NCBI RefSeq assembly: GCF_021648825.1
Contig: NZ_JAKJHS010000001.1
Location: 682,001-746,000, forward strand
Direction of reading: 5' to 3'
Length of the DNA: 64,000 bases
Source: Rhizobium halophilum
GTDB lineage: Bacteria > Pseudomonadota > Alphaproteobacteria > Rhizobiales > Rhizobiaceae
In this document: positions 1 to 64,000 of the stretch, piece after piece
Numbering within the stretch: position 1 is the first letter of the stretch
How the letters are laid out: each line of letters starts with the position of its first letter
Notes under the pieces: model-generated
Databases searched by the model: none
Told to the model about the DNA's origin: nothing
What the model saw: only the letters and a program-made list of their open reading frames with translations
Translations under genes and position numbers: made by a program

Positions 1-1
1 A

Positions 2-874
2 ATCTCCTTCGGCACCCAGGTCGAGCGTATCAACCTGAACTTCACGAACCCAGACCCGTCACTCGGCGACAAACGCTCCACGGTAGAAGCCGGCCCTCAC
101 CCGTCGCTCAGCGATCCGGCCGTCCGTCGCGCACTTTCGCTTGCCATCGATCGCGACATCATTATCGAGGCCGGTTACGGTCAGTCCGGCAAGCCGACCT
201 GCAACATTGTTCCCGCCCCTGAGAACGTCGCCTCTACCAAGAACGACGAATGGTGCCTGAAGCAGGACATCGAAGCTGCCAACAAGCTGCTCGACGAAGC
301 TGGCTGGATGCCCGGTCCTGACGGCATTCGCCAGAAGGATGGCGTTCGGCTTTCCTACCTGTTCCAGACATCAACCAATTCAGTTCGACAGGCGACCCAG
401 GAACTGGTGAAGGCGATGTGGGCCGAGATCGGCGTCGACGCGGAGTTGCGCAATGCCAGCGCATCCGTCTTCTTCGGTGGCGATCCGGCGAGCCCCGACA
501 CCTTTCAGAAGTTCTATGCCGACGTCGAAATGTACACCAACAACTTCGACGGCACGGACCCGGAGAAATATCTGGCGGAGTGGCTGTGCGACAAGATGCC
601 GAGCCCGGCCAACGGCTGGCAGGGCCAGAACATCCCGCGCTACTGCAACCCGGATTACGACAAGCTGGTTGGCGAACTCTCCAAGACCGCCGATCTTGAA
701 AAGCGCGCGGAGCTTTCAAAACAGCTCAACGACATGCTGACGGAAGAAGGTGCTCACATCCCGCTCGTCCATCGCGGCGACCAGTCGTCCTTTGCCCTCT
801 CTCTCGACGGCATCAAGATGAACTCGTGGGATTCGCAGGTCTGGAACATCGCGGACTGGCACCGCAAGAAGTGA
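2..874 (+). CDS. Peptide-type ABC transporter substrate-binding protein, C-terminal part
   Basis: The frame is open from the first bases of the window, so only about the last 290 residues are present. The family is the periplasmic oligopeptide/dipeptide-type binding proteins (SBP family 5). The motif DPAVRRALSLAIDRD, where this family carries its conserved hinge segment, is visible near residue 40 of the fragment, and the protein ends WNIADWHRKK. Two permease genes of the matching class follow on the same strand, so this is the binding component of that importer. The ligand cannot be told from the fragment. A 12-bp hairpin lies just after the stop. Confidence 0.9.
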   Translation: MSFGTQVERINLNFTNPDPSLGDKRSTVEAGPHPSLSDPAVRRALSLAIDRDIIIEAGYGQSGKPTCNIVPAPENVASTKNDEWCLKQDIEAANKLLDEAGWMPGPDGIRQKDGVRLSYLFQTSTNSVRQATQELVKAMWAEIGVDAELRNASASVFFGGDPASPDTFQKFYADVEMYTNNFDGTDPEKYLAEWLCDKMPSPANGWQGQNIPRYCNPDYDKLVGELSKTADLEKRAELSKQLNDMLTEEGAHIPLVHRGDQSSFALSLDGIKMNSWDSQVWNIADWHRKK

Positions 875-880
875 GGTGAC

Positions 881-909
881 TGCCGAGCCCGGGTGATCCG
901 GGTTCGGCA
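881..909 (+). other. Intercistronic hairpin after binding-protein gene
   Basis: The arms 881-892 and 898-909 pair over 12 bp (one G-U) around a 5-base loop, directly downstream of the binding-protein stop and before the permease. There is no T-run. Such stem-loops often stabilise the upstream mRNA so that the binding protein is made in excess over the permeases; that role is inferred. Confidence 0.6.
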
Positions 910-1022
910 TCTCTTCGCCGCCCTGGCACATCGCCCGACACTTTGGCGATGGTCGTAGTTTCAGACACCTGCAGCACCCAAGACCGGAAAGCCTCTGCGG
1001 CGCTGCAGTCCGGGGAATTCCG

Positions 1023-2033
1023 ATGTTCACATACACTTTGCGGCGATTGCTGTTTGCAATCCCGACGCTGCTGGTGATCAGCTTCGTCATCTTCGCGCTG
1101 CTGGATCTTGCGCCAAGCGATCCGACCGGGGACCTTCCTCTGACCATTCCGCCGGAAGTTCGCGAGCAGATCCGCGCGTCGCTCGGCCTCGACCAGCCAT
1201 TCCTCATCCGCTATCTGAAGTGGCTGCAGCAGTTCTTCATCAACGAGCCGCTCAACATCTTGGAGAGCCTGACCGGCTGGCAGTTCGGCGATGGTGAACG
1301 CATGCGCGTCCTGTCTTGGGCAACCCGCAGCCCGGTGGTTGATCTGATCGTCCAGCGCCTGCCCCAGACCCTCTGGGTCGTCGGTCTCGCCTACATCTTC
1401 GGCATCCTGATCGCCATACCGATTGGCGTCATCTCCGCCTATAAGCAGTACTCGATCTTTGACCAGATCGGCACCTTCGTCTCCATGGTCGGCTACTCCG
1501 TCCCGACCTTCTTCACCGGCGTTCTGCTGATCGTGATCTTCTCCTCCTACCTGCAGTGGTTTCCATCGGTCTACGACACCAATCTGAGGGTCACAGATTT
1601 CCAGAGTTTCATCGCGCAGGTAAGGCAAATGGCCCTGCCCGTCGCGGTTCTGGCGCTTTATAACGCGTCCCAAATCGCCCGCTTCGTACGCGCCTCCATG
1701 CTGGACAATCTGCACCAGGACTATGTCCGCACCGCCCGCGCGAAGGGTGTCAAGGAAAAGGCGGTCCTGCTCGTCCACGTGCTGCGCAACAGCCTGATCC
1801 CGGTGGTCACGGTGATCGCGCTCGGCGTGCCGACCATCTTCTCAGGTGCGATCATCACCGAGCAGATCTTCCGGGTAAACGGCCTCGGCCAACTTCTGAT
1901 AACCGCCATCCAGGGCGCAGATATTCCGCTCGTTCAGACGCTGACCTTCATCTTCGCCGTGCTGATCGTCCTCTTCAACCTGATTGCCGATGTTCTTTAC
2001 GGCATCCTTGACCCGAGGATCCGGTATGACTGA
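1023..2033 (+). CDS. Peptide-type ABC transporter permease (DppB class)
   Basis: This 336-residue inner-membrane permease starts with the class-typical N-terminus YTLRRLLFAIPTLLVISF, a first membrane span right after a basic stretch. The EAA-type loop that contacts the ATPase is near residues 235-260 (ARAKGVKEKAVLLVHVLRNS), and the protein ends LDPRIRYD, as DppB-class proteins usually do. It carries a long periplasmic loop after the first span. The next permease overlaps its end by 8 bases, indicating translational coupling. Substrate unknown. Confidence 0.9.
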   Translation: MFTYTLRRLLFAIPTLLVISFVIFALLDLAPSDPTGDLPLTIPPEVREQIRASLGLDQPFLIRYLKWLQQFFINEPLNILESLTGWQFGDGERMRVLSWATRSPVVDLIVQRLPQTLWVVGLAYIFGILIAIPIGVISAYKQYSIFDQIGTFVSMVGYSVPTFFTGVLLIVIFSSYLQWFPSVYDTNLRVTDFQSFIAQVRQMALPVAVLALYNASQIARFVRASMLDNLHQDYVRTARAKGVKEKAVLLVHVLRNSLIPVVTVIALGVPTIFSGAIITEQIFRVNGLGQLLITAIQGADIPLVQTLTFIFAVLIVLFNLIADVLYGILDPRIRYD

Positions 2034-2952
2034 CACCACTTTGCAAGCCGCACCGACGGTCAGGGACGAGACGCCGGTCCGCACGCCGATGAGGGAGATG
2101 TGGCGCCAGTTCCGCGCTCACAAGGGGGGCGTTGCCGGGCTCGCGGTCTTCATCTTCATCGTGCTCGCCGTCTATGTCGGCCCCTATATCCATACCGTCG
2201 CGCCGAATGCGATCAACATCCGCGACAAGAACCAGGGGCCGTCTTTCGCTCATCCGTTCGGAACCGACAATCTGGGTAAAGACATGCTGGCCCAGGTGCT
2301 CGCCGGCGGCCGCATCTCGCTTGCGGTCGGCTTCGCAGCGATGCTGCTGGCACTCTTCCTCGGGACCCTGGTCGGAGTCTTGTCGGGCTATTTCCGTCGG
2401 GCCGACGGCCCGCTGATGCGGCTGACGGACCTCTTCCTCGCCTTGCCGCTGTTGCCACTACTGCTCGTGATCCTCATGCTGTTTCGCGACACCCTCCGCT
2501 CGGCGTTCGGACCCGAAACTGGCATCTTCATCCTGATCGTGTTCGTTATCGGCATTACCAGTTGGATGCATACGGCGCGCATCGTGCGGGGCGATGTCCT
2601 GGCGGTAAAGAGTCAGGAATTCATTGTTGCGGCCAAAAGCAGCGGCATGCGCGAACACCGGATCATCATCCGCCACATCCTGCCGAATGTTCTAAGTTCG
2701 ATCATGGTTTCGGCGACGTTGGGCATTGCCGCAGCGATCATCACCGAGTCCGCACTGAGCTTCCTGGGCCTCGGCTTTCCCTCTGACTTCCCCACCTGGG
2801 GTCGCTTGCTCTACGATGGCGCAAACTTCCTGCAACTGACACCGTCGCGGGTTCTCTGGCCGGGACTGGCGATTTCCCTGACCGTTCTCAGCGTCAACTA
2901 CATGGGCGATGCCATCCGAGATGCGCTGGATCCGCGGACGCTGAAGCGGTAG
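2026..2952 (+). CDS. Peptide-type ABC transporter permease (DppC class)
   Basis: This 308-residue permease pairs with the preceding DppB-class protein. The start ATG at 2026 overlaps the upstream stop; a longer in-frame start at 1984 would lie inside the upstream gene and adds a non-homologous leader. Features are the DppC motif FGTDNLGKDMLAQV near residue 80, the EAA loop AAKSSGMREHRIIIRHILPN, and the ending DALDPRTLKR. No ATPase genes follow: the next gene is the stress-response kinase on the other strand. The ATPases must lie upstream of the window or elsewhere. Confidence 0.88.
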   Translation: MTDTTLQAAPTVRDETPVRTPMREMWRQFRAHKGGVAGLAVFIFIVLAVYVGPYIHTVAPNAINIRDKNQGPSFAHPFGTDNLGKDMLAQVLAGGRISLAVGFAAMLLALFLGTLVGVLSGYFRRADGPLMRLTDLFLALPLLPLLLVILMLFRDTLRSAFGPETGIFILIVFVIGITSWMHTARIVRGDVLAVKSQEFIVAAKSSGMREHRIIIRHILPNVLSSIMVSATLGIAAAIITESALSFLGLGFPSDFPTWGRLLYDGANFLQLTPSRVLWPGLAISLTVLSVNYMGDAIRDALDPRTLKR

Positions 2953-3017
2953 TTCTGCGCTTGAGCGCCCGCTTTGATGCCCGTATGATCTTTTTTTTGG
3001 ATCTATGCTTTTTCTTG

Positions 3018-3042
3018 GGAACGAAGGCCGGGGACCGCCGTT
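3018..3042 (+). promoter_or_regulatory. EcfG-type promoter, perfect (candidate sRNA)
   Basis: GGAAC at 3018-3022, 16 bases, CGTT at 3039-3042. Transcription would start near 3049, pointing into a stretch with no convincing protein gene but three good stem-loops. Confidence 0.8.
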
Positions 3043-3048
3043 ATGTCA

Positions 3049-3160
3049 GCGTCTGGAAGCACCCCCCGTCCCCCGCCCTACAAAGCTTCCAGGCATCACT
3101 CTTCAGTCCCCCTCGAAGAGATGAGTTGGCTCGGTTTCACAAGGAACCGGGCCAATTCTG
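3049..3160 (+). ncRNA. Candidate stress-induced small RNA with C-rich loops
   Basis: Downstream of a perfect EcfG promoter the predicted transcript folds into three stem-loops. Stem 1 is 3053-3060 with 3085-3092 (8 bp, extendable by two), and its 24-base loop at 3061-3084 is dominated by runs of C. Stem 2 is 3099-3104 with 3115-3120, with a second C-rich loop. Stem 3 is 3127-3136 with 3145-3154 (10 bp, one G-U), a terminator-like hairpin followed by a poor T-run. GSR-controlled alphaproteobacterial sRNAs such as Caulobacter GsrN expose a C-rich loop that pairs with Shine-Dalgarno-like sites. The resemblance here is in architecture, not established homology. A 45-codon frame from 3043 overlaps it but would start upstream of the expected RNA 5' end. 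Confidence 0.6.
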
Positions 3161-3197
3161 CGTTTGGCGGTAGCGAATGACTGGCAGGCTCCGAGCT

Positions 3198-4211
3198 TCA
3201 GTCGGACGCAGTCTCAAGTGGGAACGCGAGATGGTAGGCGATCCTGTCTTGGGAGATCACGTACTGCGCCTTCCCATTGACGGACGCCGGCACGACCCTC
3301 TCGAGCACGGTGCTGCCAAAGTGGGATTGTAACTGCTCCGTGTCATTGACAGGCTTCGCCGCCTCCTGAAGCGGCTCATGCCAGACCATCTCCACCATGT
3401 CATGCCCGTTGGCGTGCTTGCGGACACAGGAAACCTCCACCGGCAGGCCACTCCGCAATAAGGACCCATGGCTGACCGCATTCACGATGAGTTCGTGAAG
3501 GGCAAGGCCCAGATGTAATGAGGCATTGGGGCTCAAGAGCAGGTTGTCGCCACTCACCTTCACAAGCTCACGATTCTCCGGCAGGTACTTCTCCGTCTGC
3601 TGCTGCACCAGCTCGAAAAAATAGGCACCGCGCCAACTTGAGTCGGTAATGAGATCCTGCGATTGCGACAGCGAGTACAGCCGACCACGGAACTTGTGAA
3701 GGAAAAGATCTAAAGAGCCCGAGTAGCGGGCCGTCTGGAGAGCAATGCTCTGAATAATCGCCAGCAGGTTCTTCGAGCGGTGGCTGACCTCCCTCAAAAG
3801 GGCACGCAACAGCCGCTCCCTGTGACGCTCCTCAGACCGGTCGAGGATCGTCGTCACCAGGTGGAGCCCGCCTTCTGCAAATTCTATCGCTTGGATGCGA
3901 AACTCATAGAACTGCTCGGCCCCGACCATGACCTCCAGTTGAGCCTTTTGCCCCGGCAACAGAATCTCAGCCTTCAAGGCCGCAAGACTGGAAGCGACAT
4001 CGGATCCGAAGATCAGATCATCGGACGGCGTGTCCAGGAGGTTCTTGGCCCAGACTTCTGGAAGATTGGTGACGAACAGATACTGGTGTTGCACATTCTG
4101 GATGATGATGCTGGCGCCAAGGTCCACCAGCGCCGGCATAAAGAACTCACGCAACTTGTCATCGCTCTGACCAGCGTGCTGCCATGTCAGCGGATGCACC
4201 AATGTGTTCAC
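3198..4211 (-). CDS. Cytoplasmic PAS-HWE/HisKA_2 sensor histidine kinase
   Basis: 337 residues with no membrane segment. The N-terminal 125 residues look like a degenerate PAS sensor domain. The phosphoacceptor is His144 in EVSHRSKNLL, the HisKA_2/HWE signature, and the N-box of the ATPase domain is HELIVNA at 239-245. Kinases of this family phosphorylate PhyR in alphaproteobacteria, and this gene sits next to phyR on the same strand, so a role as a PhyR kinase (or phosphatase) is likely but inferred. The start is GTG at 4211. No EcfG promoter was found directly upstream. The 4212-4477 gap holds no supported gene. Confidence 0.85.
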   Translation of the reverse strand: MNTLVHPLTWQHAGQSDDKLREFFMPALVDLGASIIIQNVQHQYLFVTNLPEVWAKNLLDTPSDDLIFGSDVASSLAALKAEILLPGQKAQLEVMVGAEQFYEFRIQAIEFAEGGLHLVTTILDRSEERHRERLLRALLREVSHRSKNLLAIIQSIALQTARYSGSLDLFLHKFRGRLYSLSQSQDLITDSSWRGAYFFELVQQQTEKYLPENRELVKVSGDNLLLSPNASLHLGLALHELIVNAVSHGSLLRSGLPVEVSCVRKHANGHDMVEMVWHEPLQEAAKPVNDTEQLQSHFGSTVLERVVPASVNGKAQYVISQDRIAYHLAFPLETASD

Positions 4212-4477
4212 TCCGTTCCGTTTGCAAGGGAAACAACCGAGTAGCGCCGAGAGATCCCTGACGTGGCCGCACCTCTTATAGAGAGTCGCAGGCGCTCCAA
4301 CAACCGGCTAATGTCTGACATCGGCCGGAGAATGCGAGGGAGAACCCTTTCGCCCTCACGATCTCGTGCCTGTTGAAGTTAAGCGATCGGAGCAGCAGGG
4401 AAATAGCCAAGGTTGTCTCTGGCGCGGGGACCACCATAGAACCGTGGCCTCTCCCGCATGCTCTGCGATCTACACCG

Positions 4478-5272
4478 TCAGGCGGCAACCTTGACGCTTT
4501 CGTTGAAGAACAAGGCTTGGCTTATCAGAGCCTTGACCATGTCGGGATTGAAGGGCTTCGTCACAAGGAACGCAGGCTCCGGACGCTCACCCGTGAGAAG
4601 ACGCTCAGGGAAGGCTGTGATGAAGATGACGGGGACCGTGGACGAATTCAGGATTTCGTTGACGGCGTCGATTCCTGAGCTTCCATCTGCCAGTTGGATA
4701 TCGGCCAGCACCATTTTCGGGTTCGTGCTCTGAAAGAGCGAAACTGCCTCCTTATGTGTCCGCGCGATTCCGGTGACACGATGTCCAAGCTCCTGAACCA
4801 TCTGCTCGATGTCGAGCGCGATCAGAGGCTCGTCCTCGATGATCATGATGTCCGTCGCCACCTGACGCGAAATCTCCCTGGAAGCTTCGTCTAGCAGTTG
4901 CGTTGCCTTCTCAAGGCTCACATCCAGGACTTCCGCCGCCTCCTCTAACGTGAAACCCTCCACGGAGACGAGCAAAAAGGCATGGCGAGCCATCGAAGGC
5001 AGCGCCGACAGGTTGGCGGCCGCGCGTTGTTCCCAGGCGAATGGTGACTCGATTGGACGTATCTCGATGGAGGTGGAACCAAAGATTGCGACGAAGAGTT
5101 TGTAAAGCGAGACCCGGTCCTTGGATGTTTCTGGAAAGATTGAAACATCTGCGATCAGCGCTTCCAGGACAGCCGCCACATAGGCATCCCCGGAAGTCTG
5201 GGAACCGGTGACGGCTCGAGCGTAACGACGCAAGTATGGAAGGTGAGACGCAACACGCGTGGTCAGTGACAT
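4478..5272 (-). CDS. phyR: PhyR anti-anti-sigma response regulator
   Basis: 264 residues with the PhyR layout. Residues 1-135 form a sigma-like (ECF region 2/4) domain that mimics a sigma factor. Residues 141-260 form a receiver with acidic pair Glu146/Asp147, phosphoacceptor Asp191 (VLADIQLAD), Thr219 and Lys239. The stretch FITAFPERLLTG fits the FAT-GUY-type receiver of this family. On phosphorylation PhyR binds NepR and frees EcfG. It is divergent from nepR-ecfG and preceded by a perfect EcfG promoter, which gives positive feedback. Confidence 0.97.
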   Translation of the reverse strand: MSLTTRVASHLPYLRRYARAVTGSQTSGDAYVAAVLEALIADVSIFPETSKDRVSLYKLFVAIFGSTSIEIRPIESPFAWEQRAAANLSALPSMARHAFLLVSVEGFTLEEAAEVLDVSLEKATQLLDEASREISRQVATDIMIIEDEPLIALDIEQMVQELGHRVTGIARTHKEAVSLFQSTNPKMVLADIQLADGSSGIDAVNEILNSSTVPVIFITAFPERLLTGERPEPAFLVTKPFNPDMVKALISQALFFNESVKVAA

Positions 5273-5314
5273 TCAGAATTCTCCCCTGACGCCCGTCTGG
5301 GCAATTACTGGGGA

Positions 5315-5339
5315 GGAACGTGGGGCACGAAAAAAAGTT
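5315..5339 (+). promoter_or_regulatory. EcfG-type promoter, near match, toward nepR-ecfG
   Basis: GGAAC at 5315-5319, 16 bases, AGTT at 5336-5339. It overlaps the phyR promoter almost completely on the opposite strand, so one site may serve both directions. Confidence 0.5.
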
Positions 5340-5341
5340 CC
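5317..5341 (-). promoter_or_regulatory. EcfG-type promoter of phyR, perfect
   Basis: Read on the minus strand: GGAAC at 5341-5337, 16 bases, CGTT at 5320-5317. The predicted start is about 38 bases before the phyR ATG. Confidence 0.88.
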
Positions 5342-5350
5342 GCAAGAGGT

Positions 5351-5375
5351 GGAACTATTTTTCTGGTCGCGCATT
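5351..5375 (+). promoter_or_regulatory. EcfG-type promoter of nepR-ecfG, CATT variant
   Basis: GGAAC at 5351-5355, 16 bases, CATT at 5372-5375, with a predicted leader of about 25-30 bases to the nepR start. The CATT variant also occurs at ku-ligD and glgX. Confidence 0.65.
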
Positions 5376-5407
5376 TTGCCGTGACGATATCGTAATAGGC
5401 TTCCCGC

Positions 5408-5620
5408 GTGATGAGTGACAAAACCAGAAACAAGCAGGATATGACCATTTCCCACAATGAGATAAAACCTGGATCGATGCCGCCAAACGCGTCGATTTCC
5501 CGAAAGCTCCGCGAATTCTATGATGCGGTGCAGGAGGAGGGTATTCCTGATCGTTTTCTGGACCTTCTCGAAAAGCTGGATGAAGCCGAACGTAATACGA
5601 AGTCGGTGAAAGTAAAATGA
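5408..5620 (+). CDS. nepR: NepR anti-sigma factor
   Basis: A 70-residue cytoplasmic protein with the NepR core: ISRKLREFYDAV, then GIPDRFLDLLEKLD, at about residues 30-62. NepR sequesters EcfG and is itself captured by phosphorylated PhyR. The start may be GTG 5408 or ATG 5411; ATG 5441 is also possible. Its stop overlaps the ecfG start (ATGA), so the anti-sigma and sigma are translationally coupled, as in other Rhizobiales. Confidence 0.95.
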   Translation: MMSDKTRNKQDMTISHNEIKPGSMPPNASISRKLREFYDAVQEEGIPDRFLDLLEKLDEAERNTKSVKVK

Positions 5621-6180
5621 CGATGACCGAGAGCGACGATCGCGGCTTCAAGCGCGACCTTCTCGCGTCTTTACCCAACTTGCGCGCCTTTGCCGTCTCC
5701 CTCACCGGACGTCACGACAAAGCCGACGATCTGGTTCAAGACACGATCATGAAGGCATGGGCGAACCAAACAAGCTTCACCGCCGGCACGAACATGCGGG
5801 CCTGGCTCTTCACCATCCTGCGCAACGAATTCTATAGCCAGATGCGCAAGCGTGGGCGCGAGGTGCAAGATACCGACGGCCTGTTTAGCGAGCGCTTTTC
5901 GGTCCATCCGGAGCAATACGGCCGCCTGGACCTGCAGGACTTTCGCAAGGCGCTGGACAAACTGCCGGATGATCAGCGTGAGGCGATCATCTTGGTGGGG
6001 GCTGCCGGCTTCGCTTACGAGGAAGCGGCAACCATATGCGGCTGCGCTGTAGGTACCATCAAAAGCCGTGTCAGCCGAGCTCGCAGCAGATTGCAGGAGC
6101 TACTGGGCGTCTCTGGTGAAGGCGATTTCGGCCCCGATGCCGGGCACGCCGCCATTACGGCCCGGGCGTTCGGAGGCTAA
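5617..6180 (+). CDS. ecfG: EcfG general stress response sigma factor
   Basis: A 187-residue ECF sigma factor. Region 2 is at about residues 14-80 (DKADDLVQDTIMKAW, then MRAWLFTILRNEFYS) and region 4 at about 108-160 (LPDDQREAIILV, then CGCAVGTIKSRVSRARSRL). Pairing with nepR and the divergent phyR identifies it as EcfG (RpoE2-type). It would read the GGAAC-N16/17-CGTT promoters scattered through this window, including the one in front of its own operon. Its end overlaps the convergent response-regulator gene by 4 bases. Confidence 0.96.
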   Translation: MTMTESDDRGFKRDLLASLPNLRAFAVSLTGRHDKADDLVQDTIMKAWANQTSFTAGTNMRAWLFTILRNEFYSQMRKRGREVQDTDGLFSERFSVHPEQYGRLDLQDFRKALDKLPDDQREAIILVGAAGFAYEEAATICGCAVGTIKSRVSRARSRLQELLGVSGEGDFGPDAGHAAITARAFGG

Positions 6181-6608
6181 GCCTCCGGCTCCGGTTCCGG
6201 CACGGAAAGAGCCGCATTGACGACATCAACAAGATCTTCATCACTGAAAGGCTTCGCCACCGTGGCGAAGCCTTGAAACTGTGGAAGCGACCGCATTGCG
6301 TCCTTGGTCAATGTGGTAAAGATCAGCTTGGCACCCCCTGCCCGGGCATTTGCGAGAATGCGGGAGCCATCATCATCGGCGACGCTCGTGTCGATAATAA
6401 GCAGATCGAAGCGGTCGTGCTCCACAGCGTGCGAAAAGTCATGGGGCATAGCGATGCGCACCCGACACGCGAACGCATCGAGAAGAACCCGCTCTGCTTC
6501 CATTGCAACCAGATATTCGCGGTCTACGACCAGGATGTTGGGTTCTGAGGAAATGATACGCACTCTTTCCATAAAATCTCGTAGTAGCGGTTCGAAGATG
6601 CTGGTCAT
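6177..6608 (-). CDS. Single-domain response regulator
   Basis: A 143-residue protein made of little but a receiver domain. It has a hydrophobic strand ending in VVDRE, the phosphoacceptor Asp in LLIIDTSVADD, and Lys in TVAKPFS, with an acidic proline tail (PEPEPEA). There is no output domain. Convergent with ecfG and next to the GSR core, it could be a phosphate sink or shuttle between HWE kinases and PhyR, as single-domain receivers are in other alphaproteobacteria. That role is an inference from location only. The first acidic position has Asp-Arg-Glu instead of a plain acidic pair. Confidence 0.85.
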   Translation of the reverse strand: MTSIFEPLLRDFMERVRIISSEPNILVVDREYLVAMEAERVLLDAFACRVRIAMPHDFSHAVEHDRFDLLIIDTSVADDDGSRILANARAGGAKLIFTTLTKDAMRSLPQFQGFATVAKPFSDEDLVDVVNAALSVPEPEPEA

Positions 6609-6676
6609 TTAAAAAAGACACAGTAAGGCTAAGTCGATTGCAGTAGAGGGTGCCTCCCTCTCTTCTTGTGAGTCTC

Positions 6677-7432
6677 ATGGCCAATCTCAAGCCTGTCGTA
6701 CCTCCGCGCGTTCAGTGTGAGCGCTGCCCGCTTCGGCGCCGCCGGGTGTTCCGCGACTTCGACCCTCAGGAACTGGCTTTCGTGTCGAGTTTCAAGATCG
6801 CAGAGATGCCTGCGGAACCGGGCCTGCTAATCCTCGTAGAAGGCGAGCAAAACCCATCCCTCTATACCGTCCTCACCGGATGGGGTTTCCGATATAAAAT
6901 TCTGGAAGACGGAAGACGCCAAATCCTCAACTACGTCTTGCCCGGCGACATGATCGGCCTTCAGGGCAACGTGATGGCTGAAATGCAGCATTCGGTTGAA
7001 GCCTTGACCCGAATGACGCTTTGCACGTTCGAGCGGGAGCGCTTCTCCTCGCTCTTCCGCAACCATCCTTCTCTCGCTTTCGACATCACGTGGATCGCAT
7101 CGCGGGAAGAATCAATGCTCGATGAACACCTGCTCAGCATTGGCAGACGGAGCGCATTGGAGAGAGCAGCCTACCTTCTCGCCTTTCTTGACTGGCGCGC
7201 CAGGGCGACAATGGCCGATAACGGAACCGGCTACCAACTGCCGCTTACCCAGCAGCACGTGGCTGACACGCTGGGGCTATCCCTTGTCCACACGAACAAG
7301 ACCTTGCGGAAGCTTCTGGACCAAGGACTGGTGCGCTGGCTCGACAGGGGCTGTCAGGTCATTGAACCGGAAAGACTGTACCGGGTGGCAGGATGGCAAC
7401 CGCCTGATGAAGGAAAGCGACCGTTCATCTGA
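6677..7432 (+). CDS. Crp/Fnr-family transcriptional regulator
   Basis: 251 residues from ATG 6677 (a GTG at 6650 is in frame but poorly spaced from any ribosome site). The N-terminus carries CERCPLRRRR, a Cys-X2-Cys element seen in many rhizobial Fnr-like proteins but too sparse to claim an iron-sulfur cluster. A cyclic-nucleotide-binding-like beta barrel covers about residues 30-140, and a winged helix-turn-helix about 170-230 (LTQQHVADTLGLSLVHTNKTLRKL). It is tail-to-tail with the holin-like gene, with no gap. Signal and targets unknown. Confidence 0.88.
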   Translation: MANLKPVVPPRVQCERCPLRRRRVFRDFDPQELAFVSSFKIAEMPAEPGLLILVEGEQNPSLYTVLTGWGFRYKILEDGRRQILNYVLPGDMIGLQGNVMAEMQHSVEALTRMTLCTFERERFSSLFRNHPSLAFDITWIASREESMLDEHLLSIGRRSALERAAYLLAFLDWRARATMADNGTGYQLPLTQQHVADTLGLSLVHTNKTLRKLLDQGLVRWLDRGCQVIEPERLYRVAGWQPPDEGKRPFI

Positions 7433-7924
7433 TCAGTAGCGAGGATCATCCTCGGGCCTCGGCCCGGGCGGCGGTCGATGCAACATCCGGGAAACACTGT
7501 CCAGGTTCCGCATGGCCAGATAGCCGAGGCCGCCGGCAACAGCCAGGATGGCAAGAGAGCGGGATTTAACGACAACGGGAAGAACCGAGAGCGCAGCAGT
7601 TGCCATCAAAGCGCGGCTGCCTCCGTCGACCGCAGCCTGCTTCCGCCTCTTCTCTTCTGCCCGCGCACGCAATCGCGCGGCCAGCAGAAGAACGAAAGCC
7701 AAGAACAAGGCGGCGCCGGCCACGACGAGCAGAGCACCTGCCGCTCCGATCTCCTCAGCCATGACAACTGCCGCGGCTGCAACCAATGCGCCGTATGCTG
7801 TCAGAGACAACAGGAGAACCAGCGCATACATCACCGCATTGCGACGCAGGCGGCTAACGAACTGGCCAACATCCATCGCCGCAAAAGAGGCCAGGAGCGG
7901 CGCCAGTCTGGTCAGCAACAGCAT
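7433..7924 (-). CDS. Phage-holin-family-like (DUF1469-type) membrane protein
   Basis: 163 residues with two long hydrophobic segments at about 33-60 and 63-88, a basic linker (RLRARAEEKRRK), and another hydrophobic stretch near 108-140. This matches the Phage_holin_3_6/DUF1469 layout, which is a chromosomal membrane protein family rather than a lysis protein. It begins at ATG 7924 inside the stop of the DUF883 gene (TGATG), so the two are coupled. The pair resembles E. coli yqjD-yqjE, which is stress-induced. An EcfG promoter lies upstream of the pair. Confidence 0.75.
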   Translation of the reverse strand: MLLLTRLAPLLASFAAMDVGQFVSRLRRNAVMYALVLLLSLTAYGALVAAAAVVMAEEIGAAGALLVVAGAALFLAFVLLLAARLRARAEEKRRKQAAVDGGSRALMATAALSVLPVVVKSRSLAILAVAGGLGYLAMRNLDSVSRMLHRPPPGPRPEDDPRY

Positions 7925-8262
7925 CAACGGCGTGCCAGCATAGCGATCAGGAAGCCGACGCCGGCAGCCATCGCCACGGACTGGATAGGGCTGGTGCGGA
8001 TCTTTCGCTCCAGATCCCGCTCAAGCGACATTGCCTGCTCGCGAGCTGCTTCCACCATTTGAAGAGAAGCATCTGTGGCATCACTCGTGGCCCGGCGAGC
8101 GCGGCGGCGATAGTCGTCCGCCTTCTCGGATCCCACAGCGGCGACGCTGCGCGCCAGTGCGGCCAAATCTTCGCGCAGCTGCTGGAGCTGCACCTCAATA
8201 TCCTTTGTCGAAGAAGCTGCCGCTGCGCGGGCCGGATCATTGGATGGGTTAACCTGTGCCAT
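7924..8262 (-). CDS. DUF883 (ElaB/YqjD-type) membrane-anchored protein
   Basis: 112 residues. An Ala/Glu-rich helical region at about 20-88 is followed by a single C-terminal hydrophobic anchor (SVAMAAGVGFLIAMLARR). In E. coli this family is tail-anchored, binds ribosomes and is induced in stationary phase. The ATG at 8262 follows a clear AGGAG six bases upstream. Translation is coupled to the holin-like gene. The perfect EcfG promoter at 8431-8455 predicts a leader of about 160 bases. Confidence 0.85.
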   Translation of the reverse strand: MAQVNPSNDPARAAAASSTKDIEVQLQQLREDLAALARSVAAVGSEKADDYRRRARRATSDATDASLQMVEAAREQAMSLERDLERKIRTSPIQSVAMAAGVGFLIAMLARR

Positions 8263-8327
8263 GTTTGTCTCCTACTTAGATCTCGATCGGATGGTATTGA
8301 TCGCGGTTCGGCAAATCTTGAGTTAGG

Positions 8328-8366
8328 TCAAAGGACGTTGAAAAGGTAAAGCAGGATGCCGCGCAC
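8328..8366 (-). other. Possible 12-residue leader peptide
   Basis: Inside the long leader between the EcfG promoter and the DUF883 gene, a GTG preceded by GGGAG at a 9-base spacing opens 12 codons encoding a very hydrophobic peptide (MRGILLYLFNVL). It could be a leader peptide, a tiny membrane protein or chance. Confidence 0.3.
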
Positions 8367-8430
8367 CAGGTAAGTCTCCCGGGCCGGACAGGAAGAAGGC
8401 GCGCAGCCGCCCACCACGCTGCAAGCAGTG

Positions 8431-8455
8431 AACGACGTACTGCCGATTTTGTTCC
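8431..8455 (-). promoter_or_regulatory. EcfG-type promoter of the DUF883/holin-like pair, perfect
   Basis: On the minus strand: GGAAC at 8455-8451, 16 bases, CGTT at 8434-8431. It sits between the stop of the upstream permease and the DUF883 gene, separating the stress genes from the transporter operon. Confidence 0.82.
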
Positions 8456-8469
8456 ATGATGCGCAAACG

Positions 8470-9285
8470 TCAGCGCGCGCGCGGATCCAGCAGCTCGCGC
8501 AGGCCGTCGCCTAGAAGGCTGAACCCCATGACGGCCATCAGGATGGCAGCGCCAGGAAGGACAGCAAGCCACGGCGCTTGACCGATGAAGGTTTGCGCAT
8601 CCGCCAGCATCCGGCCCCAGGTGGGCGCAGGGGGCGCCAGCCCCAACCCAAGAAAGCTGAGGCCAGCTTCGGTCAGGATGGCGAGGCCAAGCTGGATGGT
8701 CACCTGCACAATGATCTGGTTGCCGATGTTCGGCAGCACGTGAACGAGGGTGATCCTGACCGCGGAACGCCCCATGCCGATCGCAGCCAGCACATAAGGG
8801 CGCGTCCAGATCTGCAGCGCTCCTGCCAAGGTCAGCCGCGCGAAGACCGGGATCATGAAGGTGCCGATCGCGATGATGGCGGTGATCCGTCCGGCGCCGA
8901 GGAAGGCACCGAGGGCCATGGCCGACAGGATCGGCGGGACGGCGAAGATGACATCGCAGATGCGCATCAGCACCGTCTGCAGCAGGTCGCGCCCGGCAGC
9001 CGCCAGCAGTCCAAGCACCGAGCCGATGCAAGCGCCGGCTGCGACGGCGAGGAAGGCGGTGGATAACGAGTTCCAAGCGCCCGCCATCAGCATCGACGCC
9101 ATGTCCCGGCCGAACTGGTCCGTTCCGAGCAGACCCTGTTCAAGCGGCGGCTTCAGTCGCTGAAGGATGTTGATCTGCGCCGGCGGCAAGGGCGTCCAGA
9201 CCAGCGACAGGACGGCCGTCAGGATCAACGCGCCAGTGATCAATGCCCCCGCGAGCAGGATCGGATAGCGGGCGAGGACACGCAT
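8470..9285 (-). CDS. Peptide-type ABC permease (DppC class), transporter 2
   Basis: 271 residues with a DppC-class GTDQFGRDMAS motif near 54-64, several membrane spans, an EAA loop (IGMGRSAVRITLVHVLPNIGNQ) near 168-190 and the ending LLDPRAR. It starts at ATG 9285, overlapping the stop of the DppB-class gene by one base (TGATG). It is the last gene of a ten-gene minus-strand run. The second transporter (this gene, its DppB partner and a binding protein) has no ATPase of its own nearby. Confidence 0.88.
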   Translation of the reverse strand: MRVLARYPILLAGALITGALILTAVLSLVWTPLPPAQINILQRLKPPLEQGLLGTDQFGRDMASMLMAGAWNSLSTAFLAVAAGACIGSVLGLLAAAGRDLLQTVLMRICDVIFAVPPILSAMALGAFLGAGRITAIIAIGTFMIPVFARLTLAGALQIWTRPYVLAAIGMGRSAVRITLVHVLPNIGNQIIVQVTIQLGLAILTEAGLSFLGLGLAPPAPTWGRMLADAQTFIGQAPWLAVLPGAAILMAVMGFSLLGDGLRELLDPRAR

Positions 9286-10235
9286 CAGGAACGTTCCGCC
9301 CGAAGCCGAGGATCAACGAGAATATAGGCGAGCTCGACGAGGAAATTCATCACGATCACCAGCGCCGCGAAAAACAGCACCACATCCTGCATGACGATGA
9401 CGTCACGCTGTGACAGCGCCTGATAAGCAAGCCGGCCGAGGCCGGGAAGATTGAAAACATTCTCGACCAGGACCGCTCCCGCAACGAGAAACGTCGCCTG
9501 CAGCCCGAAGACAGCGATGATCGGCACAAGTGATGCCGGCAGGGCATGGCGCCAGACGGCTCCCCCCTCCCCCAATCCCTTTGCGCGGGCGGTCCGAACG
9601 AAATCCTCGCTGAGCGTTTCGAGCACCGCTGCCCGCGTGACCCGTGTCAGGACCGCCGCCTGCGGCAGTGCAAGGGCAACCGCCGGAAGAAGCAGGGCCT
9701 GAAGCGCTAAAAGGGCGCCGGCCTCCCATCCAGGAAAGCCGCCGGCCGGCATCCAGCCGAGATTGGTCGCAAACAACAGGATGAGCAGCAGGCCGAGCCA
9801 GAAGGCGGGCACCGCGATGCCGATGTATGAAAACAGCCCCACGGTAAGATCGACCAAGCCCTTCTGTCGTCGCGCAGCCTCAACCCCCATCGGTACCGCG
9901 ATCATGAGCGAGATGAGGATTGCCATCGCCGCCAGTGGCAGCGTCACCGCAAGCCGCTCCACGATCAGCCCCGCAACGGGAACGCCGTAGGTGTAAGAGG
10001 TTCCGAGGTCGCCCTGCAACACGCCGCTGATCCAGCCGAGATAGCGCAGAGGCAGGGGCTGATCGAGCCCGAGTTCCCTCTGAAGGGCCGCAAGCGTGTC
10101 GGGGCTTGCCGACGTTCCGAGCATGACCGCTGCCGGGTCGCCCGGCAGCAGATCCATGACGAGGAAGATCAGGAGAGATGTCACGAGAAGCGTGACCACG
10201 AGACTGACCAGCCGACGCGCGATGAGCGACGCCAT
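9285..10235 (-). CDS. Peptide-type ABC permease (DppB class), transporter 2
   Basis: 316 residues. The N-terminus IARRLVSLVVTLLVTSLLIF is the usual DppB first span, the loop MDLLPGDPAAVMLG follows it, the EAA loop (ARAKGLGEGGAVWRHALPAS) is near 218-240, and the end is LVDPRLRAERS. It forms the inner-membrane channel with the DppC-class protein encoded next. It lies 69 bases after the binding-protein gene. Confidence 0.88.
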   Translation of the reverse strand: MASLIARRLVSLVVTLLVTSLLIFLVMDLLPGDPAAVMLGTSASPDTLAALQRELGLDQPLPLRYLGWISGVLQGDLGTSYTYGVPVAGLIVERLAVTLPLAAMAILISLMIAVPMGVEAARRQKGLVDLTVGLFSYIGIAVPAFWLGLLLILLFATNLGWMPAGGFPGWEAGALLALQALLLPAVALALPQAAVLTRVTRAAVLETLSEDFVRTARAKGLGEGGAVWRHALPASLVPIIAVFGLQATFLVAGAVLVENVFNLPGLGRLAYQALSQRDVIVMQDVVLFFAALVIVMNFLVELAYILVDPRLRAERS

Positions 10236-10304
10236 TCTACCGCCTCCGCTGACGGGACGCTGAACTCTGCAATCGCGACGCGTTCACCGATAGCATGGCG
10301 GCTC

Positions 10305-11816
10305 CTATTCCTCCCAGTAAACCTCCCGCAGCACGTTGGAAGGGATCGGTTCGTTTTCCCAGAGGCCCTTCAGTTTCTTGTCCCACACCCCGAGCTTCGG
10401 CATGACGAAGAGGTAGAGTGCCGGAACATCCTTGGCGAGGATCTTCTGCGCTTCGGCATAAAGTGCCGCCTGCTCATCCGAATCCGTCGTCTGCTGAATC
10501 TTGTCGAGGACCTCGTTGAGGGACGGGTTCTTGTAGTTGAAGTAGTAGGGATCACGCGCGTAGATGTCGACGTCCATCGGTTCGGCATGGGCGACGATGG
10601 TCATGCCATAATCTGACGCCTTCAAGACATCCGAGACCCACTTGGCCGGAAACTCGGTGGTCTCGATGTTCATCGTCACGCCGATCTGGGCAAACATGGC
10701 CTGCATGATCTGTGCGGTGCGCTGAGCATAGGCCATCTGAGGCGCCTTGATGGTCAAGGTGAAGCCGTTGCCGTAACCGGCCTCCTCCAGCAGTACCTTC
10801 GCCTTTTCGGGGTCGTAGGGATAGACGCCGGTGAGGTCGACATACCCGGGATCGTTCGGCGTGTAATGGCTGCCGATAGGCGTCCCGTAGCCCGACCATG
10901 CGCCCTCGACGATCATGTTGCGGTCAAGCGCCATCATCAACGCCTGGCGAACCCGTGCGTCATCGAAGGGCTTGCGAGCATTGTTCATTCCGGCAACCAC
11001 CTTCATCTCGGTGTCGCCGATGACCGTTACGAGACGGTCGTCGCCTTCGAAGCTTTCCATGAGTTCGGGCGCCGCGAACTCGGGGAAGGCATCGACATCC
11101 CCGGCCTTGAGCGCCGCAGCCTGGGCCTGCGGTTCGGAGATGAAGCGAAAGACTGCCGTTTCCAGCTTCGCCGCCTCATCCTTGTTCCAGTAGTTGGGAT
11201 TGCGAGCCAGTTCGACCTTCTCGCCCTTCGACCAGTCGACGAAGGTAAAGGGGCCTGTCCCGACCGGCGTCGTCTTGTTGTTGTCAGCCGATTTGGTACC
11301 CACCATGCTGGAGGATGGCCAGGCGAGCCAGTAGAGAAGGCTGCCCGTCGGCTCGCTGAGCTTCAGCACCAGCGTCTGCGCGTCCGGCGTTTCCACGCCT
11401 TCGATCGTCTGGAAGTAGCGTTTCTGCGGGTTGACTGAGTCCGCGCCCCGCGCGCGGTCGATCGCAAACTTGGCGACGGAGGAATCGAAAACCTCCCCAT
11501 CATGGAAGGTGACACCGGGGCGAAGCTTGAAGGTGTAGGTTTTGCCATCTTCGGAGATCTCCCAGCTTTCCGCGAGCTGGGGCTGGACAGCACCATTGCG
11601 ATCAATGGTCGTCAGGCCTTCGAAGATGTTCTGCCACGTCACCTGGCCGATCGCGACCGGCGCCGCGATGGTGGGATCGAGACCAGCGGGTTCGATAGAC
11701 ATCCCCAAGGTGACTGAGGTCTTGGGTGCTGCTTCAGCGAAGGGGGCCGCAGATAATGCGGCGAACAAGACGCCGCCGAAAACTGCGGCGGCACCGAATA
11801 ACTTCCTGATACGCAT
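10305..11816 (-). CDS. Peptide-type ABC substrate-binding protein, transporter 2
   Basis: 503 residues of the SBP family 5. A Sec signal peptide runs to about residue 29 (ends APFAEAAP). The family's early motif SIEPAGLDPTIAAP and the later DDARVRQALMMALDRN are both present. The start ATG 11816 has GAGG five bases upstream; the frame is open further upstream but that part has no signal peptide. The ligand is unknown. The neighbouring dipeptidase and the absence of sugar genes favour a peptide or opine-like compound. Confidence 0.9.
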   Translation of the reverse strand: MRIRKLFGAAAVFGGVLFAALSAAPFAEAAPKTSVTLGMSIEPAGLDPTIAAPVAIGQVTWQNIFEGLTTIDRNGAVQPQLAESWEISEDGKTYTFKLRPGVTFHDGEVFDSSVAKFAIDRARGADSVNPQKRYFQTIEGVETPDAQTLVLKLSEPTGSLLYWLAWPSSSMVGTKSADNNKTTPVGTGPFTFVDWSKGEKVELARNPNYWNKDEAAKLETAVFRFISEPQAQAAALKAGDVDAFPEFAAPELMESFEGDDRLVTVIGDTEMKVVAGMNNARKPFDDARVRQALMMALDRNMIVEGAWSGYGTPIGSHYTPNDPGYVDLTGVYPYDPEKAKVLLEEAGYGNGFTLTIKAPQMAYAQRTAQIMQAMFAQIGVTMNIETTEFPAKWVSDVLKASDYGMTIVAHAEPMDVDIYARDPYYFNYKNPSLNEVLDKIQQTTDSDEQAALYAEAQKILAKDVPALYLFVMPKLGVWDKKLKGLWENEPIPSNVLREVYWEE

Positions 11817-11944
11817 GACGGCCTCGTTCCCTGAGCAGGTGTTGCATAACGCGTCAGCCCATATGGCATCGCTGCAGCGAACACACAATAGGGATTCAAC
11901 ACAAGGTGCGTAGCCGAAACTGCAACACAAAAGTCGTCGGCGGA

Positions 11945-12850
11945 TTATCTGGCAGGATGGGCGATCCCTACGTAGTCTTCAATGAACTCTACCAAGGCTT
12001 TTGCCGCTGCTGTCAGTTGCCGATCCGTAGAGACGCAAAGGTCGATGGCAGTGCGCACGGCTTTGCCATCGGCGATCGGCACTGCGGATAACAACCCTGC
12101 CTCTACCTCACGACGCACAGCCAGCTCAGGAAGCAGGGTCACCGCCGCCCCCCGCAGGACCAGTTCCTTCAGCATATCAAGCGAACTGGTGACGAACAGC
12201 GGATCGGGCTCCAGCTTCTCGCGCGCAAACAGGTCGTCGATCGCTTGGCGCGCCGCAAATCCGCGATCGGGGAGCGCCAACGGCAGCTCCATCAGCTTCG
12301 TAAGCGTAATCTCCTTCGCCTTGGACAAAGGATGCTGCCTGCTGAGGATTACATCATACGCAACCTCGGAGCTCAGGCGGACCTTCACGCCAGCCATCGG
12401 CGGAGCAAAAAGCGTGACCGCGATATCCGCCTCGCCCGCAGCGAGCGCCTCTATTACCTCGCGGGCGCTGCTGATCGTGACCTCGAAGCGCAGTCTGGGG
12501 TGGCGCAGGCTGAATTCGGCAAGCACCGGCGCAATCACGTTCGCGACGGTCGCACCATTGGCATAGAGCACCACCTTGCCGCCCTGCAGACCCTTCAGAT
12601 CGTCGATTAGCTGGTGAACATGATCCAGCTCGCGCAGGGTTTTGCCCGCCCGCTCCGCCAGCAGCCTACCGGCCGCCGTCAGCCGAATGCCGCGGTTGCT
12701 GCGCTCGACAAGCTGCGCACCGAAGTATTCCTCGAGATTCTCGATTTGTCGACTAACCGCCGTTGGCGCGACATTCAGGTTCTCCGCCGCCGCACGCATG
12801 GAATTGGTGCGCACCAGCTCGTCAAAATAGAGCAGCGCCCGAAGGTTCAT
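11945..12850 (-). CDS. LysR-family transcriptional regulator
   Basis: 301 residues with an N-terminal winged helix-turn-helix (AAENLNVAPTAVSRQIENLEEYFGAQLVERS at about 20-50) and a C-terminal effector-binding domain. It sits within the minus-strand peptide-transport run, 18 bases after the ATPase gene and 128 bases before the second binding protein. Regulation of one or both transporters is likely but inferred. LysR genes are more often divergent from their targets, so this in-line position is slightly unusual. Confidence 0.88.
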   Translation of the reverse strand: MNLRALLYFDELVRTNSMRAAAENLNVAPTAVSRQIENLEEYFGAQLVERSNRGIRLTAAGRLLAERAGKTLRELDHVHQLIDDLKGLQGGKVVLYANGATVANVIAPVLAEFSLRHPRLRFEVTISSAREVIEALAAGEADIAVTLFAPPMAGVKVRLSSEVAYDVILSRQHPLSKAKEITLTKLMELPLALPDRGFAARQAIDDLFAREKLEPDPLFVTSSLDMLKELVLRGAAVTLLPELAVRREVEAGLLSAVPIADGKAVRTAIDLCVSTDRQLTAAAKALVEFIEDYVGIAHPAR

Positions 12851-12868
12851 GCCCGTGCACCGGCCGCG

Positions 12869-13618
12869 TCAGTCACGACGGAAGCCCTCGCTCGCCACCA
12901 TCAGCTGGCGGGTATAATCCGCCGCGAGCTGCCGCTTTTCTAGTGCCTCGACCGGCACCGTCTCGACCACCTCGCCGCTCTTCATCACGGTGAGGCGTTC
13001 GCACATATGGCTGATGACGCCCAGATCATGGCTAACCATGACGAAGGTGAGGTTCCGGTCGCGGCGCGCCTGCTCCAGAAGATTGAGGATCTCCGCCTGG
13101 ATCGATGCGTCGAGTGCTGAGGTCGGCTCGTCGAGGAGCAGGATCTTCGGTTCGACGATGAGGGCGCGGGCGATCGCAATTCTCTGCCGCTGCCCGCCCG
13201 ACAGCTGATGCGAGTAACGAAAGCGGAAGCCGCTCCCGAGCCCCACCTCGTCCAGCGCACGGGCAATCCGGGCATCCACGTTATCAAACCCGTGGATAGT
13301 CAGCGGCTCCAGCAGCAACCGGTCGACCGTCTGGCGCGGATGCAGTGACCCGTAAGGATCCTGGAAGACCATCTGGACCGTGCGGTAGAACTCTTTGTCG
13401 CGCTTGCGGCCGCTATAGCTGCGCCCGTTGACCGTGAGACTGCCCGACTGGAAGCTGGCGAGCCCAGTGATTGCGCGTAGCAGGGTCGACTTGCCGGAGC
13501 CGGATTCACCGACAATGCCGAAGGACTCACCGAAGTTGACGTCGAGGCTGACGCGGTTCAGTGCAGCGAAATCCTCGTACATCACCAGCATGTCGCGGAT
13601 CGAGAGAGCAGCCGTCAT
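12869..13618 (-). CDS. Peptide-type ABC transporter ATPase (DppF class)
   Basis: 249 residues. Walker A is GESGSGKST, the signature motif LSGGQRQRIAIARA, and Walker B LLLDEPTSALD, all in normal order. ATG 13618 overlaps the stop of the DppD-class gene (ATGA). It is somewhat short for DppF-class proteins, which usually carry a C-terminal extension of about 60-80 residues. This pair is the only peptide-type ATPase pair in the region. Confidence 0.9.
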   Translation of the reverse strand: MTAALSIRDMLVMYEDFAALNRVSLDVNFGESFGIVGESGSGKSTLLRAITGLASFQSGSLTVNGRSYSGRKRDKEFYRTVQMVFQDPYGSLHPRQTVDRLLLEPLTIHGFDNVDARIARALDEVGLGSGFRFRYSHQLSGGQRQRIAIARALIVEPKILLLDEPTSALDASIQAEILNLLEQARRDRNLTFVMVSHDLGVISHMCERLTVMKSGEVVETVPVEALEKRQLAADYTRQLMVASEGFRRD

Positions 13619-14448
13619 TCTGCCCACTCCTTCTGGCGCTCAAGAACCGGCAGCGGATGCCGGTGGCTGCCGATGTGCGGCAGGCAGTTCAGAAGCCCCT
13701 GGGTGTAGGGATGTTGTGCCTGATCGAGATTGGCGGAGGACAGCTCCTCCACCACGCGTCCCGCATACATGACCAGCACGCGGTCGCAGAAGGTCGAGAC
13801 GAGGCGGAGATCGTGAGACACGAAAATCAGCCCCATGCCCCGTTCCGCCACCAGCTTGTCGAGGATCGCCAGCACCTCAAGCTGGACGGTGACATCCAGC
13901 GCCGAGGTCGGCTCGTCGGCGATCAGCAAGTCCGGGCCGCAGACCAGCATCATCGCGATCATCGCCCGCTGACCCATGCCGCCGGAAACCTCGTGCGGGT
14001 AGAGATCGAAGACGCGCTCCGGGTCGTTGATCTGAACCGCCTCGAGCATCTGCAGGACGCGCGCGCGAGCATCCTTGCTGCTGATCCGCTCGTGGGTCTT
14101 CAGCGTCTCGACGATCTGCAGTCCGATTGTCATCACCGGGTTCAGCGAGTATTTCGGGTCCTGAAGGATCATCGCGAGACGTTTGCCGCGCAGCAGGCGC
14201 CTTTCCTTTGGTGGCATCGCCAGAAGGTCCATGTCGCCGAAAAGCAGCTTCTTGGCCCGGACATCCGCCTGGTTGGGCGTCAGGCCCATGATGGCCCGGC
14301 CGGTCTGCGACTTGCCCGATCCGGACTCGCCGACGATCCCAAGCCGCTCGCGCCCAAGACTGAAGGAAACGCCGCGTACCGCGTCGACCGTTCCGGTTCG
14401 GGTGGGAAAGCTGACCCTCAGATCTTCGACCGTCAGAAGTGGCGTCAT
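13615..14448 (-). CDS. Peptide-type ABC transporter ATPase (DppD class)
   Basis: 277 residues. Walker A is GESGSGKS near residue 37, the signature VSGGMGQRAMIAMM, and Walker B LLIADEPTSALD. The C-terminal stretch (AQHPYTQGLLNCLP) is the DppD-class tail. The signature reads VSGGMGQR instead of the commoner LSGGMRQR. Four-base overlaps join it to the permease before it and the ATPase after it, so all four genes are translationally coupled. Confidence 0.9.
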   Translation of the reverse strand: MTPLLTVEDLRVSFPTRTGTVDAVRGVSFSLGRERLGIVGESGSGKSQTGRAIMGLTPNQADVRAKKLLFGDMDLLAMPPKERRLLRGKRLAMILQDPKYSLNPVMTIGLQIVETLKTHERISSKDARARVLQMLEAVQINDPERVFDLYPHEVSGGMGQRAMIAMMLVCGPDLLIADEPTSALDVTVQLEVLAILDKLVAERGMGLIFVSHDLRLVSTFCDRVLVMYAGRVVEELSSANLDQAQHPYTQGLLNCLPHIGSHRHPLPVLERQKEWAE

Positions 14449-15377
14449 TGTCCCGCCTCCTTCGGATCGAGCGCGTCGCGAAGGCCGTCACCCAGCAGGT
14501 TGAAGCCGAGGCTGACGATCAGGATTGCGATGCCCGGCATGGCGGCAACCCACCACTGGTCGAGGATGAAGCGTCGCCCCGAAGCGATCATTGCACCCCA
14601 TTCCGGCAGCGGCGGCTGCGCGCCGAGCCCAAGGAAGCCGAGACCGGCGGCGGTCAGGATGATGCCTGCCATGTCGAGCGTGACGCGCACAATCAGCGAG
14701 GACAGGCAGAGCGGCATGACGTGGCGCATCACGATGCGGAACGGCGACGCGCCCATCAGCTGCACGGCTGAGATGAACTCCGACTGCCGGAAGGTCATGG
14801 TTTCGGCCCGCGCGATGCGGGCATAGGGTGGCCAGGACGTGACGGCGATCGCAAGGATCGCGTTCTCGATGCCTGGTCCGAGAGCCGCGACCAGCGCAAG
14901 CGCCAGCACGAGCTTCGGGAAGGCGAGGAAGATGTCGGTGATGCGCATCAGAACGGCATCGATCCACCCTCCGGCATAACCGGACACCGTGCCGACGATC
15001 AGCCCGACTGGTGCGGCAATGACCGCGACCAGAACCACGACGAGCAGCGTCAGACGCGAGCCGTAGAGCAGCCGCGAGAGGATGTCGCGACCCTGGTCAT
15101 CCGTCCCCAGCAGATAGCCTTCAGCACCCGGCGGCAAAAGGCGCGCATTGCGAAGGTCACCCTGCAGCGGATCATGGGGCGCAAGCACGCCGGCAAAGGC
15201 TGCGACGAACAACAGCGCAAGGATGATCACAAGGCCAAGAAGGGCGAGACGGTTTTCGCCAAACCGCCTCCAGACGACGTAAGCCCGCCCCAGCTTAGCC
15301 TGCCGGCGCGACTGCGGGCGGTCCGACAGCAGCCACTCCCGCGAGTAAGGTTTCACAGTCTGCTCCACGACGCTCAT
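14445..15377 (-). CDS. Peptide-type ABC permease (DppC class), transporter 1
   Basis: 310 residues from ATG 15377 (MSVVEQTVK), which overlaps the stop of the preceding permease by ATGA; the open frame extends upstream but only in the shadow of that gene. DppC hallmarks are GTDDQGRDILSRLLYG, an EAA loop (QLMGASPFRIVMRHVMPL) and the end DALDPKEAGQ. The N-terminal cytoplasmic part carries a basic stretch (SDRPQSRRQAKLGRAY). Confidence 0.9.
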   Translation of the reverse strand: MSVVEQTVKPYSREWLLSDRPQSRRQAKLGRAYVVWRRFGENRLALLGLVIILALLFVAAFAGVLAPHDPLQGDLRNARLLPPGAEGYLLGTDDQGRDILSRLLYGSRLTLLVVVLVAVIAAPVGLIVGTVSGYAGGWIDAVLMRITDIFLAFPKLVLALALVAALGPGIENAILAIAVTSWPPYARIARAETMTFRQSEFISAVQLMGASPFRIVMRHVMPLCLSSLIVRVTLDMAGIILTAAGLGFLGLGAQPPLPEWGAMIASGRRFILDQWWVAAMPGIAILIVSLGFNLLGDGLRDALDPKEAGQ

Positions 15378-16441
15378 CGGCTGCGGGTCCTCGGATCGAG
15401 CGTCCGATAAAGAAGATCGGACAGGAGATTGATGCCGACGAAGACGGCACCGATCACCACGGTTCCACCGAGCACGGCGTTCATGTCTGCGTTCTGCAGC
15501 GAATTGGTGATGTAGAGGCCAAGCCCCGGCCAGGCAAAGATCGTTTCCGTCAGGACGGAGCCTTCCAGCAGCCCTGCATAGGAAAGCGCAATCACCGTGA
15601 CCAACGGAACGGCGGCATTGCGCAGTGCATGAAACCAGATGATGCGCGCTTCCGACAAGCCCTTTGCGCGCGCGGCGACGATATACTCCTGGCTCAGCTC
15701 GTTCAGCATGAAGGAGCGCGTCATGCGGCTGATATAGGCAAGCGAGAAATAGCCAAGCAGCGCGCCCGGCAGGATGATGTGGCGGAAGAGGTCGCGCACG
15801 ACGTCCCATTCACCCTGCCAGATGGCATCGACCAGATAGAACCCCGTCGTCGGCGTAAAGGTGTATTCATAGACAATGTCCATGCGGCCCGGATAAGCGA
15901 CCCAGCCGAGCTTTGCATAGAAGAGAACAAGCGCCAGCAGCCCCAGCCAAAAGATCGGCACGGAATAGCCGACGAGCCCGATCACCCGCACCACCTGATC
16001 CGCAATGCTGCCGCGCTTGACCGCAGCAAGGACTCCGAGCGGAATGCCGAGGACCGCGCCGATGATGGTGCCGACGGTCGCAAGTTCGATGGTTGCCGGG
16101 AAGACGCGCAGAATGTCTGTCAGCACCGGATTGGTGGTCAGCACGGACGTGCCGAAGTCTCCGGAAGCGACCTGCTTCAGGTAGATCCAGAACTGCTGGT
16201 AGAGCGGCAGGTCGAGGCCGAGCTCCAGCCGGATCCGCTCGACCACGTGCTGGGGCGCACGATCGCCGACAATGGCAAGCGCCGGATCAATTGGAATGAC
16301 CCGGCCGATGAAGAAGGTGACGGCAAGAAGGCCGAGGAGGGTTGTCGCCGCCATGACGATGAAGCGCATGAGCGCGGACGCGAAGGCAGGGACCCGCCGC
16401 TGAGGACGGCGGGTGACTGCGGATGTATCCATAGGAGCCAA
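15374..16441 (-). CDS. Peptide-type ABC permease (DppB class), transporter 1
   Basis: 355 residues from TTG 16441, which has GAAGGA eight bases upstream; ATG 16432 is three codons later but its spacing to that site is long. It has a first span near 27-50 (MRFIVMAATTLLGLLAVTFFIGRVIP), an EAA loop (ARAKGLSEARIIWFHALRNA) and the end TLDPRTRSR. It is longer than most DppB proteins by a basic N-terminal extension. Confidence 0.88.
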   Translation of the reverse strand: MAPMDTSAVTRRPQRRVPAFASALMRFIVMAATTLLGLLAVTFFIGRVIPIDPALAIVGDRAPQHVVERIRLELGLDLPLYQQFWIYLKQVASGDFGTSVLTTNPVLTDILRVFPATIELATVGTIIGAVLGIPLGVLAAVKRGSIADQVVRVIGLVGYSVPIFWLGLLALVLFYAKLGWVAYPGRMDIVYEYTFTPTTGFYLVDAIWQGEWDVVRDLFRHIILPGALLGYFSLAYISRMTRSFMLNELSQEYIVAARAKGLSEARIIWFHALRNAAVPLVTVIALSYAGLLEGSVLTETIFAWPGLGLYITNSLQNADMNAVLGGTVVIGAVFVGINLLSDLLYRTLDPRTRSR

Positions 16442-16458
16442 GGATGTATTCCTTCAGC

Positions 16459-18069
16459 CTATTCCTTCGAGACCGGGGCCAGCAGGTTGGTGTCGAAGCT
16501 CGGCCCGAGCTTGTAGTTCTCGACATTCGCCCGATGTGCCGCAACTTCCGTCTGCTGAAAGATGATGGCGAACGGACCGCGATCGAGAACTTCCTTCTGG
16601 ATCTCCTCATACATGCCGGCGCGCTTCGCTTCGTCGCGCTCCAGCAAGGCTGCCGCCGTCTTCTGCGTCAGCTCCGGAATGTCCCAGGCGTTGCGCCATG
16701 CCAGCGGCTTTGCCGCAGCATCGTCGGCGTTGTCCGGGTTGGCTGCGAAGGTGTCGGCATTGGAATGGGGGTCCCAGTAGTCCGTGCCCCACTGACCGAT
16801 ATAGATGTCGTGGTTGCGAGCGCGGTACTTGGTGAGCGTCTGCTTGCCGTCGCCGGGGATGAGCTCGAGCTCCACCCCCGCCTGCCCGAAGGTCTGCTGC
16901 AGAGACTCTGCGATGCCGGTGACGGGCTGAGTGTTGCGCACGTCCATGGTGACGGAGAAGCCATCGGGCAGACCGGCCTTCGCCAGCAGTTCCTTCGCCT
17001 TGTCGACGTCCAGCGAATAAGGGTTGCTGTCGAGCGAACCAAGCATGCCCTTCGGCAGGAAGGTCTGGTGGATTTCGCCGATGCCCTTGATGAAGGTTGA
17101 GCCGATACCTTCGTAGTCGACGAGGTACTTCAGCGCCTCGCGCACTTCGGGCTTCGCCAGGTTCTCGTTCTTTTGGTTGAGGCTGAAGTAGTAGACGGTG
17201 CCTTTCGGCGCCGATTCCGTATCGATGTCCGCATTGTCGGCCACGGCCTCCAGATCGCCCGGCTCCAGGTTGCGGGCAACGTCGATGTCGCCGGCTTCCA
17301 GCGCCAGCCGCTGACCGGAGCTTTCCTTCATGTGCCGGTAGATGGCGCGCTTCAGCTTAGCCTTATCGCCGTAGTAGTTGTCGTTGCGCTCGAGAACGAG
17401 AACTTCGTTCGCGCGCCACTGCATCATCTTGAACGGGCCGGAGCCGGCGTAGTTGGTCTTCAGCCACTCGTGGCCAAAGTCATCGTTAGCGACATGCTCC
17501 TGCAGCAGCGTCTTGTCCACGATCGACGCCACGTTGGCGGTCAGACAGTTGAGAACGAAGCTCGGGGCATAGGGCTTGTCGACGGTGAAGACGAAGGTCG
17601 ACGGATTGGCTGCCTTGGCCTTCTCCGTGACGTTCTCCTTCGTCAGCCCGAACTGGGTCAGGATGAAGGCCGGCGTCAGGTCCAGCTTGACGGCGCGCTC
17701 GAAGCTGTAGGCAACGTCTTCGGCCGTGATGGGATTGCCGGAAGCGAAGGTCAGGTCCGGCTTCAGCTTGAAGGTATAGGTGAGGCCGTCGTCCGAGACC
17801 GTCCAGCTATCGGCAACGCCCGGCGTGACCTTGGACGTGTCGTTGATGTCGAGCCTCACGAGCCGGTCATAGGTGTTGCCCATGATCTCGCCAGCGGAAA
17901 TTTCGAACGCTTCGGCCGGATCAAGCGAGATGATGTCGTCGATCGCCCAGGCCAGAACCAGCGTGTCCGGCGGGGTCGCCGCCAAGGCCTGCGGGGTCGC
18001 CGTCACCAGCAGCGCAAGTGCAGCGCTGGTGGCCAGCAGGCGGACGCGTTTATTCAGCAAGTCGATCAT
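16459..18069 (-). CDS. Peptide-type ABC substrate-binding protein, transporter 1
   Basis: 536 residues of SBP family 5 with a signal peptide ending about residue 31 (ATPQALAATPP). The motif AFEISAGEIMGNTYDRLVRLD near residues 50-70 is family-typical, as is KPEVREALKYLVDYEG further on. ATG 18069 follows a GGGG ribosome-site-like run; an ATG at 18084 lacks one. It is followed after 17 bases by the permease and preceded after 42 bases by the dipeptidase, so hydrolysis and uptake of small peptides are probably linked. Confidence 0.9.
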   Translation of the reverse strand: MIDLLNKRVRLLATSAALALLVTATPQALAATPPDTLVLAWAIDDIISLDPAEAFEISAGEIMGNTYDRLVRLDINDTSKVTPGVADSWTVSDDGLTYTFKLKPDLTFASGNPITAEDVAYSFERAVKLDLTPAFILTQFGLTKENVTEKAKAANPSTFVFTVDKPYAPSFVLNCLTANVASIVDKTLLQEHVANDDFGHEWLKTNYAGSGPFKMMQWRANEVLVLERNDNYYGDKAKLKRAIYRHMKESSGQRLALEAGDIDVARNLEPGDLEAVADNADIDTESAPKGTVYYFSLNQKNENLAKPEVREALKYLVDYEGIGSTFIKGIGEIHQTFLPKGMLGSLDSNPYSLDVDKAKELLAKAGLPDGFSVTMDVRNTQPVTGIAESLQQTFGQAGVELELIPGDGKQTLTKYRARNHDIYIGQWGTDYWDPHSNADTFAANPDNADDAAAKPLAWRNAWDIPELTQKTAAALLERDEAKRAGMYEEIQKEVLDRGPFAIIFQQTEVAAHRANVENYKLGPSFDTNLLAPVSKE

Positions 18070-18111
18070 TGTCTTGTTCCCCATTTGATGAGCTGTTTTT
18101 TGATGAAGGCA

Positions 18112-19161
18112 CTATTCGTGCCAGGCGGAGGCTATGATTCTCAGCCAGTTCTCCCGGCAAATCTTGTTCAGGTCGGCGCCAGCGTAGCCCGCGTCCTTGA
18201 GGGCCGCAACCAGATTCTGGTTGCCGGCCGCGTCACTGATCTCCTCCGGAATTGTGGCTCCATCGAAGTCGGAACCGAGCGCCACATGGTCTATGCCGAG
18301 ACGCTCAACGAGGTAGTCCACGTGCCGCACCATGTCGGAGAGCGGCGTGTGAGCATCGTCGCGTCCGTCCGGCCGCAGCATTGTGACGGCGTAGTTTAGA
18401 CCCACCAGACCACGGCTTTCTCGAATAGCATCCAGCTGCTTGTCGGTGAGATTTCGCGCGACCGGCGTCAGCGCATGAACGTTCGAATGGCTGGCAACGA
18501 GCGGCTGGTCAGTGGTCTTTGCGACGTCCCAGAACCCTTGTTCCGTGATATGCGCAAGATCGACAAGGATGCCGAGGCGGTTGCACGCGCGCACCAGCTC
18601 AAATCCGTGCTCTGTCAGACCAGGCCCTGTGTCTGGCGACATGGGGAAGGAGAAGGGGACACCGTGGCCAAAGGCATTGTGGCGGCTCCAGACCGGCCCG
18701 AGCGACCGCAAGCCAGCAGCATAGAAAACCTCCAGATTGTTCAGATCTTGATCAATCGCTTCGCAGCCTTCCATATGCATAACAGCAGCGAACTGGCCGT
18801 CCTCCATTGCCGCACGCACATCGGCCGTAGACCTACAGAGCCGCCACGCGCCTGCACGCTCGAGCCGGAGCGCGAGCGCCGCCTCTTCCAGCGCAATTTG
18901 CAATGCAGGCTCCAACGTCAGCGGAGCCGCAAGCGGCGTCTCGTAGTGGCCGCGCTCATCGGGCTCCTTGAGGATCAGATCGCCCGACGGGATGTAGATC
19001 GCACAGAACCCGCCGGCCAGCCCCCCTGCCCTGGCCCGCGGCGCATCGATATGCCCGTTCGAAGCGCCGTTCACGAACTCGGCGATCGGATCGCCGCCAG
19101 CCTTCATGGTCCGCCAAAGCCGCAAAAGCACGTCGTTATGGCCGTCGAACACCAGTTCCAT
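18112..19161 (-). CDS. Membrane dipeptidase (renal dipeptidase family, peptidase M19)
   Basis: 349 residues of a zinc-dependent dipeptidase of the M19 fold. The N-terminal DGHNDVLLR supplies the first metal ligands (His-X-Asp type), then the conserved HMEGCEAID, the VDLAHI strand, and SHSNVHAL carrying the second histidine group. GSDFDGA is near the end. No signal peptide is visible, so it is probably cytoplasmic and acts on imported dipeptides. Some rhizobial relatives act on other small amide substrates. It is the first gene of the transporter run. Confidence 0.9.
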   Translation of the reverse strand: MELVFDGHNDVLLRLWRTMKAGGDPIAEFVNGASNGHIDAPRARAGGLAGGFCAIYIPSGDLILKEPDERGHYETPLAAPLTLEPALQIALEEAALALRLERAGAWRLCRSTADVRAAMEDGQFAAVMHMEGCEAIDQDLNNLEVFYAAGLRSLGPVWSRHNAFGHGVPFSFPMSPDTGPGLTEHGFELVRACNRLGILVDLAHITEQGFWDVAKTTDQPLVASHSNVHALTPVARNLTDKQLDAIRESRGLVGLNYAVTMLRPDGRDDAHTPLSDMVRHVDYLVERLGIDHVALGSDFDGATIPEEISDAAGNQNLVAALKDAGYAGADLNKICRENWLRIIASAWHE

Positions 19162-19297
19162 GGGTATGTCCTAGTTGTCTTGAAAAGCACCTGAGGGTTG
19201 GATGCCGCTGATCCTAACGGCACCTTCGACGACCGCAAGAGCGATTCCTCCTTGTTCCCGCAGCATTTGCAACGCCGCCGAAAGAGGAGCAGCCGAT

Positions 19298-20215
19298 TCA
19301 CCAGGCCACGATCTCTCCACGATAGCGCTCCACCTCTTCCAGCAGCCAGGAGCGGAAGGCGACCACGGGGCGAAAGTCGGTCTTGGTCAGCGGCGCGACA
19401 GCGTAGTAGGCACTGGGCGATCGCACCTGATGCGGATCGGCCTGGACGATCTGGCCACTGGCCAGTTCGGAATCGATCAGGAACAGCGGCATCAGCGCAA
19501 CTCCCAGGCCTGCCGCGCAAGCCTGAGCGACGCTGGAAAACTGCTCAAAACGCATCCCTTGGGAACTTGCCCCGGGGAGCCCCTGGCTTTGGAACCAGTG
19601 GCTCCATGCCCCTGGCCGCGAGGCCATGTGCAGCAGCGGCATGCCCAGGATGTCATCCGGCCGTGCGATCGGATGGCTTGCGAGAAATCCGGGGCTGCAA
19701 ACCGGGGCGACCATTTCTTCCATCAGAAATGTGCAGTCGGCGCCCGGCCAATCCGGCTGGCCAATATGTATCGCCATGTCGATGCCGTCGCGGTCGAAAT
19801 CGAAGACGCCGATGCGGGTGGCGAAGTTCAGCGTGATCTCCGGATGCCGCGCCACGAAGTTCGGGATGCGCGGCATCAGCCACCGCGTACCGAACGTGGG
19901 CAGTATCGCCAGGTTCAGCGTATCATTATGCCGTTTGGTCATGGCCTGAAGCGAGGCAGAGCGAATTTGCGACAGCGCCGCACCCACCGATTTCGCGTAG
20001 TCTGTGCCAGCGGGCGTGAGCACGACGCCGCGGCTGGTACGCTCGAATAGCACGACGCCGAGGAGCTCCTCTAGCCCGGAAACTTGGCGACTTATCGCTC
20101 CTTGCGTCAGCGCCAGCTCCTCTGCCGCAAGTGAGAAGCTGCGTAGCCGAGCAACGGATTCGAAGGCGGCAAGTGCTGCTGTGGACGGCAGGAGGCGGCG
20201 GCTGAGGCTGGTCAT
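19298..20215 (-). CDS. LysR-family regulator (GcvA-like), probably of gcdH
   Basis: 305 residues. The N-terminal helix-turn-helix (AAEELALTQGAISRQVSGLEELLGV) and the GcvA-subgroup motif LPTFGTRWLMPRI after the linker are clear. It is transcribed away from glutaryl-CoA dehydrogenase, with 96 bases between the starts, the classic position for a LysR regulator of the divergent gene. The intervening DNA holds AT-rich sequence (ATGACTATCACTCATGG area) that could be the operator. Confidence 0.88.
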   Translation of the reverse strand: MTSLSRRLLPSTAALAAFESVARLRSFSLAAEELALTQGAISRQVSGLEELLGVVLFERTSRGVVLTPAGTDYAKSVGAALSQIRSASLQAMTKRHNDTLNLAILPTFGTRWLMPRIPNFVARHPEITLNFATRIGVFDFDRDGIDMAIHIGQPDWPGADCTFLMEEMVAPVCSPGFLASHPIARPDDILGMPLLHMASRPGAWSHWFQSQGLPGASSQGMRFEQFSSVAQACAAGLGVALMPLFLIDSELASGQIVQADPHQVRSPSAYYAVAPLTKTDFRPVVAFRSWLLEEVERYRGEIVAW

Positions 20216-20311
20216 ACGCTATGACTATCACTCATGGTAAAATGAGTAAACGCGGGTTGCCGCGATTACCGTCGTCACCGATAATCCGCACCATCAACTG
20301 GAGATTTGACA

Positions 20312-21499
20312 GTGAGCGAACGCGTGGCATTTTCCTGGGAAGATCCCTTCCTTCTTGAAGACCAACTGAACGAAGAGGAGCGGATGATCCGCGATGCCGC
20401 AGCGGCGTTCGGGCAGTCTGAACTGCTACCGCGCGTCCAGGAGGCCTATCTCAACGAGAAGACCGAGCCGGAGCTGTTCCGGCTTATGGGTCAGGCGGGG
20501 CTGCTCGGCGTGACGCTGCCGGAGAAGTACGGTGCCGCCGATGCGGGCTACGCGGCCTATGGTCTCGTCGCCCGGGAAGTGGAGCGGATCGATTCCGGCT
20601 ACCGCTCGATGATGAGCGTCCAGTCCTCGCTGGTGATCTACCCCATATACGCCTACGGTTCGGAAGAACAGAAGGACAAGTACCTGCCGGGCCTCGTTTC
20701 CGGAGAGCTGATCGGCTGCTTCGGGCTGACCGAACCGGATGCCGGCTCCGACCCGGGCGGCATGAAGACGCGGGCGGAGAAGATCGAGGGCGGCTACCGC
20801 CTGCGCGGCGCCAAGATGTGGATCTCCAACGCACCGATCGCGGATGTCTTCGTCGTCTGGGCCAAGTCTGAAGCCCATAACAACGAAATCCGTGGCTTCG
20901 TGCTCGAAAAGGGCATGAAGGGGCTGTCTGCTCCGAAGATCGGCGGCAAGCTGTCCTTGCGCGCCTCCGTGACCGGCGAAATCGTCATGGACGGGGTGGA
21001 AGTCGGCGAGGATGCGCTGCTGCCGAACGTCTCCGGCCTCAAGGGGCCATTCGGCTGCCTCAACCGTGCCCGCTACGGCATTTCCTGGGGCGTCATGGGG
21101 GCGGCGGAAGACTGCTGGCATCGTGCCCGTCAGTACGGCCTCGACCGCAAGCAGTTTGGCAAGCCTCTCGCAGGCACGCAGCTTTACCAGAAGAAGCTCG
21201 CCGACATGCAGACGGAGATCGCGCTCGGGCTGCAGGCCTCGCTCCGCGTCGGCCGCCTGATGGACGAGAAGAAGATGGCGCCGGAAATGATCTCCATCGT
21301 CAAGCGCAACAACTGCGGCAAGGCGCTCGATATCGCCAGGCAGGCGCGTGACATGCACGGCGGCAACGGCATCCAGATCGAGTACCACGTGATGCGCCAC
21401 GCGCAGAACCTGGAGACGGTCAACACCTATGAAGGCACGCACGACGTCCACGCCCTGATCCTGGGCCGCGCACAGACGGGCATCCAGGCGTTCTTCTAA
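20312..21499 (+). CDS. gcdH: Glutaryl-CoA dehydrogenase
   Basis: 395 residues, the normal length. This FAD acyl-CoA dehydrogenase oxidatively decarboxylates glutaryl-CoA to crotonyl-CoA in lysine, tryptophan and glutarate breakdown. The N-terminus [13 protein letters not shown] is characteristic of GcdH. The substrate-binding [13 protein letters not shown] is present, and the catalytic Glu lies in [16 protein letters not shown], the glutaryl-CoA dehydrogenase version of that motif. GTG 20312 is preferred because GGAG lies eight bases upstream; a TTG at 20306 is too close to it. Confidence 0.93.
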
Positions 21500-21754
21500 T
21501 TGATCGGGGCGCCTGCCCCCGTGGCAGATCCGTCCCTGCCTTTGAAGTTGTCCGACAACGCCTCTTGGCTGCTTCGGACGAACCTCCTACATAGAGGCGA
21601 GACGGGAATCGCGCCTCTCGCTTTTTTTAGCCTAGGGCCGTTCTTCGCTCCCGCCACCCGGCAGCGGCGCTGGCTCCGCATTTACGCGGCTTTCGGTGCT
21701 GCAGCCTACGTTCAGGCGCCCTCATTCGACGCCGCCCGCAATAAAGGTCATCCT

Positions 21755-23191
21755 ATGCAGAGTTATCCCGCCGTGCAGCTTTTCATCAACGGCACCTGGC
21801 GCGACGCCATCGGCGGCGAGACGCTCCCGGTCTCCGATCCCGCAACGGAAGAGGTGATCGGCAAGATCGCACATGCGCGCAAGGCGGACCTGGATCTGGC
21901 GCTGGAAGCAGCCGACAAAGGCTTCAAGATCTGGCGCGAAACTTCGCCGCTTGAGCGATCGAAGATCATGCGCAAGGCGGCCGAGCTGCTGCGTCAGCGG
22001 GTGGATGCGGTCGCCTACATGATGACCCGCGAACAGGGCAAGCCGCTGGCGCAGTCCAAGGTGGAGATCCTCGGTGCTGCCGACACCATCGACTGGTTTG
22101 CCGAGGAAGGCCGCCGCACCTACGGGCAGATCATTCCCTCACGCTTCAGCGGCGTTTCGCAGATGACGGTCAAGCTGCCGGTCGGCCCGGTCGCCGCCTT
22201 TACGCCGTGGAACTTCCCGATCAACCAGATCGTCCGCAAGCTATCGGCTGCGCTCTGCACCGGCTGTTCGATCATAGTCAAGGCGCCGGAAGAAACACCC
22301 GCCTCGCCCGCCGAGCTGATCCGCGCCTTCGCCGATGCCGGCGTACCGGCGGGCGTCGTCAACCTTGTCTACGGGATTCCGGCGGAAATCTCCGAATACC
22401 TCATTCCGCATCCGGTGATCCGCAAGATTTCATTCACCGGCTCCACACCGGTTGGCAAACATCTGGCGGCACTCGCGGGCAAGCACATGAAGCGCGCCAC
22501 GATGGAACTCGGCGGGCATGCGCCAGCGATCATCTTTGACGATGCTGACTTGGAAAGGGCGATTGAAGTGACGGCAGCAGCCAAGTTCCGCAATGCCGGC
22601 CAGGTCTGCGTCGCGCCGACCCGCTTCCTTGTTCAAGACGGGATCGCCGACCGGTTCATGGAAGGCTTCGTCAAGGCGGCTGAAGCGATCAAGGTCGGCA
22701 ACGGCCTTGAGGATGGCGTTGGCATGGGACCGCTGGCGAACGATCGCCGCATCCCGGCCATGGAAGACATGATCCACGATGCCGTTGCCAAGGGCGCGGA
22801 GTTGAAGACCGGCGGCAAGCGCATCGGCAACAAGGGCTACTTCTTCGAGCCGACGGTTATGGCCGACGTTCCGACCTCCGCCAAGATGATGAACGACGAG
22901 CCGTTCGGCCCGCTGGCGATCGTCAACCGCTTCTCGCATCTGGACGATGCGCTGGAAGAGGCAAACCGGCTGCCCTTTGGCCTCGCCTCCTACGCCTTCA
23001 CGGGTTCTGTGAAGACGGCGCATACACTTAGCCGCCACATGGAAGCGGGAATGCTGACCATCAACCACAACGGCCTCTCAATTCCGGAAGTGCCGTTCGG
23101 CGGCATCAAGGACTCCGGCTACGGCACGGAAGGCGGATCTGAAGCCGTTGAAGCCTATCTGGAAACGCGCTTCGTCACCCAGATGAACTGA
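21755..23191 (+). CDS. NAD(P)-dependent succinate/glutarate-semialdehyde dehydrogenase
   Basis: 478 residues of the aldehyde dehydrogenase superfamily, GabD/DavD-like. Catalytic Cys285 is in [10 protein letters not shown], the general base Glu251 in [10 protein letters not shown], and the NAD site motif [10 protein letters not shown] near 150. ATG 21755 has AAGG upstream. Next to gcdH the most economical substrate is glutarate semialdehyde, whose product glutarate would be activated to glutaryl-CoA. Succinate semialdehyde cannot be excluded. The 255-base gap after gcdH suggests its own promoter. Confidence 0.88.
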
Positions 23192-23211
23192 GCCCCACCG
23201 ACAAGAACGCG

Positions 23212-23243
23212 AAAGCCGGCAGGACATCCCGCCGGCTTTTTTG
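23212..23243 (+). terminator. Rho-independent terminator
   Basis: The arms 23212-23220 and 23231-23239 form a 9-bp GC-rich stem with a 10-base loop, running into six T residues. It ends the semialdehyde dehydrogenase transcript and separates it from the convergent cysA. Confidence 0.85.
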
Positions 23244-23270
23244 TTGCAATGGCTTGGATCGGAAGCGCCT

Positions 23271-24293
23271 TTAGCTGGCGGCAAACACCTGCGCACGTCG
23301 CAGCGTCACGAAGCCCTGTTCCCCTGCTCTGACCGCAAGCTCCGGCTCGACGTCGAACTCCAGGTTCTCTCCGGCGGCGGTGACCGCAATGACACGGCGC
23401 CCGCCCGGACGATCCAGCACGCGCGTGACCGAAGCGGCGATCCCCGGTCCTGCGGCAGACCAGTCGAGGTCGCCGGGCCGAGCATAGATTTCCGCTGCAC
23501 CATTGGCCACGCCATCGGCTGCGATGGCAGCGCCGTCGGCATAGGCGACACCGCCGCGCACTTCCGCCGAGAGCCGGTTGGCGTCGCCCAGAAAGCGGGT
23601 CACGAAGGCGGATTTCGGGTCGCGGCAAACCTGCTCCGGCGTCCCCTCTTGCACAATCTGACCCTCGTTGAGGATCACGACGCGATCGGCGAGATCCAGC
23701 GCCTCCTCCTGATCGTGGGTGACGAAGAGGGTGGTGATGCCGAGTTCGTCATGGATCTCGCGCAGCCAGCGCCGCAGGTCACGGCGAACGGCAGCATCCA
23801 GTGCGCCGAAGGGCTCGTCGAGCAGAAGCACCTTGGGGTCGACAGCAAGCGCGCGCGCCAAAGCCACGCGTTGGCGCTGGCCACCGGAAATCTGGGCCGG
23901 GAAGCGATCGCCCAAACGTTCCAGCCGGACCAGCCGCAGGAGTTCCTCCACACGGGCCGCGATCGCGGCTTTCTCGCGCTTCACCTTCGACACCTTCATA
24001 CCGAAGGCGATGTTCTCCTGCACTGTCATGTGCGGGAAGAGAGCATAGTGCTGAAAGACAAAGCCGACGCCGCGGTCGCGCACCGGAATGTCGGTGGCGT
24101 CCTGGTCGCCGAAATAGATGTGGCCGCCATCGGCAAATTCGAGCCCGGCAACCATCCGCAGGATGGTCGTCTTGCCGGAGCCGGACGGCCCCAGCAGTGC
24201 CACGAGCTCGCCGCTCTCAATCTCGAGCGAAACGTCGCGCACGGCACGGAAGGTGTTGAAGGTTTTGACCACGTGGTCGAGACGGATCTTCAT
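23271..24293 (-). CDS. cysA: Sulfate/thiosulfate ABC transporter ATPase
   Basis: 340 residues. Walker A is GPSGSGKTT, the signature [14 protein letters not shown], Walker [12 protein letters not shown], and the switch [16 protein letters not shown]. The C-terminal 100 residues form a regulatory beta domain. ATG 24293 overlaps the cysW stop by four bases. It energises uptake through CysT/CysW. It is the last gene of the sbp-cysT-cysW-cysA operon. Confidence 0.94.
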
Positions 24294-25186
24294 GGCTTGG
24301 GCTCCACGGCAGGAACGGCCGGCGTAGACAATGCGGGGCGGCGGACGCGGCCTGCGCCCTGCCGCTCCAGCGCCACCTTGGCGATGATGGTGAAGACGGC
24401 GATGACGGCCAGGATGGAGGCGGAGGCAAAGGCTCCGGCCGCCTGGTAGTCGTGATAAAGCAGCTCGATGTGCAGCGGCAGCGTGTTCGTCTGCCCGCGA
24501 ATGTTGCCCGACACGACGGAAACAGCACCGAACTCGCCCATGACACGGGCGTTGCAGAGCACAACGCCGTAAAGCAGTGCCCATTTGATGTTTGGCAGCG
24601 TCACCGAGAAGAAGGTACGCCAGCCGGACGCGCCGAGCGAGGTTGCCGCCTCCTCAAGGTCACGCCCCTGCGCCTGCATCAAGGGGATGAGTTCGCGCGC
24701 GACGAAAGGCGCGGTGACGAACATCGAGGCAAGAATGATCCCCGGCAGCGCAAAGAGGATCTTGATGTCGTAGGCTTCCAGCAAAGGTCCGAAGAAGCCT
24801 TGCAGGCCATAGACGAAAAGGTAGGCGACGCCCGCAACGATCGGGGAGATCGAGAAGGGGATCTCGATGACCACCAGCAGGAACCGCCGGCCCGGGAAGT
24901 CGAACTTGGTGATCGCCCACGCAGCCGCGATGCCGAAGACGGTGTTGATCGGCACGGCAATGAGGGCCGTGACCACCGTCAGGAAGATCGCATGGCGCGT
25001 GTCGGGGTCCGCCAGCGTGGAGGCATACACCCGCCATCCTTCGGAGAAGGCTTCCACACCGATGACGATAAGAGGCGCCAGGATCAGCAGCGCCCCCACG
25101 ACCAGCACGATGCCGATCAGAAGGCGCCGGAAGAGCGGCTGATCGCCGACTCGGGGCGGCTTGCGGCCGGAAGACGCGTTGGACAT
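24290..25186 (-). CDS. cysW: Sulfate ABC transporter permease CysW
   Basis: 298 residues with about six membrane spans. The cytoplasmic coupling loop is [23 protein letters not shown] near 180-200. The tail is variable and basic/proline-rich. It begins two bases after the cysT stop and forms the channel with CysT for sulfate or thiosulfate entry. Confidence 0.93.
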
Positions 25187-25188
25187 CG

Positions 25189-26010
25189 TCAGCTCCTCGC
25201 CGTATAGCGCAGGGCCCGTGCCTGCAGCAGATTGGTGACCGCCAGCATGACAAAAGCAGTGATGAGCAGGACGGAGGCAATGGCCGCCGCCGCCTGGTAA
25301 TCGTATTCCTCAAGGCGAATGAAGACGAGAAGCGCCGTAATCTCCGTCGACATCGGCTGATTGCCGGCAATGAAGATGATCGCCCCGAATTCGCCGAGCG
25401 AACGGGCGAAGGAGAGGGACAGGCCAGCGAGCAGTGCCGGCGTCAGCAACGGGAAGATCACCTTTCGGAAGATCGTCCAGTCGGAGCCGCCAAGCGATTG
25501 TGCCGCTTCTTCAAGTGCCGGATCGAGATCCTCCAGCACCGGCTGCACGGTGCGCACGATGAACGGCAGGCTGGTGAAGCACATGGCCACCATGATCCCG
25601 AGCGGCGTGTAGGCGACCTTGATGCCGAGTTCGGACAAGACAGAGCCGAACCAGCCGTTGTTGGCAAAGAGCGCCGTGAGCGAAATGCCGGCGACAGCCG
25701 TCGGCAGCGCAAAGGGGAGATCTACCATGGCGTCGATCAAACGCCAGCCGGGGAAGCGATAGCGCGTCAGCACCCATGCGAGCGCCAGACCGAAAACGAG
25801 ATTGAACGCAGTCGCCCCAAGCGCCGACAGCACCGTCACCCGGTAGCTTGCGACAGCGCGCGACGAGGAGATGATCGACCAGTAGTCGACCGGCCCAAGG
25901 CTTGCCGCCTTGAAGATCAATGCCGCCAGCGGCAGCACGACGATAAGGCCGACATAGAAGAGCGTGACACCGAGCGATAGCGACAGCCCGGGCAGAACAT
26001 TGCGTCTCAA
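25189..26010 (-). CDS. cysT: Sulfate ABC transporter permease CysT (CysU)
   Basis: 273 residues, an integral membrane protein with a coupling loop (LEEAAQSLGGSDWTIFRKVIFP) matching that of CysW. The start is TTG 26010, supported by a GGGG run seven bases upstream; the nearby ATG is out of frame. A hairpin lies between it and the upstream binding-protein gene. It is the inner-membrane partner of CysW. Confidence 0.92.
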   Translation of the reverse strand: MRRNVLPGLSLSLGVTLFYVGLIVVLPLAALIFKAASLGPVDYWSIISSSRAVASYRVTVLSALGATAFNLVFGLALAWVLTRYRFPGWRLIDAMVDLPFALPTAVAGISLTALFANNGWFGSVLSELGIKVAYTPLGIMVAMCFTSLPFIVRTVQPVLEDLDPALEEAAQSLGGSDWTIFRKVIFPLLTPALLAGLSLSFARSLGEFGAIIFIAGNQPMSTEITALLVFIRLEEYDYQAAAAIASVLLITAFVMLAVTNLLQARALRYTARS

Positions 26011-26038
26011 GCGCTTTCCCCTGTCCTTTCACACAAAA

Positions 26039-26061
26039 CCCGACGGCAAGGTGCCGTCGGG
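26039..26061 (-). other. Intercistronic hairpin between sbp and cysT
   Basis: A perfect 9-bp inverted repeat (26039-26047 with 26053-26061) around a 5-base loop, followed on the minus strand by a short T-rich stretch. It probably attenuates read-through and protects the sbp message, giving more binding protein than permease. Confidence 0.65.
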
Positions 26062-26084
26062 ATCGCAGTGCTGATGATGAGGGC

Positions 26085-27071
26085 TTAACGGCTGCCGTAA
26101 AGCTTGTCGAGCGTCGCGCCGGAAGCGAAATGCTCTTCCTGGATCTTGTCCCAGCCGCCGAAGACCTCGTCGACGTTCACCAGGCGGATCTCCGGAAACT
26201 GATCCTTGAACTCAGCCGCAACGGTTTCATTGTGCACGCGGTGACCGAACTCGGCGGCAATCCGCTGACCTTCTTCCGTGTAGAGGAAATCGAGATAGGT
26301 CTTGGCGAGATCGCGCGAGCCGCGCTTATCCACCACCTTGTCGACGATTGCGACGGGAAATTCTGCGAGCAGGCTGACCGAGGGCACGACGGTATCGAAC
26401 TTGTCATCGCCATACTGCTTGGCAATTGCGCGGGTCTCGGCCTCGAACGTGATGATCACATCACCAAGCTCCCGCTCAACGAAGGTGGTCGTGGCCGCAC
26501 GACCGCCTGTATCGAAGACAGGAACGTTGTCGAAGATCTTGCCGACAAATTCCTCGACCTTCTCTTCATCACCATTGAACGCTTCCATGGCATAGGCGGT
26601 TGCCGCCAGATAGGTGTAGCGGGCGTTACCGGAGGTCTTTGGATTCGGGAAGATTACCTGCACATCGTCACGTGCGAGGTCGCTCCAGTCCTTGATGTTC
26701 TTCGGATTGCCTTCGCGTACGAGGAAGGACGGGAAGGAGTAGAACGGCGAGGCATTGTTTGGAAAATCCTGCTGCCAGTCGTCCGACACGAAGCCCTGCT
26801 TCACCAGGAAGTCGATATCCGTCACTTGGTTGAAGGTCACGACGTCCGCTTCCAGACCCTCGACGATCGCGCGGGCCTGCTTGGAGGTGCCGGCGTGCGA
26901 CTGGTCGATGGTGACGCCTGGGTGCGCCTTGACGAACGCCTCGTTCTCGGCAGCGAAAATCTCACGAGCAATGTCGTAAGAGGCGTTGAGCAGCGTGTTC
27001 GGTGACTGCGCGAAAGCAGGCGCGGCGAAAAGGGCGGCAACGGCAGTGCCGAGGATCAGGAGGCGGTTCAT
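26085..27071 (-). CDS. sbp: Sulfate/thiosulfate-binding periplasmic protein
   Basis: 328 residues with a signal peptide cleaved after about residue 21 (LFAAPAFAQS). Sulfate-binding protein motifs include LLNASYDIAREIF at the start of the mature protein, HAGTSKQARAI, and NPKTSGNARYTYLAA. It delivers sulfate or thiosulfate to CysTWA. I examined the 174 bases upstream for a riboswitch-like fold and found none I could support. Confidence 0.93.
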   Translation of the reverse strand: MNRLLILGTAVAALFAAPAFAQSPNTLLNASYDIAREIFAAENEAFVKAHPGVTIDQSHAGTSKQARAIVEGLEADVVTFNQVTDIDFLVKQGFVSDDWQQDFPNNASPFYSFPSFLVREGNPKNIKDWSDLARDDVQVIFPNPKTSGNARYTYLAATAYAMEAFNGDEEKVEEFVGKIFDNVPVFDTGGRAATTTFVERELGDVIITFEAETRAIAKQYGDDKFDTVVPSVSLLAEFPVAIVDKVVDKRGSRDLAKTYLDFLYTEEGQRIAAEFGHRVHNETVAAEFKDQFPEIRLVNVDEVFGGWDKIQEEHFASGATLDKLYGSR

Positions 27072-27245
27072 GAGGGTGTCTCCGGTGTTCGTCTATGCCG
27101 AGAAACTACCGGCGATGCGAGATCGGAGCGAGCAACCGGCAACCCTCAGCAAAGGCTGCCTTAGAAATTCTGTTCCTTTCGCAGCAGCTTCCGCGATGGA
27201 TCACCCAGTGAAGGCAACCGAAGACGCTGGCCTCAGAAAGGAATG

Positions 27246-28325
27246 CTAAAGCCGGTGTTCGGGAAAGAGTGTCCCATGCCGCCCCTCGACATAAGGAGCG
27301 ATGTCTTCCGCCGTGACCTTGTCGAGGGTCGGTGGCGACCACTTCGGGTTGCGGTCCTTGTCGATGATTGCAGCCCGCACGCCTTCGTAGAAGTCATGGT
27401 GGCGAAGGATTTCCGTTCCGGCACCAAATTCCCGCTCGAGGCACTCCACGAGACCAGAACTGTTCCGGCCGTCTCGCAAGAGACGCAAGGTCAGCTTGAC
27501 GCTGGTGGGCGAGCGCTTGAGGATAGTCTCAAGAGCGCGGCGTGCGAAGTCGTCGTCTTCGGCCTTCAGAGCGGCGATGATTTGCTCGACGCTATCATGG
27601 GTGAAGCAGCGGTCGATCAGAACGCGATGTTTCTGCAGTTCGCTCTCGCCGGGCGAGGTCGCGAACCAGCTCAGCACGGCTTCAACCGCCTCATCATCCG
27701 ACTCCGGCGCTAGCCCGCTCAGCGCCTTTACCAGCTCCGGCAACTGCTCGGCGGGTACGAAGACATCAGCAAGTCCGGCGAAAATCGCGTCGGCCGGACT
27801 TACCTCAAGTCCGGTCAACCCCATACAGGTGCCGATCTCGCCGGGCGCCTTTGGCAGCAACCAGCTTGTGCCGACATCCGGGAAGTAACCAATCCCCGTT
27901 TCCGGCATCGCGAGCCGCGTCCGTTCGGTGACCACCCGATGTCGGCCGTGGGACGACAGCCCGACGCCGCCACCCATGGTGATCCCGTCCATCAGAGCGA
28001 CAAAGGGCTTGGTATAATGTGCGATCAGGTAGTTCAGCGGAAACTCTTCCCGCCAGAACTGCGTGGTCTCCGCGTCCCCGGCGCGCCCCATCTCGTAAAG
28101 CACCCGGATGTCGCCCCCGGCACACAGCCCCCGTTCCCCCGCTCCCGTAAGCACAACAACGGACACCGCAGGATCTTCGGCGAAAGCGTCGAGGGCCATC
28201 CGCATGGTTCGGACCATCTTGAGATTAAGGCTATTGAGCGCCTTCGGCCTGTTCAGCCGGATGACGGCGGCAGAGCCTCTCCGTTCAAGGATGACTTCGT
28301 CGTTGCTCGCCGCTGGTTCCAGCAT
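27246..28325 (-). CDS. Enoyl-CoA hydratase/isomerase-family, 3-hydroxyisobutyryl-CoA hydrolase-like
   Basis: 359 residues. The oxyanion-hole loop is CAGGDIRVLYE near 70-80 and DGITMGGGVGLSSHG near 120, both in the HibCH form of the crotonase fold, and the length matches HibCH rather than a 260-residue hydratase. HibCH releases 3-hydroxyisobutyrate in valine breakdown. ATG 28325 follows AGGGAG and starts 15 bases after the GMC oxidoreductase stop. With a Liv-type transporter upstream, a branched-chain or short acyl substrate is plausible. Confidence 0.85.
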   Translation of the reverse strand: MLEPAASNDEVILERRGSAAVIRLNRPKALNSLNLKMVRTMRMALDAFAEDPAVSVVVLTGAGERGLCAGGDIRVLYEMGRAGDAETTQFWREEFPLNYLIAHYTKPFVALMDGITMGGGVGLSSHGRHRVVTERTRLAMPETGIGYFPDVGTSWLLPKAPGEIGTCMGLTGLEVSPADAIFAGLADVFVPAEQLPELVKALSGLAPESDDEAVEAVLSWFATSPGESELQKHRVLIDRCFTHDSVEQIIAALKAEDDDFARRALETILKRSPTSVKLTLRLLRDGRNSSGLVECLEREFGAGTEILRHHDFYEGVRAAIIDKDRNPKWSPPTLDKVTAEDIAPYVEGRHGTLFPEHRL

Positions 28326-28339
28326 GGCTCGTCTCCCTG

Positions 28340-29938
28340 TCACCGGTTGTCGGCCAGAATCATCTCCGCCGCCTTCTCGGCGATCATGATCGTGGGCGAG
28401 TTAGTGTTACCTGACACGATATTGGGCATGATCGAAGCATCCGCCACCCTGAGGCGGCCAAGTGCTCGCAGTCTCAGCCGCGGATCGACAACACTCTCTG
28501 GATCGGCGCCCATACGCACGGTGCCGGCGGGATGAAAGATCGTGGTACCGATATCGCCGGCGGCCTTTACCAGATCCTCCTCTGTCTGGTACTCCGGCCC
28601 CGGCTTGTACTCTTCCGGGTGATACCGCGCAAAGGACGGCTCGGCGATGATCTTCCGGGTGAGCCGGATTGCCTTCACCGCAACGTCCCGGTCCGCCTGC
28701 GTCGATAGATAATTGGGCTTGATGGCTGGGGCGGCGGCAAAGTCGCTACTCTTCACATGCACCGACCCGCGGCTTTCGGGACGCAGGTTGCAGACGCTTG
28801 CCGTCATGGCCGGGAAGCCGTGAAGCGGATCGCCGAACTTGTCGAGCGAAACCGGCTGCACGTGATACTGCAGGTCCGGTGTTTCCTTTTCCGGACCGGA
28901 TCGCGTGAAAATTCCAAGCTGGCTCGGCGCCATCGACATGGGGCCGGAGCGCCGAAAGACATATTCCAGGCCGATCGCTGCCTTGCCGATCATGCGCGAG
29001 GCCTTTTCGTTCAGCGTCGGCACGCCGGTGACTTTGTAAACCATGCGGAGCTGCAGGTGATCCTGCAGGTTCTCGCCCACGCCCGCCACTTCCTTGACGA
29101 CTTCGATGCCCGCCTGGCGCAGCACGTCGCCGCGACCAATGCCCGAGAGTTCGAGGAGCTGCGGCGAGCCAATGGAGCCGGCACAGAGAATTGTTTCGCG
29201 GGATGCGTAGGCCTGCTTGGCCATACCGTTGTGCTGGAACTCGACGCTGCGGACTTCTCCCTCCTCCACGATCAGCCGCCGGGCATGCGCCTTCGTCAAG
29301 ACCGTCAGGTTCCGCCGGTTCTTTGCCGGGCGCAGGAAGGCCTTCGACGTATTCCAGCGGATGCCGGAGCGCTGGTTGACGTCGAAATAGCCGGAGCCTT
29401 CGTTGGTGCCGCGGTTAAAGTCGTCGGTAGCGGGGATCCCTGCCTCCTCAGCTGCTTTCTGGAAGGCGTCGAGCACCGCCCAGCGGACACGCGATTTTTC
29501 CACCCGCCATTCACCGCCGCTACCATGTAGGTCGTCGCTTCCTTTGTAGTGGTCCTCTGACTTCTTGAAGCTGGGCAGCACGTCGTCCCAACCCCAGCCT
29601 TCGCAGCCCATCTGCCGCCACAGGTCGTAGTCGCGCGCTTGGCCCCGCATGTAGATCATGCCGTTGATGGACGAACAGCCGCCGAGAAGCTTGCCGCGCG
29701 GATAGGACAGCGAACGGCCGTTCAGCCCCTCTTCCCTCTCCGTCGTAAAGCACCAGTCGGTACGAGGATTATTGATGCAATAAAGGTAGCCCACAGGGAT
29801 ATGAACCCAGTGATAGTTGTCGGTGCCGCCCGCTTCGAGGAGCAGAACGCGGTTGCGGCTGTCGGCGGACAAGCGGTTGGCCACGACACATCCCGCGCTC
29901 CCTGCTCCTATGACGATGTAATCGTACCGGTCGGTCAT
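28340..29938 (-). CDS. GMC-family FAD oxidoreductase (choline/alcohol dehydrogenase-like)
   Basis: 532 residues. The N-terminal FAD-binding motif is [18 protein letters not shown]. The GMC signature region is [20 protein letters not shown] near residue 80, and the C-terminal catalytic region contains [12 protein letters not shown] and ends with [14 protein letters not shown]. It oxidises an alcohol to an aldehyde. Choline itself is not indicated, since betaine aldehyde dehydrogenase is absent. The start ATG 29938 is placed right before the FAD motif. It is probably co-transcribed with the liv-type genes, although a 76-base gap separates them. Confidence 0.87.
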
Positions 29939-30014
29939 GCTTCCTCCAAAGGGTGACCGACCTCGACACCAAGCGCCGCGACCCGCCTCCCTCGCTTTTG
30001 GTAATCCAACTCGG

Positions 30015-31016
30015 CTAGTGGCGATGCTCGAAGCTGAGGCTGCGACCGAGGCGGGAGGCATAGAACTCCCCTACGATTCCACGACGGAACAGCAGCACGC
30101 AGACCATGAAGACGACGCCGGTAATGATGGTAACCGGGAAGTCGGAGGTCGCCAGGTAGTTCTGCAGCGTGACCACCAGCCCTGCGCCGAAGATCGGCCC
30201 GATCAGCGTGCCGATGCCACCGAGCAGGGTCATCAGGATCACCTCCCCCGACATCTGCCATGCCACGTCCGTCAGCGTCGCGAACTGGAACACCAGAGCC
30301 TTTACACCGCCTGCCAGGCCGGCAAGGGCCGCCGACATGACAAAGGCGCCGAGCTTGTAACGTGCCACCGAATAGCCGAGCGACGTCGCCCGTGCCTCGT
30401 TCTCACGGATCGACTTGAGGATCATGCCGAACGGCGAATTGATGAAGCGCCAGATGAGCAACAGCCCGATCACGAACACTGAAAGCACGAAGTAATACAT
30501 ATTGGTGGAGACACTCAGATCGATCACCCCGAACAGATGCCCGCGTGGCACCTGTTGGATCCCGTCCTCACCTTGAGTGAAACCCGCCTGCAGACAGAAG
30601 AAGAAGAACATCTGCGACAGCGCGAGCGTGATCATGGCGAAGTAGATGCCCTGGCGGCGGATGGCGACAAAGCCCATCACGACACCCAGTCCAGCCGCCC
30701 CAGCTACGCCCAGGAGGATCCCGAGTTCCGGCGTCCAGCCCCAGACCTTTACGGCATGAGCGGTAAAATAGGCCGCGCCGCCGAAGAAGGTCGCATGTCC
30801 GAAGGACAGGAGGCCTGTATACCCCAACAGCAGGTTGAAGGCGCAGGCAAACAGCGCGAAGCACAGAAGCTTCATCAGGAAGATCGGATAGAAGAACAGC
30901 GGCGCAACCACCAGCAGGGCGAGCCCCGCAAGGAGGAAGATGGTCGCGCTGGTGGTAACTTTCACACCGGGCTCTGCCGCCGGTTTGGAGTTCGTGGAAT
31001 GTGCGACGTGGCTCAT
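30015..31016 (-). CDS. livM: Branched-chain-type ABC permease LivM
   Basis: 333 residues with about nine to ten membrane spans. The LivM-class motif [19 protein letters not shown] is near residue 65-83, and the coupling loop [21 protein letters not shown] near 210-230. ATG 31016 comes directly after the livH stop; two further in-frame ATGs upstream would overlap livH. It forms the heterodimeric channel with LivH. Confidence 0.92.
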
Positions 31017-31017
31017 C

Positions 31018-31905
31018 TCAAGCATCCCGTCCAAAGAGGCCGGCCGGCCGGATCAAAAGTACGATCGCCATGATGACGAAGATGACGATGTTGGACGCCT
31101 CGGGGTAGAAGACCTTCGTCAGCCCCTCCGCAATGCCGAGCATGTAGCCGGTGATGATCGCGCCCATGATGGAGCCCATACCGCCGACCACCACCACGGC
31201 GAAGACGACGATGATGAGATTGCTGCCCATCAACGGCGAGACCTGGTAGATCGGCGCAGCCAGCACGCCTGCGAATGCAGCAAGCGCCGCGCCAAAGCCG
31301 TAGGTGAAGGTAAGCAGCAGCGGCACATTCACCCCGAAGGCCTGCACCAGCACCGCATTTTCCGTGGCTGCGCGCAGATAGGAGCCGAGCTTCGTCTTCT
31401 CGATCAGAAGCCAGGTTCCGATGCAGGCAATCAGCGAGATCACCACGACCCAGCCGCGATAGATCGGTAGGAACATGAAGCCGAGATTGGTGCCGCCGGC
31501 GAGCGCGGTTGGCACCGAGTAAGGCTGTCCCGCCGCGCCATAGAGATAGCGGAAGGTGCCCTCTATGGTGAGCGCCAGACCGAAAGTGAAGAGCAGGCCG
31601 TAAAGGTGGTCGAGCTTGTAGAGTCGGCTCAGCATGGACCGCTCTATCAGGGCTCCCAACAAGCCGATGATCAACGGTGCGAGGAACAGTGCGAGCCAAT
31701 AGTTGATGCCGAAATACTGTAGCAGCAGCAAGGCGACGAAAGCGCCGAGCATGTATTGCGCCCCGTGAGCAAAGTTTATGACGCGCAACAGGCCGAAGAT
31801 CACCGCGAGGCCGAGGCTCAGCAGAGCATAGAACGAGCCGTTGATGAGGCCGATCAACAGCTGGCCGAGAAATGCCTGGATGGGAATACCGAAGATCATT
31901 GTCAT
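31018..31905 (-). CDS. livH: Branched-chain-type ABC permease LivH
   Basis: 295 residues, with the LivH N-terminal segment LLIGLINGSFYALLSLGLAVIFG and the motif INFAHGAQYMLGAF, a coupling loop (AATENAVLVQAFGVNVPLL) near 185, and a hydrophobic C-terminus ending RPAGLFGRDA. It sits two bases after livF and two bases before livM. Confidence 0.92.
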   Translation of the reverse strand: MTMIFGIPIQAFLGQLLIGLINGSFYALLSLGLAVIFGLLRVINFAHGAQYMLGAFVALLLLQYFGINYWLALFLAPLIIGLLGALIERSMLSRLYKLDHLYGLLFTFGLALTIEGTFRYLYGAAGQPYSVPTALAGGTNLGFMFLPIYRGWVVVISLIACIGTWLLIEKTKLGSYLRAATENAVLVQAFGVNVPLLLTFTYGFGAALAAFAGVLAAPIYQVSPLMGSNLIIVVFAVVVVGGMGSIMGAIITGYMLGIAEGLTKVFYPEASNIVIFVIMAIVLLIRPAGLFGRDA

Positions 31906-31907
31906 GT

Positions 31908-32609
31908 TCAGACCCCCAGCACGCTGTGCAGCATGTCCATCCGCTCCGGCAGTTCCCTGACCGGAAAATCGGCGACCATCTGACCGTGATCCATCAGGTA
32001 GAAGCGGTCGGCGACCCGGCTTGCAAAACGGAAGTTCTGTTCCACCAGAAGAACCGTCATCCCGCGATCCTTCAGTTTCCTCAAGACTTCGCCGATCCGC
32101 TGGACGATGACGGGTGCCAAGCCTTCCGTCGGCTCGTCGAGGATCAGCAGCCGCACTCCGGTGCGCAGGATGCGGGCGATCGCCAGCATCTGCTGTTCGC
32201 CGCCCGACAGCTTGGTGCCTGGGCTATGACGGCGCTCCTGGAGGTTGGGGAAGAGATCGTAGATCTCCTCGAGCGACATGCCGTTGCCGGCAACCACCGG
32301 CGGCAGCATCAGGTTTTCCTCGACCGTGAGGGTCGCGAAAATCCCCCGCTCCTCCGGCACGAAGCCGATGCCCGCATGTGCGGTGCGGTGCAGCGGCACG
32401 TCCATCATGTCCTTCCCGTCGAAGATGATCTGGCCCTTGCGTTCGCGCAGGATGCCCATGATCGTCCGAAGCGTCGTCGTCTTGCCGACGCCGTTACGGC
32501 CGAGAATGGTGATCATCTCACCTTCGCCGACAGTCATGTCGACCCCGTGCAGCACATGACTTTCGCCATACCAGGCATTGAGCCCGGCGACTTGGAGCAG
32601 CGTCTTCAT
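31908..32609 (-). CDS. livF: Branched-chain-type ABC ATPase LivF
   Basis: 233 residues, the usual length. Walker A is GRNGVGKTT, the signature LSGGEQQMLAIARI, Walker B LLILDEPTEGLAP (the LivF form). ATG 32609 starts one base after the livG stop; the open frame extends upstream only in the shadow of livG. It drives LivHM together with LivG. Confidence 0.93.
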   Translation of the reverse strand: MKTLLQVAGLNAWYGESHVLHGVDMTVGEGEMITILGRNGVGKTTTLRTIMGILRERKGQIIFDGKDMMDVPLHRTAHAGIGFVPEERGIFATLTVEENLMLPPVVAGNGMSLEEIYDLFPNLQERRHSPGTKLSGGEQQMLAIARILRTGVRLLILDEPTEGLAPVIVQRIGEVLRKLKDRGMTVLLVEQNFRFASRVADRFYLMDHGQMVADFPVRELPERMDMLHSVLGV

Positions 32610-32610
32610 C

Positions 32611-33393
32611 TCACGCCTCCTCCGTGCCCATGTAGGCCGTGCGCACACGTGGATCCTGGCTGACGGTGGCGTAATCGCCTTCCGCAAGGATCTCGCCGCG
32701 CTGCAGCACCGTGACGTGATGGCAGATATCGGCCACCACGGAAAGATTGTGCTCCACCATCAGCACTGCCCTCTCACGGGCCACTTCCCGAATGATGCCG
32801 GAAATATTGCCGATATCCTCCTGACCCATGCCGGCCATAGGCTCGTCGAGCAGCAGCACCTTCGGGTCGAGCGCAAGTGTGGTGGCAATCTCGAGTACGC
32901 GCTTGCGGCCATAGGAGAGATCGGCCGCGAGCGCATTCCGCTCGTTGTGCAGACCGACAGCAGTGAGTAGTTCCTCGGCGCGCTCGTTGAGCCGGTTCAG
33001 GGATGCCATTGGCAGCCAGAACTGCGTGGCAAGGTTGTTAGGACGCTGGAGCGCCACGCGCACATTATCGAGTACCGTGAGGTGCGGGAAGACGGCTGAA
33101 ATCTGGAAGGAGCGAACGAGGCCCCTGCGCGCCACCTTGTCGGGTGCGGTGCGGGTGATGTCCGTTCCGAGAAGGTTGATGCTTCCGGCAGAAGGCTGCA
33201 GGAACTTGGTCAGCAGGTTGAAGACCGTGGTCTTGCCCGCGCCATTTGGCCCGATCAGCGCATGGACCTGTGCATGGCGCACATCGAGATCGACGTCCTT
33301 CACTGCGGCGAAGGCGCCGAAAATCTTAGTGAGACCGCGGGCGGAAAGGACCACCCGCGGCTCGTTTTGGGTCTGGACTGCAGCTTGCGCCAT
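32611..33393 (-). CDS. livG: Branched-chain-type ABC ATPase LivG
   Basis: 260 residues. Walker A is GPNGAGKTTVFNLLT, the Walker B region VLLLDEPMAGMGQED. The signature region reads LSYGRKRVLEIATTLA, which replaces the usual LSGGQ with LSYGR; this is normal for the LivG class. It is six bases downstream of the binding-protein gene. Confidence 0.92.
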   Translation of the reverse strand: MAQAAVQTQNEPRVVLSARGLTKIFGAFAAVKDVDLDVRHAQVHALIGPNGAGKTTVFNLLTKFLQPSAGSINLLGTDITRTAPDKVARRGLVRSFQISAVFPHLTVLDNVRVALQRPNNLATQFWLPMASLNRLNERAEELLTAVGLHNERNALAADLSYGRKRVLEIATTLALDPKVLLLDEPMAGMGQEDIGNISGIIREVARERAVLMVEHNLSVVADICHHVTVLQRGEILAEGDYATVSQDPRVRTAYMGTEEA

Positions 33394-33399
33394 GATGGC

Positions 33400-34608
33400 T
33401 TACTGCACCAGCTCGCAACCGCTCTTGGCGGGGTCGATATAGGCTTCGTCGCCCGGGATTGTCGACAGCACGTTAAAGTAGTCCCACGGCTCGTCGCTTT
33501 CGCCCGGCTTCTTCACCTGCAGCAGATACATGTCGTGGATCATACGGCCGTTGGCGCCGACCTTGCCGTTACGGGCAAAGAAGTCGTCCACCGGCATTAC
33601 GTGCAGCGCCTTGGCGACAGCCTCGGTCTCGTCGGTGCCGGCCTGCTTGACAGCCTTCAGGTACTGCATGACGGCTGAATAGGTGCCGGCATGGACCATG
33701 TTCGGCATTGAACCGGTACGCTCGAAGAAGCGCTTGCCGAACTCACGGCTCTGATCGTCAAGGTTCCAGTAGTAGCCTTCGGTCAGCGTCAGACCCTGCG
33801 CTGCCTCGACACCCAGGCCGTGCACTTCTGCAAGGGTGAAGAGCAAGGCGGCAAGATTCTGCCCTCCCGCAGTGATGCCGAACTCGGCAGCCTGCTTGAT
33901 GGCGTTTGCAGTATCGAGCCCCGCATTGGCGAGGCCGATTACCTTCGCGCCGGAGGACTGGGCCTGCAGCAGGAAGGACGAGAAGTCGTTGGTCGCCAGC
34001 GGATGGCGTACTGAGCCAACCACGTTACCACCAGCGGATTTTACGAATGCGCTGGTCTGCTCCTCCAGGGAATAGCCAAAGGCGTAGTCTGCGGTCAGGA
34101 AGAACCAGCTGTCGCCGCCCTGCTTGACGAGCGCGCCACCAGTGCCGACGGCAAGAGCGTGCGTGTCATAAGCCCAGTGGAAGCCGTAGGGGCTGCACTG
34201 CTTGCCGGTGAGGTCGGTCGTCGCGGCGCCCGTTACGATGTTGATCTTCTGCTTTTCCCTGCTGAGGGCCTGCACAGCCAGCGCCACGGAAGAGGTCGTG
34301 AGTTCCATGATGGCATCCACCTGCTCGGTGTCGTACCACTGGCGTGCGATGTTGGAGGCAATGTCAGGCTTGTTCTGGTGGTCGGCGTCAACGATCTCGA
34401 TCGGCATGTCGAGCACGGTGCCGCCGAAATCTTCCACAGCCATCTTGGCCGCTTCCACCGACGACTTGCCGCCGAAGTCGGCATAAACGCCGGACTGGTC
34501 ATTCAGGATACCGATCTTGACCTTGCCGTCTGATACGGCGTCCTGAGCCAGCGCAGCCGTGCTCCCCGCCAGCAAAATTGCAAGCGACGCAATCAGGTTC
34601 TTTCGCAT
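33400..34608 (-). CDS. Branched-chain-type (Leu/Ile/Val-family) ABC substrate-binding protein
   Basis: 402 residues with a 21-residue signal peptide (SLAILLAGSTAALAQ). The mature protein starts with KVKIGILNDQSGVYADFGG, the type-I peripheral binding fold of the LivK/AmiC superfamily. Such proteins bind amino acids, amides, urea or aromatic acids. The co-encoded GMC oxidoreductase and HibCH-like hydrolase suggest a catabolic substrate instead of a general amino-acid role. It is the first gene of the operon and divergent from a LysR regulator. Confidence 0.9.
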   Translation of the reverse strand: MRKNLIASLAILLAGSTAALAQDAVSDGKVKIGILNDQSGVYADFGGKSSVEAAKMAVEDFGGTVLDMPIEIVDADHQNKPDIASNIARQWYDTEQVDAIMELTTSSVALAVQALSREKQKINIVTGAATTDLTGKQCSPYGFHWAYDTHALAVGTGGALVKQGGDSWFFLTADYAFGYSLEEQTSAFVKSAGGNVVGSVRHPLATNDFSSFLLQAQSSGAKVIGLANAGLDTANAIKQAAEFGITAGGQNLAALLFTLAEVHGLGVEAAQGLTLTEGYYWNLDDQSREFGKRFFERTGSMPNMVHAGTYSAVMQYLKAVKQAGTDETEAVAKALHVMPVDDFFARNGKVGANGRMIHDMYLLQVKKPGESDEPWDYFNVLSTIPGDEAYIDPAKSGCELVQ

Positions 34609-34776
34609 GATTTCTCCTCCCAGAGAATGCAGAGTGCGGGTCTGTTCAAATTTGGGAGGCCACCCTCCTCAAGACGGCTGCTCCACTGCCTATCGTTTCG
34701 GAATTCTACGGTTGACGCAAGGGAATTTGGGGCACTAATTGCAAACAGTGCCTGTGCATTTTTGAACAGAGTTGTG

Positions 34777-35712
34777 ATGACCGCCAGCCCTAACTTTACC
34801 TGGGACGACCTGCAGTACTTTCTAGCGGTCGCACGAACAGGCCAGCTCTCAACAGCGGCGCGTCACCTGAGGACCAGCCATGCGACGGTCTCCCGGCGCA
34901 TCGACCGGTTGGAGTTCTCCTTGAAGGTGAAGCTGTTTGAACGCAATCCGCGGGGATACATGCTGACGGCGATCGGACAGCGGTTCATCGAGGCGGCAGA
35001 GAGGATCGAAGCGGAGACCGATCGTCTTCAAGCCGATGTGGCGGCCGGAACAACAGCCCAAAAAGGGGTTGTTCGTCTGAGTGCGCCAGAGGGATTCGCC
35101 AACTTCTTTCTGAGCCATCGGCTGGGCAACTTCCAGGCGCAACACCCAAACATCTCACTTGAACTGGTTACGATCCAGCAGATCATGTCGCTTTCGCGAA
35201 AGGAAGCAGACCTTGCGGTCACGCTGGATCCACCTAAGGGCGGCCCTTACAAGACCGAGAAGATCAGCGACTACGTCCTCAACGTTTACGCTTCGCAGCG
35301 ATACCTGCAAGGGGCAAGCTCCATCACATGCAGGGAAGACCTACTGGCACATCCCTTCATTGGCTATATTGAAGATATGATCTTTGCACATGGGCTCGAC
35401 TACATGCGCGACGTCCACCCCGGGATCAAGCCGCACTTCCAGAGCTCCAGCATCTTCGCCCAATTGACGGCCACCAAAGGCCACCTCGGCCTCTGCGTCT
35501 TGCCACATTTCATTGCACGGGCGCAGCCCGATCTGAAAATCGTTCTACAGGACGAAGTGACGCTGACCAGGAACTATTGGCTGGTCTGCCATCGCGACCT
35601 CAGCCATGTGCCACGGGTAAGGGCGGTAGCCGACTTCATAATCGCTGCCGTACATGCCAACCAAGATGCCTTCCTTCGAACGGCGCCGACGCTTGGGCAT
35701 TTCGAAGCGTGA
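34777..35712 (+). CDS. LysR-family regulator divergent from the Liv-type operon
   Basis: 311 residues from ATG 34777 (MTASPNFTWDDLQYFLAV); the frame is open upstream but lacks family sequence. The helix-turn-helix is AARHLRTSHATVSRRIDRLE near 28-48, and the effector domain follows. The 168-base divergent spacer with the binding-protein gene makes it the probable regulator of the Liv-type/GMC/HibCH operon. No strong ribosome site is seen; GTG 34774 is an equally good start. Confidence 0.88.
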   Translation: MTASPNFTWDDLQYFLAVARTGQLSTAARHLRTSHATVSRRIDRLEFSLKVKLFERNPRGYMLTAIGQRFIEAAERIEAETDRLQADVAAGTTAQKGVVRLSAPEGFANFFLSHRLGNFQAQHPNISLELVTIQQIMSLSRKEADLAVTLDPPKGGPYKTEKISDYVLNVYASQRYLQGASSITCREDLLAHPFIGYIEDMIFAHGLDYMRDVHPGIKPHFQSSSIFAQLTATKGHLGLCVLPHFIARAQPDLKIVLQDEVTLTRNYWLVCHRDLSHVPRVRAVADFIIAAVHANQDAFLRTAPTLGHFEA

Positions 35713-35847
35713 AAATCGTCGCAGCCCGCAATCGCTTATCGCAAACGCCACTGCAAGCTCCAAAAAAAATCGCATCCTAAGGGAACAAAACTGCGTCTCG
35801 TCAATTGAGGGAGGTTAACTGCCATCCGATGGCAGGGGGGAAATGCA

Positions 35848-36717
35848 TTGAGGGACAGTCTTGCACAGGTGACGTTGACCGAGGAGGAACGCTACCGGCT
35901 TCTAATCGACGCCATCACTGATTACGCGATCTACATGCTCGACCCGGCGGGGAAGGTGAGCAGTTGGAACCCTGGAGCCGAACGTTTCAAGGGCTACCGC
36001 TCTCACGAAATCCTGGGCGAGCATTTCTCGCGCTTCTATACAGATGAGGATCGTGCCGTCGACCTCCCCGCGCGCGCTCTTAGGATCGCACGATCGGAGG
36101 GGCGCTTTGAGAACGAGGGGTGGAGGGTTCGCAAAGACGGCAGCAGGTTCTGGGCGCATGTGATCATCGACCCGATCTGGAGCCCTTCCGGTGATCTATT
36201 AGGCTTCGCAAAGGTCACGCGTGACCTCACGGAACGGAAACAGGCGGAAATTGAACTCAGGAAGAGCGAGCAGCAGTTCCAGTTGCTCGTTCAGGGGGTC
36301 TCCGACTACGCCGTCTTCATGCTGGATCCGGACGGTTACGTCACCAACTGGAACCTTGGCGCACAACGCATCAAGGGGTACCGCGCAGACGAGATCGTTG
36401 GTTCGCACTTCTCCCGCTTCTATACGGAGGAGGACCGCCTGGCCGGTCTCCCTGAACTGGGACTTGAAACGGCACGACGGGAAGGACGCTTCGAGAAGGA
36501 AGGCATCCGCCAGCGCAAGGACGGCTCCCCATTCTGGGCTCATGTCGTGCTCGACGCCATCCGCGATGAGACAGGCAGCCTGATCGGCTTTGCCAAGATC
36601 ACGCGCGACATCACAGAGAAGGTTGGCTCAGAAGGCGCTGAATCAGACGCGGGAGGATCTCTTTCAGGCCCAAAAGATGGAAGCCATTGGTCAGCTGACA
36701 GGCGGGATCGCCCATGA
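35848..36717 (+). CDS. Two-PAS sensor region, N-terminal fragment of a frameshifted hybrid kinase
   Basis: About 258 genuine residues followed by a frame-shifted tail. Two near-identical PAS/PAC modules lie at about 12-130 and 140-258 (both contain the pattern DYA-MLDP, W-N-GA-R-KGY, SRFYTEEDR or TDEDR). The sensible sequence ends at ITRDITEK; the kinase domain then continues in the +1 frame as RLAQKALNQTRED. The start is TTG 35848 behind a strong GGGGGG/AGGG-type ribosome site. The two reading frames together make one conventional PAS-PAS-HisKA-HATPase-REC protein. Real frameshift versus sequencing error is not decidable here. Confidence 0.8.
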   Translation: MRDSLAQVTLTEEERYRLLIDAITDYAIYMLDPAGKVSSWNPGAERFKGYRSHEILGEHFSRFYTDEDRAVDLPARALRIARSEGRFENEGWRVRKDGSRFWAHVIIDPIWSPSGDLLGFAKVTRDLTERKQAEIELRKSEQQFQLLVQGVSDYAVFMLDPDGYVTNWNLGAQRIKGYRADEIVGSHFSRFYTEEDRLAGLPELGLETARREGRFEKEGIRQRKDGSPFWAHVVLDAIRDETGSLIGFAKITRDITEKVGSEGAESDAGGSLSGPKDGSHWSADRRDRP

Positions 36718-37804
36718 TTTCAACAACCTGTTGATGGCAATACTTGGCAGCCTCGAGATCCTCAAGAAGAGACTCCCTGATGATCGGAACCTGATTCCGC
36801 TGCTGGACAATGCTCTTCAAGGCGCTGAGCGGGGTGTTGCACTGGTCCAGCGCATGCTCACCTATTCGCGCAAGCAGAATCTCAACATGACACCGGTGGA
36901 TGTGCCCCAGGTGATCGCGAACCTGATGGAATTCATTCCGCGGTCAGTTGGGGCGAACCTCTCGATAGAGACCTCCTTGCCAGAAACTCTTCCCCCCGTC
37001 CTTACCGACTCCGTTCAACTGGAAACAGCGATCCTCAACCTGATCGTCAATGCCCGCGATGCTATGTCTCAAGGCGGCATGATCAGGATATCTGCGGACA
37101 CGGCCAGTGACCCGACCGGCAAAGATCCTGATGCGCGGTTCATCCGCATTTCCGTCAGCGACTCGGGTGAAGGTATGGAGCCGGAGACGCTTCAGCAGGC
37201 CACCACCCCCTTCTTCACCACCAAGGGTGTGGGCAAGGGAACGGGACTAGGCCTTTCGATGGTCCAGGGGCTGGCCGAGCAATCCGGCGGGCGTTTGCTG
37301 ATAGAGAGCATCAAGGGCCAAGGCACCACGGTCTCCCTCGTGCTGCCGGTTGCAGATACAATCTTCGTGGAGGTCTCCCATGCCGAAACCGCTACTCCAG
37401 TCAGCGAAAGTCGAGTTCCTGCCCCTATCACTGTTCTGGCAGTGGATGACGATTCGCTGGTCCTCATGAACACGACGCTGATGCTGGAAGATCTCGGCCA
37501 CACAGTCATCGAGGCCTTCAATGGGCAGGATGCGTTGGAGACGCTTCGCCGTGGCGCGGAGGTCGACCTCGTCATCACCGATCACTCGATGCCGCGCATG
37601 ACGGGCGCCGAACTCGCTGAACGTGTCAGTGCCGAATGGCCTCACCTACCTATCATTCTTGCAACCGGCTATGCGGAGCTGCCTCCTGGCAACGAAGGAC
37701 ACTGGCCGAAGCTCTCAAAGCCATTCAGCCAGAGCGAATTGCAGGATGCCATACAAGCAGCACTTCAAGTGCGTCTTGAACAAAAGCGTTCCGCCAGACG
37801 TTGA
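36590..37804 (+). CDS. Histidine kinase plus receiver, C-terminal fragment of a frameshifted hybrid kinase
   Basis: Genuine sequence starts near 36621 (RLAQKALNQTRED). A HisKA domain with phosphoacceptor His in GGIAHDFNNLLMAILGS is followed by a HATPase domain (LIVNARDAM; GLGLSMVQGLAEQSGG) and a C-terminal receiver with Asp in LVITDHSMPRM and Lys in KLSKPFS. The only start in this frame is a TTG at 36590, well inside the second PAS of the other frame, so independent translation is doubtful. The BON-protein gene follows 28 bases later. Confidence 0.8.
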   Translation: MPRSRATSQRRLAQKALNQTREDLFQAQKMEAIGQLTGGIAHDFNNLLMAILGSLEILKKRLPDDRNLIPLLDNALQGAERGVALVQRMLTYSRKQNLNMTPVDVPQVIANLMEFIPRSVGANLSIETSLPETLPPVLTDSVQLETAILNLIVNARDAMSQGGMIRISADTASDPTGKDPDARFIRISVSDSGEGMEPETLQQATTPFFTTKGVGKGTGLGLSMVQGLAEQSGGRLLIESIKGQGTTVSLVLPVADTIFVEVSHAETATPVSESRVPAPITVLAVDDDSLVLMNTTLMLEDLGHTVIEAFNGQDALETLRRGAEVDLVITDHSMPRMTGAELAERVSAEWPHLPIILATGYAELPPGNEGHWPKLSKPFSQSELQDAIQAALQVRLEQKRSARR

Positions 37805-37832
37805 ACCAAAAGTTCTGCTCGGAGATTTGACC

Positions 37833-38108
37833 ATGGTTTTTAAACATCAGAGTTTTCACGAAGGACCGCCTGTCGTGGAAACAGAATTTCCCCCCGAAGC
37901 TACGCTCGAAGGAGCCGTGTCAGACGCGCTGGGCGCTGTTGGCGGTATTGACGCGACGGGGGTCAAGGTGGTCGCCGAAGGCGCGACGATCATATTGACC
38001 GGATCGGTTATGTACGAGAGTGAAGTGGCGCGCGCCGAGGAAGTCGCAAGAAGCATTCCAGGCGTTACCGCCGTTCGCAATCACATCACGACCGGCAAGA
38101 TTGCCTGA
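37833..38108 (+). CDS. Single BON-domain protein
   Basis: 91 residues, mostly one BON domain at about 25-88 (LEGAVSDALGAVGGIDATGVKV, then GSVMYESEVARAEEVARSIPGVTAVRNHI). BON domains bind phospholipid or act in osmotic and envelope stress proteins such as OsmY. No signal peptide is visible, so the location is uncertain. ATG 37833 follows GGAG at eight bases. It is probably co-transcribed with the kinase. A second BON protein is encoded at 47111. Confidence 0.85.
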   Translation: MVFKHQSFHEGPPVVETEFPPEATLEGAVSDALGAVGGIDATGVKVVAEGATIILTGSVMYESEVARAEEVARSIPGVTAVRNHITTGKIA

Positions 38109-38135
38109 CGACAGGGTCGCGAGGAGCACGGGACG

Positions 38136-38167
38136 AAGAAGGCCCGGACTTTGATCCGGGCCTTCTT
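38136..38167. terminator. Strong hairpin between convergent genes
   Basis: A perfect 13-bp stem (38136-38148 with 38155-38167) and a 6-base loop between the BON gene and the convergent glucose dehydrogenase gene. The T-run is weak on either side, so it may act as a bidirectional terminator or an mRNA-end stabiliser. Confidence 0.7.
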
Positions 38168-38171
38168 GGTT

Positions 38172-40517
38172 CTATTCACGCGGTAGCGCGTAGGCAATGA
38201 CGTAGTCTCCAGGCGTGGTGCCGATCGATCCGTGCCCTCCCGCAACCATGACAACAAACTGGCGACCATCGTCGACAGCATAGGTCATGGGAGTTGCCTG
38301 GCCTCCCGCTGGGAGGCGTGCCTGCCAAAGCTGCTCCCCGTTCGTGAGGTTGTATGCGCGCAGGTAATTGTCGACCGTTGCTCCAAGGAAGACCACACTG
38401 CCTTTGGTGATCATTGGCCCGCCGATACCTGGAACACCAAGCTCGAAGGGAAGCGGAAGAAGCGTCATGTCATAGACTGTGCCATTCTTCAGCTTGTAGG
38501 CAATTTCGCCGGTGCGGAGATCTGCGCCGGAAACATATCCCCATGGCGGAGCCTGGCAGGGGATCTGCAGCGGCCCGAGAAACGGGCCCATCTTGACGGC
38601 ATAGGGTGCGCCCTCGTTCCGGTTGATGCCCTGTTCGGAAGCCTTCTCGTCGGCACCGCGCGGCGGCACCTCGTCCTGCGGGATCAGCTGCGAAATGAAG
38701 GCGAGGTAGGTGGGCATGCCGAACATCACCATCCGCTCCGGATCGACGGCGACCGAGCCCCAGTTGAAAGTGCCAAAGTTACCGGGGTAAACGATTGTCC
38801 CTTCCAAAGAGGGTGGCGTGTATTGTCCTTCGTACTTCAACTGCTTCAGCTGGATGCGGCATGCCATCTGGTCGAACATCGTAATGCCCCACATGTCACG
38901 TCCTTCGAGCATCCGCGGACGATACGTAAGGGCGGTGATCGGCTGTGTGGGCGCGGTGAAGTCTTCAGGGATTGCGCCGCCTGGCGCCGGGATCTCCTCG
39001 ATCGGCTGCAGCGGTTCGCCGGTCCGCCGGTCGAGGACATAGATATCGCCCTGCTTCGTCGGTCCAATCAGCGCCGGAACAATCTCACCATCCGGCTGGG
39101 CTAGGTCCAGAAGGACAGGTTGAGCAGGAACATCCATATCCCAAAGATCATGATGGACAGTCTGCCGTACCCACCGATCGGCGCCGGAATTGACGTCGAG
39201 CGCGACAATGGAGGAGGAGTATCGCTCCACGCTCTCTGAGCGCCCCATTCCGAGCTGGTCGGGGACCCGGTTTCCAAGCGGGATATACACGAGGCCCAGC
39301 GCCTCATCCACGCTGAACACCGACCAGCTGTTGGGCGAGTTCGCGGTGTAGGTCTGCCCGGGCGGAAGAGGTTCGGTCTGATCCGGATTGCCGGAATCCC
39401 AGTTCCAGATCAATTCGCCAGTGTTGACGTCAAAGGCACGGATGACGCCCGACTGGCTTTGAGTTGAATAGTTATCGTTCACCGCTCCGCCGATGATGAT
39501 CTTGCCGGCTGCAATGACGGGGGGAGAGGTGGAGTAGTAATAGCCGGCCGGGTTGTAGGGCATGCCCTGCTCAAGTTGCAGGACGCCGTTGTCGGCGAAA
39601 GAGGTGCAAACCTCTCCGGTCCTGGCGTCGAGTGCGATCAGGCGGGCATCCGAGGTCGGCAAGTACACCCGTTGTGCGCAGGCATCTCCCGGCTGTGCCG
39701 CCGGATCGGAGAAGTAGGCTACTCCACGGCAGGTTTGGTGTTGGCGGTCGGGATTAAGACCCGCATTTGGATCATATTTCCACTGCTCCTCACCGGTTGT
39801 GGCGTTGATCGCGATGGCCCAGTTGTGCGGTGTACAGATAAACAGGGAGTTGCCCACCTTGAGAGGCGTGACCTGGTATGTCGTCTCCGTCACATCCTCC
39901 GGAAGCTTCACATCTCCCGTCTGATAGCGCCACACTTCCTCCAACTCGCTGACGTTCTCAACATTGATCTGATCAAGCGGCGAGTACCTCTGCCCATAGG
40001 GAGTGCGACCATATTGGTGCCATTCGCCGGCAGGAACGTCCCCGCCAAGATTGGGCGCGGCTGCCACACTCTCCTCAGGCAGACGACCTTCAAGATCCGT
40101 GCTGTTGGTGAACATAGACAAGACGGCAACGACAACCGAAATTGCTACCGCTACGGCGAGCGGAGTGGCGCTCGCTGCGTAACGGGCCCCGGTTGGGCTC
40201 TGGAACCCGAGCGGCTTTCGTATCCAAGGTGTGAGCAGCCAGATCCCCAGAACGATGACGACACCGCCGCGCGGGGCAAGCTGCCACCAGTCGAGGCCCA
40301 CCTCCCAGACCGCCCACGCGAGCGAAGCGAGGACGAGAACAGCATAAACGACAAGGGCCGCCGAACGACGCATATATAGAAGGATCGCGGTGATCAGGAA
40401 CGCGATCCCTGTGAGGAGGTAATAGACGCTGCCGCCGAGCATCAACAGCTGTGTGCCACCAAGTGAAAGCACGACCCCTATCAGTGCGAAGAGGATCGCG
40501 GTGAGTAGAATAGCCAT
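38172..40517 (-). CDS. gcd: Membrane-bound PQQ-dependent glucose dehydrogenase
   Basis: 781 residues. The first about 140 residues hold four to five membrane spans (MAILLTAILFALIGVVLS and following). The periplasmic PQQ beta-propeller then begins near GEWHQYGRTPYGQRYSPL and ends with the quinoprotein repeat MTYAVDDGRQFVVMVAGGHGS. It oxidises glucose to gluconolactone and passes electrons to ubiquinone. ATG 40517 is chosen because a perfect EcfG promoter at 40581-40605 rules out a start further upstream at 40640. PQQ synthesis genes are not in the window. Confidence 0.92.
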   Translation of the reverse strand: MAILLTAILFALIGVVLSLGGTQLLMLGGSVYYLLTGIAFLITAILLYMRRSAALVVYAVLVLASLAWAVWEVGLDWWQLAPRGGVVIVLGIWLLTPWIRKPLGFQSPTGARYAASATPLAVAVAISVVVAVLSMFTNSTDLEGRLPEESVAAAPNLGGDVPAGEWHQYGRTPYGQRYSPLDQINVENVSELEEVWRYQTGDVKLPEDVTETTYQVTPLKVGNSLFICTPHNWAIAINATTGEEQWKYDPNAGLNPDRQHQTCRGVAYFSDPAAQPGDACAQRVYLPTSDARLIALDARTGEVCTSFADNGVLQLEQGMPYNPAGYYYSTSPPVIAAGKIIIGGAVNDNYSTQSQSGVIRAFDVNTGELIWNWDSGNPDQTEPLPPGQTYTANSPNSWSVFSVDEALGLVYIPLGNRVPDQLGMGRSESVERYSSSIVALDVNSGADRWVRQTVHHDLWDMDVPAQPVLLDLAQPDGEIVPALIGPTKQGDIYVLDRRTGEPLQPIEEIPAPGGAIPEDFTAPTQPITALTYRPRMLEGRDMWGITMFDQMACRIQLKQLKYEGQYTPPSLEGTIVYPGNFGTFNWGSVAVDPERMVMFGMPTYLAFISQLIPQDEVPPRGADEKASEQGINRNEGAPYAVKMGPFLGPLQIPCQAPPWGYVSGADLRTGEIAYKLKNGTVYDMTLLPLPFELGVPGIGGPMITKGSVVFLGATVDNYLRAYNLTNGEQLWQARLPAGGQATPMTYAVDDGRQFVVMVAGGHGSIGTTPGDYVIAYALPRE

Positions 40518-40580
40518 GTCTGTGATCCCTATCCCGAAAGCATTCACAGGGACCGGTATGCCCAGCCGCCCCCATCCGTG

Positions 40581-40605
40581 AACGTCAGGCAGACGCGAAA
40601 GTTCC
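40581..40605 (-). promoter_or_regulatory. EcfG-type promoter of gcd, perfect
   Basis: Minus strand: GGAAC at 40605-40601, 16 bases, CGTT at 40584-40581. The predicted start is near 40574, about 57 bases before the gcd ATG. Confidence 0.82.
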
Positions 40606-40699
40606 CATATGGCGGCATGCAGCTTGTCCTTGCGGACCAAGATATCGGCGGAGCCGCCCGATTATCCACGGTCGCGACGTCCTTGCCCTCGGGTTGCCG

Positions 40700-41206
40700 T
40701 CAGGCCACGTCTTCTCCAAGCTCCTGGAGAATCTGATGACGTGCCCGGTTTAGGCGACTTTTGACCGTTCCAACCGCGCAGTCACAGATCTCGGCCGCAG
40801 CTTCGTAGCTCTCCCCGAGTATCGCTACGAGCGTCAATACCTCGCGGTAATGCGGCGGCAGTTTCTGTAGTGCCCGCTGTACCTCCTTGGCCCGTGCACT
40901 GACCTCCTGAGTCGCAGGCATGGGCGTGTCACCCGAGACAGGCTCAGCCAATCCCGGCGCCTCCCGCCCCAGCACTTTTGAGCGGGTGTAGAAGGTGTTG
41001 CGCATGATCGTGAACAGCCAGGACTTGAGCTTGGTGCCGGGCTCGAACTTATCCAAGTTCGCGAGCGCCTTCATCAAGGTTTCCTGCACCAGGTCATCGG
41101 CGTCGGTCGGGTTCCTGCAGAATGTTCGAGCAAACGCACGGAGAGCAGGTATCAGCCTCACTATGTCTGCACGTGCAGGATCACGATTCATCTGTGAATC
41201 AGACAC
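40700..41206 (-). CDS. Second EcfG-like ECF sigma factor
   Basis: 168 residues. Region 2 is at about 14-80 (DADDLVQETLMKALANLDKFEPGTKLKSWLFTIMRN) and region 4 at about 113-162 (LPPHYREVLTLVAILGESYEAAAEICDCAVGTVKSRLNRARHQIL). The last motif is close to that of the EcfG at 5617 (CGCAVGTIKSRVSRARSRL). GTG 41206 has GGAGAGG upstream. No anti-sigma gene adjoins it, but a NepR paralogue is encoded 4.8 kb away. Two EcfG promoters lie upstream, so it may relay or amplify the GSR. Confidence 0.88.
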   Translation of the reverse strand: MSDSQMNRDPARADIVRLIPALRAFARTFCRNPTDADDLVQETLMKALANLDKFEPGTKLKSWLFTIMRNTFYTRSKVLGREAPGLAEPVSGDTPMPATQEVSARAKEVQRALQKLPPHYREVLTLVAILGESYEAAAEICDCAVGTVKSRLNRARHQILQELGEDVA

Positions 41207-41248
41207 CGTTGCCTACCTCTCCATGTCGTGGCGGGAATGACGGTGGCA

Positions 41249-41274
41249 AACGCGCTCTTCACGTCTTTGGTTCC
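41249..41274 (-). promoter_or_regulatory. EcfG-type promoter of the second sigma factor, perfect, 17-base spacer
   Basis: Minus strand: GGAAC at 41274-41270, 17 bases, CGTT at 41252-41249. The predicted leader is about 36 bases. Confidence 0.8.
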
Positions 41275-41312
41275 GCTAAGGTAATGGTCTTGTTCACTGC
41301 CAGTCAGGCTCC

Positions 41313-41337
41313 AACGGGAGCTACGGAACAAAGTTCC
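41313..41337 (-). promoter_or_regulatory. EcfG-type promoter, perfect, upstream copy for the second sigma factor
   Basis: Minus strand: GGAAC at 41337-41333, 16 bases, CGTT at 41316-41313. It overlaps the divergent ku promoter, so the two directions may compete for sigma factor. Confidence 0.7.
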
Positions 41338-41349
41338 CCAGCCTTCATT
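41325..41349 (+). promoter_or_regulatory. EcfG-type promoter of ku-ligD, CATT variant
   Basis: GGAAC at 41325-41329, 16 bases, CATT at 41346-41349, about 20 bases from predicted start to the ku GTG. The same variant occurs at nepR and glgX. Confidence 0.65.
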
Positions 41350-41376
41350 GATAAGGCTTTCAGGGAGTTTTGAGTT

Positions 41377-42234
41377 GTGGCACCGCGTGCAAACTGGAAG
41401 GGCTATCTCAAGGTCGGGGAGCTGAGTTGCCAGGTCGCTCTCTACACTGCCGCGTCTACGTCGGATCGAGTGAGCTTTCACATCATTAATCGGGAAACCG
41501 GCCATCGGGTCCACCGACAGATGGTCGACGCAGATACGGGCCGTGAGGTCGAAAAGGACGATATCGTCAAAGGTTATGAGGTCGCGAGCGGTGAATACGT
41601 CATCCTTGATCCGGAGGAGATCAAGGCCGCCGTGCCGCAAAGTGACAAGACACTGGAGTTGGAGACCTTCATTCCCTGCGGAGAAGTCGACACGATCTTC
41701 TTTGATCGTCCTTATTACCTCGCCCCGGCCGACAAGGCGTCCGCGGAGGTTTACAACCTGATCAAGAAGGGACTCGAGCAGAAAAGCGTTGCGGCGCTTG
41801 CACGGACGGTGCTTTTTCGTCGGCTGCGTACGCTGCTGATCAGGCCCAACGAACATGGCCTGATTGCAAGCACCCTCAACTATGATCATGAGGTTCGGCC
41901 AGCCGAGGAGGTGTTTTCCGACATCGCGGACTTCAAGATCGAGGGAGAGATGCTTGACCTCGCCGAGCACATCATCGCGACCAAGCGGGGAGAATTCGAT
42001 CCGACGCGGTTCGACGACCGATATGAGACGGCGCTTTCCGAGTTGATCCGTGCCAAGATCGAAGGGCGCAAACTTCCGCAACGGCCGAAAACCGAACCGA
42101 AGAAGGTATCGAACCTGCTGGATGCGCTCCGCCAAAGCGCCAGTGCGACAGGGTCTGGAGGCAAGAAAGCAGCGAGCGGCAAGAAGCCAGCGCGCAAGCC
42201 CAAGACAGCTGCTCCGCAACGAAAGGCTAGCTGA
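41377..42234 (+). CDS. ku: Ku DNA end-binding protein (first copy)
   Basis: 285 residues. The Ku core barrel starts WKGYLKVGELSCQVALYTA. The central family segments are FIPCGEVDTIFFDRPYYLAP and RRLRTLLIRPNEHG, and a lysine-rich tail of about 35 residues (GGKKAASGKKPARKPK) would contact DNA or LigD. It threads onto double-strand ends for non-homologous end joining. The start is GTG 41377 behind GGGAG. The ligD start follows two bases after the stop. Confidence 0.94.
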   Translation: MAPRANWKGYLKVGELSCQVALYTAASTSDRVSFHIINRETGHRVHRQMVDADTGREVEKDDIVKGYEVASGEYVILDPEEIKAAVPQSDKTLELETFIPCGEVDTIFFDRPYYLAPADKASAEVYNLIKKGLEQKSVAALARTVLFRRLRTLLIRPNEHGLIASTLNYDHEVRPAEEVFSDIADFKIEGEMLDLAEHIIATKRGEFDPTRFDDRYETALSELIRAKIEGRKLPQRPKTEPKKVSNLLDALRQSASATGSGGKKAASGKKPARKPKTAAPQRKAS

Positions 42235-42236
42235 CG

Positions 42237-44765
42237 ATGGCGCTAGAGACATACAATCAGAAGCGCAACTTCGACGTTTCCCCAGAACCAAAAGGAAAGA
42301 AGGCAAAGGCGAACGGCAACAGCTTTGTCATCCAGAAGCACGCCGCGCGTCGCCTGCACTACGATTTCAGGCTGGAAATGGACGGCGTGTTGAAGAGCTG
42401 GGCCGTCACACGCGGCCCGAGCTTGATCCCCGGTGAAAAGCGCCTCGCCGTCCATGTGGAAGACCATCCACTTGACTACGGAGGGTTCGAAGGAACGATC
42501 CCGCAAGGTAACTACGGCGCCGGCGCCGTTCTCCTGTGGGATCACGGTATCTGGACACCCATCAGCGACCCGAACAAGGGCTACAAAAAGGGCCACATGG
42601 AGTTCGAGCTGAAGGGCGAGAAACTGGAGGGCCGCTGGCATCTGATACGTATGGCCGATCGCGGCGAGAAGCGCGAGAACTGGCTTCTCATCAAGGGGGA
42701 AGACGAGTTTGCGCGTGCCGAGGGTGACGCCGACATCCTGGAGGAGATGCCCCAATCGGTGAAATCCGGAAAGATGATCGAGGAAATGCAGGGAAAGAAG
42801 CCGCCGAAGGCGAGGAAAAAGGCACCGGCCAAAGCATCCCGAAGCGTTCCAACGGATCGGGAGCTCAATGGGCCCGCCCCCGAGAAACCAAAAATCAAAG
42901 GGGCACGGGAGGCTGCATTCCCGGACTTCATACCGCCGCAACTGGCGACGCTCGTGAACTCCGCGCCAACCGGCAAACGATGGCTGCATGAAATCAAGCT
43001 CGACGGCTATCGGCTCCAGGCGCGCATTGATCACGGCAAGGTCACTCTCCTCACGCGCACCGGCCTCGATTGGACCCATAAGTTTGGAAAATCCATCACC
43101 GACGCGTTGAAGGCTCTCCCCGTGCAGCAGGCCATCATTGATGGGGAACTTGTGACGAATGGCGGGGCAGGCGCGACAGACTTTTCGCTGCTGCAACAAG
43201 ATTTGAGTGAAGGCCGCACGGACCGGTTTGTCTTCTTCGCATTCGATCTGCTTTACCTCGACGGAAGCGACATCACCGGCACTCCCCTGATCGCTCGCAA
43301 ACAGGCCTTAGAGACGCTGCTCACCAACAGCGGTGAGAAGCTCCGCTACAGCGAGCACTTCGACGACGAGGGCGGGCTTGTGCTCAAGCATGCTTGTCGC
43401 CTAAGCCTGGAAGGGATCATCTCGAAAATCTCTGATGCTCCGTACCGGAGCGGCAGGGGACGCGACTGGGTGAAATCCAAGTGTTCCGCGCGGCAGGAAT
43501 TCGTTATCGCCGGCTACGTCCCTTCTTCCGTCTCAAGTAATGCCATCGGTTCGCTCGTCATGGGCTATCACGACGACGGGAAGCTGAGGCACGCAGGAAG
43601 GGTCGGCACCGGCTATAGCAACAAGGTGGCCCACTCTCTCTTCAACGACCTGGAGGGTCTTCGCAGCGAGCGGAGCCCTTTTGACGAAAAGCTCACGGGG
43701 GTCGAAAAAAAGGATGTGGTGTTCCTCCGGCCGCAACGAGTGGCAGAGGTGGAGTTCCGCGGCTGGACTGCCGACGCCCACATACGGCATGCTGCTTTCC
43801 GGGGGCTGCGGGACGACAAGCAGGCCAGCGACGTCGTGCGAGAAGGCGGCCCGATGAAAACGTCGGCAGAGCAAGCCGAAGAAGCACAGCGTACCGTCAC
43901 CTTGACGCATCCCGACCGGGTCTACTGGCCAGATGCCGGCGTGACGAAGGCGGGGCTTGCAGATTATTATGTTCAGGTTTGGCGGCTGATCGCTCCTTTC
44001 ATCGTCAATCGCCCGCTGTCGCTCGTGCGCGGACCGGATGGGGTTGGAAAGCAGCTCTTCTTCCAGAAGCATGGCTGGAAAGGCATGAACAAGAAGATCT
44101 TGACTGCCAAGGATCCCGCCAGCCCGGGTGAGGAAGACATCATCATCCGTGACCTCGACGGGCTTCTGGGGCTTGTTCAGGGTGGAACACTCGAAATCCA
44201 TCCTTGGGGCTCGACGATCGTTGATTGGGAGAAACCTGATATGGTCAACATCGACCTCGATCCCGGTGAGGGCACGACGTGGAATGATGTCATCAAGGCG
44301 GCTTACGAGGTTCGGACACGTTTTGAAGCGATTGGGCTGACAGGGTTTGTCAAAACATCCGGCGGCAAGGGACTGCATGTGGTGGCACCCGTCCAGCCGA
44401 AGGCGGAATGGCCGGAGGTGAAGGCTGCAATGAAAGCGCTCGCCGACAGCATGGCCGGCGATAGCCCAGATAGATACGTCTCAACCATCACCAAGTCGAA
44501 GCGAAAGGGAAAAATCCTGATAGACTACCTCCGCAACGGGCGAGGCGCGACTGCGGTCGCACCCTATTCCACCCGCGCCCGGGCAGGCGCACCCGTCTCC
44601 ATGCCTGTGTCATGGGAGGAACTGAATGAGGCCATAGGGCCAGCCTATTTCACCGTCGGCAATGCACCGACAAGGCTGGAGCAATTGACGCGAGACCCTT
44701 GGGAGAACTTCCGCAGCGCCGAAGCGGAGATCAAGCCCCTTATCAGGAGAAAGGGCGCACGCTAG
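42237..44765 (+). CDS. ligD: Multifunctional DNA ligase D
   Basis: 842 residues with the order phosphoesterase - ligase - polymerase. The N-terminal 3'-phosphoesterase is at about 30-160 (HYDFRLEMDG; HPLDYGGFEGTIPQGNYGAG). A basic linker covers 185-225. The ATP-dependent ligase has the adenylated Lys254 in HEIKLDGYRLQ, and the OB fold ends near 530. The C-terminal primase-like polymerase is at about 555-842, with the metal pair in NIDLDPGEGTTW and the STITKSKRKGKILIDYLRNGRG segment. It repairs double-strand breaks with Ku. It is co-transcribed with ku and convergent with a second ku. Confidence 0.96.
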   Translation: MALETYNQKRNFDVSPEPKGKKAKANGNSFVIQKHAARRLHYDFRLEMDGVLKSWAVTRGPSLIPGEKRLAVHVEDHPLDYGGFEGTIPQGNYGAGAVLLWDHGIWTPISDPNKGYKKGHMEFELKGEKLEGRWHLIRMADRGEKRENWLLIKGEDEFARAEGDADILEEMPQSVKSGKMIEEMQGKKPPKARKKAPAKASRSVPTDRELNGPAPEKPKIKGAREAAFPDFIPPQLATLVNSAPTGKRWLHEIKLDGYRLQARIDHGKVTLLTRTGLDWTHKFGKSITDALKALPVQQAIIDGELVTNGGAGATDFSLLQQDLSEGRTDRFVFFAFDLLYLDGSDITGTPLIARKQALETLLTNSGEKLRYSEHFDDEGGLVLKHACRLSLEGIISKISDAPYRSGRGRDWVKSKCSARQEFVIAGYVPSSVSSNAIGSLVMGYHDDGKLRHAGRVGTGYSNKVAHSLFNDLEGLRSERSPFDEKLTGVEKKDVVFLRPQRVAEVEFRGWTADAHIRHAAFRGLRDDKQASDVVREGGPMKTSAEQAEEAQRTVTLTHPDRVYWPDAGVTKAGLADYYVQVWRLIAPFIVNRPLSLVRGPDGVGKQLFFQKHGWKGMNKKILTAKDPASPGEEDIIIRDLDGLLGLVQGGTLEIHPWGSTIVDWEKPDMVNIDLDPGEGTTWNDVIKAAYEVRTRFEAIGLTGFVKTSGGKGLHVVAPVQPKAEWPEVKAAMKALADSMAGDSPDRYVSTITKSKRKGKILIDYLRNGRGATAVAPYSTRARAGAPVSMPVSWEELNEAIGPAYFTVGNAPTRLEQLTRDPWENFRSAEAEIKPLIRRKGAR

Positions 44766-44781
44766 CGGATTTGAGCAAGGC

Positions 44782-45902
<1,121 letters not shown>

Positions 45903-45912
45903 CTACTGCGCA

Positions 45913-45949
45913 AGGAGCGGCCATCATCATGTCCGCTCCTGTTTTTTTT
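45913..45949 (+). terminator. Rho-independent terminator
   Basis: Arms 45913-45920 and 45933-45940 (8 bp, 12-base loop) are followed by eight T residues, ending the small stress-protein transcript. Confidence 0.85.
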
Positions 45950-46031
45950 GCCCGTGACTTTTTCGGGATTTCCGAAGTTTGTTTATTTGCGCTATGGAGG
46001 CTAATCTAACGTCAGCAGCACGAGGCAGACG

Positions 46032-46241
46032 ATGGCCTATACTACGTCGTCAGAGGTCGGAATGGCGAAACGCAATGATGAACTTGCAGAAGGCGATGTC
46101 CGGCTCGGACGTCGCGTCAGCCGTAAAATTTCGATGCTGCTGAACGAAATCGAGAAAGAGGCTGTCCCGGACCGCCTCCTGCAACTTGCGACCGACCTTC
46201 AGAAAGCTTTGAACGACAAGTCGGAGAAAGACGGGACCTGA
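46032..46241 (+). CDS. NepR-like anti-sigma factor paralogue
   Basis: 69 residues. The core GRRVSRKISMLLNEIEKEAVPDRLLQLATDLQKAL aligns with the NepR core at 5408 (SRKLREFYDAVQEEGIPDRFLDLLEKLDEA): same spacing, conserved SRK, the small residue before PDR, PDR itself and the Leu heptad. It may bind PhyR, EcfG or the second sigma factor at 40700. An internal ATG at 46062 is an alternative start. No EcfG promoter was found upstream, unlike its neighbours, so it may be made constitutively. Confidence 0.78.
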   Translation: MAYTTSSEVGMAKRNDELAEGDVRLGRRVSRKISMLLNEIEKEAVPDRLLQLATDLQKALNDKSEKDGT

Positions 46242-46400
46242 CGCTTCGTCGGACCGCTTGAAAGCATAGCCGCAGTTGGCTTCTGCGCATCTGCCCTCCA
46301 AGTCCTGCCGATCAAAGTGCGCAGGCGTATTCCTTATTCATTGCGATTCACGCCAGCCTCGACAGTAGTTAAGTCATAACGCATCGGCCGTTCCGCTGGA

Positions 46401-46425
46401 GGAACCATCCCGTCCCGCCCTTGTT
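46401..46425 (+). promoter_or_regulatory. EcfG-type promoter of the isochorismatase-like gene, TGTT variant
   Basis: GGAAC at 46401-46405, 16 bases, TGTT at 46422-46425, with about 28 bases of leader to ATG 46460. Confidence 0.65.
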
Positions 46426-46459
46426 CATTCTCGACTCAAACCAACGATCGGAGAAGGGA

Positions 46460-47044
46460 ATGGAGGATCCGCGGAAGTGCCGCCACTTATGCGTCGACAT
46501 GCAGCGCATGTTCGCAGAGGACACCCCTTGGAATGTGCCCTGGATGGAGCGGGTGCGTGAGCCGGTGGCCACACTGGCTGCCGCCCGGGCAGCGGAAACG
46601 ATCTTCACCCGGTTCATTCCACCGAAACGGGCAGATGATACACAAGGGACATGGAGCGAGTATTACCGCAAATGGCCGATGATGACTCGCGAAATCCTTG
46701 GCGATGGCATGGTGGATATCCTGCCGGAACTGCGTGCGCTGGTTCCACCCGCCATCGTGTTCGATAAACCGATCTATTCCCCTTGGCTCGACGGACGCCT
46801 GCACAACTTCCTGCAAAAGCAGGAGGTCACGACCTTGGTGATATCTGGCGGCGAAACGGATGTCTGCGTTATGGCAGCCGTTCTGGGCGCCGTCGACCTA
46901 GGTTACTCCATCATTCTCCTAAGGGACGCCATCTGCAGCACGTCCGATCAGACACACGACGCTTCGCTGCAGGTCTTCGGCTCCCGGTTCTCCACCCAGA
47001 TCAAGATCGACACCGTAAGGAATGTACTTGACTGGTGGCGATAG
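46460..47044 (+). CDS. Isochorismatase-family cysteine hydrolase
   Basis: 194 residues. The catalytic triad pattern is visible: Asp in LCVDMQRMF near the start, and the nucleophile Cys in GGETDVCVMAAVLGAVDLGY, the family signature. Substrates range from isochorismate to nicotinamide and small amides and cannot be assigned here. ATG 46460 (MEDPRKCRHL) follows GGAG. Its neighbours and an EcfG-like promoter place it in the stress cluster. Confidence 0.86.
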   Translation: MEDPRKCRHLCVDMQRMFAEDTPWNVPWMERVREPVATLAAARAAETIFTRFIPPKRADDTQGTWSEYYRKWPMMTREILGDGMVDILPELRALVPPAIVFDKPIYSPWLDGRLHNFLQKQEVTTLVISGGETDVCVMAAVLGAVDLGYSIILLRDAICSTSDQTHDASLQVFGSRFSTQIKIDTVRNVLDWWR

Positions 47045-47046
47045 GC

Positions 47047-47072
47047 GGAACCTTCCCGCACGGAAAGCGGTT
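47047..47072 (+). promoter_or_regulatory. EcfG-type promoter of the BON gene, GGTT variant, 17-base spacer
   Basis: GGAAC at 47047-47051, 17 bases, GGTT at 47069-47072. It favours the BON start at ATG 47111 over the earlier ATG 47087. Confidence 0.5.
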
Positions 47073-47110
47073 TTCTTTTGGAAGGCATGTCCGAAGTGAA
47101 GGAAAACGCC

Positions 47111-47503
47111 ATGAAAGATGAAGCCCCTAAAACCGGACGCCCCGGTGAAACGTCGCAGTGGCCGCGTTGGGAGGGTCCCGCCGAGAACCGCCCGAGCGGT
47201 TACATGCAAGGTGACACGAATATCTTCGCCGAAAATCCCGATCAGCAGAAACATCGAGGCTCTGCACCCGCCGCTTATCAGCGACCTGACGAGCACGTGG
47301 AGACAGGGGTCAACGAGGCACTTACCCAGGATCCTCTGCTTGATCCCACCAATATCGTCGTCACGGTTCACAGCGGTCGCGTCATCCTGGACGGCATGGT
47401 GGCAACCGACGCTGATCGACGGCGGGCGGAAGAGTGCGCAAGAGCGGTGCATGGTGTGACCGGCTGCGAAAACAACCTGAAGATCACGGCGTCCCAGAAT
47501 TAA
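47111..47503 (+). CDS. BON-domain protein with long disordered N-terminus
   Basis: 130 residues. The first about 65 are polar and disordered (KTGRPGETSQWPRWEGPAEN), and the C-terminal 60 form a BON domain (VETGVNEALTQDPLLDPTNIVV through DRRRAEECARAVHGVTGCENNL). There is no signal peptide. ATG 47111 has AAGGA eight bases upstream and fits the predicted promoter; ATG 47087 would be nearly leaderless. A small membrane-protein gene follows after 26 bases. Confidence 0.8.
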   Translation: MKDEAPKTGRPGETSQWPRWEGPAENRPSGYMQGDTNIFAENPDQQKHRGSAPAAYQRPDEHVETGVNEALTQDPLLDPTNIVVTVHSGRVILDGMVATDADRRRAEECARAVHGVTGCENNLKITASQN

Positions 47504-47529
47504 ATCGAACCCACGAGAGGAGAGACCTG

Positions 47530-47715
47530 ATGGCCGACAAACTGTGGTTCATCGTGGTGGCGTTGGGGCCGCTGCTGCTTGGCGGCGTGATTGCTTATAG
47601 CCTCATCCGCCGGCGGCGGCTTCGTGCCACGGAACAGATAGAACAGAAAGAAGCGGTGGAGCGGCTGTACGACAAGCCAGAGGGTGGACGAGAGCCTACC
47701 TTCACCCGTCGCTAG
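47530..47715 (+). CDS. Small single-span membrane protein
   Basis: 61 residues. One hydrophobic span (LWFIVVALGPLLLGGVIAYSLI at about 5-26) is followed by a basic RRRRLR stretch and a charged tail, giving an N-out, C-in topology by the positive-inside rule. ATG 47530 follows GAGGAGAG. It is probably co-transcribed with the BON gene. No known function. Confidence 0.75.
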   Translation: MADKLWFIVVALGPLLLGGVIAYSLIRRRRLRATEQIEQKEAVERLYDKPEGGREPTFTRR

Positions 47716-47730
47716 GCCGCTAACTTACAC

Positions 47731-47755
47731 GGAACCTTTCCAGCGAGCTGCCGTT
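47731..47755 (+). promoter_or_regulatory. EcfG-type promoter of the YciF-like gene, perfect
   Basis: GGAAC at 47731-47735, 16 bases, CGTT at 47752-47755, about 40 bases before ATG 47802. Confidence 0.85.
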
Positions 47756-47801
47756 ACTGGCAGCGGAAACACTCGGCAACCCGATGACCAAGGAGAACAA
47801 G

Positions 47802-48299
47802 ATGGCTACCAAGACCCTCGATGATCTTTTCTACGAAACGCTGAAGGATATCTACTATGCAGAGCGTCAGATCTTGAAGGCTTTACCGAAGATGGCAAGA
47901 GCGGCCCAGGACGACAAGCTTAAAAGCGCCTTTACCGAACATAAGGACGAGACGGAAGGCCAGATCGAGCGCCTGAAGCAGGTTTTCGAGATCATCGGAA
48001 AGCGCGCGAGGGGCAAGACCTGCGACGCCATTGAAGGCATTATTTCCGAGGGCGAAGAAATCATGGAAGAATTCAAGGGCACGCCTGCTCTGGATGCCGG
48101 ACTTCTCGCCGCGGCTCAGGCAGTGGAGCACTACGAAATCAGCCGCTACGGTACGCTTCGCGCGTGGGCTCAGCAGTTGGGTCTGAAGGAGGCTGTAAAG
48201 CTGCTGGATGAAACGCTTTCCGAAGAAAGCAAGACCGACGAGAAGCTGACGAAGCTCGCCGAGACTGCGGTTAACACGGCGGCCCAGAAAGCTGCCTAG
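47802..48299 (+). CDS. YciE/YciF-type (DUF892) ferritin-like stress protein
   Basis: 165 residues, all alpha. The DUF892 opening TLDDLFYETLKDIYYAERQILKALPKMA carries the metal-ligand-like E/YxxE pattern. HKDETEGQIERLKQVFEIIG and AVEHYEISRYGTLRAWAQQLG supply the later ligand helices of the ferritin-like four-helix bundle. E. coli YciF is osmotically and RpoS-induced. The start ATG 47802 follows AAGGAG; ATG 47784 lacks a ribosome site. A perfect EcfG promoter precedes it. Confidence 0.92.
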   Translation: MATKTLDDLFYETLKDIYYAERQILKALPKMARAAQDDKLKSAFTEHKDETEGQIERLKQVFEIIGKRARGKTCDAIEGIISEGEEIMEEFKGTPALDAGLLAAAQAVEHYEISRYGTLRAWAQQLGLKEAVKLLDETLSEESKTDEKLTKLAETAVNTAAQKAA

Positions 48300-48302
48300 T
48301 CG

Positions 48303-48338
48303 AAAAAATGGGAGGGGTTCGCAGGAACACCTCCCATT
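48303..48338 (-). terminator. Terminator between convergent YciF and DUF2188 genes
   Basis: A 9-bp stem (48307-48315 with 48330-48338), extended by an inner 4-bp stem, is followed on the minus strand by six T residues. It is therefore a standard terminator for the DUF2188 gene and may also block plus-strand read-through. Confidence 0.8.
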
Positions 48339-48359
48339 AATAACCTACCGGCGAGCCTG

Positions 48360-48596
48360 TTATGCTGAGCCGGAGACCGTATAAGGGAACGGCGCAAGCC
48401 CATTTTCCTGCACCGGCACCATCTTGCCGTTCACGCCTTGGTACCGAAAAACTCGTTGACGCATCTGTCGCGTCACCTCCACCTTGGCGGCTTCCACGGC
48501 CAGTTCATAGGTCGGGAACGAGCAATCCGCCTCGACCCCATTCAGGATGTAGGTCCAGCCAGCGGAATGGGGAATAATGTCGCAAAATTTGTTCAT
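48360..48596 (-). CDS. DUF2188-like small protein
   Basis: 78 residues. The motif IIPHSAGWTYILNG followed by FPTYELAVEAAKVEVTRQ matches the DUF2188 layout (a beta hairpin then an alpha helix). No membrane segment. ATG 48596 has GGAGG upstream. The family is common in rhizobial stress regulons but has no assigned biochemical role. Confidence 0.78.
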   Translation of the reverse strand: MNKFCDIIPHSAGWTYILNGVEADCSFPTYELAVEAAKVEVTRQMRQRVFRYQGVNGKMVPVQENGLAPFPYTVSGSA

Positions 48597-48623
48597 GTCG
48601 AGGCTCCTCCTATAAGGCGCACA

Positions 48624-48648
48624 AACTCCCGAAATTCTTTTTGGTTCC
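48624..48648 (-). promoter_or_regulatory. EcfG-type promoter of the DUF2188 gene, AGTT variant
   Basis: Minus strand: GGAAC at 48648-48644, 16 bases, AGTT at 48627-48624. It predicts a leader of about 20 bases. Confidence 0.6.
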
Positions 48649-48682
48649 GCTCAACGCCGCGCGTCGCTTTTTTGTGACCCAG

Positions 48683-48707
48683 GGAACTCCATGCGCCGTC
48701 AAGCGTT
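48683..48707 (+). promoter_or_regulatory. EcfG-type promoter of the DUF2934 gene, perfect
   Basis: GGAAC at 48683-48687, 16 bases, CGTT at 48704-48707, with a leader of about 18 bases to ATG 48732. It is divergent from the DUF2188 promoter. Confidence 0.85.
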
Positions 48708-48731
48708 CGCTTTTGGCGAATGGAGACAGGT

Positions 48732-49043
48732 ATGGCGGACACCGAAGAAGACTGGATCAGAAAGCGGGCGTACGCCCTCTGGCAAGAGGAGGGTAGCCCC
48801 CATGGGAAGGACGCAGAGCACTGGGAGCAAGCAAGGCGAGAGTATGCCGCCTTCGCGTTGACACCTGCCCGGCGTGGCTCCGCCAAACGCGCAGAGAATT
48901 CAGCATTGGCGCCAGCGCCTTCGATTCCCGATGCTGGGAAGAAGACGCGGCCAAAGAAGCTGCCCACCAGCGGTTCAGCTGAAAAATCTCCCGGCAAGGC
49001 TTCCGCTGTACGCCGAAGCAAAAAAGCCAGCGACGACGGCTAA
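48732..49043 (+). CDS. DUF2934-domain protein
   Basis: 103 residues. The DUF2934 motif (WIRKRAYALWQEEGSPHGKDAEHWEQA) occupies about 8-34, and the rest is a basic, Ala/Pro/Ser-rich disordered tail (KKTRPKKLPTSG). ATG 48732 follows GGAGACAGG. The family is found in stress-induced rhizobial proteins without known function. The frame continues open past its stop into glgA in the same phase. Confidence 0.85.
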   Translation: MADTEEDWIRKRAYALWQEEGSPHGKDAEHWEQARREYAAFALTPARRGSAKRAENSALAPAPSIPDAGKKTRPKKLPTSGSAEKSPGKASAVRRSKKASDDG

Positions 49044-49145
49044 GTCGTCCACCAAGCGTCACCTGCTGCGGCTCCGCCGCGGCGCTCCCATTTCCCTGAT
49101 TTTGGAAATGAGGCGTTCAAGAAGACAGCGCAACTGTCCGACGCT

Positions 49146-49171
49146 GGAACGCCGCTCCTCCTCCATCAGTT
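49146..49171 (+). promoter_or_regulatory. Weak EcfG-like promoter upstream of glgA
   Basis: GGAAC at 49146-49150, 17 bases, AGTT at 49168-49171. It has one mismatch and the longer spacer, so it is the weakest of the set along with 47047. Confidence 0.4.
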
Positions 49172-49292
49172 GGACCTTGATACTGAAGAACTGGTGGAAG
49201 ATGACATGCTGAACGTTCAGTTCCCCCCTTCCGCTCCTCGCCCGGAGCAGTCAGTGCCGACACCCGGCGGCATCAAGAGGAGGTCGACCAGC

Positions 49293-50777
49293 TTGCCCCT
49301 GAAGGTCCTATCGGTTGCTTCGGAGATATTCCCGCTCGTCAAAACCGGCGGTCTGGCAGATGTAACGGGCTCGCTCCCGAAGGCACTAGCTCGTTGCGGA
49401 GTAGAAACCGCAACACTCCTGCCAGGCTATCCGATCGTCATGGAGCAGTTGTCCAATGCCCTTCCACTCCTCGCATTCGACGACCTTCTTGGTGAGCCTG
49501 CATCGCTCCTGCACGTGCGGGTAGAGGGCTTAAACCTTTTTGTCCTCGACGCTCCCGCCCTCTATGACCGTGCCGGCGGGCCCTACACGGACGACACAGG
49601 CAAAGATCACCCCGACAACTGGAAACGTTTCGCCGCCCTCAGCCTGGCGGCCGCAGAATTGGCTGCCGGAGCGCTTCCCGGATGGCAACCCGATCTCGTT
49701 CACACCCACGACTGGCAGACAGCTCTGACATCTGTGTACATGCGAGAGATGGGACTTGGAATTCCCGTTGTGATCACCGTGCACAACCTCGCATTCCAAG
49801 GACAGTTCTCCGTTCAACTCTTGCCATTTCTCGGTCTGCGGGCGGAGCTCTACTCGACCGACTGCCTTGAATATTTTGGTGACATCAGCTTTCTGAAAGG
49901 CGGACTTCAAACAGCCGATGCCATTACGACCGTCAGCCCGACCTATGCCCGCGAGATCCTCACGCCGCGTTTCGGGATGGGGTTGGACGGGGTTCTCAAC
50001 GAACGGGCATCCATTCTCAGGGGCATCGTCAATGGGATAGATCTGGACGTCTGGGATCCGATGACGGACCCGAACCTCATTGCGAACTACGATCATTCCA
50101 ACCTCCGTCTCCGGTCGGGGAATCGTGCCGCTCTGCTCCGAAAGTTCGAGCTCGACGACACTGATGAAGGCCCGGTCTTTTCCGCAGTTAGCCGCCTGAC
50201 CTGGCAAAAAGGAATGGACATGCTGGCCGAAGCGGCGGACGAGATCATCTGCAACGGCGGCAAGCTCATCGTCTTTGGCCGCGGTGACCACGCGATAGAG
50301 CAGCAGCTTTTGGAAGCCGCGTCCCGCTATCCTAGCCGAATGGCGGTGCATATCGGCTACGATGAACCCACCGCGCATCTGATCCACGGGGGTTCCGATG
50401 CGATCGTGCAGCCGTCGCGATTTGAACCCTGCGGACTGACTCAACTCTACGCGCTGCGCTACGGCTGCGTCCCGGTTGTGTCTCGCACCGGTGGGCTCTC
50501 CGAAACCATCATCGATGCCAATGACGCTGCCATGTCGGCGCGGGTGGCAACCGGATTCCAGTTTCATCCGGTGACGACAGACGGATTGCGCGGAGCTTTG
50601 CGGCGGGCGCTTCAGGCCTATGCTGATCCCCGGCAGTGGCCCCGCCTGCAGAACCAGGGCATGAAGGCCCGATTCTCTTGGGATCGGAGCGCCCAGCAAT
50701 ATGCCGCCGTTTACGCAAGCCTGACAAAAAAATCGCGTAGCCTTGAAATTAGCATCGCGCCTCATATCGCCATCTGA
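49293..50777 (+). CDS. glgA: Glycogen synthase
   Basis: 494 residues from TTG 49293 ([24 protein letters not shown]), with AGGAGG nine bases upstream. The N-terminal ADP-glucose site KTGGLADV and the acceptor-side HTHDWQTAL are both present, as is the C-terminal [14 protein letters not shown] carrying the catalytic Glu of this GT5 family. It elongates alpha-1,4-glucan from ADP-glucose. ATG 49206 is an alternative start giving a proline-rich extension of 29 residues. glgB, glgC and glgP are not in the window. Confidence 0.93.
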
Positions 50778-50799
50778 CGGCCCGTCGCAGAGGTTCACA

Positions 50800-50834
50800 A
50801 ACAAAAAACCGGCCAGGCGGCCGGTTTTTTGTTG
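50800..50834. terminator. Bidirectional terminator between glgA and glgX
   Basis: A perfect 12-bp inverted repeat (50803-50814 with 50819-50830), loop of four, flanked by A6 and T6, so it can stop transcripts from both convergent genes. Confidence 0.9.
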
Positions 50835-50849
50835 CTTATGGGGATCCCA

Positions 50850-52931
50850 TTAGTCCGTAACCCGCCTGAGGATGACAAAACTGCGGCCGGCAAGCTCCAA
50901 GTCCTCGCCTTCTTCCACCTCCATGCCTCGTGTGGAAGGGTCGACAGTTGAGAGTTCAAGCACCCATTTGCCTTCCTTCATCACTGGAATATGGAAGGGT
51001 ACGGTGCCTTCGAACGGATTGAAAAGAACCAGAACATTGGCCCACACACCGTCTTGCCCCTTCAGGTCAGCGCGCTTCAGGTTGAGCCCGAGCGTGGTAC
51101 CCTCCTGCCAGTGTTCTGGGAGCTGCTCCCCGCCGCCGGCATTGAACCACCTGACCACCATACCATCGCGCCAGCTTTCTCGACGGAAGATTGGCTGCTT
51201 CTCGCGAAGATCGATCAGCTGCTTGGTGAAGGCGCGCAGGGCCTCGTTGCTTTCGGGTAGGTTTTCCCACTGAACCCAGGAGATTTCGCTGTCCTGGCAG
51301 TAGCCGTTGTTATTGCCCATCTGGCTGCGGCCGAACTCGTCGCCAGCAAGGAGCATCGGCGTGCCGTGCGACAGGAAGAGCGTCGCCAGGAAGTTGCGTT
51401 TCTGCCGTTCGCGCACGTCATTGATGTCTTCGTCTTCCGTCGGGCCCTCTGCACCATAGTTGTAGCTGCGATTGTCGTTGTGGCCGTCGTTGTTGTCCTC
51501 GCCGTTCGCATCATTGTGCTTTTCGTCGTACGAAACGAGGTCGTTGAGCGTAAAGCCGTCATGGGCGGCAACGAAATTGACGCTTGCCCAGGGACGACGG
51601 CCGCGCAGGTCGTAGATGTCGCCCGAGCCGAGCAGGCGGGCGGCAAAGTCAGGAGCGACATTCTCTCCACGCCAGTAATCGCGGATCGTGTCGCGGTACT
51701 TGTCGTTCCATTCGGCCCAGCCAGGGGGAAACCCGCCGACCTGATAGCCTCCTGGACCGATGTCCCATGGCTCGCCGATCAGCTTTGTGCGCGAGAGGAT
51801 TGGGCACTGCGTAATCGCGTCGAAGAAGCCACCCCGCTGATCGAACCCTTCCGGCTCCCGCCCCAGAATAGTGCCGAGGTCGAAGCGGAAGCCGTCGACC
51901 TGCATATGCTGCACCCAGTATCGCAGCGAATCCATCACCATCTGCAAAACGCGCGGATGCGACGTGTTGACGGTGTTCCCGGTGCCCGTATCGTTGATGT
52001 AGTAACGGTGCTGGTCCGGCAGCGTTCGGTAGTAGGAAAAGTTGTCGATACCTTTGAACGAGAGGGTTGGCCCCAATTCGTTCCCTTCCGCCGTGTGGTT
52101 GTAGACCACGTCCAGGATCACCTCGATCCCGGCATCGTGGAAGTTGCGCACCATCTCGCGGAAGCCCTCATAGCCCCGCGGCCCGTAGTACCGAGGCGTG
52201 GGAGCAAAGAATCCAAGCGTATTGTAGCCCCAGAAGTTGTGAAGCCCCTTCTCCAGCAGATGCTGATCGTCGGGGAAGTAGTGCACCGGCATCAGTTCCA
52301 CCGAAGTGATGCCGAGGCTCTTGATGTAGTCTACTGACGCCTTGTGCCCCATACCTTCGAAGGTGCCGCGGAGTTCCTGCGGTATCGCCGGATTGAGCTG
52401 AGTGAAACCCTTCACGTGCGTTTCGTACACGATGGTTCGTGACCAGGGCACGCTGGGCTTGTCGTTCAGATGCCAATCGAAGCCGTTCGGCTCCAAGACC
52501 CGGCACTTTGGCGTGAAGGGCGCACTGTCGCGTGCATCAAAGGTGAGATCCTTGTCCTCATGCAGAAGATCGTAACCGAAATGCGCTTCGTTCCACTCCA
52601 CGTCGCCTACCAGCTCTTTGGCGTAGGGGTCGATCAGCAACTTGTTGGGGTTGAAGCGATGACCATTCTCGGGGTCGAAGGGACCATGCACACGATAGCC
52701 GTACAAGCTTCCGGGCCGAAGGCCGGGGACATAGCCATGCCAAATCTCATGGGTGTACTCGGGCAGCTCAAGGCGGGCGATCTCGTTCTTACCACTGCTA
52801 TCAAAGATGCAGAGCTCGACGCGTTCCGCGTGTGCGGAAAACAAGGCGAAGTTAGTTCCCTCTCCGTCGTAGTTGGCACCAAGCTGCTCCCAACTACCCG
52901 GAAGAATCGCGTATCCGTTATGACTGTCCAT
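50850..52931 (-). CDS. glgX: Glycogen debranching enzyme GlgX
   Basis: 693 residues. An N-terminal CBM48-like domain (about 15-140) is followed by the GH13 barrel: DVVYNHTAEGNE, the nucleophile Asp in GFRFDLGTILGR, the acid Glu in TKLIGEPWDIG, and VAAHDGFTLNDLVSY. The C-terminal beta domain ends LAGRSFVILRRV. It hydrolyses alpha-1,6 branches of glycogen limit dextrin. ATG 52931. It is convergent with glgA and has an EcfG-like promoter. Confidence 0.94.
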   Translation of the reverse strand: MDSHNGYAILPGSWEQLGANYDGEGTNFALFSAHAERVELCIFDSSGKNEIARLELPEYTHEIWHGYVPGLRPGSLYGYRVHGPFDPENGHRFNPNKLLIDPYAKELVGDVEWNEAHFGYDLLHEDKDLTFDARDSAPFTPKCRVLEPNGFDWHLNDKPSVPWSRTIVYETHVKGFTQLNPAIPQELRGTFEGMGHKASVDYIKSLGITSVELMPVHYFPDDQHLLEKGLHNFWGYNTLGFFAPTPRYYGPRGYEGFREMVRNFHDAGIEVILDVVYNHTAEGNELGPTLSFKGIDNFSYYRTLPDQHRYYINDTGTGNTVNTSHPRVLQMVMDSLRYWVQHMQVDGFRFDLGTILGREPEGFDQRGGFFDAITQCPILSRTKLIGEPWDIGPGGYQVGGFPPGWAEWNDKYRDTIRDYWRGENVAPDFAARLLGSGDIYDLRGRRPWASVNFVAAHDGFTLNDLVSYDEKHNDANGEDNNDGHNDNRSYNYGAEGPTEDEDINDVRERQKRNFLATLFLSHGTPMLLAGDEFGRSQMGNNNGYCQDSEISWVQWENLPESNEALRAFTKQLIDLREKQPIFRRESWRDGMVVRWFNAGGGEQLPEHWQEGTTLGLNLKRADLKGQDGVWANVLVLFNPFEGTVPFHIPVMKEGKWVLELSTVDPSTRGMEVEEGEDLELAGRSFVILRRVTD

Positions 52932-52959
52932 GCGCCGCCCCTATGAAGAACCTTCCAAT

Positions 52960-52984
52960 AATGGGACGGCGCAGTATTGGTTCC
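52960..52984 (-). promoter_or_regulatory. EcfG-type promoter of glgX, CATT variant
   Basis: Minus strand: GGAAC at 52984-52980, 16 bases, CATT at 52963-52960, with a leader of about 20 bases. Confidence 0.62.
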
Positions 52985-52997
52985 GACAACCCGCTGA

Positions 52998-53204
52998 TTA
53001 TCTTTTCACAGTACCAGTCGGACTTTCCACGGGCGACTGTCCACCTGCACCGGTCTGAGGCGTAGGATCCGCGTCCGTCGGTGCAGCAGTTGGCCCGCTC
53101 TGAGGAGTGTTGTTGATCGGGTCGCTGGTATCCGTTCCCTGATCGCTGCAAGCCACCAGGAACAAGATCATTGAGGCCGTAGTGATCGCACGAAACATCG
53201 TCAT
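52998..53204 (-). CDS. Small putative lipoprotein
   Basis: 68 residues. A hydrophobic signal (ITTASMILFLVAC) ends in a lipobox LVAC, followed by a Pro/Thr/Asp-rich disordered tail. The mature protein begins CSDQGTDTSDP; Asp at +3 rather than +2 suggests outer-membrane sorting by the E. coli rule, which may not hold here. ATG 53204 or 53198 follow GGAGAAGG. No function known. Confidence 0.72.
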   Translation of the reverse strand: MTMFRAITTASMILFLVACSDQGTDTSDPINNTPQSGPTAAPTDADPTPQTGAGGQSPVESPTGTVKR

Positions 53205-53316
53205 CCTTCTCCAAATATTCTTCGGACGCAGCGCCTGCGCTACCAGGAGGTTCACCCCTCAACACACGCGCCCCTGCCTCGGTCCGTGCAGAAGCGTCTC
53301 CACCAAGTCTATGGGT

Positions 53317-53341
53317 AACTTTATCAAGAAGGCATTGTTCC
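53317..53341 (-). promoter_or_regulatory. EcfG-type promoter candidate for the small lipoprotein, AGTT variant
   Basis: Minus strand: GGAAC at 53341-53337, 16 bases, AGTT at 53320-53317. The leader would be about 105 bases, longer than usual for this set. Confidence 0.45.
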
Positions 53342-53390
53342 CTTCCGACTGGCGCGCCTATCTATGGATCAAACGCAGTTGGAGAAAGCA

Positions 53391-53657
53391 ATGAACATGC
53401 TGACGCCCGAGGAACTGGAAGGCCGCCTGAATGCTCATCGCGAATTGATGATCGACATGCTGGCGGCGATGATTGGTGGTGAGGCCGCGACCGCCGACTT
53501 TCTCCGGAAGCTCCGAAGCGACGCGACTTTCAAGGACAATGAGGAAGATCCAGGTGTACTTCCCGAACAAGGCTTCGCGATCGAAAATGCGGCCGCAGTC
53601 GAACTGCGAAGCATCTTGGAGGCCGCAAAAGCGAGAGCCTCAGCAGAGATCAGGTAA
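53391..53657 (+). CDS. Hypothetical small helical protein
   Basis: 88 residues, charged and helix-prone (LTPEELEGRLNAHRELMIDMLAAMIGG, ending EAAKARASAEIR), with no membrane segment or cysteine. ATG 53391 has GGAG seven bases upstream; ATG 53364 does not. I do not recognise a family. It lies among stress genes but no EcfG promoter was found directly upstream. Confidence 0.68.
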   Translation: MNMLTPEELEGRLNAHRELMIDMLAAMIGGEAATADFLRKLRSDATFKDNEEDPGVLPEQGFAIENAAAVELRSILEAAKARASAEIR

Positions 53658-53703
53658 ATATCGTGCGATTAAGGCAAATCCGCCATCTTCGTGTCGTAAA
53701 TGT

Positions 53704-53728
53704 GGAACACCATCGGTTTGCAGGCGTT
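53704..53728 (+). promoter_or_regulatory. EcfG-type promoter of the 25-residue membrane peptide, perfect
   Basis: GGAAC at 53704-53708, 16 bases, CGTT at 53725-53728. The predicted start is near 53735, with ATG 53758 about 23 bases later. Confidence 0.85.
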
Positions 53729-53757
53729 CAGTTCTCATTCTAACGATGGAGACAGCC

Positions 53758-53835
53758 ATGGCGAAAGATTGGGTAGAAGCAGCCGGATTGGTCATGGTCG
53801 TTGCCGTCTGTTACATGATGGTCATTCCTGTCTAA
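53758..53835 (+). CDS. 25-residue single-span membrane peptide
   Basis: ATG 53758 with GGAG six bases upstream opens 25 codons: MAKDWVEAAG, then a hydrophobic stretch LVMVVAVCYMMVIPV running to the end. A four-codon longer start at 53746 is in frame but lacks a good ribosome site. Only one gene-like feature lies between the perfect EcfG promoter and the convergent cytochrome gene (11 bases away), so this peptide is the only product the promoter can serve before antisense territory. Function unknown. Confidence 0.72.
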   Translation: MAKDWVEAAGLVMVVAVCYMMVIPV

Positions 53836-53846
53836 GTCGACGAGCA

Positions 53847-54902
53847 TCAATTGTCCCGCTGCGCAAAATAGGCAGCCACCGCTGCAATGTCGTCCTCTTC
53901 CAAGTTCTTCGCCACCTCCAGCATGAGGTGGCTGTACGACGTTCCACCACGGACACCTTCGACGAAGAGCTTGAGCTGTCGCTCGATGTATGGCTGGCTT
54001 AAGCCGGCAAGCTTCGGATACACCGGATTTGCCCCGGGCTTTTCGTGACAGGACAGACATGCTGGGATCTTGTCCTTGGCTCGCCCGTTTTCCGCTATGG
54101 ACCGGCCTCGATCGACGAGCTCTGTCTCCGCCGACACCTCAGTTCGCTGCGAGCGTTGCTGGCTGGCGTAGTAGCGCGCAAGCTCGGCGAACGTATCCTC
54201 CGTCAACGATCCGATCGCGACCTGCATGATTCCGCTAGCGCGCTGTCCATTCGCATAAGCCTTCAGGCTTTCCAGCAGGTATGCTTCCGACCGCCCCGCA
54301 AGACTGGGGACAATGCTGTGGGAGGTGAGCCTGCGCTGGCTATGGCAACTTTCGCAGGTAAGCGGCAGGTCATCCACCTCCCCTTCCATGGGTGGCTGGT
54401 AGAGGCCCGATAACTCGTAGTATCGGGCAGCATCCAAATTAGGTAGCGCCCGAAGGAACGCCACCATCGCCCAGACCTCGTCCGGCCGCACCTGCGTCGG
54501 CCACGCGGGCATGCCCGTGAAGCGCACACCGTGCCGAACGATCTGGAACAACTGCTCGTCCGTCCAGGTCGAGATGACAGGAGCAAGATCAGGCGGCGCG
54601 GGCAGCATATGCGGCACCACTGCAACGGGATCGCGAACCGGCGATCCGTGACACATCGCACACCCGATCTCGTAGTGTCCGGCAGCGGGGGGAAGGAGAG
54701 CAGGATCATCGAGAGGCGGAGCCGTCACGGAAAGGGCAGCAGTGCGAACGGAGTTGCGCATCACCCAATGCAGGAACCAGTCTGTAACGGCCCAGTGTCC
54801 AGAGCTGGCGCCTACCCCGATCAGGCCGGACCAACCAACGAGCAGCGCCAGAGCTGGGACGCCGAACACTCCGATAAGGACCTGTCTCCAGCCGATCTTC
54901 AA
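53847..54902 (-). CDS. Triheme c-type cytochrome, membrane-anchored
   Basis: 351 residues. An N-terminal hydrophobic anchor (ALALLVGWSGLIGVG) is followed by three CXXCH heme sites: CAMCH near residue 81, CESCH near 183 and CLSCH near 286. The later heme domains resemble cytochrome c class I repeats (PSLAGRSEAYLLESLKAYANGQR; PKLAGLSQPYIERQLKLFVEG). It would act in the periplasm as an electron carrier to an oxidase. Its ATG overlaps the stop of the CtaG-like gene, the third gene of an EcfG-controlled operon. Confidence 0.9.
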   Translation of the reverse strand: MKIGWRQVLIGVFGVPALALLVGWSGLIGVGASSGHWAVTDWFLHWVMRNSVRTAALSVTAPPLDDPALLPPAAGHYEIGCAMCHGSPVRDPVAVVPHMLPAPPDLAPVISTWTDEQLFQIVRHGVRFTGMPAWPTQVRPDEVWAMVAFLRALPNLDAARYYELSGLYQPPMEGEVDDLPLTCESCHSQRRLTSHSIVPSLAGRSEAYLLESLKAYANGQRASGIMQVAIGSLTEDTFAELARYYASQQRSQRTEVSAETELVDRGRSIAENGRAKDKIPACLSCHEKPGANPVYPKLAGLSQPYIERQLKLFVEGVRGGTSYSHLMLEVAKNLEEDDIAAVAAYFAQRDN

Positions 54903-55534
54903 GGTGTGCCTCCAGAGCTGGTTCGGGCTTCAAGCGTGGTCGCGAGAAGGGCAACGCCGCCCGCGAGATAAACGATCGCACCGATCAGAAGCATCACGAC
55001 GCCACCGGCCTGTTGATCGACAGCCGCGCTCATTGGGACGCCAAAGCATGTCACCTCAGCGTCACCATAAAGCGGCCGCGGCGAGAGCGCCAACAAGGCT
55101 CCCAGCAAGGTCATATGCATGGAGGTAAACAGGAGGCCGAAGGTTCCGGCAAGCCGCCTCCCCTCGCGCCCATCCAGTGCCCCGCCGAGGCAAGACAGCC
55201 AAAGCAGGAGCCCCGCAAGAAGAAACGTCATCTGCTCGAGCGCAGTAAGGACCCACGAGCCTTCCGCCGCTTCACGTGCCGCCGGAAGATGCCACCCCCA
55301 GATTGCCGCCAGCTCAACGACAGACGCCACCACGGGTGTGAACCATGGCCAACGAATGGTCATATCATAGCGCGAGCCGGTGAGGCCGACGGCAAGCAGT
55401 GGCGCCACCACGGCAACCACTCCCATATGGACGATCATGTGGACGGAAAAGGAAGCGCGGTTGGAGAAGGGAAGGACGCCAACCCATAGAACCAAAAGCA
55501 CGAGCAGTCCGCCCGTCGCGGAAACCCGCCTCAT
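54899..55534 (-). CDS. Cytochrome c oxidase assembly (CtaG_Caa3-type) membrane protein
   Basis: 211 residues with several membrane spans. The segment FSVHMIVHMGVVAVVAPLLAVGL carries the HMxxH-type histidines of this copper-assembly family, and ALEQMTFLLAGLLLWL and FTSMHMTLLGALLALSPRPLY are typical of it. ATG 55534 overlaps the preceding stop (ATGA). It probably helps assemble a copper-containing oxidase that is not encoded in the window. Confidence 0.85.
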   Translation of the reverse strand: MRRVSATGGLLVLLVLWVGVLPFSNRASFSVHMIVHMGVVAVVAPLLAVGLTGSRYDMTIRWPWFTPVVASVVELAAIWGWHLPAAREAAEGSWVLTALEQMTFLLAGLLLWLSCLGGALDGREGRRLAGTFGLLFTSMHMTLLGALLALSPRPLYGDAEVTCFGVPMSAAVDQQAGGVVMLLIGAIVYLAGGVALLATTLEARTSSGGTP

Positions 55535-56148
55535 ATCTGGCACCCCGCGATAAAAGCCAGCGGGATTGCGACATAGACTACGGTCAAGAAATTCAGTCCT
55601 GAAAGGAGAAGGGTTGCAAACCCCGGAAAGCGCCAACGGTCGCGGTCTGTTGTCTGTGAGTGCGGAGGCTCACGCGATCCGAAACCCCACTGCCGCGAGG
55701 CAAGGTAGGCCGACAAAACGATCATAGCGAGCGCTAGCAGCGTAAAAATGCCAAGACCGATCCGGGTCAGGTCGAAGTCGATGCTCCAGACGAGCATTTT
55801 TTCACAATAGATCGCCACGACGACATAGCAGACAACGAAATGGAACGCCCATAGCTCCGAATGCGGCTCTCGCCCCCGCCTTGACGCATAGATCAATGCA
55901 CCAACCACGCCAATCCAAACCAGCGCCCCGCCGGCCAGCATCATATAGAAGAGGTTTGCAACATCTGCGGCTTCAGGGCCTGCGGGATCCAAGGCTGACT
56001 GAGGCCCGGAACAAGAGGAGAGAGAAGGAAGACCAACAAGGAGCGCTGCCCGAAGCGCCTGCCTCCGGCACTCGCTTAAACATCTTCTCCCGCTACCGAC
56101 GCTCCGGCCGGGCAGATCAGCTCCATCCTGCAAAAGACCCCCTGGCAC
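55531..56148 (-). CDS. Cytochrome oxidase subunit II-like lipoprotein N-terminus fused to a membrane domain
   Basis: 205 residues, start uncertain (GTG 56148 taken). A lipobox-like LSSC is followed by SGPQSALDPAGPEAADVANLFYMML and one span, which match the N-terminus of certain CoxB-type subunits. The copper-binding cupredoxin domain is absent. Instead two or more further spans follow (LWAFHFVVCYVVVAIYCEKMLVW; IGLGIFTLLALAMIVLSAYLASRQW), then a last span. It is coupled to the CtaG-like gene and has two perfect EcfG promoters upstream. It is possibly a diverged oxidase subunit. Confidence 0.65.
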   Translation of the reverse strand: MPGGLLQDGADLPGRSVGSGRRCLSECRRQALRAALLVGLPSLSSCSGPQSALDPAGPEAADVANLFYMMLAGGALVWIGVVGALIYASRRGREPHSELWAFHFVVCYVVVAIYCEKMLVWSIDFDLTRIGLGIFTLLALAMIVLSAYLASRQWGFGSREPPHSQTTDRDRWRFPGFATLLLSGLNFLTVVYVAIPLAFIAGCQI

Positions 56149-56190
56149 ATCCAGCTCCCTCCGCGGCTTCGCCGCGGGCGATCGGAAGTA

Positions 56191-56215
56191 AACGCGATCG
56201 TAGGGCGTTTGTTCC
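56191..56215 (-). promoter_or_regulatory. EcfG-type promoter of the cytochrome operon, perfect (proximal)
   Basis: Minus strand: GGAAC at 56215-56211, 16 bases, CGTT at 56194-56191, with a predicted start about 36 bases before GTG 56148. Confidence 0.82.
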
Positions 56216-56254
56216 AGGCTGATTGTCAGCGGTTGTCACAGTCGACGCACAGCG

Positions 56255-56279
56255 GGAACGAATGGAGGTGAAGTGTGTT
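56255..56279 (+). promoter_or_regulatory. EcfG-type promoter toward the PfpI-family gene, TGTT variant
   Basis: GGAAC at 56255-56259, 16 bases, TGTT at 56276-56279. The leader would be about 125 bases, so a nearer promoter may also exist. Confidence 0.5.
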
Positions 56280-56281
56280 CC
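56257..56281 (-). promoter_or_regulatory. EcfG-type promoter of the cytochrome operon, perfect (distal)
   Basis: Minus strand: GGAAC at 56281-56277, 16 bases, CGTT at 56260-56257. It is in tandem with the proximal copy and overlaps the plus-strand site at 56255. Confidence 0.75.
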
Positions 56282-56410
56282 TTTTGCACGGACGGAAAAG
56301 CCTCCGCTCAGAGGACGACCCGAGGCAGCCCCTTCTTCGGCGCCTTTCTATAGCTTCCGCTGATGGGAGAACGGACAACTTTAGAGACCTTCTAGATTAG
56401 GAGTAACGTA

Positions 56411-56971
56411 ATGGCTGACATCAAGTCTGCTACCATTCTCATTCTTGCAACTGATGGCTATGAACGATCAGAGTTGCGCGTCCCGCTGGACCAGTTGCGC
56501 AAACAAGGCGCCGAGGTGAAGATCGCATCGATCAAGAATGGTCAGATCAGGAGTTGGGATGAAACCGATTGGGGCGACAGTGCCGATGTCGATCTTCTTG
56601 CTTCCGAGGTGAAGGTCGAGAATTTCGACGCAATCGTTTTACCTGGCGGACAAATCAACCCAGATGTGCTTCGCACGGACGAAGATGCAATGCGCGTCGT
56701 CCGCGATTTCGTCAGAAGCGGAAAGCCCGTCGCTGCGATCTGCCACGCACCGTGGCTATTGGTCGAGGCAGATGCACTGCGCGGCCGCCGCGCAACATCT
56801 TATCCTTCGATCAGGACAGATGTTCGCAATGCGGGCGCTCAGTGGGTCGACGAGGAGGTCGTGGTCGACAATGGCATTATCACGTCGAGGTCTCCCAAAG
56901 ATCTTGATGCTTTCGTCGCCAAGATCGTCGAAGAGGTCAAGGAAGGCCGCCACGATCGCCGGGCCGCATAG
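56411..56971 (+). CDS. DJ-1/PfpI-family protein
   Basis: 186 residues with the nucleophile-elbow Cys in AAICHAPWLL and the upstream Glu in GYERSELRVPLDQL, as in the PfpI/YhbO subgroup. E. coli YhbO protects against oxidative, heat and acid stress; relatives have been reported as proteases, glyoxalases or deglycases and the activity is disputed. It is tail-to-tail with topoisomerase IB, only six bases apart. Confidence 0.9.
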   Translation: MADIKSATILILATDGYERSELRVPLDQLRKQGAEVKIASIKNGQIRSWDETDWGDSADVDLLASEVKVENFDAIVLPGGQINPDVLRTDEDAMRVVRDFVRSGKPVAAICHAPWLLVEADALRGRRATSYPSIRTDVRNAGAQWVDEEVVVDNGIITSRSPKDLDAFVAKIVEEVKEGRHDRRAA

Positions 56972-56977
56972 CTGAAG

Positions 56978-58069
56978 CTATCTTGGTGCGGTCGCCACGT
57001 CCTCAGTCGCGGCGGCCGCAACCAGTTCTCCCGCTGCTTCCCGCAGAAAAACAAGAAGGCGCTTTTCGTCCGCCCGCAGGCCTCTCAGGCTGCCCGTCTT
57101 CACGGGGTCTGAAAATATTGTCTGGAGCGGCGACTGGTCTTCCACCAGAGCGAGGATCGCCGGGTGGATGTAGCTAGACCTGCAAACCGCGGGCGTGTTG
57201 TGGAGCCGCTCGGACGCGGCGTGGCAAACGAGTTTTACCTTCGGCTTCTGCCCGTCCTTCACGGCCTGCCAGACTGAAGAGAAGCCAGCCAGGCTGCCGC
57301 CCCAAGTTCGAAACGTCTTTGCGGAAATGGGAAAACCGGCAATTGCAGCCAGATATGCGTTCAAACGGCCTGAATCGACGGGATGAGGCAAGCCATCGTC
57401 GTCGGGCCAAGAAAACAGCTGACGACCCGGGAGATCTGCAATCTCCTCGAAGATGCGCTGCAGACGTGGGTGTTGGATCGTATGGCTTACCTTTTTCCCG
57501 CCCTTGGCCGTAAACTTCAGCACCACCGCATCGTCTGAGAGCTTCATGTGACGCTTGAGCAGCGTCGTTGCACCATAGGTCCTGTTTTCCTTAGCATAGG
57601 CACGATTTCCGATCCGCAGATGAGCGGCATCCATCAGAGCCACTATGGCCGCGAGCACGGCTTCCTGGTGGTCCAGTCCAAGAGCTAGATCCCGCTCGAT
57701 CCGCCTGCGGATGCGCGGCAAGGCTTCACCGAAGCGGATCAGCTGATCGTATTTCAGCTCGCTCCGGTGGCTCTGCCAGGCAGTGTGATAGCGGTACTGC
57801 TTGCGGCCCCGAGCATCATAACCGGTGGCCTGGAGATGGCCCTGAGGATCCATGCAGATCCACACATTCTCGTATGCCGGCGGCAGGCCAAGAGCCGCGA
57901 TCCGGCGCTTCTCTTCCGGGTTGGTCAGGAGCTTGCCGTCCGGCAGCCGATAGCAAAATCCCCTTCCGGCGCGCAATCGCCGGATACCAGGCTGGGTATC
58001 ACTCACATACGTGAGACCGATTTCCTTAAGGGATTGCTCGTCTGGAGCGGAGAAAGCTGTAACATCCAT
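56978..58069 (-). CDS. DNA topoisomerase IB
   Basis: 363 residues of the poxvirus-like bacterial type. The catalytic Tyr300 lies in CRSSYIHPAIL, and the catalytic Arg254 in KTFRTWGG. The N-terminal GIRRLRAGRGFCYRLPDG starts the clamp domain. It relaxes supercoils by 3'-phosphotyrosine cleavage. ATG 58069 is only a few bases from the predicted EcfG start, so the message may be leaderless or start at an internal codon. Confidence 0.93.
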   Translation of the reverse strand: MDVTAFSAPDEQSLKEIGLTYVSDTQPGIRRLRAGRGFCYRLPDGKLLTNPEEKRRIAALGLPPAYENVWICMDPQGHLQATGYDARGRKQYRYHTAWQSHRSELKYDQLIRFGEALPRIRRRIERDLALGLDHQEAVLAAIVALMDAAHLRIGNRAYAKENRTYGATTLLKRHMKLSDDAVVLKFTAKGGKKVSHTIQHPRLQRIFEEIADLPGRQLFSWPDDDGLPHPVDSGRLNAYLAAIAGFPISAKTFRTWGGSLAGFSSVWQAVKDGQKPKVKLVCHAASERLHNTPAVCRSSYIHPAILALVEDQSPLQTIFSDPVKTGSLRGLRADEKRLLVFLREAAGELVAAAATEDVATAPR

Positions 58070-58078
58070 GGGCCTTAG

Positions 58079-58103
58079 AACGAGAACCGGCTCTCTTCGT
58101 TCC
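58079..58103 (-). promoter_or_regulatory. EcfG-type promoter of topoisomerase IB, perfect
   Basis: Minus strand: GGAAC at 58103-58099, 16 bases, CGTT at 58082-58079. The predicted start near 58072 almost coincides with the ATG. Confidence 0.78.
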
Positions 58104-58117
58104 TGCGGCCACCGTAC

Positions 58118-59827
58118 TCATGTCATCAGCTCCGGAATGGTTTCACTGGAACTTCGCTCGAAAGCTTCGCGGGGCGCGGCCAGCGCCCATGAAAAACCAC
58201 TCTCCCGATAATGGACGTCGACCCGTCCACCGAACGACGCCTCAGCATGCCGTCTGATAATCGTTGTCCCGAAGCCCGTCTGCGCAGGCTCTTGCGCCGG
58301 AGGGCCACCAAGCTCCTCCCACGTCATTCTGAGGAGCGATTTCGGCTCTGATGGGACATCCTGTCGCCACGAAAACACAACCTTCCCCTCGGGAACGGAG
58401 AGGGCGCCATACTTGAGCGAATTGGTGGCAAGCTCATGGAGAACCAGACCGAGGTTCTGCACCGCTTCCGCCTTTAGTGCGATGTCTTCACCATCGAGCT
58501 CGACGCGATCGGAAGCCTCGGCAAATGTCTCGAGCTGTATTCTGACCAGTCGCTTCAACGGCACTCCGACCCATTGCTCGCTTGCGAGAACCTCAATCGA
58601 GCGGCCCAGTCCCTGCAGGCGCGTCGAAATCGCCTTCTGGAACTCCTCCATGGTGGCCTCCTGGCGCCCCAACTGGCGCATCATCGCTTGAACCAGCGTC
58701 AGGATGTTCTTCGTCCTGTGCACGAGTTCATGCAGAATTAGGTGCATTTTATCTTCGGCCTGGCTCCTGTCGAAGGAAGCGTTGGAGAGCGCGACTGAGA
58801 TTTGGCTCACTTCCCGAATGCGGGTCTCCACGGGGGGAACGATCTCGCCTCTCCCAATGCGCTCCGCCATTTCGGCAATCTGCCTGATGGGAAGGCGAAG
58901 TTGGCGTGCGATCAGATAACCGCAGAGCATGCCGATCGCGAGAAACAGGATGCTTCCGACGATCAACTGACGCGATGTGTGAAGGATAGCCGCCTGGGCC
59001 GTGCTGATCGGCCCCCAGACGACGGCCTTCCACTGAGAGCCGACGATCTGGGCATAGCCATAGATTTCTTCCGGCTCGCCACCCACATCCTCTATCGTAC
59101 CATTGACGCCGGACATCAGCCTGACCGTCTCTTCTGAAAAGTCGGTGATCGAGGAGGCGTTGCTTTCCCCAAGAGCTGTGACGATCGCGCCATCGCCATC
59201 CAAGATAGCGACAGACCATCCGGGCGGCATGCCTTCTGTCGAAAGGAGCCTCTGCAGATCTTCCGCATCTTGCGTCATGATGAGAGCGTGCGCGCCCGAA
59301 CTGGCCGCTTTCTCCTCCGACAATGGCATCACGACGTTGAACACGAAACGACCGCTGGTCGGGCCGAAGAAGACGTTGGAGATTTGTGTCACTTCGCTTT
59401 CGAGCGCAGCCCGAAGTGTGGAAGGACTCGACGTAGGCGGTAAGGGAGTGCCGAAGGGAACACGGGTGTTCAGCAACTGCTGACCATTGGCATCAACGGC
59501 GATCACATAGAGCGAGTTTGATCGGAGACTATCCTGACTCCGGTTATGGAAAGCCCGAAGATCCCCCTGTTCGAGCTCCGGCGAACCCGCAAGGACCCGC
59601 AGGGTCGTGGTCATGTCCTGAAGCGCCCGATCGACAGAGCGGGCAACCATCTGTGCGTCTTCCGCGGTACTTGCGGCAAGGAGCTCGCGATCTCTGCTTT
59701 CCAGCTCGATCATCAGAAAGAGAACGAAGGCAATGAGAGGGATAGCTACCACTGCCGAAAGGGCAATCAGGTAGACCCCGATCGAAGCAGTCGGAAGAAA
59801 GCGGGGCACAACCCCCTCTTTCGACAC
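58118..59827 (-). CDS. Membrane HisKA_2-type sensor histidine kinase
   Basis: 569 residues. A first span (about 17-40) and a second (about 287-306) enclose a periplasmic sensor domain of some 245 residues, Cache-like. A HAMP linker follows (RLPIRQIAEMAERIGRGEIV). Phosphoacceptor His370 is in HELVHRTKNILTLVQAM, and the ATPase N-box is LVLHELATNSLKYG. Such HWE/HisKA_2 kinases commonly feed PhyR. GTG 59827 has GGGGAG upstream. It is the second candidate PhyR kinase in the window. No EcfG promoter was found upstream. Confidence 0.9.
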   Translation of the reverse strand: MSKEGVVPRFLPTASIGVYLIALSAVVAIPLIAFVLFLMIELESRDRELLAASTAEDAQMVARSVDRALQDMTTTLRVLAGSPELEQGDLRAFHNRSQDSLRSNSLYVIAVDANGQQLLNTRVPFGTPLPPTSSPSTLRAALESEVTQISNVFFGPTSGRFVFNVVMPLSEEKAASSGAHALIMTQDAEDLQRLLSTEGMPPGWSVAILDGDGAIVTALGESNASSITDFSEETVRLMSGVNGTIEDVGGEPEEIYGYAQIVGSQWKAVVWGPISTAQAAILHTSRQLIVGSILFLAIGMLCGYLIARQLRLPIRQIAEMAERIGRGEIVPPVETRIREVSQISVALSNASFDRSQAEDKMHLILHELVHRTKNILTLVQAMMRQLGRQEATMEEFQKAISTRLQGLGRSIEVLASEQWVGVPLKRLVRIQLETFAEASDRVELDGEDIALKAEAVQNLGLVLHELATNSLKYGALSVPEGKVVFSWRQDVPSEPKSLLRMTWEELGGPPAQEPAQTGFGTTIIRRHAEASFGGRVDVHYRESGFSWALAAPREAFERSSSETIPELMT

Positions 59828-60076
59828 TACAAAGTCTCCCCAGCGATCACGTCAGTGACCGCAGCGGTAGAAGCCCTCATGTATCCCGCCCCTTGCTAAT
59901 GTAGCACAGGTCCGTTCTAGCTTCTTTTGGAGAAACCACCAACCCTTTGAGAGCTCAGGATGAATATTCCACTGAAGAAATGGTCCCCGTGCCCGATAGC
60001 GGACGTCTCAATGCTGCACAATTCGGCTCCCATGGCACAGGAGAGCCGAGTTGGACTGATGCCGAAAGGCCAGATT

Positions 60077-60262
60077 TCAGTCCTTCGGCGCATCGTCGCC
60101 CGGCGGCTCCTTGTGAGCCGTAGCGTCTTCTGATCCGGTGATCACCGTAGGCTTGGCGCTCGCGACGCCGGAGCTTTTTCCGCCGGCCTTCACATTGGCG
60201 AACTGTCCTGCCGCGTCATTCTCAACCGTTTGCTTGTCAGCTGGCTTTTGTGTCGAACTCAT
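60077..60262 (-). CDS. Small disordered protein
   Basis: 61 residues from ATG 60262 (MSSTQKPADKQTVENDAAGQ), preceded by AGGAG at eight bases. The frame is open upstream but that part is shadow. It is hydrophilic and Lys/Asp/Ala-rich and has no recognisable domain. It follows the 93-residue gene by 38 bases and is probably in its operon. Confidence 0.65.
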   Translation of the reverse strand: MSSTQKPADKQTVENDAAGQFANVKAGGKSSGVASAKPTVITGSEDATAHKEPPGDDAPKD

Positions 60263-60300
60263 GTGTGTGGCTCCTGCTGCTGATCTTGGCGCGCGTTCGA

Positions 60301-60582
60301 TTACTTGCGCTCGGGCGTGTCGCCAGCATCTGGAACGCGCTTCCTGCCAAAATCGTTGCGAGCCGGCTCGGAGGCTCGACCGTAATCGGCGCGATAGGAG
60401 TCCCGTGCCCAAGCCTTCGACATCTCGTTTTGGGCGTACTCGACCTCCGGAAGTTCACCCGGGGGTGACGCGGGATCCGTCTGTTGATCCTTTTGGCTCC
60501 GGCCGTCGTTGATCTCTGGATCCCGCTCGCTGCGAAGGCCGTCGTTTCTGTAGCCGCCAGAGGGATGTTCGTCCCTGCTCAT
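60301..60582 (-). CDS. Small disordered hydrophilic protein
   Basis: 93 residues from ATG 60582 (GTG 60585 is adjacent). It is rich in Asp, Arg, Gly and Pro, with no membrane segment and no fold I recognise. GGGA lies upstream of the start. An EcfG-like promoter with 16-base spacing sits about 33 bases ahead, so this and the next small gene belong to the stress set. Confidence 0.65.
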   Translation of the reverse strand: MSRDEHPSGGYRNDGLRSERDPEINDGRSQKDQQTDPASPPGELPEVEYAQNEMSKAWARDSYRADYGRASEPARNDFGRKRVPDAGDTPERK

Positions 60583-60621
60583 CACACCTGGTTCCCTGTT
60601 GCTGATCGATAGTGATCTTCT

Positions 60622-60646
60622 AACAGGGGCCGCAGGTGTTTGTTCC
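60622..60646 (-). promoter_or_regulatory. EcfG-type promoter of the small disordered-protein pair, TGTT variant
   Basis: Minus strand: GGAAC at 60646-60642, 16 bases, TGTT at 60625-60622. It lies just past the sugar-transport ATPase stop and marks the edge of the stress island. Confidence 0.65.
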
Positions 60647-60657
60647 TGTTGGAAAGA

Positions 60658-61761
60658 TCAGGTCAGGCGTTGGTTCGTAGCGGGATCGAAGACAACTGCC
60701 TTGTCGAGGTTGAACACGAAGGTGAACCGTTCGCGCGGAGCAATCGGCACATCCGCCCGCACACGTCCGGTGAATGAGCTTCCTTGCAGCGTGGCCGTTA
60801 CAAAGGTATCCGATCCCGTCGGCTCCACCAGGCGCACGTCTGCATCCACCTTTGCGATTGCATCGGCGGTCGGATCGACCAATCCCTCGTCCGTGATACC
60901 CTCTGGCCGCAGACCGAGAATGACCTCCCTTCCATCCGCGAGCTGGGTCGTAACGGATGATGGCATGGGAACCCTGACCGTCCCATCAAAGATCGAGATT
61001 TGCCGGGTGCCATTGCTGGAGACCGCCTTGCCCTTCAGCATGTTCATCGCGGGTGAACCCATGAAGTCCGCCACGAACAGATTGGCAGGATGATTGTAGA
61101 TTTCCGCCGGCGTTCCGACCTGCTGAATTGCTCCATCCTTCAGCACCACGATCTTCGTCGCCAGCGTCATCGCCTCGATCTGGTCGTGCGTGACATAGAT
61201 GATTGTCGCATCCGTGTTGTGGTGCAGCGACTTGATCTCGGCCCGCATCTCCACGCGGAGCTTAGCGTCGAGGTTCGACAGCGGCTCATCGAACAGGAAG
61301 ACACGCGGCTGGCGCACCAGCGCCCGCCCCATGGCAACGCGCTGACGCTGCCCGCCGGAAAGCTGGCTCGGACGCCGGCTGAGCAGGTGCTCGATCTGCA
61401 GGGTCTTGGCAACATTGCGGATCAGCTCTCCGCGCTCAGACTTGTCGACACCCCTCATTTCGAGCGCGAAGCCGATATTCTCTTCCACGGTCATGTTCGG
61501 ATAGAGCGCGTAGCTCTGGAAGACCATCGCGATGTCGCGCTTGGAGGGGTGCAGGTCATTGATGACCTGGCCATCCAGCACGATCTCGCCCGACGTCAGC
61601 GGCATCAAGCCCGCGATTGCGTTCAGGAGAGTGGACTTGCCGCAGCCGGAGGGGCCGACAAGAACGAGGAAGCCGCCCTTTTCGAGCTCAATGCTGATGT
61701 TCTTGAGAACCTCGTTGTTGCCAATCTTCTTGCTGAGGTTCTTGATCTCGAGAAAGCTCAT
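60658..61761 (-). CDS. Carbohydrate ABC transporter ATPase (UgpC/MalK class)
   Basis: 367 residues. Walker A is GPSGCGKST, the signature [14 protein letters not shown], Walker B FLFDEPLSNLD, and the switch IYVTHDQIEAMTLA. The C-terminal 110 residues are the MalK-type regulatory domain (LGLRPEGI). ATG 61761. It powers sugar uptake through the two permeases encoded next to it. Confidence 0.93.
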   Translation of the reverse strand: MSFLEIKNLSKKIGNNEVLKNISIELEKGGFLVLVGPSGCGKSTLLNAIAGLMPLTSGEIVLDGQVINDLHPSKRDIAMVFQSYALYPNMTVEENIGFALEMRGVDKSERGELIRNVAKTLQIEHLLSRRPSQLSGGQRQRVAMGRALVRQPRVFLFDEPLSNLDAKLRVEMRAEIKSLHHNTDATIIYVTHDQIEAMTLATKIVVLKDGAIQQVGTPAEIYNHPANLFVADFMGSPAMNMLKGKAVSSNGTRQISIFDGTVRVPMPSSVTTQLADGREVILGLRPEGITDEGLVDPTADAIAKVDADVRLVEPTGSDTFVTATLQGSSFTGRVRADVPIAPRERFTFVFNLDKAVVFDPATNQRLT

Positions 61762-61766
61762 TGCGG

Positions 61767-62648
61767 TTATCCCTTGACTGCGCCAGCCATGAGGCCACGC
61801 ACGAAATAGCGTCCGGCGACGATGTAAACGAAGAGTGTCGGCAAGGCCGCGAACACGGCGGCCGCCATGTCGACATTGTATTCCTTGACGCCGGTGGAAG
61901 AAGAAACGAGGTTGTTGAGCGCAACCGTCATCGGCGACTCCGCCCCGGAAGAGAAGGAGACGCCGAACAGGAAGTCGTTCCAGATATTGGTGAACTGGTA
62001 GATGATCGTCACCACGATGATCGGACCCGAACTCGGCAAGAGGATGCGCCAGAAGATCTTGAAGAACCCTGCGCCGTCGATCATCGCCGCCTTGATCAGC
62101 TCGTCCGGAAACGCCTCGTAATAGTTGCGGAAGAACAGCGTCGTGAAGCCGAGACCATAGACCACGTGGACGAAGACGAGCCCGGTGGTGGAATTGGCGA
62201 GGCCGAAGATCCCGAGCACGCGCGCCATCGGGATGAGCACCGCCTGGAACGGGATGAAGCAGGCAAACAGCATCAGGCCGAAGACCAGCTTGTGGCCGGG
62301 GAAGCGCCACTTCGTCAGCACATAACCGTTTAGCGCGCCCAGCACCGTCGAGATCAGCACCGCAGGGACGACCATGCGGATGGAGTTCCAGAAATACCCT
62401 TTGATGCCTTCGCAGGTCACGCCGATGCAGGCTTGACCCCAGGCCTTCGTCCAGGCCTCCCAGGATGGATCTCGCGGCAGGGCGAGCATGTCGCCGCCGC
62501 GAATTTCCGCCAGCGATTTGAAGGAGGTCGTCAGCATCACGTAGAGCGGCAGCAGGTAGACGAGGGCGAGGAGGACCAGCAGCGAGTAGATGACGATGCG
62601 GGCCGTGCGCGCAGAACCGGCGCTGACGGTTTCGGCTGCAGCACTCAT
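61767..62648 (-). CDS. Carbohydrate ABC permease (MalG class)
   Basis: 293 residues from ATG 62648, with about six spans. The first span is VIYSLLVLLALVYLLPLYVML. The EAA loop DELIKAAMIDGAGFFKIFWRILLP is at about 193-216. It overlaps the MalF-class stop by four bases (ATGA). Confidence 0.92.
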   Translation of the reverse strand: MSAAAETVSAGSARTARIVIYSLLVLLALVYLLPLYVMLTTSFKSLAEIRGGDMLALPRDPSWEAWTKAWGQACIGVTCEGIKGYFWNSIRMVVPAVLISTVLGALNGYVLTKWRFPGHKLVFGLMLFACFIPFQAVLIPMARVLGIFGLANSTTGLVFVHVVYGLGFTTLFFRNYYEAFPDELIKAAMIDGAGFFKIFWRILLPSSGPIIVVTIIYQFTNIWNDFLFGVSFSSGAESPMTVALNNLVSSSTGVKEYNVDMAAAVFAALPTLFVYIVAGRYFVRGLMAGAVKG

Positions 62649-63571
62649 GAACGCTTCTCCCGAAGCTCGGAATAGAGATAAGGCACGATGATGGCGGTGA
62701 TGCCCATCAGCATCATGACCGCACTTGCGGAACCGACCGCCATCTGGCTGCGCGTGAAGGTATAGGAGTACATGAAGGTCGACGGCAGCTCCGTCGCATT
62801 GCCGGGACCGCCGCCCGTCAATGCAATGACGAGGTCGTATGACTTGATCGCCATATGCGCCAGAACGATGAAGGCCGAGAGAAATACGGGCCGGAGCATC
62901 GGGATGATGATGCGCCGGTAGATCGCAAACACCGGTGCGCCGTCGATCTGGGCAGCCTTGATGATCTCGCCGTCGATGCCGCGCAGCCCGGCAAGGAACA
63001 TGGCCATGACGAAGCCGGATGCCTGCCAGACACCAGCAATCACGATGGTGTAGATCGCCATGTCGGTGTTGACCAGCCAGTCGAACTTGAAGCTCTCCCA
63101 GCCGAGATTGTGCATCGTCTTTTCGAGGCCGAGGCCCGGGTTGAGGAACCACTTCCAGGCGGTACCGGTAACGACGAAGGACAGCGCCATGGGATAAAGG
63201 AAGATCGGCCTCAGCAGGCCTTCTGCGCGGATGCGCTGGTCCATCAGGATTGCGATGAACAGGCCGATAGCGGTGCAAAGGCTGATGTAAAGCACGCCGA
63301 AGATCGCGAGGTTCTTGATCGCCATGTACCAGTTCGGTTGCGACCAGAGCCGGTAATAGGCGTCGAGCCCGACCAGGTCGTAGACTGGCAGGATGCGCGA
63401 GCGCGTGAAAGACAGGTAGACCGTCCACAGGATGAAGCCATAGACGAAGATCAGGGTAATGGCGAAGGACGGCGCGAGGACGATCTTCGGCAGCAGCGTT
63501 CCCAGCCGCGCCGTGAAGGACCGACGCGGTCGCTCCGGCGTCACAATGGGAACGGGTTCGATCGTCGTCAT
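62645..63571 (-). CDS. Carbohydrate ABC permease (MalF class)
   Basis: 308 residues with six spans and an EAA loop (GEIIKAAQIDGAPVFAIYRRIIIP) at about 196-220. It forms the channel with the MalG-class protein. The binding-protein gene precedes it by about 100 bases with a strong hairpin between. Confidence 0.92.
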   Translation of the reverse strand: MTTIEPVPIVTPERPRRSFTARLGTLLPKIVLAPSFAITLIFVYGFILWTVYLSFTRSRILPVYDLVGLDAYYRLWSQPNWYMAIKNLAIFGVLYISLCTAIGLFIAILMDQRIRAEGLLRPIFLYPMALSFVVTGTAWKWFLNPGLGLEKTMHNLGWESFKFDWLVNTDMAIYTIVIAGVWQASGFVMAMFLAGLRGIDGEIIKAAQIDGAPVFAIYRRIIIPMLRPVFLSAFIVLAHMAIKSYDLVIALTGGGPGNATELPSTFMYSYTFTRSQMAVGSASAVMMLMGITAIIVPYLYSELREKRS

Positions 63572-63621
63572 ACACCACCTCCGGCCGAGACCGCGAATTG
63601 AAAAGCGAGATTTGTGAGTGA

Positions 63622-63652
63622 GAAAATGGCCGGGTCATCCCCGGCCATTTTC
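63622..63652 (-). other. Intercistronic hairpin between sugar-binding protein and permease genes
   Basis: A perfect 13-bp stem (63622-63634 with 63640-63652) and a 5-base loop. It has no T-run in the operon direction. It is the third case in the window of a stem-loop right after an ABC binding-protein gene. Confidence 0.68.
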
Positions 63653-63674
63653 AGATATTGAAGATGCTTCGCAC

Positions 63675-64000
63675 TTACTGAGCGGATGCAACGGCCTGCG
63701 GCAGGCGCTCCAGAGCCTGGTCGGTCGTGATCTGACCATTCAGGTGCTGGGTGACCACGTCGAAGACAGCTTCCTTGACGGCCGAAGGCTGTGCGTGGCC
63801 GTGGGCGAGCGAACCGGCGAGGTTGCCGCTGGCAGCAGCTTCAGCCAGGTCCTTCATGCCCTTCTTCCCGCAATCGTCGAACTCCGTATCAGGAACGTCG
63901 GTGCGAGCCGGCACGGAACCCTTTACGGTGTTGAAGGCGATCTGGAAGGCCGGATCTTCAACGGCGCCTGCCATCTTCAGCTGTGCATCACGCTTGTCTT
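63675..64000 (-). CDS. Carbohydrate ABC transporter substrate-binding protein, C-terminal part
   Basis: Only about the last 108 residues are in the window. The pattern FNTVKGSVPARTDVPDTEFDDCGKKG is that of glucose/mannose-type (GtsA-like) binding proteins, whose C-termini carry the short ending here (ERLPQAVASAQ). It belongs with the MalF/MalG-class permeases and the UgpC/MalK-class ATPase encoded next. The exact sugar cannot be inferred. Confidence 0.85.
   Translation of the reverse strand, partial: DKRDAQLKMAGAVEDPAFQIAFNTVKGSVPARTDVPDTEFDDCGKKGMKDLAEAAASGNLAGSLAHGHAQPSAVKEAVFDVVTQHLNGQITTDQALERLPQAVASAQ

Follow-up and report, generated by a model that had tools for sequence, protein, structure and literature searches.

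A candidate small RNA gene lies beside the general stress response genes of Rhizobium halophilum, in the 64,000-nucleotide stretch of DNA that was analysed as a whole (the window). The region is intergenic, running from the stop codon of an oppC/dppC-type permease gene at 2952 to the 3′ end of a convergent HWE histidine kinase gene. An earlier, sequence-only reading of this DNA had placed the RNA just outside the phyR-nepR-ecfG genes, and this was borne out, the RNA adjoining the HWE kinase gene of that locus. The features are as follows.

3018-3042, plus strand: EcfG-type promoter (−35 GGAAC at 3018-3022, 16-base spacer, −10 CGTT at 3039-3042)
3048-3165, plus strand: small RNA gene (start predicted at about 3048-3050, 6 to 8 bases past CGTT; 3′ end likewise predicted)
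3051-3094, plus strand: hairpin 1 (10-bp stem 3051-3060/3085-3094, 24-nt C-rich loop ACCCCCCGUCCCCCGCCCUACAAA)
3099-3120, plus strand: hairpin 2 (CUCUUC stem, loop AGUCCCCCUC)
3123-3158, plus strand: hairpin 3 (16 bp, terminator-like, with a weak U-tract in this species)
3198-4211, minus strand: HWE histidine kinase gene (Pfam HWE_HK, E 3e-22), convergent with the small RNA gene
4478-5272, minus strand: phyR (Pfam PhyR_sigma2 and Response_reg)
5438-5620, plus strand: nepR (Pfam NepR; start as used in the Pfam search)
5617-6180, plus strand: ecfG (Pfam Sigma70_r2 and Sigma70_r4_2), the sigma factor expected to transcribe the small RNA

The EcfG-type promoter claimed previously was confirmed as GGAAC-N16-CGTT. 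The looser motif GGAAC-N15-18-CGTT has 18 matches in the window, counting both strands. Since it is so common, the motif alone is weak evidence, and conservation had to decide. At the equivalent place, GGAAC-N16-CGTT is kept in 60 of 60 copies of the region from the genus, with variable spacer bases. Elsewhere in the window, a second EcfG-like sigma factor gene (40715-41173, minus strand; 42% identity to ecfG) has two EcfG-like boxes just upstream, at 41337 and 41274 on the minus strand, which suggests a sigma cascade.

The RNA beginning at 3046 is predicted to form three hairpins with C-rich loops over about 115 nt, at −49.6 kcal/mol compared with −30.5 ± 3.7 kcal/mol for 200 shuffled sequences (z −5.2), none of which equalled it. 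The predicted fold reproduces two elements described earlier from the letters, namely a stem with a 24-base C-rich loop at the start of the RNA (hairpin 1) and a second stem with a C-rich loop (hairpin 2). The third, a 10-bp terminator-like hairpin at the end, stood in part: the hairpin is there, but its stem has 16 bp. Furthermore, a canonical U-tract is absent after hairpin 3 in the window copy, where the longest U-run is three and no terminator-like site was found. Unlike the window copy, 47 of the 60 genus copies have a U-run of at least four.

Conservation of the three hairpins

All 57 genomes of the genus were matched by positions 3010-3185 of the window (blastn, E ≤ 1), the weakest best match having an E value of 3.1e-12. 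The nearest copy shows 96% identity over 152 nt (G050). Together with three second copies, the 57 main copies gave 60 sequences, which form 59 distinct rows in an alignment (A1) whose RNAalifold structure has 29 pairs. In A1, 98.8% of cells are paired (89.0% in shuffles), 17 of the 29 pairs are altered on both sides (9.3 in shuffles), and the covariation score is 0.361 (0.170 in shuffles). Sliding the 3′ partner by one column lowers the pairing to 50-51%. Of the five measures used, the number of further pair types did not exceed that of the shuffles (31 vs 30.3). Specifically, 6 of the 10 pairs of stem 1 changed on both sides within the genus, with 99.7% of cells paired, and so did 11 of the 13 modelled pairs of hairpin 3. 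In hairpin 2, the stem shows no change in any of the 59 distinct rows. Among the unpaired parts, the cores of the C-rich loops vary least; the loop 1 core, CCCGUCCCCCGCCCU, is nearly constant, with L086 and L087 deviating in length. Covariation had been named earlier as a check on the RNA, and compensatory changes were found in stems 1 and 3 within the genus and in all three stems in other genera.

For the other genera, a model built on A1 only, and hence on the window's genus (R1), was run on 62 phyR loci from other Rhizobiaceae. It gave nine hits at E < 0.01, all nine on the expected side and strand, and positioned just past the kinase gene's 3′ end (at L238 and L215, that of phyR). L238 is among the nine although it had been fetched owing to an earlier hit. 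Hits weaker than 0.01 (up to E 10) were mixed and are uncounted, as are reverse-strand hits of the palindromic hairpin 3. Twelve out-of-genus sequences from five Rhizobiaceae genera, five of them from one genus and none used to build R1, make up a further alignment (A4); they represent 12 of the 15 loci with a hit below 0.01, with L213, L309 and L311 excluded. An alignment that includes reverse-strand hits (A2) and a mixed MAFFT alignment of 30 sequences, in which some stems were misaligned, were set aside. In A4, 90.6% of cells are paired (54.2% in shuffles). Both sides are altered in 27 of 29 pairs, including 10 of 10 in stem 1 and 6 of 6 in hairpin 2. These statistics are favoured because the model picked the sequences, which were then fitted to the model structure. 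In one genus (g64; L238:7221-7346 and L215:5694-5820), the RNA adjoins phyR and the −35 element reads GCAAC, not GGAAC.

Starting from the promoter, an EcfG-like box followed by at least two unpaired CCCC runs was detected in 22 of the 62 phyR loci, leaving 40 without a hit. Within the same 62 loci, there were 50 EcfG-like boxes on the expected side, of which 22 had at least two such runs, compared with 4 of 453 elsewhere. After shuffling of the sequence downstream of the 22 boxes, at least two runs persisted in 106 of 440 cases, so a part of the CCCC-run signal is C-richness itself. An ecfG match was absent from the stretch in 8 of the 62 loci. At the Sinorhizobium meliloti locus (L258), an RNA with C-rich loops follows a box whose −10 reads CATT, and R1 gave no hit at this locus.

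In whole genomes, R1 matched 21 of 199 genomes of the family at E ≤ 1: three of the window's own genus, one with a hit adjoining phyR and ecfG (G211), and 17 others. Eleven of these 17 could be compared with the place of phyR, and none of the 11 had its hit near phyR. Two of the 11 (G085 and G187) do have an R1 hit at the phyR locus (L216 and L214) when that locus is searched alone, which means that the whole-genome scan misses real copies. Chance scores of about 29 bits are possible in whole genomes and out-of-genus R1 scores are modest; in G092, a 32-bit hit lies far from phyR, a score that chance whole-genome hits reach. A scan of 148 Rhizobium genomes, with 24 of about 2,000 first-look candidates scored per genome, gave five matches at E ≤ 0.05 and missed the copy of Rhizobium etli. 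An exact pattern search matched 3 of the 199 family genomes, all of the window's own genus.

Gene independence and coding potential

The small RNA gene sits between the ABC permease and HWE kinase genes in 56 of the 57 main copies and adjoins the kinase gene in the 57th. In 53 of the 57, it lies between the two genes and is convergent with the kinase gene downstream. In three others (L014, L021, and L022) the same genes flank it but its orientation is reversed, and in L023, where the extracted stretch has no permease match, it is likewise reversed with respect to the kinase gene. All four flipped copies retain an intact promoter and RNA. Thus, the RNA is not the leader or tail of an adjacent gene, and the flipped copies disfavour a mere untranslated region or terminator; the gene is independent, with a conserved promoter, a covarying structure, and nearly constant loop cores.

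Three genomes carry a second copy on another contig (L088:950-1067, minus strand; L089:1018-1134, plus strand; L090:992-1109, minus strand). Genomes with a second copy include Endobacterium cereale and Neorhizobium sp. JUb45, and three of the four genomes with a flipped gene (G004, G013, and G030) also hold one. The second copies (see also L153 and L129) have an EcfG box of their own and are divergent from an adjoining small RNA gene of the ar14 family (NfeR1-type), so that two small RNA genes with C-rich loops stand side by side there. In plasmid records, among the matches listed (the best 30 of 390), the match covers the ar14 part, not the small RNA. Positions 2950-3240 of the window had no match in the plasmid collection.

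Two other explanations of the region have to be weighed against these data. A 45-codon frame starting at ATG 3043 could encode a short stress peptide, and this frame does stay open in the window, as it does in a few close relatives. However, the start codon is in place in only 13 of the 60 copies, and the frame extends to at least 40 codons in nine, five of which overrun the extracted stretch. Besides, the distance from the promoter to hairpin 2 is spread over the three frames (28, 17, and 15 of the 60 copies), and the sequence changes track base pairing. The protein-coding reading was therefore rejected as extremely improbable, in agreement with the earlier view that the stretch holds no credible gene. 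On the other explanation, the region is no more than a 3′ end or a terminator, belonging to the convergent kinase gene or the permease operon, and the EcfG box arose by chance. Hairpin 3 would suit this explanation, being a strong palindrome between convergent genes, as expected of a bidirectional terminator; stem 1, loop 1, and hairpin 2 would not, as they are conserved though they lie outside the palindrome. The presence of the EcfG box in 60 of 60 copies, the flipping of the unit relative to the kinase gene in four genomes, and the further copies of three genomes on other contigs, in 2.1-kb stretches with no kinase match, also speak against it. A terminator-only reading, already disfavoured, was thus rejected on the kept box, the flipped copies, and the analysis of neighbours, and we regard it as very unlikely.

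Relation to ReC64, GsrN, and ar14

An EcfG-driven RNA at this place is already known, namely ReC64 of R. etli, reported in 2013 (PMC3892343). According to that study (Jans et al. 2013, PMC3892343), ReC64 lies downstream of the kinase gene by phyR and has an EcfG consensus promoter, with which its start determined by 5′ RACE agrees. Its expression, followed with a gusA fusion, was abolished in an ecfG1 mutant, and both EcfG1 and EcfG2 activated it in E. coli. The study left open the role of such RNAs in stress resistance. Northern blots had already shown ReC64, along with a larger band of unexplained origin (Vercruysse et al. 2010, PMC2881028). It is upregulated in saline shock according to an RNA-seq study, which predicts SigA and RpoH motifs for it, not EcfG (PMC4167512).

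In the phyR locus of R. etli CFN42 (G286, L307), we found an EcfG box, GGAACCAAACACGGACTTCGCCGTT, and a three-hairpin RNA at the place of ReC64. G286 was identified as CFN42 by 4,007 bases of plasmid p42f, which are 100% identical and have the same coordinates. R1 hits this locus with an E value of 9.4e-6 over 62 kb, and it hits six of six Rhizobium loci (R. etli and five relatives) at the syntenic place, with E values from 2e-6 to 3e-5 (62 kb). The window RNA thus has in common with ReC64 an intergenic place downstream of the phyR-kinase genes, an EcfG promoter, and the nature of a small non-coding RNA; the R1 match adds a three-hairpin plan common to the window RNA and the RNA of the R. etli locus. 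In contrast, the primary sequences are alike in short C-rich stretches only, an extra inner stem is present in loop 1 of R. etli, and the U-tract of R. etli is clearer. Whereas EcfG dependence was measured for ReC64 in R. etli, the EcfG control of the window RNA is read from sequence; the transcript, its start site, and its dependence on EcfG are assumed here by analogy with the R. etli papers. Judged by place, promoter, and shape, the identification of the window RNA as non-coding, EcfG-driven, and the counterpart of ReC64 is well supported.

The published length of ReC64 is 88 nt, whereas the R. etli sequence predicts about 120 nt. Counted from the expected R. etli start, 88 nt would end just past hairpin 2, and the full set of hairpins would take about 120 nt. 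This discrepancy would fit a 5′ isoform like that of GsrN and would explain the larger ReC64 band.

GsrN of Caulobacter (CCNA_R0081) has likewise been described with an EcfG/sigma-T promoter and an exposed C-rich loop near the 5′ end. Its best-known target is katG, which it reportedly activates by base pairing between this loop and a G-tract of the mRNA leader; GsrN is also reported to be stabilised by Hfq and processed to a stable 5′ isoform. G-rich mRNA sites as pairing partners are, by analogy, also proposed for the window RNA. The targeting by GsrN is assigned mainly to the one 5′ loop, whereas the family of the window RNA has two C-rich hairpin loops and some other genera have three; another difference from GsrN is that katG was not found in the window genome. 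The earlier proposal of a GsrN-like design with two exposed C-rich loops holds for design and position. For GsrN itself, Tien et al. found BLASTn hits in Caulobacteraceae only (PMC5869019). The idea of GsrN-like RNAs in Rhizobiaceae is not new, having been predicted in 2018 (PMC5869019): GsrN homologues were proposed in R. etli, S. meliloti, Brucella abortus, and others (Tien et al. 2018, PMC5869019), based on position, promoter, and transcriptome data, and on a C-rich 5′ loop (PMC5869019).

Similarly, ar14/NfeR1 (Rfam RF02344) is an alphaproteobacterial small RNA of three hairpins, with C-rich loops resembling anti-Shine-Dalgarno sequences and a sigma-70 promoter (PMC7143759). The window RNA has the three hairpins and the C-rich loops in common with this family, but its promoter is of the EcfG type, unlike the reported sigma-70 promoter of NfeR1. 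The ar14 model (RF02344) did not match the window RNA, and no Rfam match at the gathering threshold occurs in the window. Matches at low threshold, HCV_SL588 (19.6 bits), CC3664 (16 bits), and ar7 (14.5 bits), are all far below gathering, and membership in an Rfam family was rejected on these grounds.

Predicted action, targets, and significance

The gene very probably encodes a trans-acting small RNA that serves the general stress response, corresponds to ReC64, and pairs through its loops with G-rich mRNA leaders. Under stress, the kinase-PhyR-NepR switch would release EcfG, and the freed EcfG would start transcription of the small RNA about 7 bases past CGTT. The RNA would then form its three hairpins, of which hairpins 1 and 2 would expose the C-rich loops and hairpin 3 would terminate and protect the molecule. 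Pairing of the loops with G-rich sites in mRNA leaders may alter translation or stability. We infer loop pairing, the identity of targets, and the direction of regulation.

Alternatively, the C-rich hairpins might chiefly bind a protein or titrate another RNA as a sponge, with mRNA pairing being secondary. The invariance of the hairpin 2 stem in 59 of 59 distinct rows goes beyond the need of a bare seed loop and would favour such a role, as would the search for targets, in which no conserved mRNA target was found among 30 katG leaders of relatives, the phyR leader, and a 70-gene ranking. Nevertheless, in five other genera the hairpin 2 stem changes with compensation and the loop stays C-rich, a pattern more in keeping with a seed in the loop than with protein recognition of the stem. 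Therefore, we consider a chief role in protein binding or titration rather unlikely and prefer pairing with mRNA leaders.

As for individual targets, a katG-type catalase-peroxidase (TIGR00198, E ≤ 1e-100) was not found in the window genome (G000), so targets in this genome would not be katG. At the same threshold, 42 of the 57 genus genomes have a katG match. katG was also unmatched in 14 other genus genomes of the 57, one of which is 78% complete. In 30 loci examined out of the 42, with start codons chosen by a simple rule, a run of four Gs was present in the 150-nt katG leader in 11. As a conserved target, katG was rejected, being not found in the window genome and having leader G-runs that are not conserved in relatives. 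Feedback on phyR was considered as well. In 23 of 24 genus loci, pairing of the RNA with the start region of phyR gave a duplex energy lower than the mean of the shuffles. As a loop partner, however, this region ranks only 21st of 70 genes, and 11th of 70 by loop 2 alone; the genes ranked were those that a rough ORF rule picked out in the window and in a further 20-kb stretch. Since the phyR leader is not exceptional against other genes, feedback on phyR was dropped and is not claimed. The phyR leader (5273-5317, minus strand) holds a TTGCCC...GGG inverted repeat before a ribosome site resembling GGGGAGA or GAGGGAGA, and repeat and ribosome site are kept in the 24 genus loci examined (L031-L054).

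A wider proposal is held more tentatively, with somewhat more doubt than confidence: these RNAs may form a Rhizobiaceae-wide family, not found in our searches of Rfam 15, with targets other than katG, in which hairpin 2 would provide a second, strongly constrained seed and ReC64 would be processed. If this is true, the 88-nt ReC64 would be the processed 5′ form, and the larger band would represent the full-length molecule of about 120 nt, in the manner of GsrN. Judging by a literature search, these points are new: that covariation supports three hairpins, that the RNA is present in 57 of 57 genus genomes, that a second C-rich hairpin is under constraint, that some copies are flipped, and that the katG model does not fit.

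Small RNAs controlled by EcfG add to the general stress response of Alphaproteobacteria a post-transcriptional layer that has received little study. For these RNAs, the literature that we surveyed holds a worked-out target for Caulobacter GsrN only, and our analysis gives a warning that the GsrN-katG link is not transferable to genomes without katG. The covariation-supported structure provides the exact sites for mutation, the two loops, and the structure model is a starting point for finding the gene at the phyR loci of other genomes.
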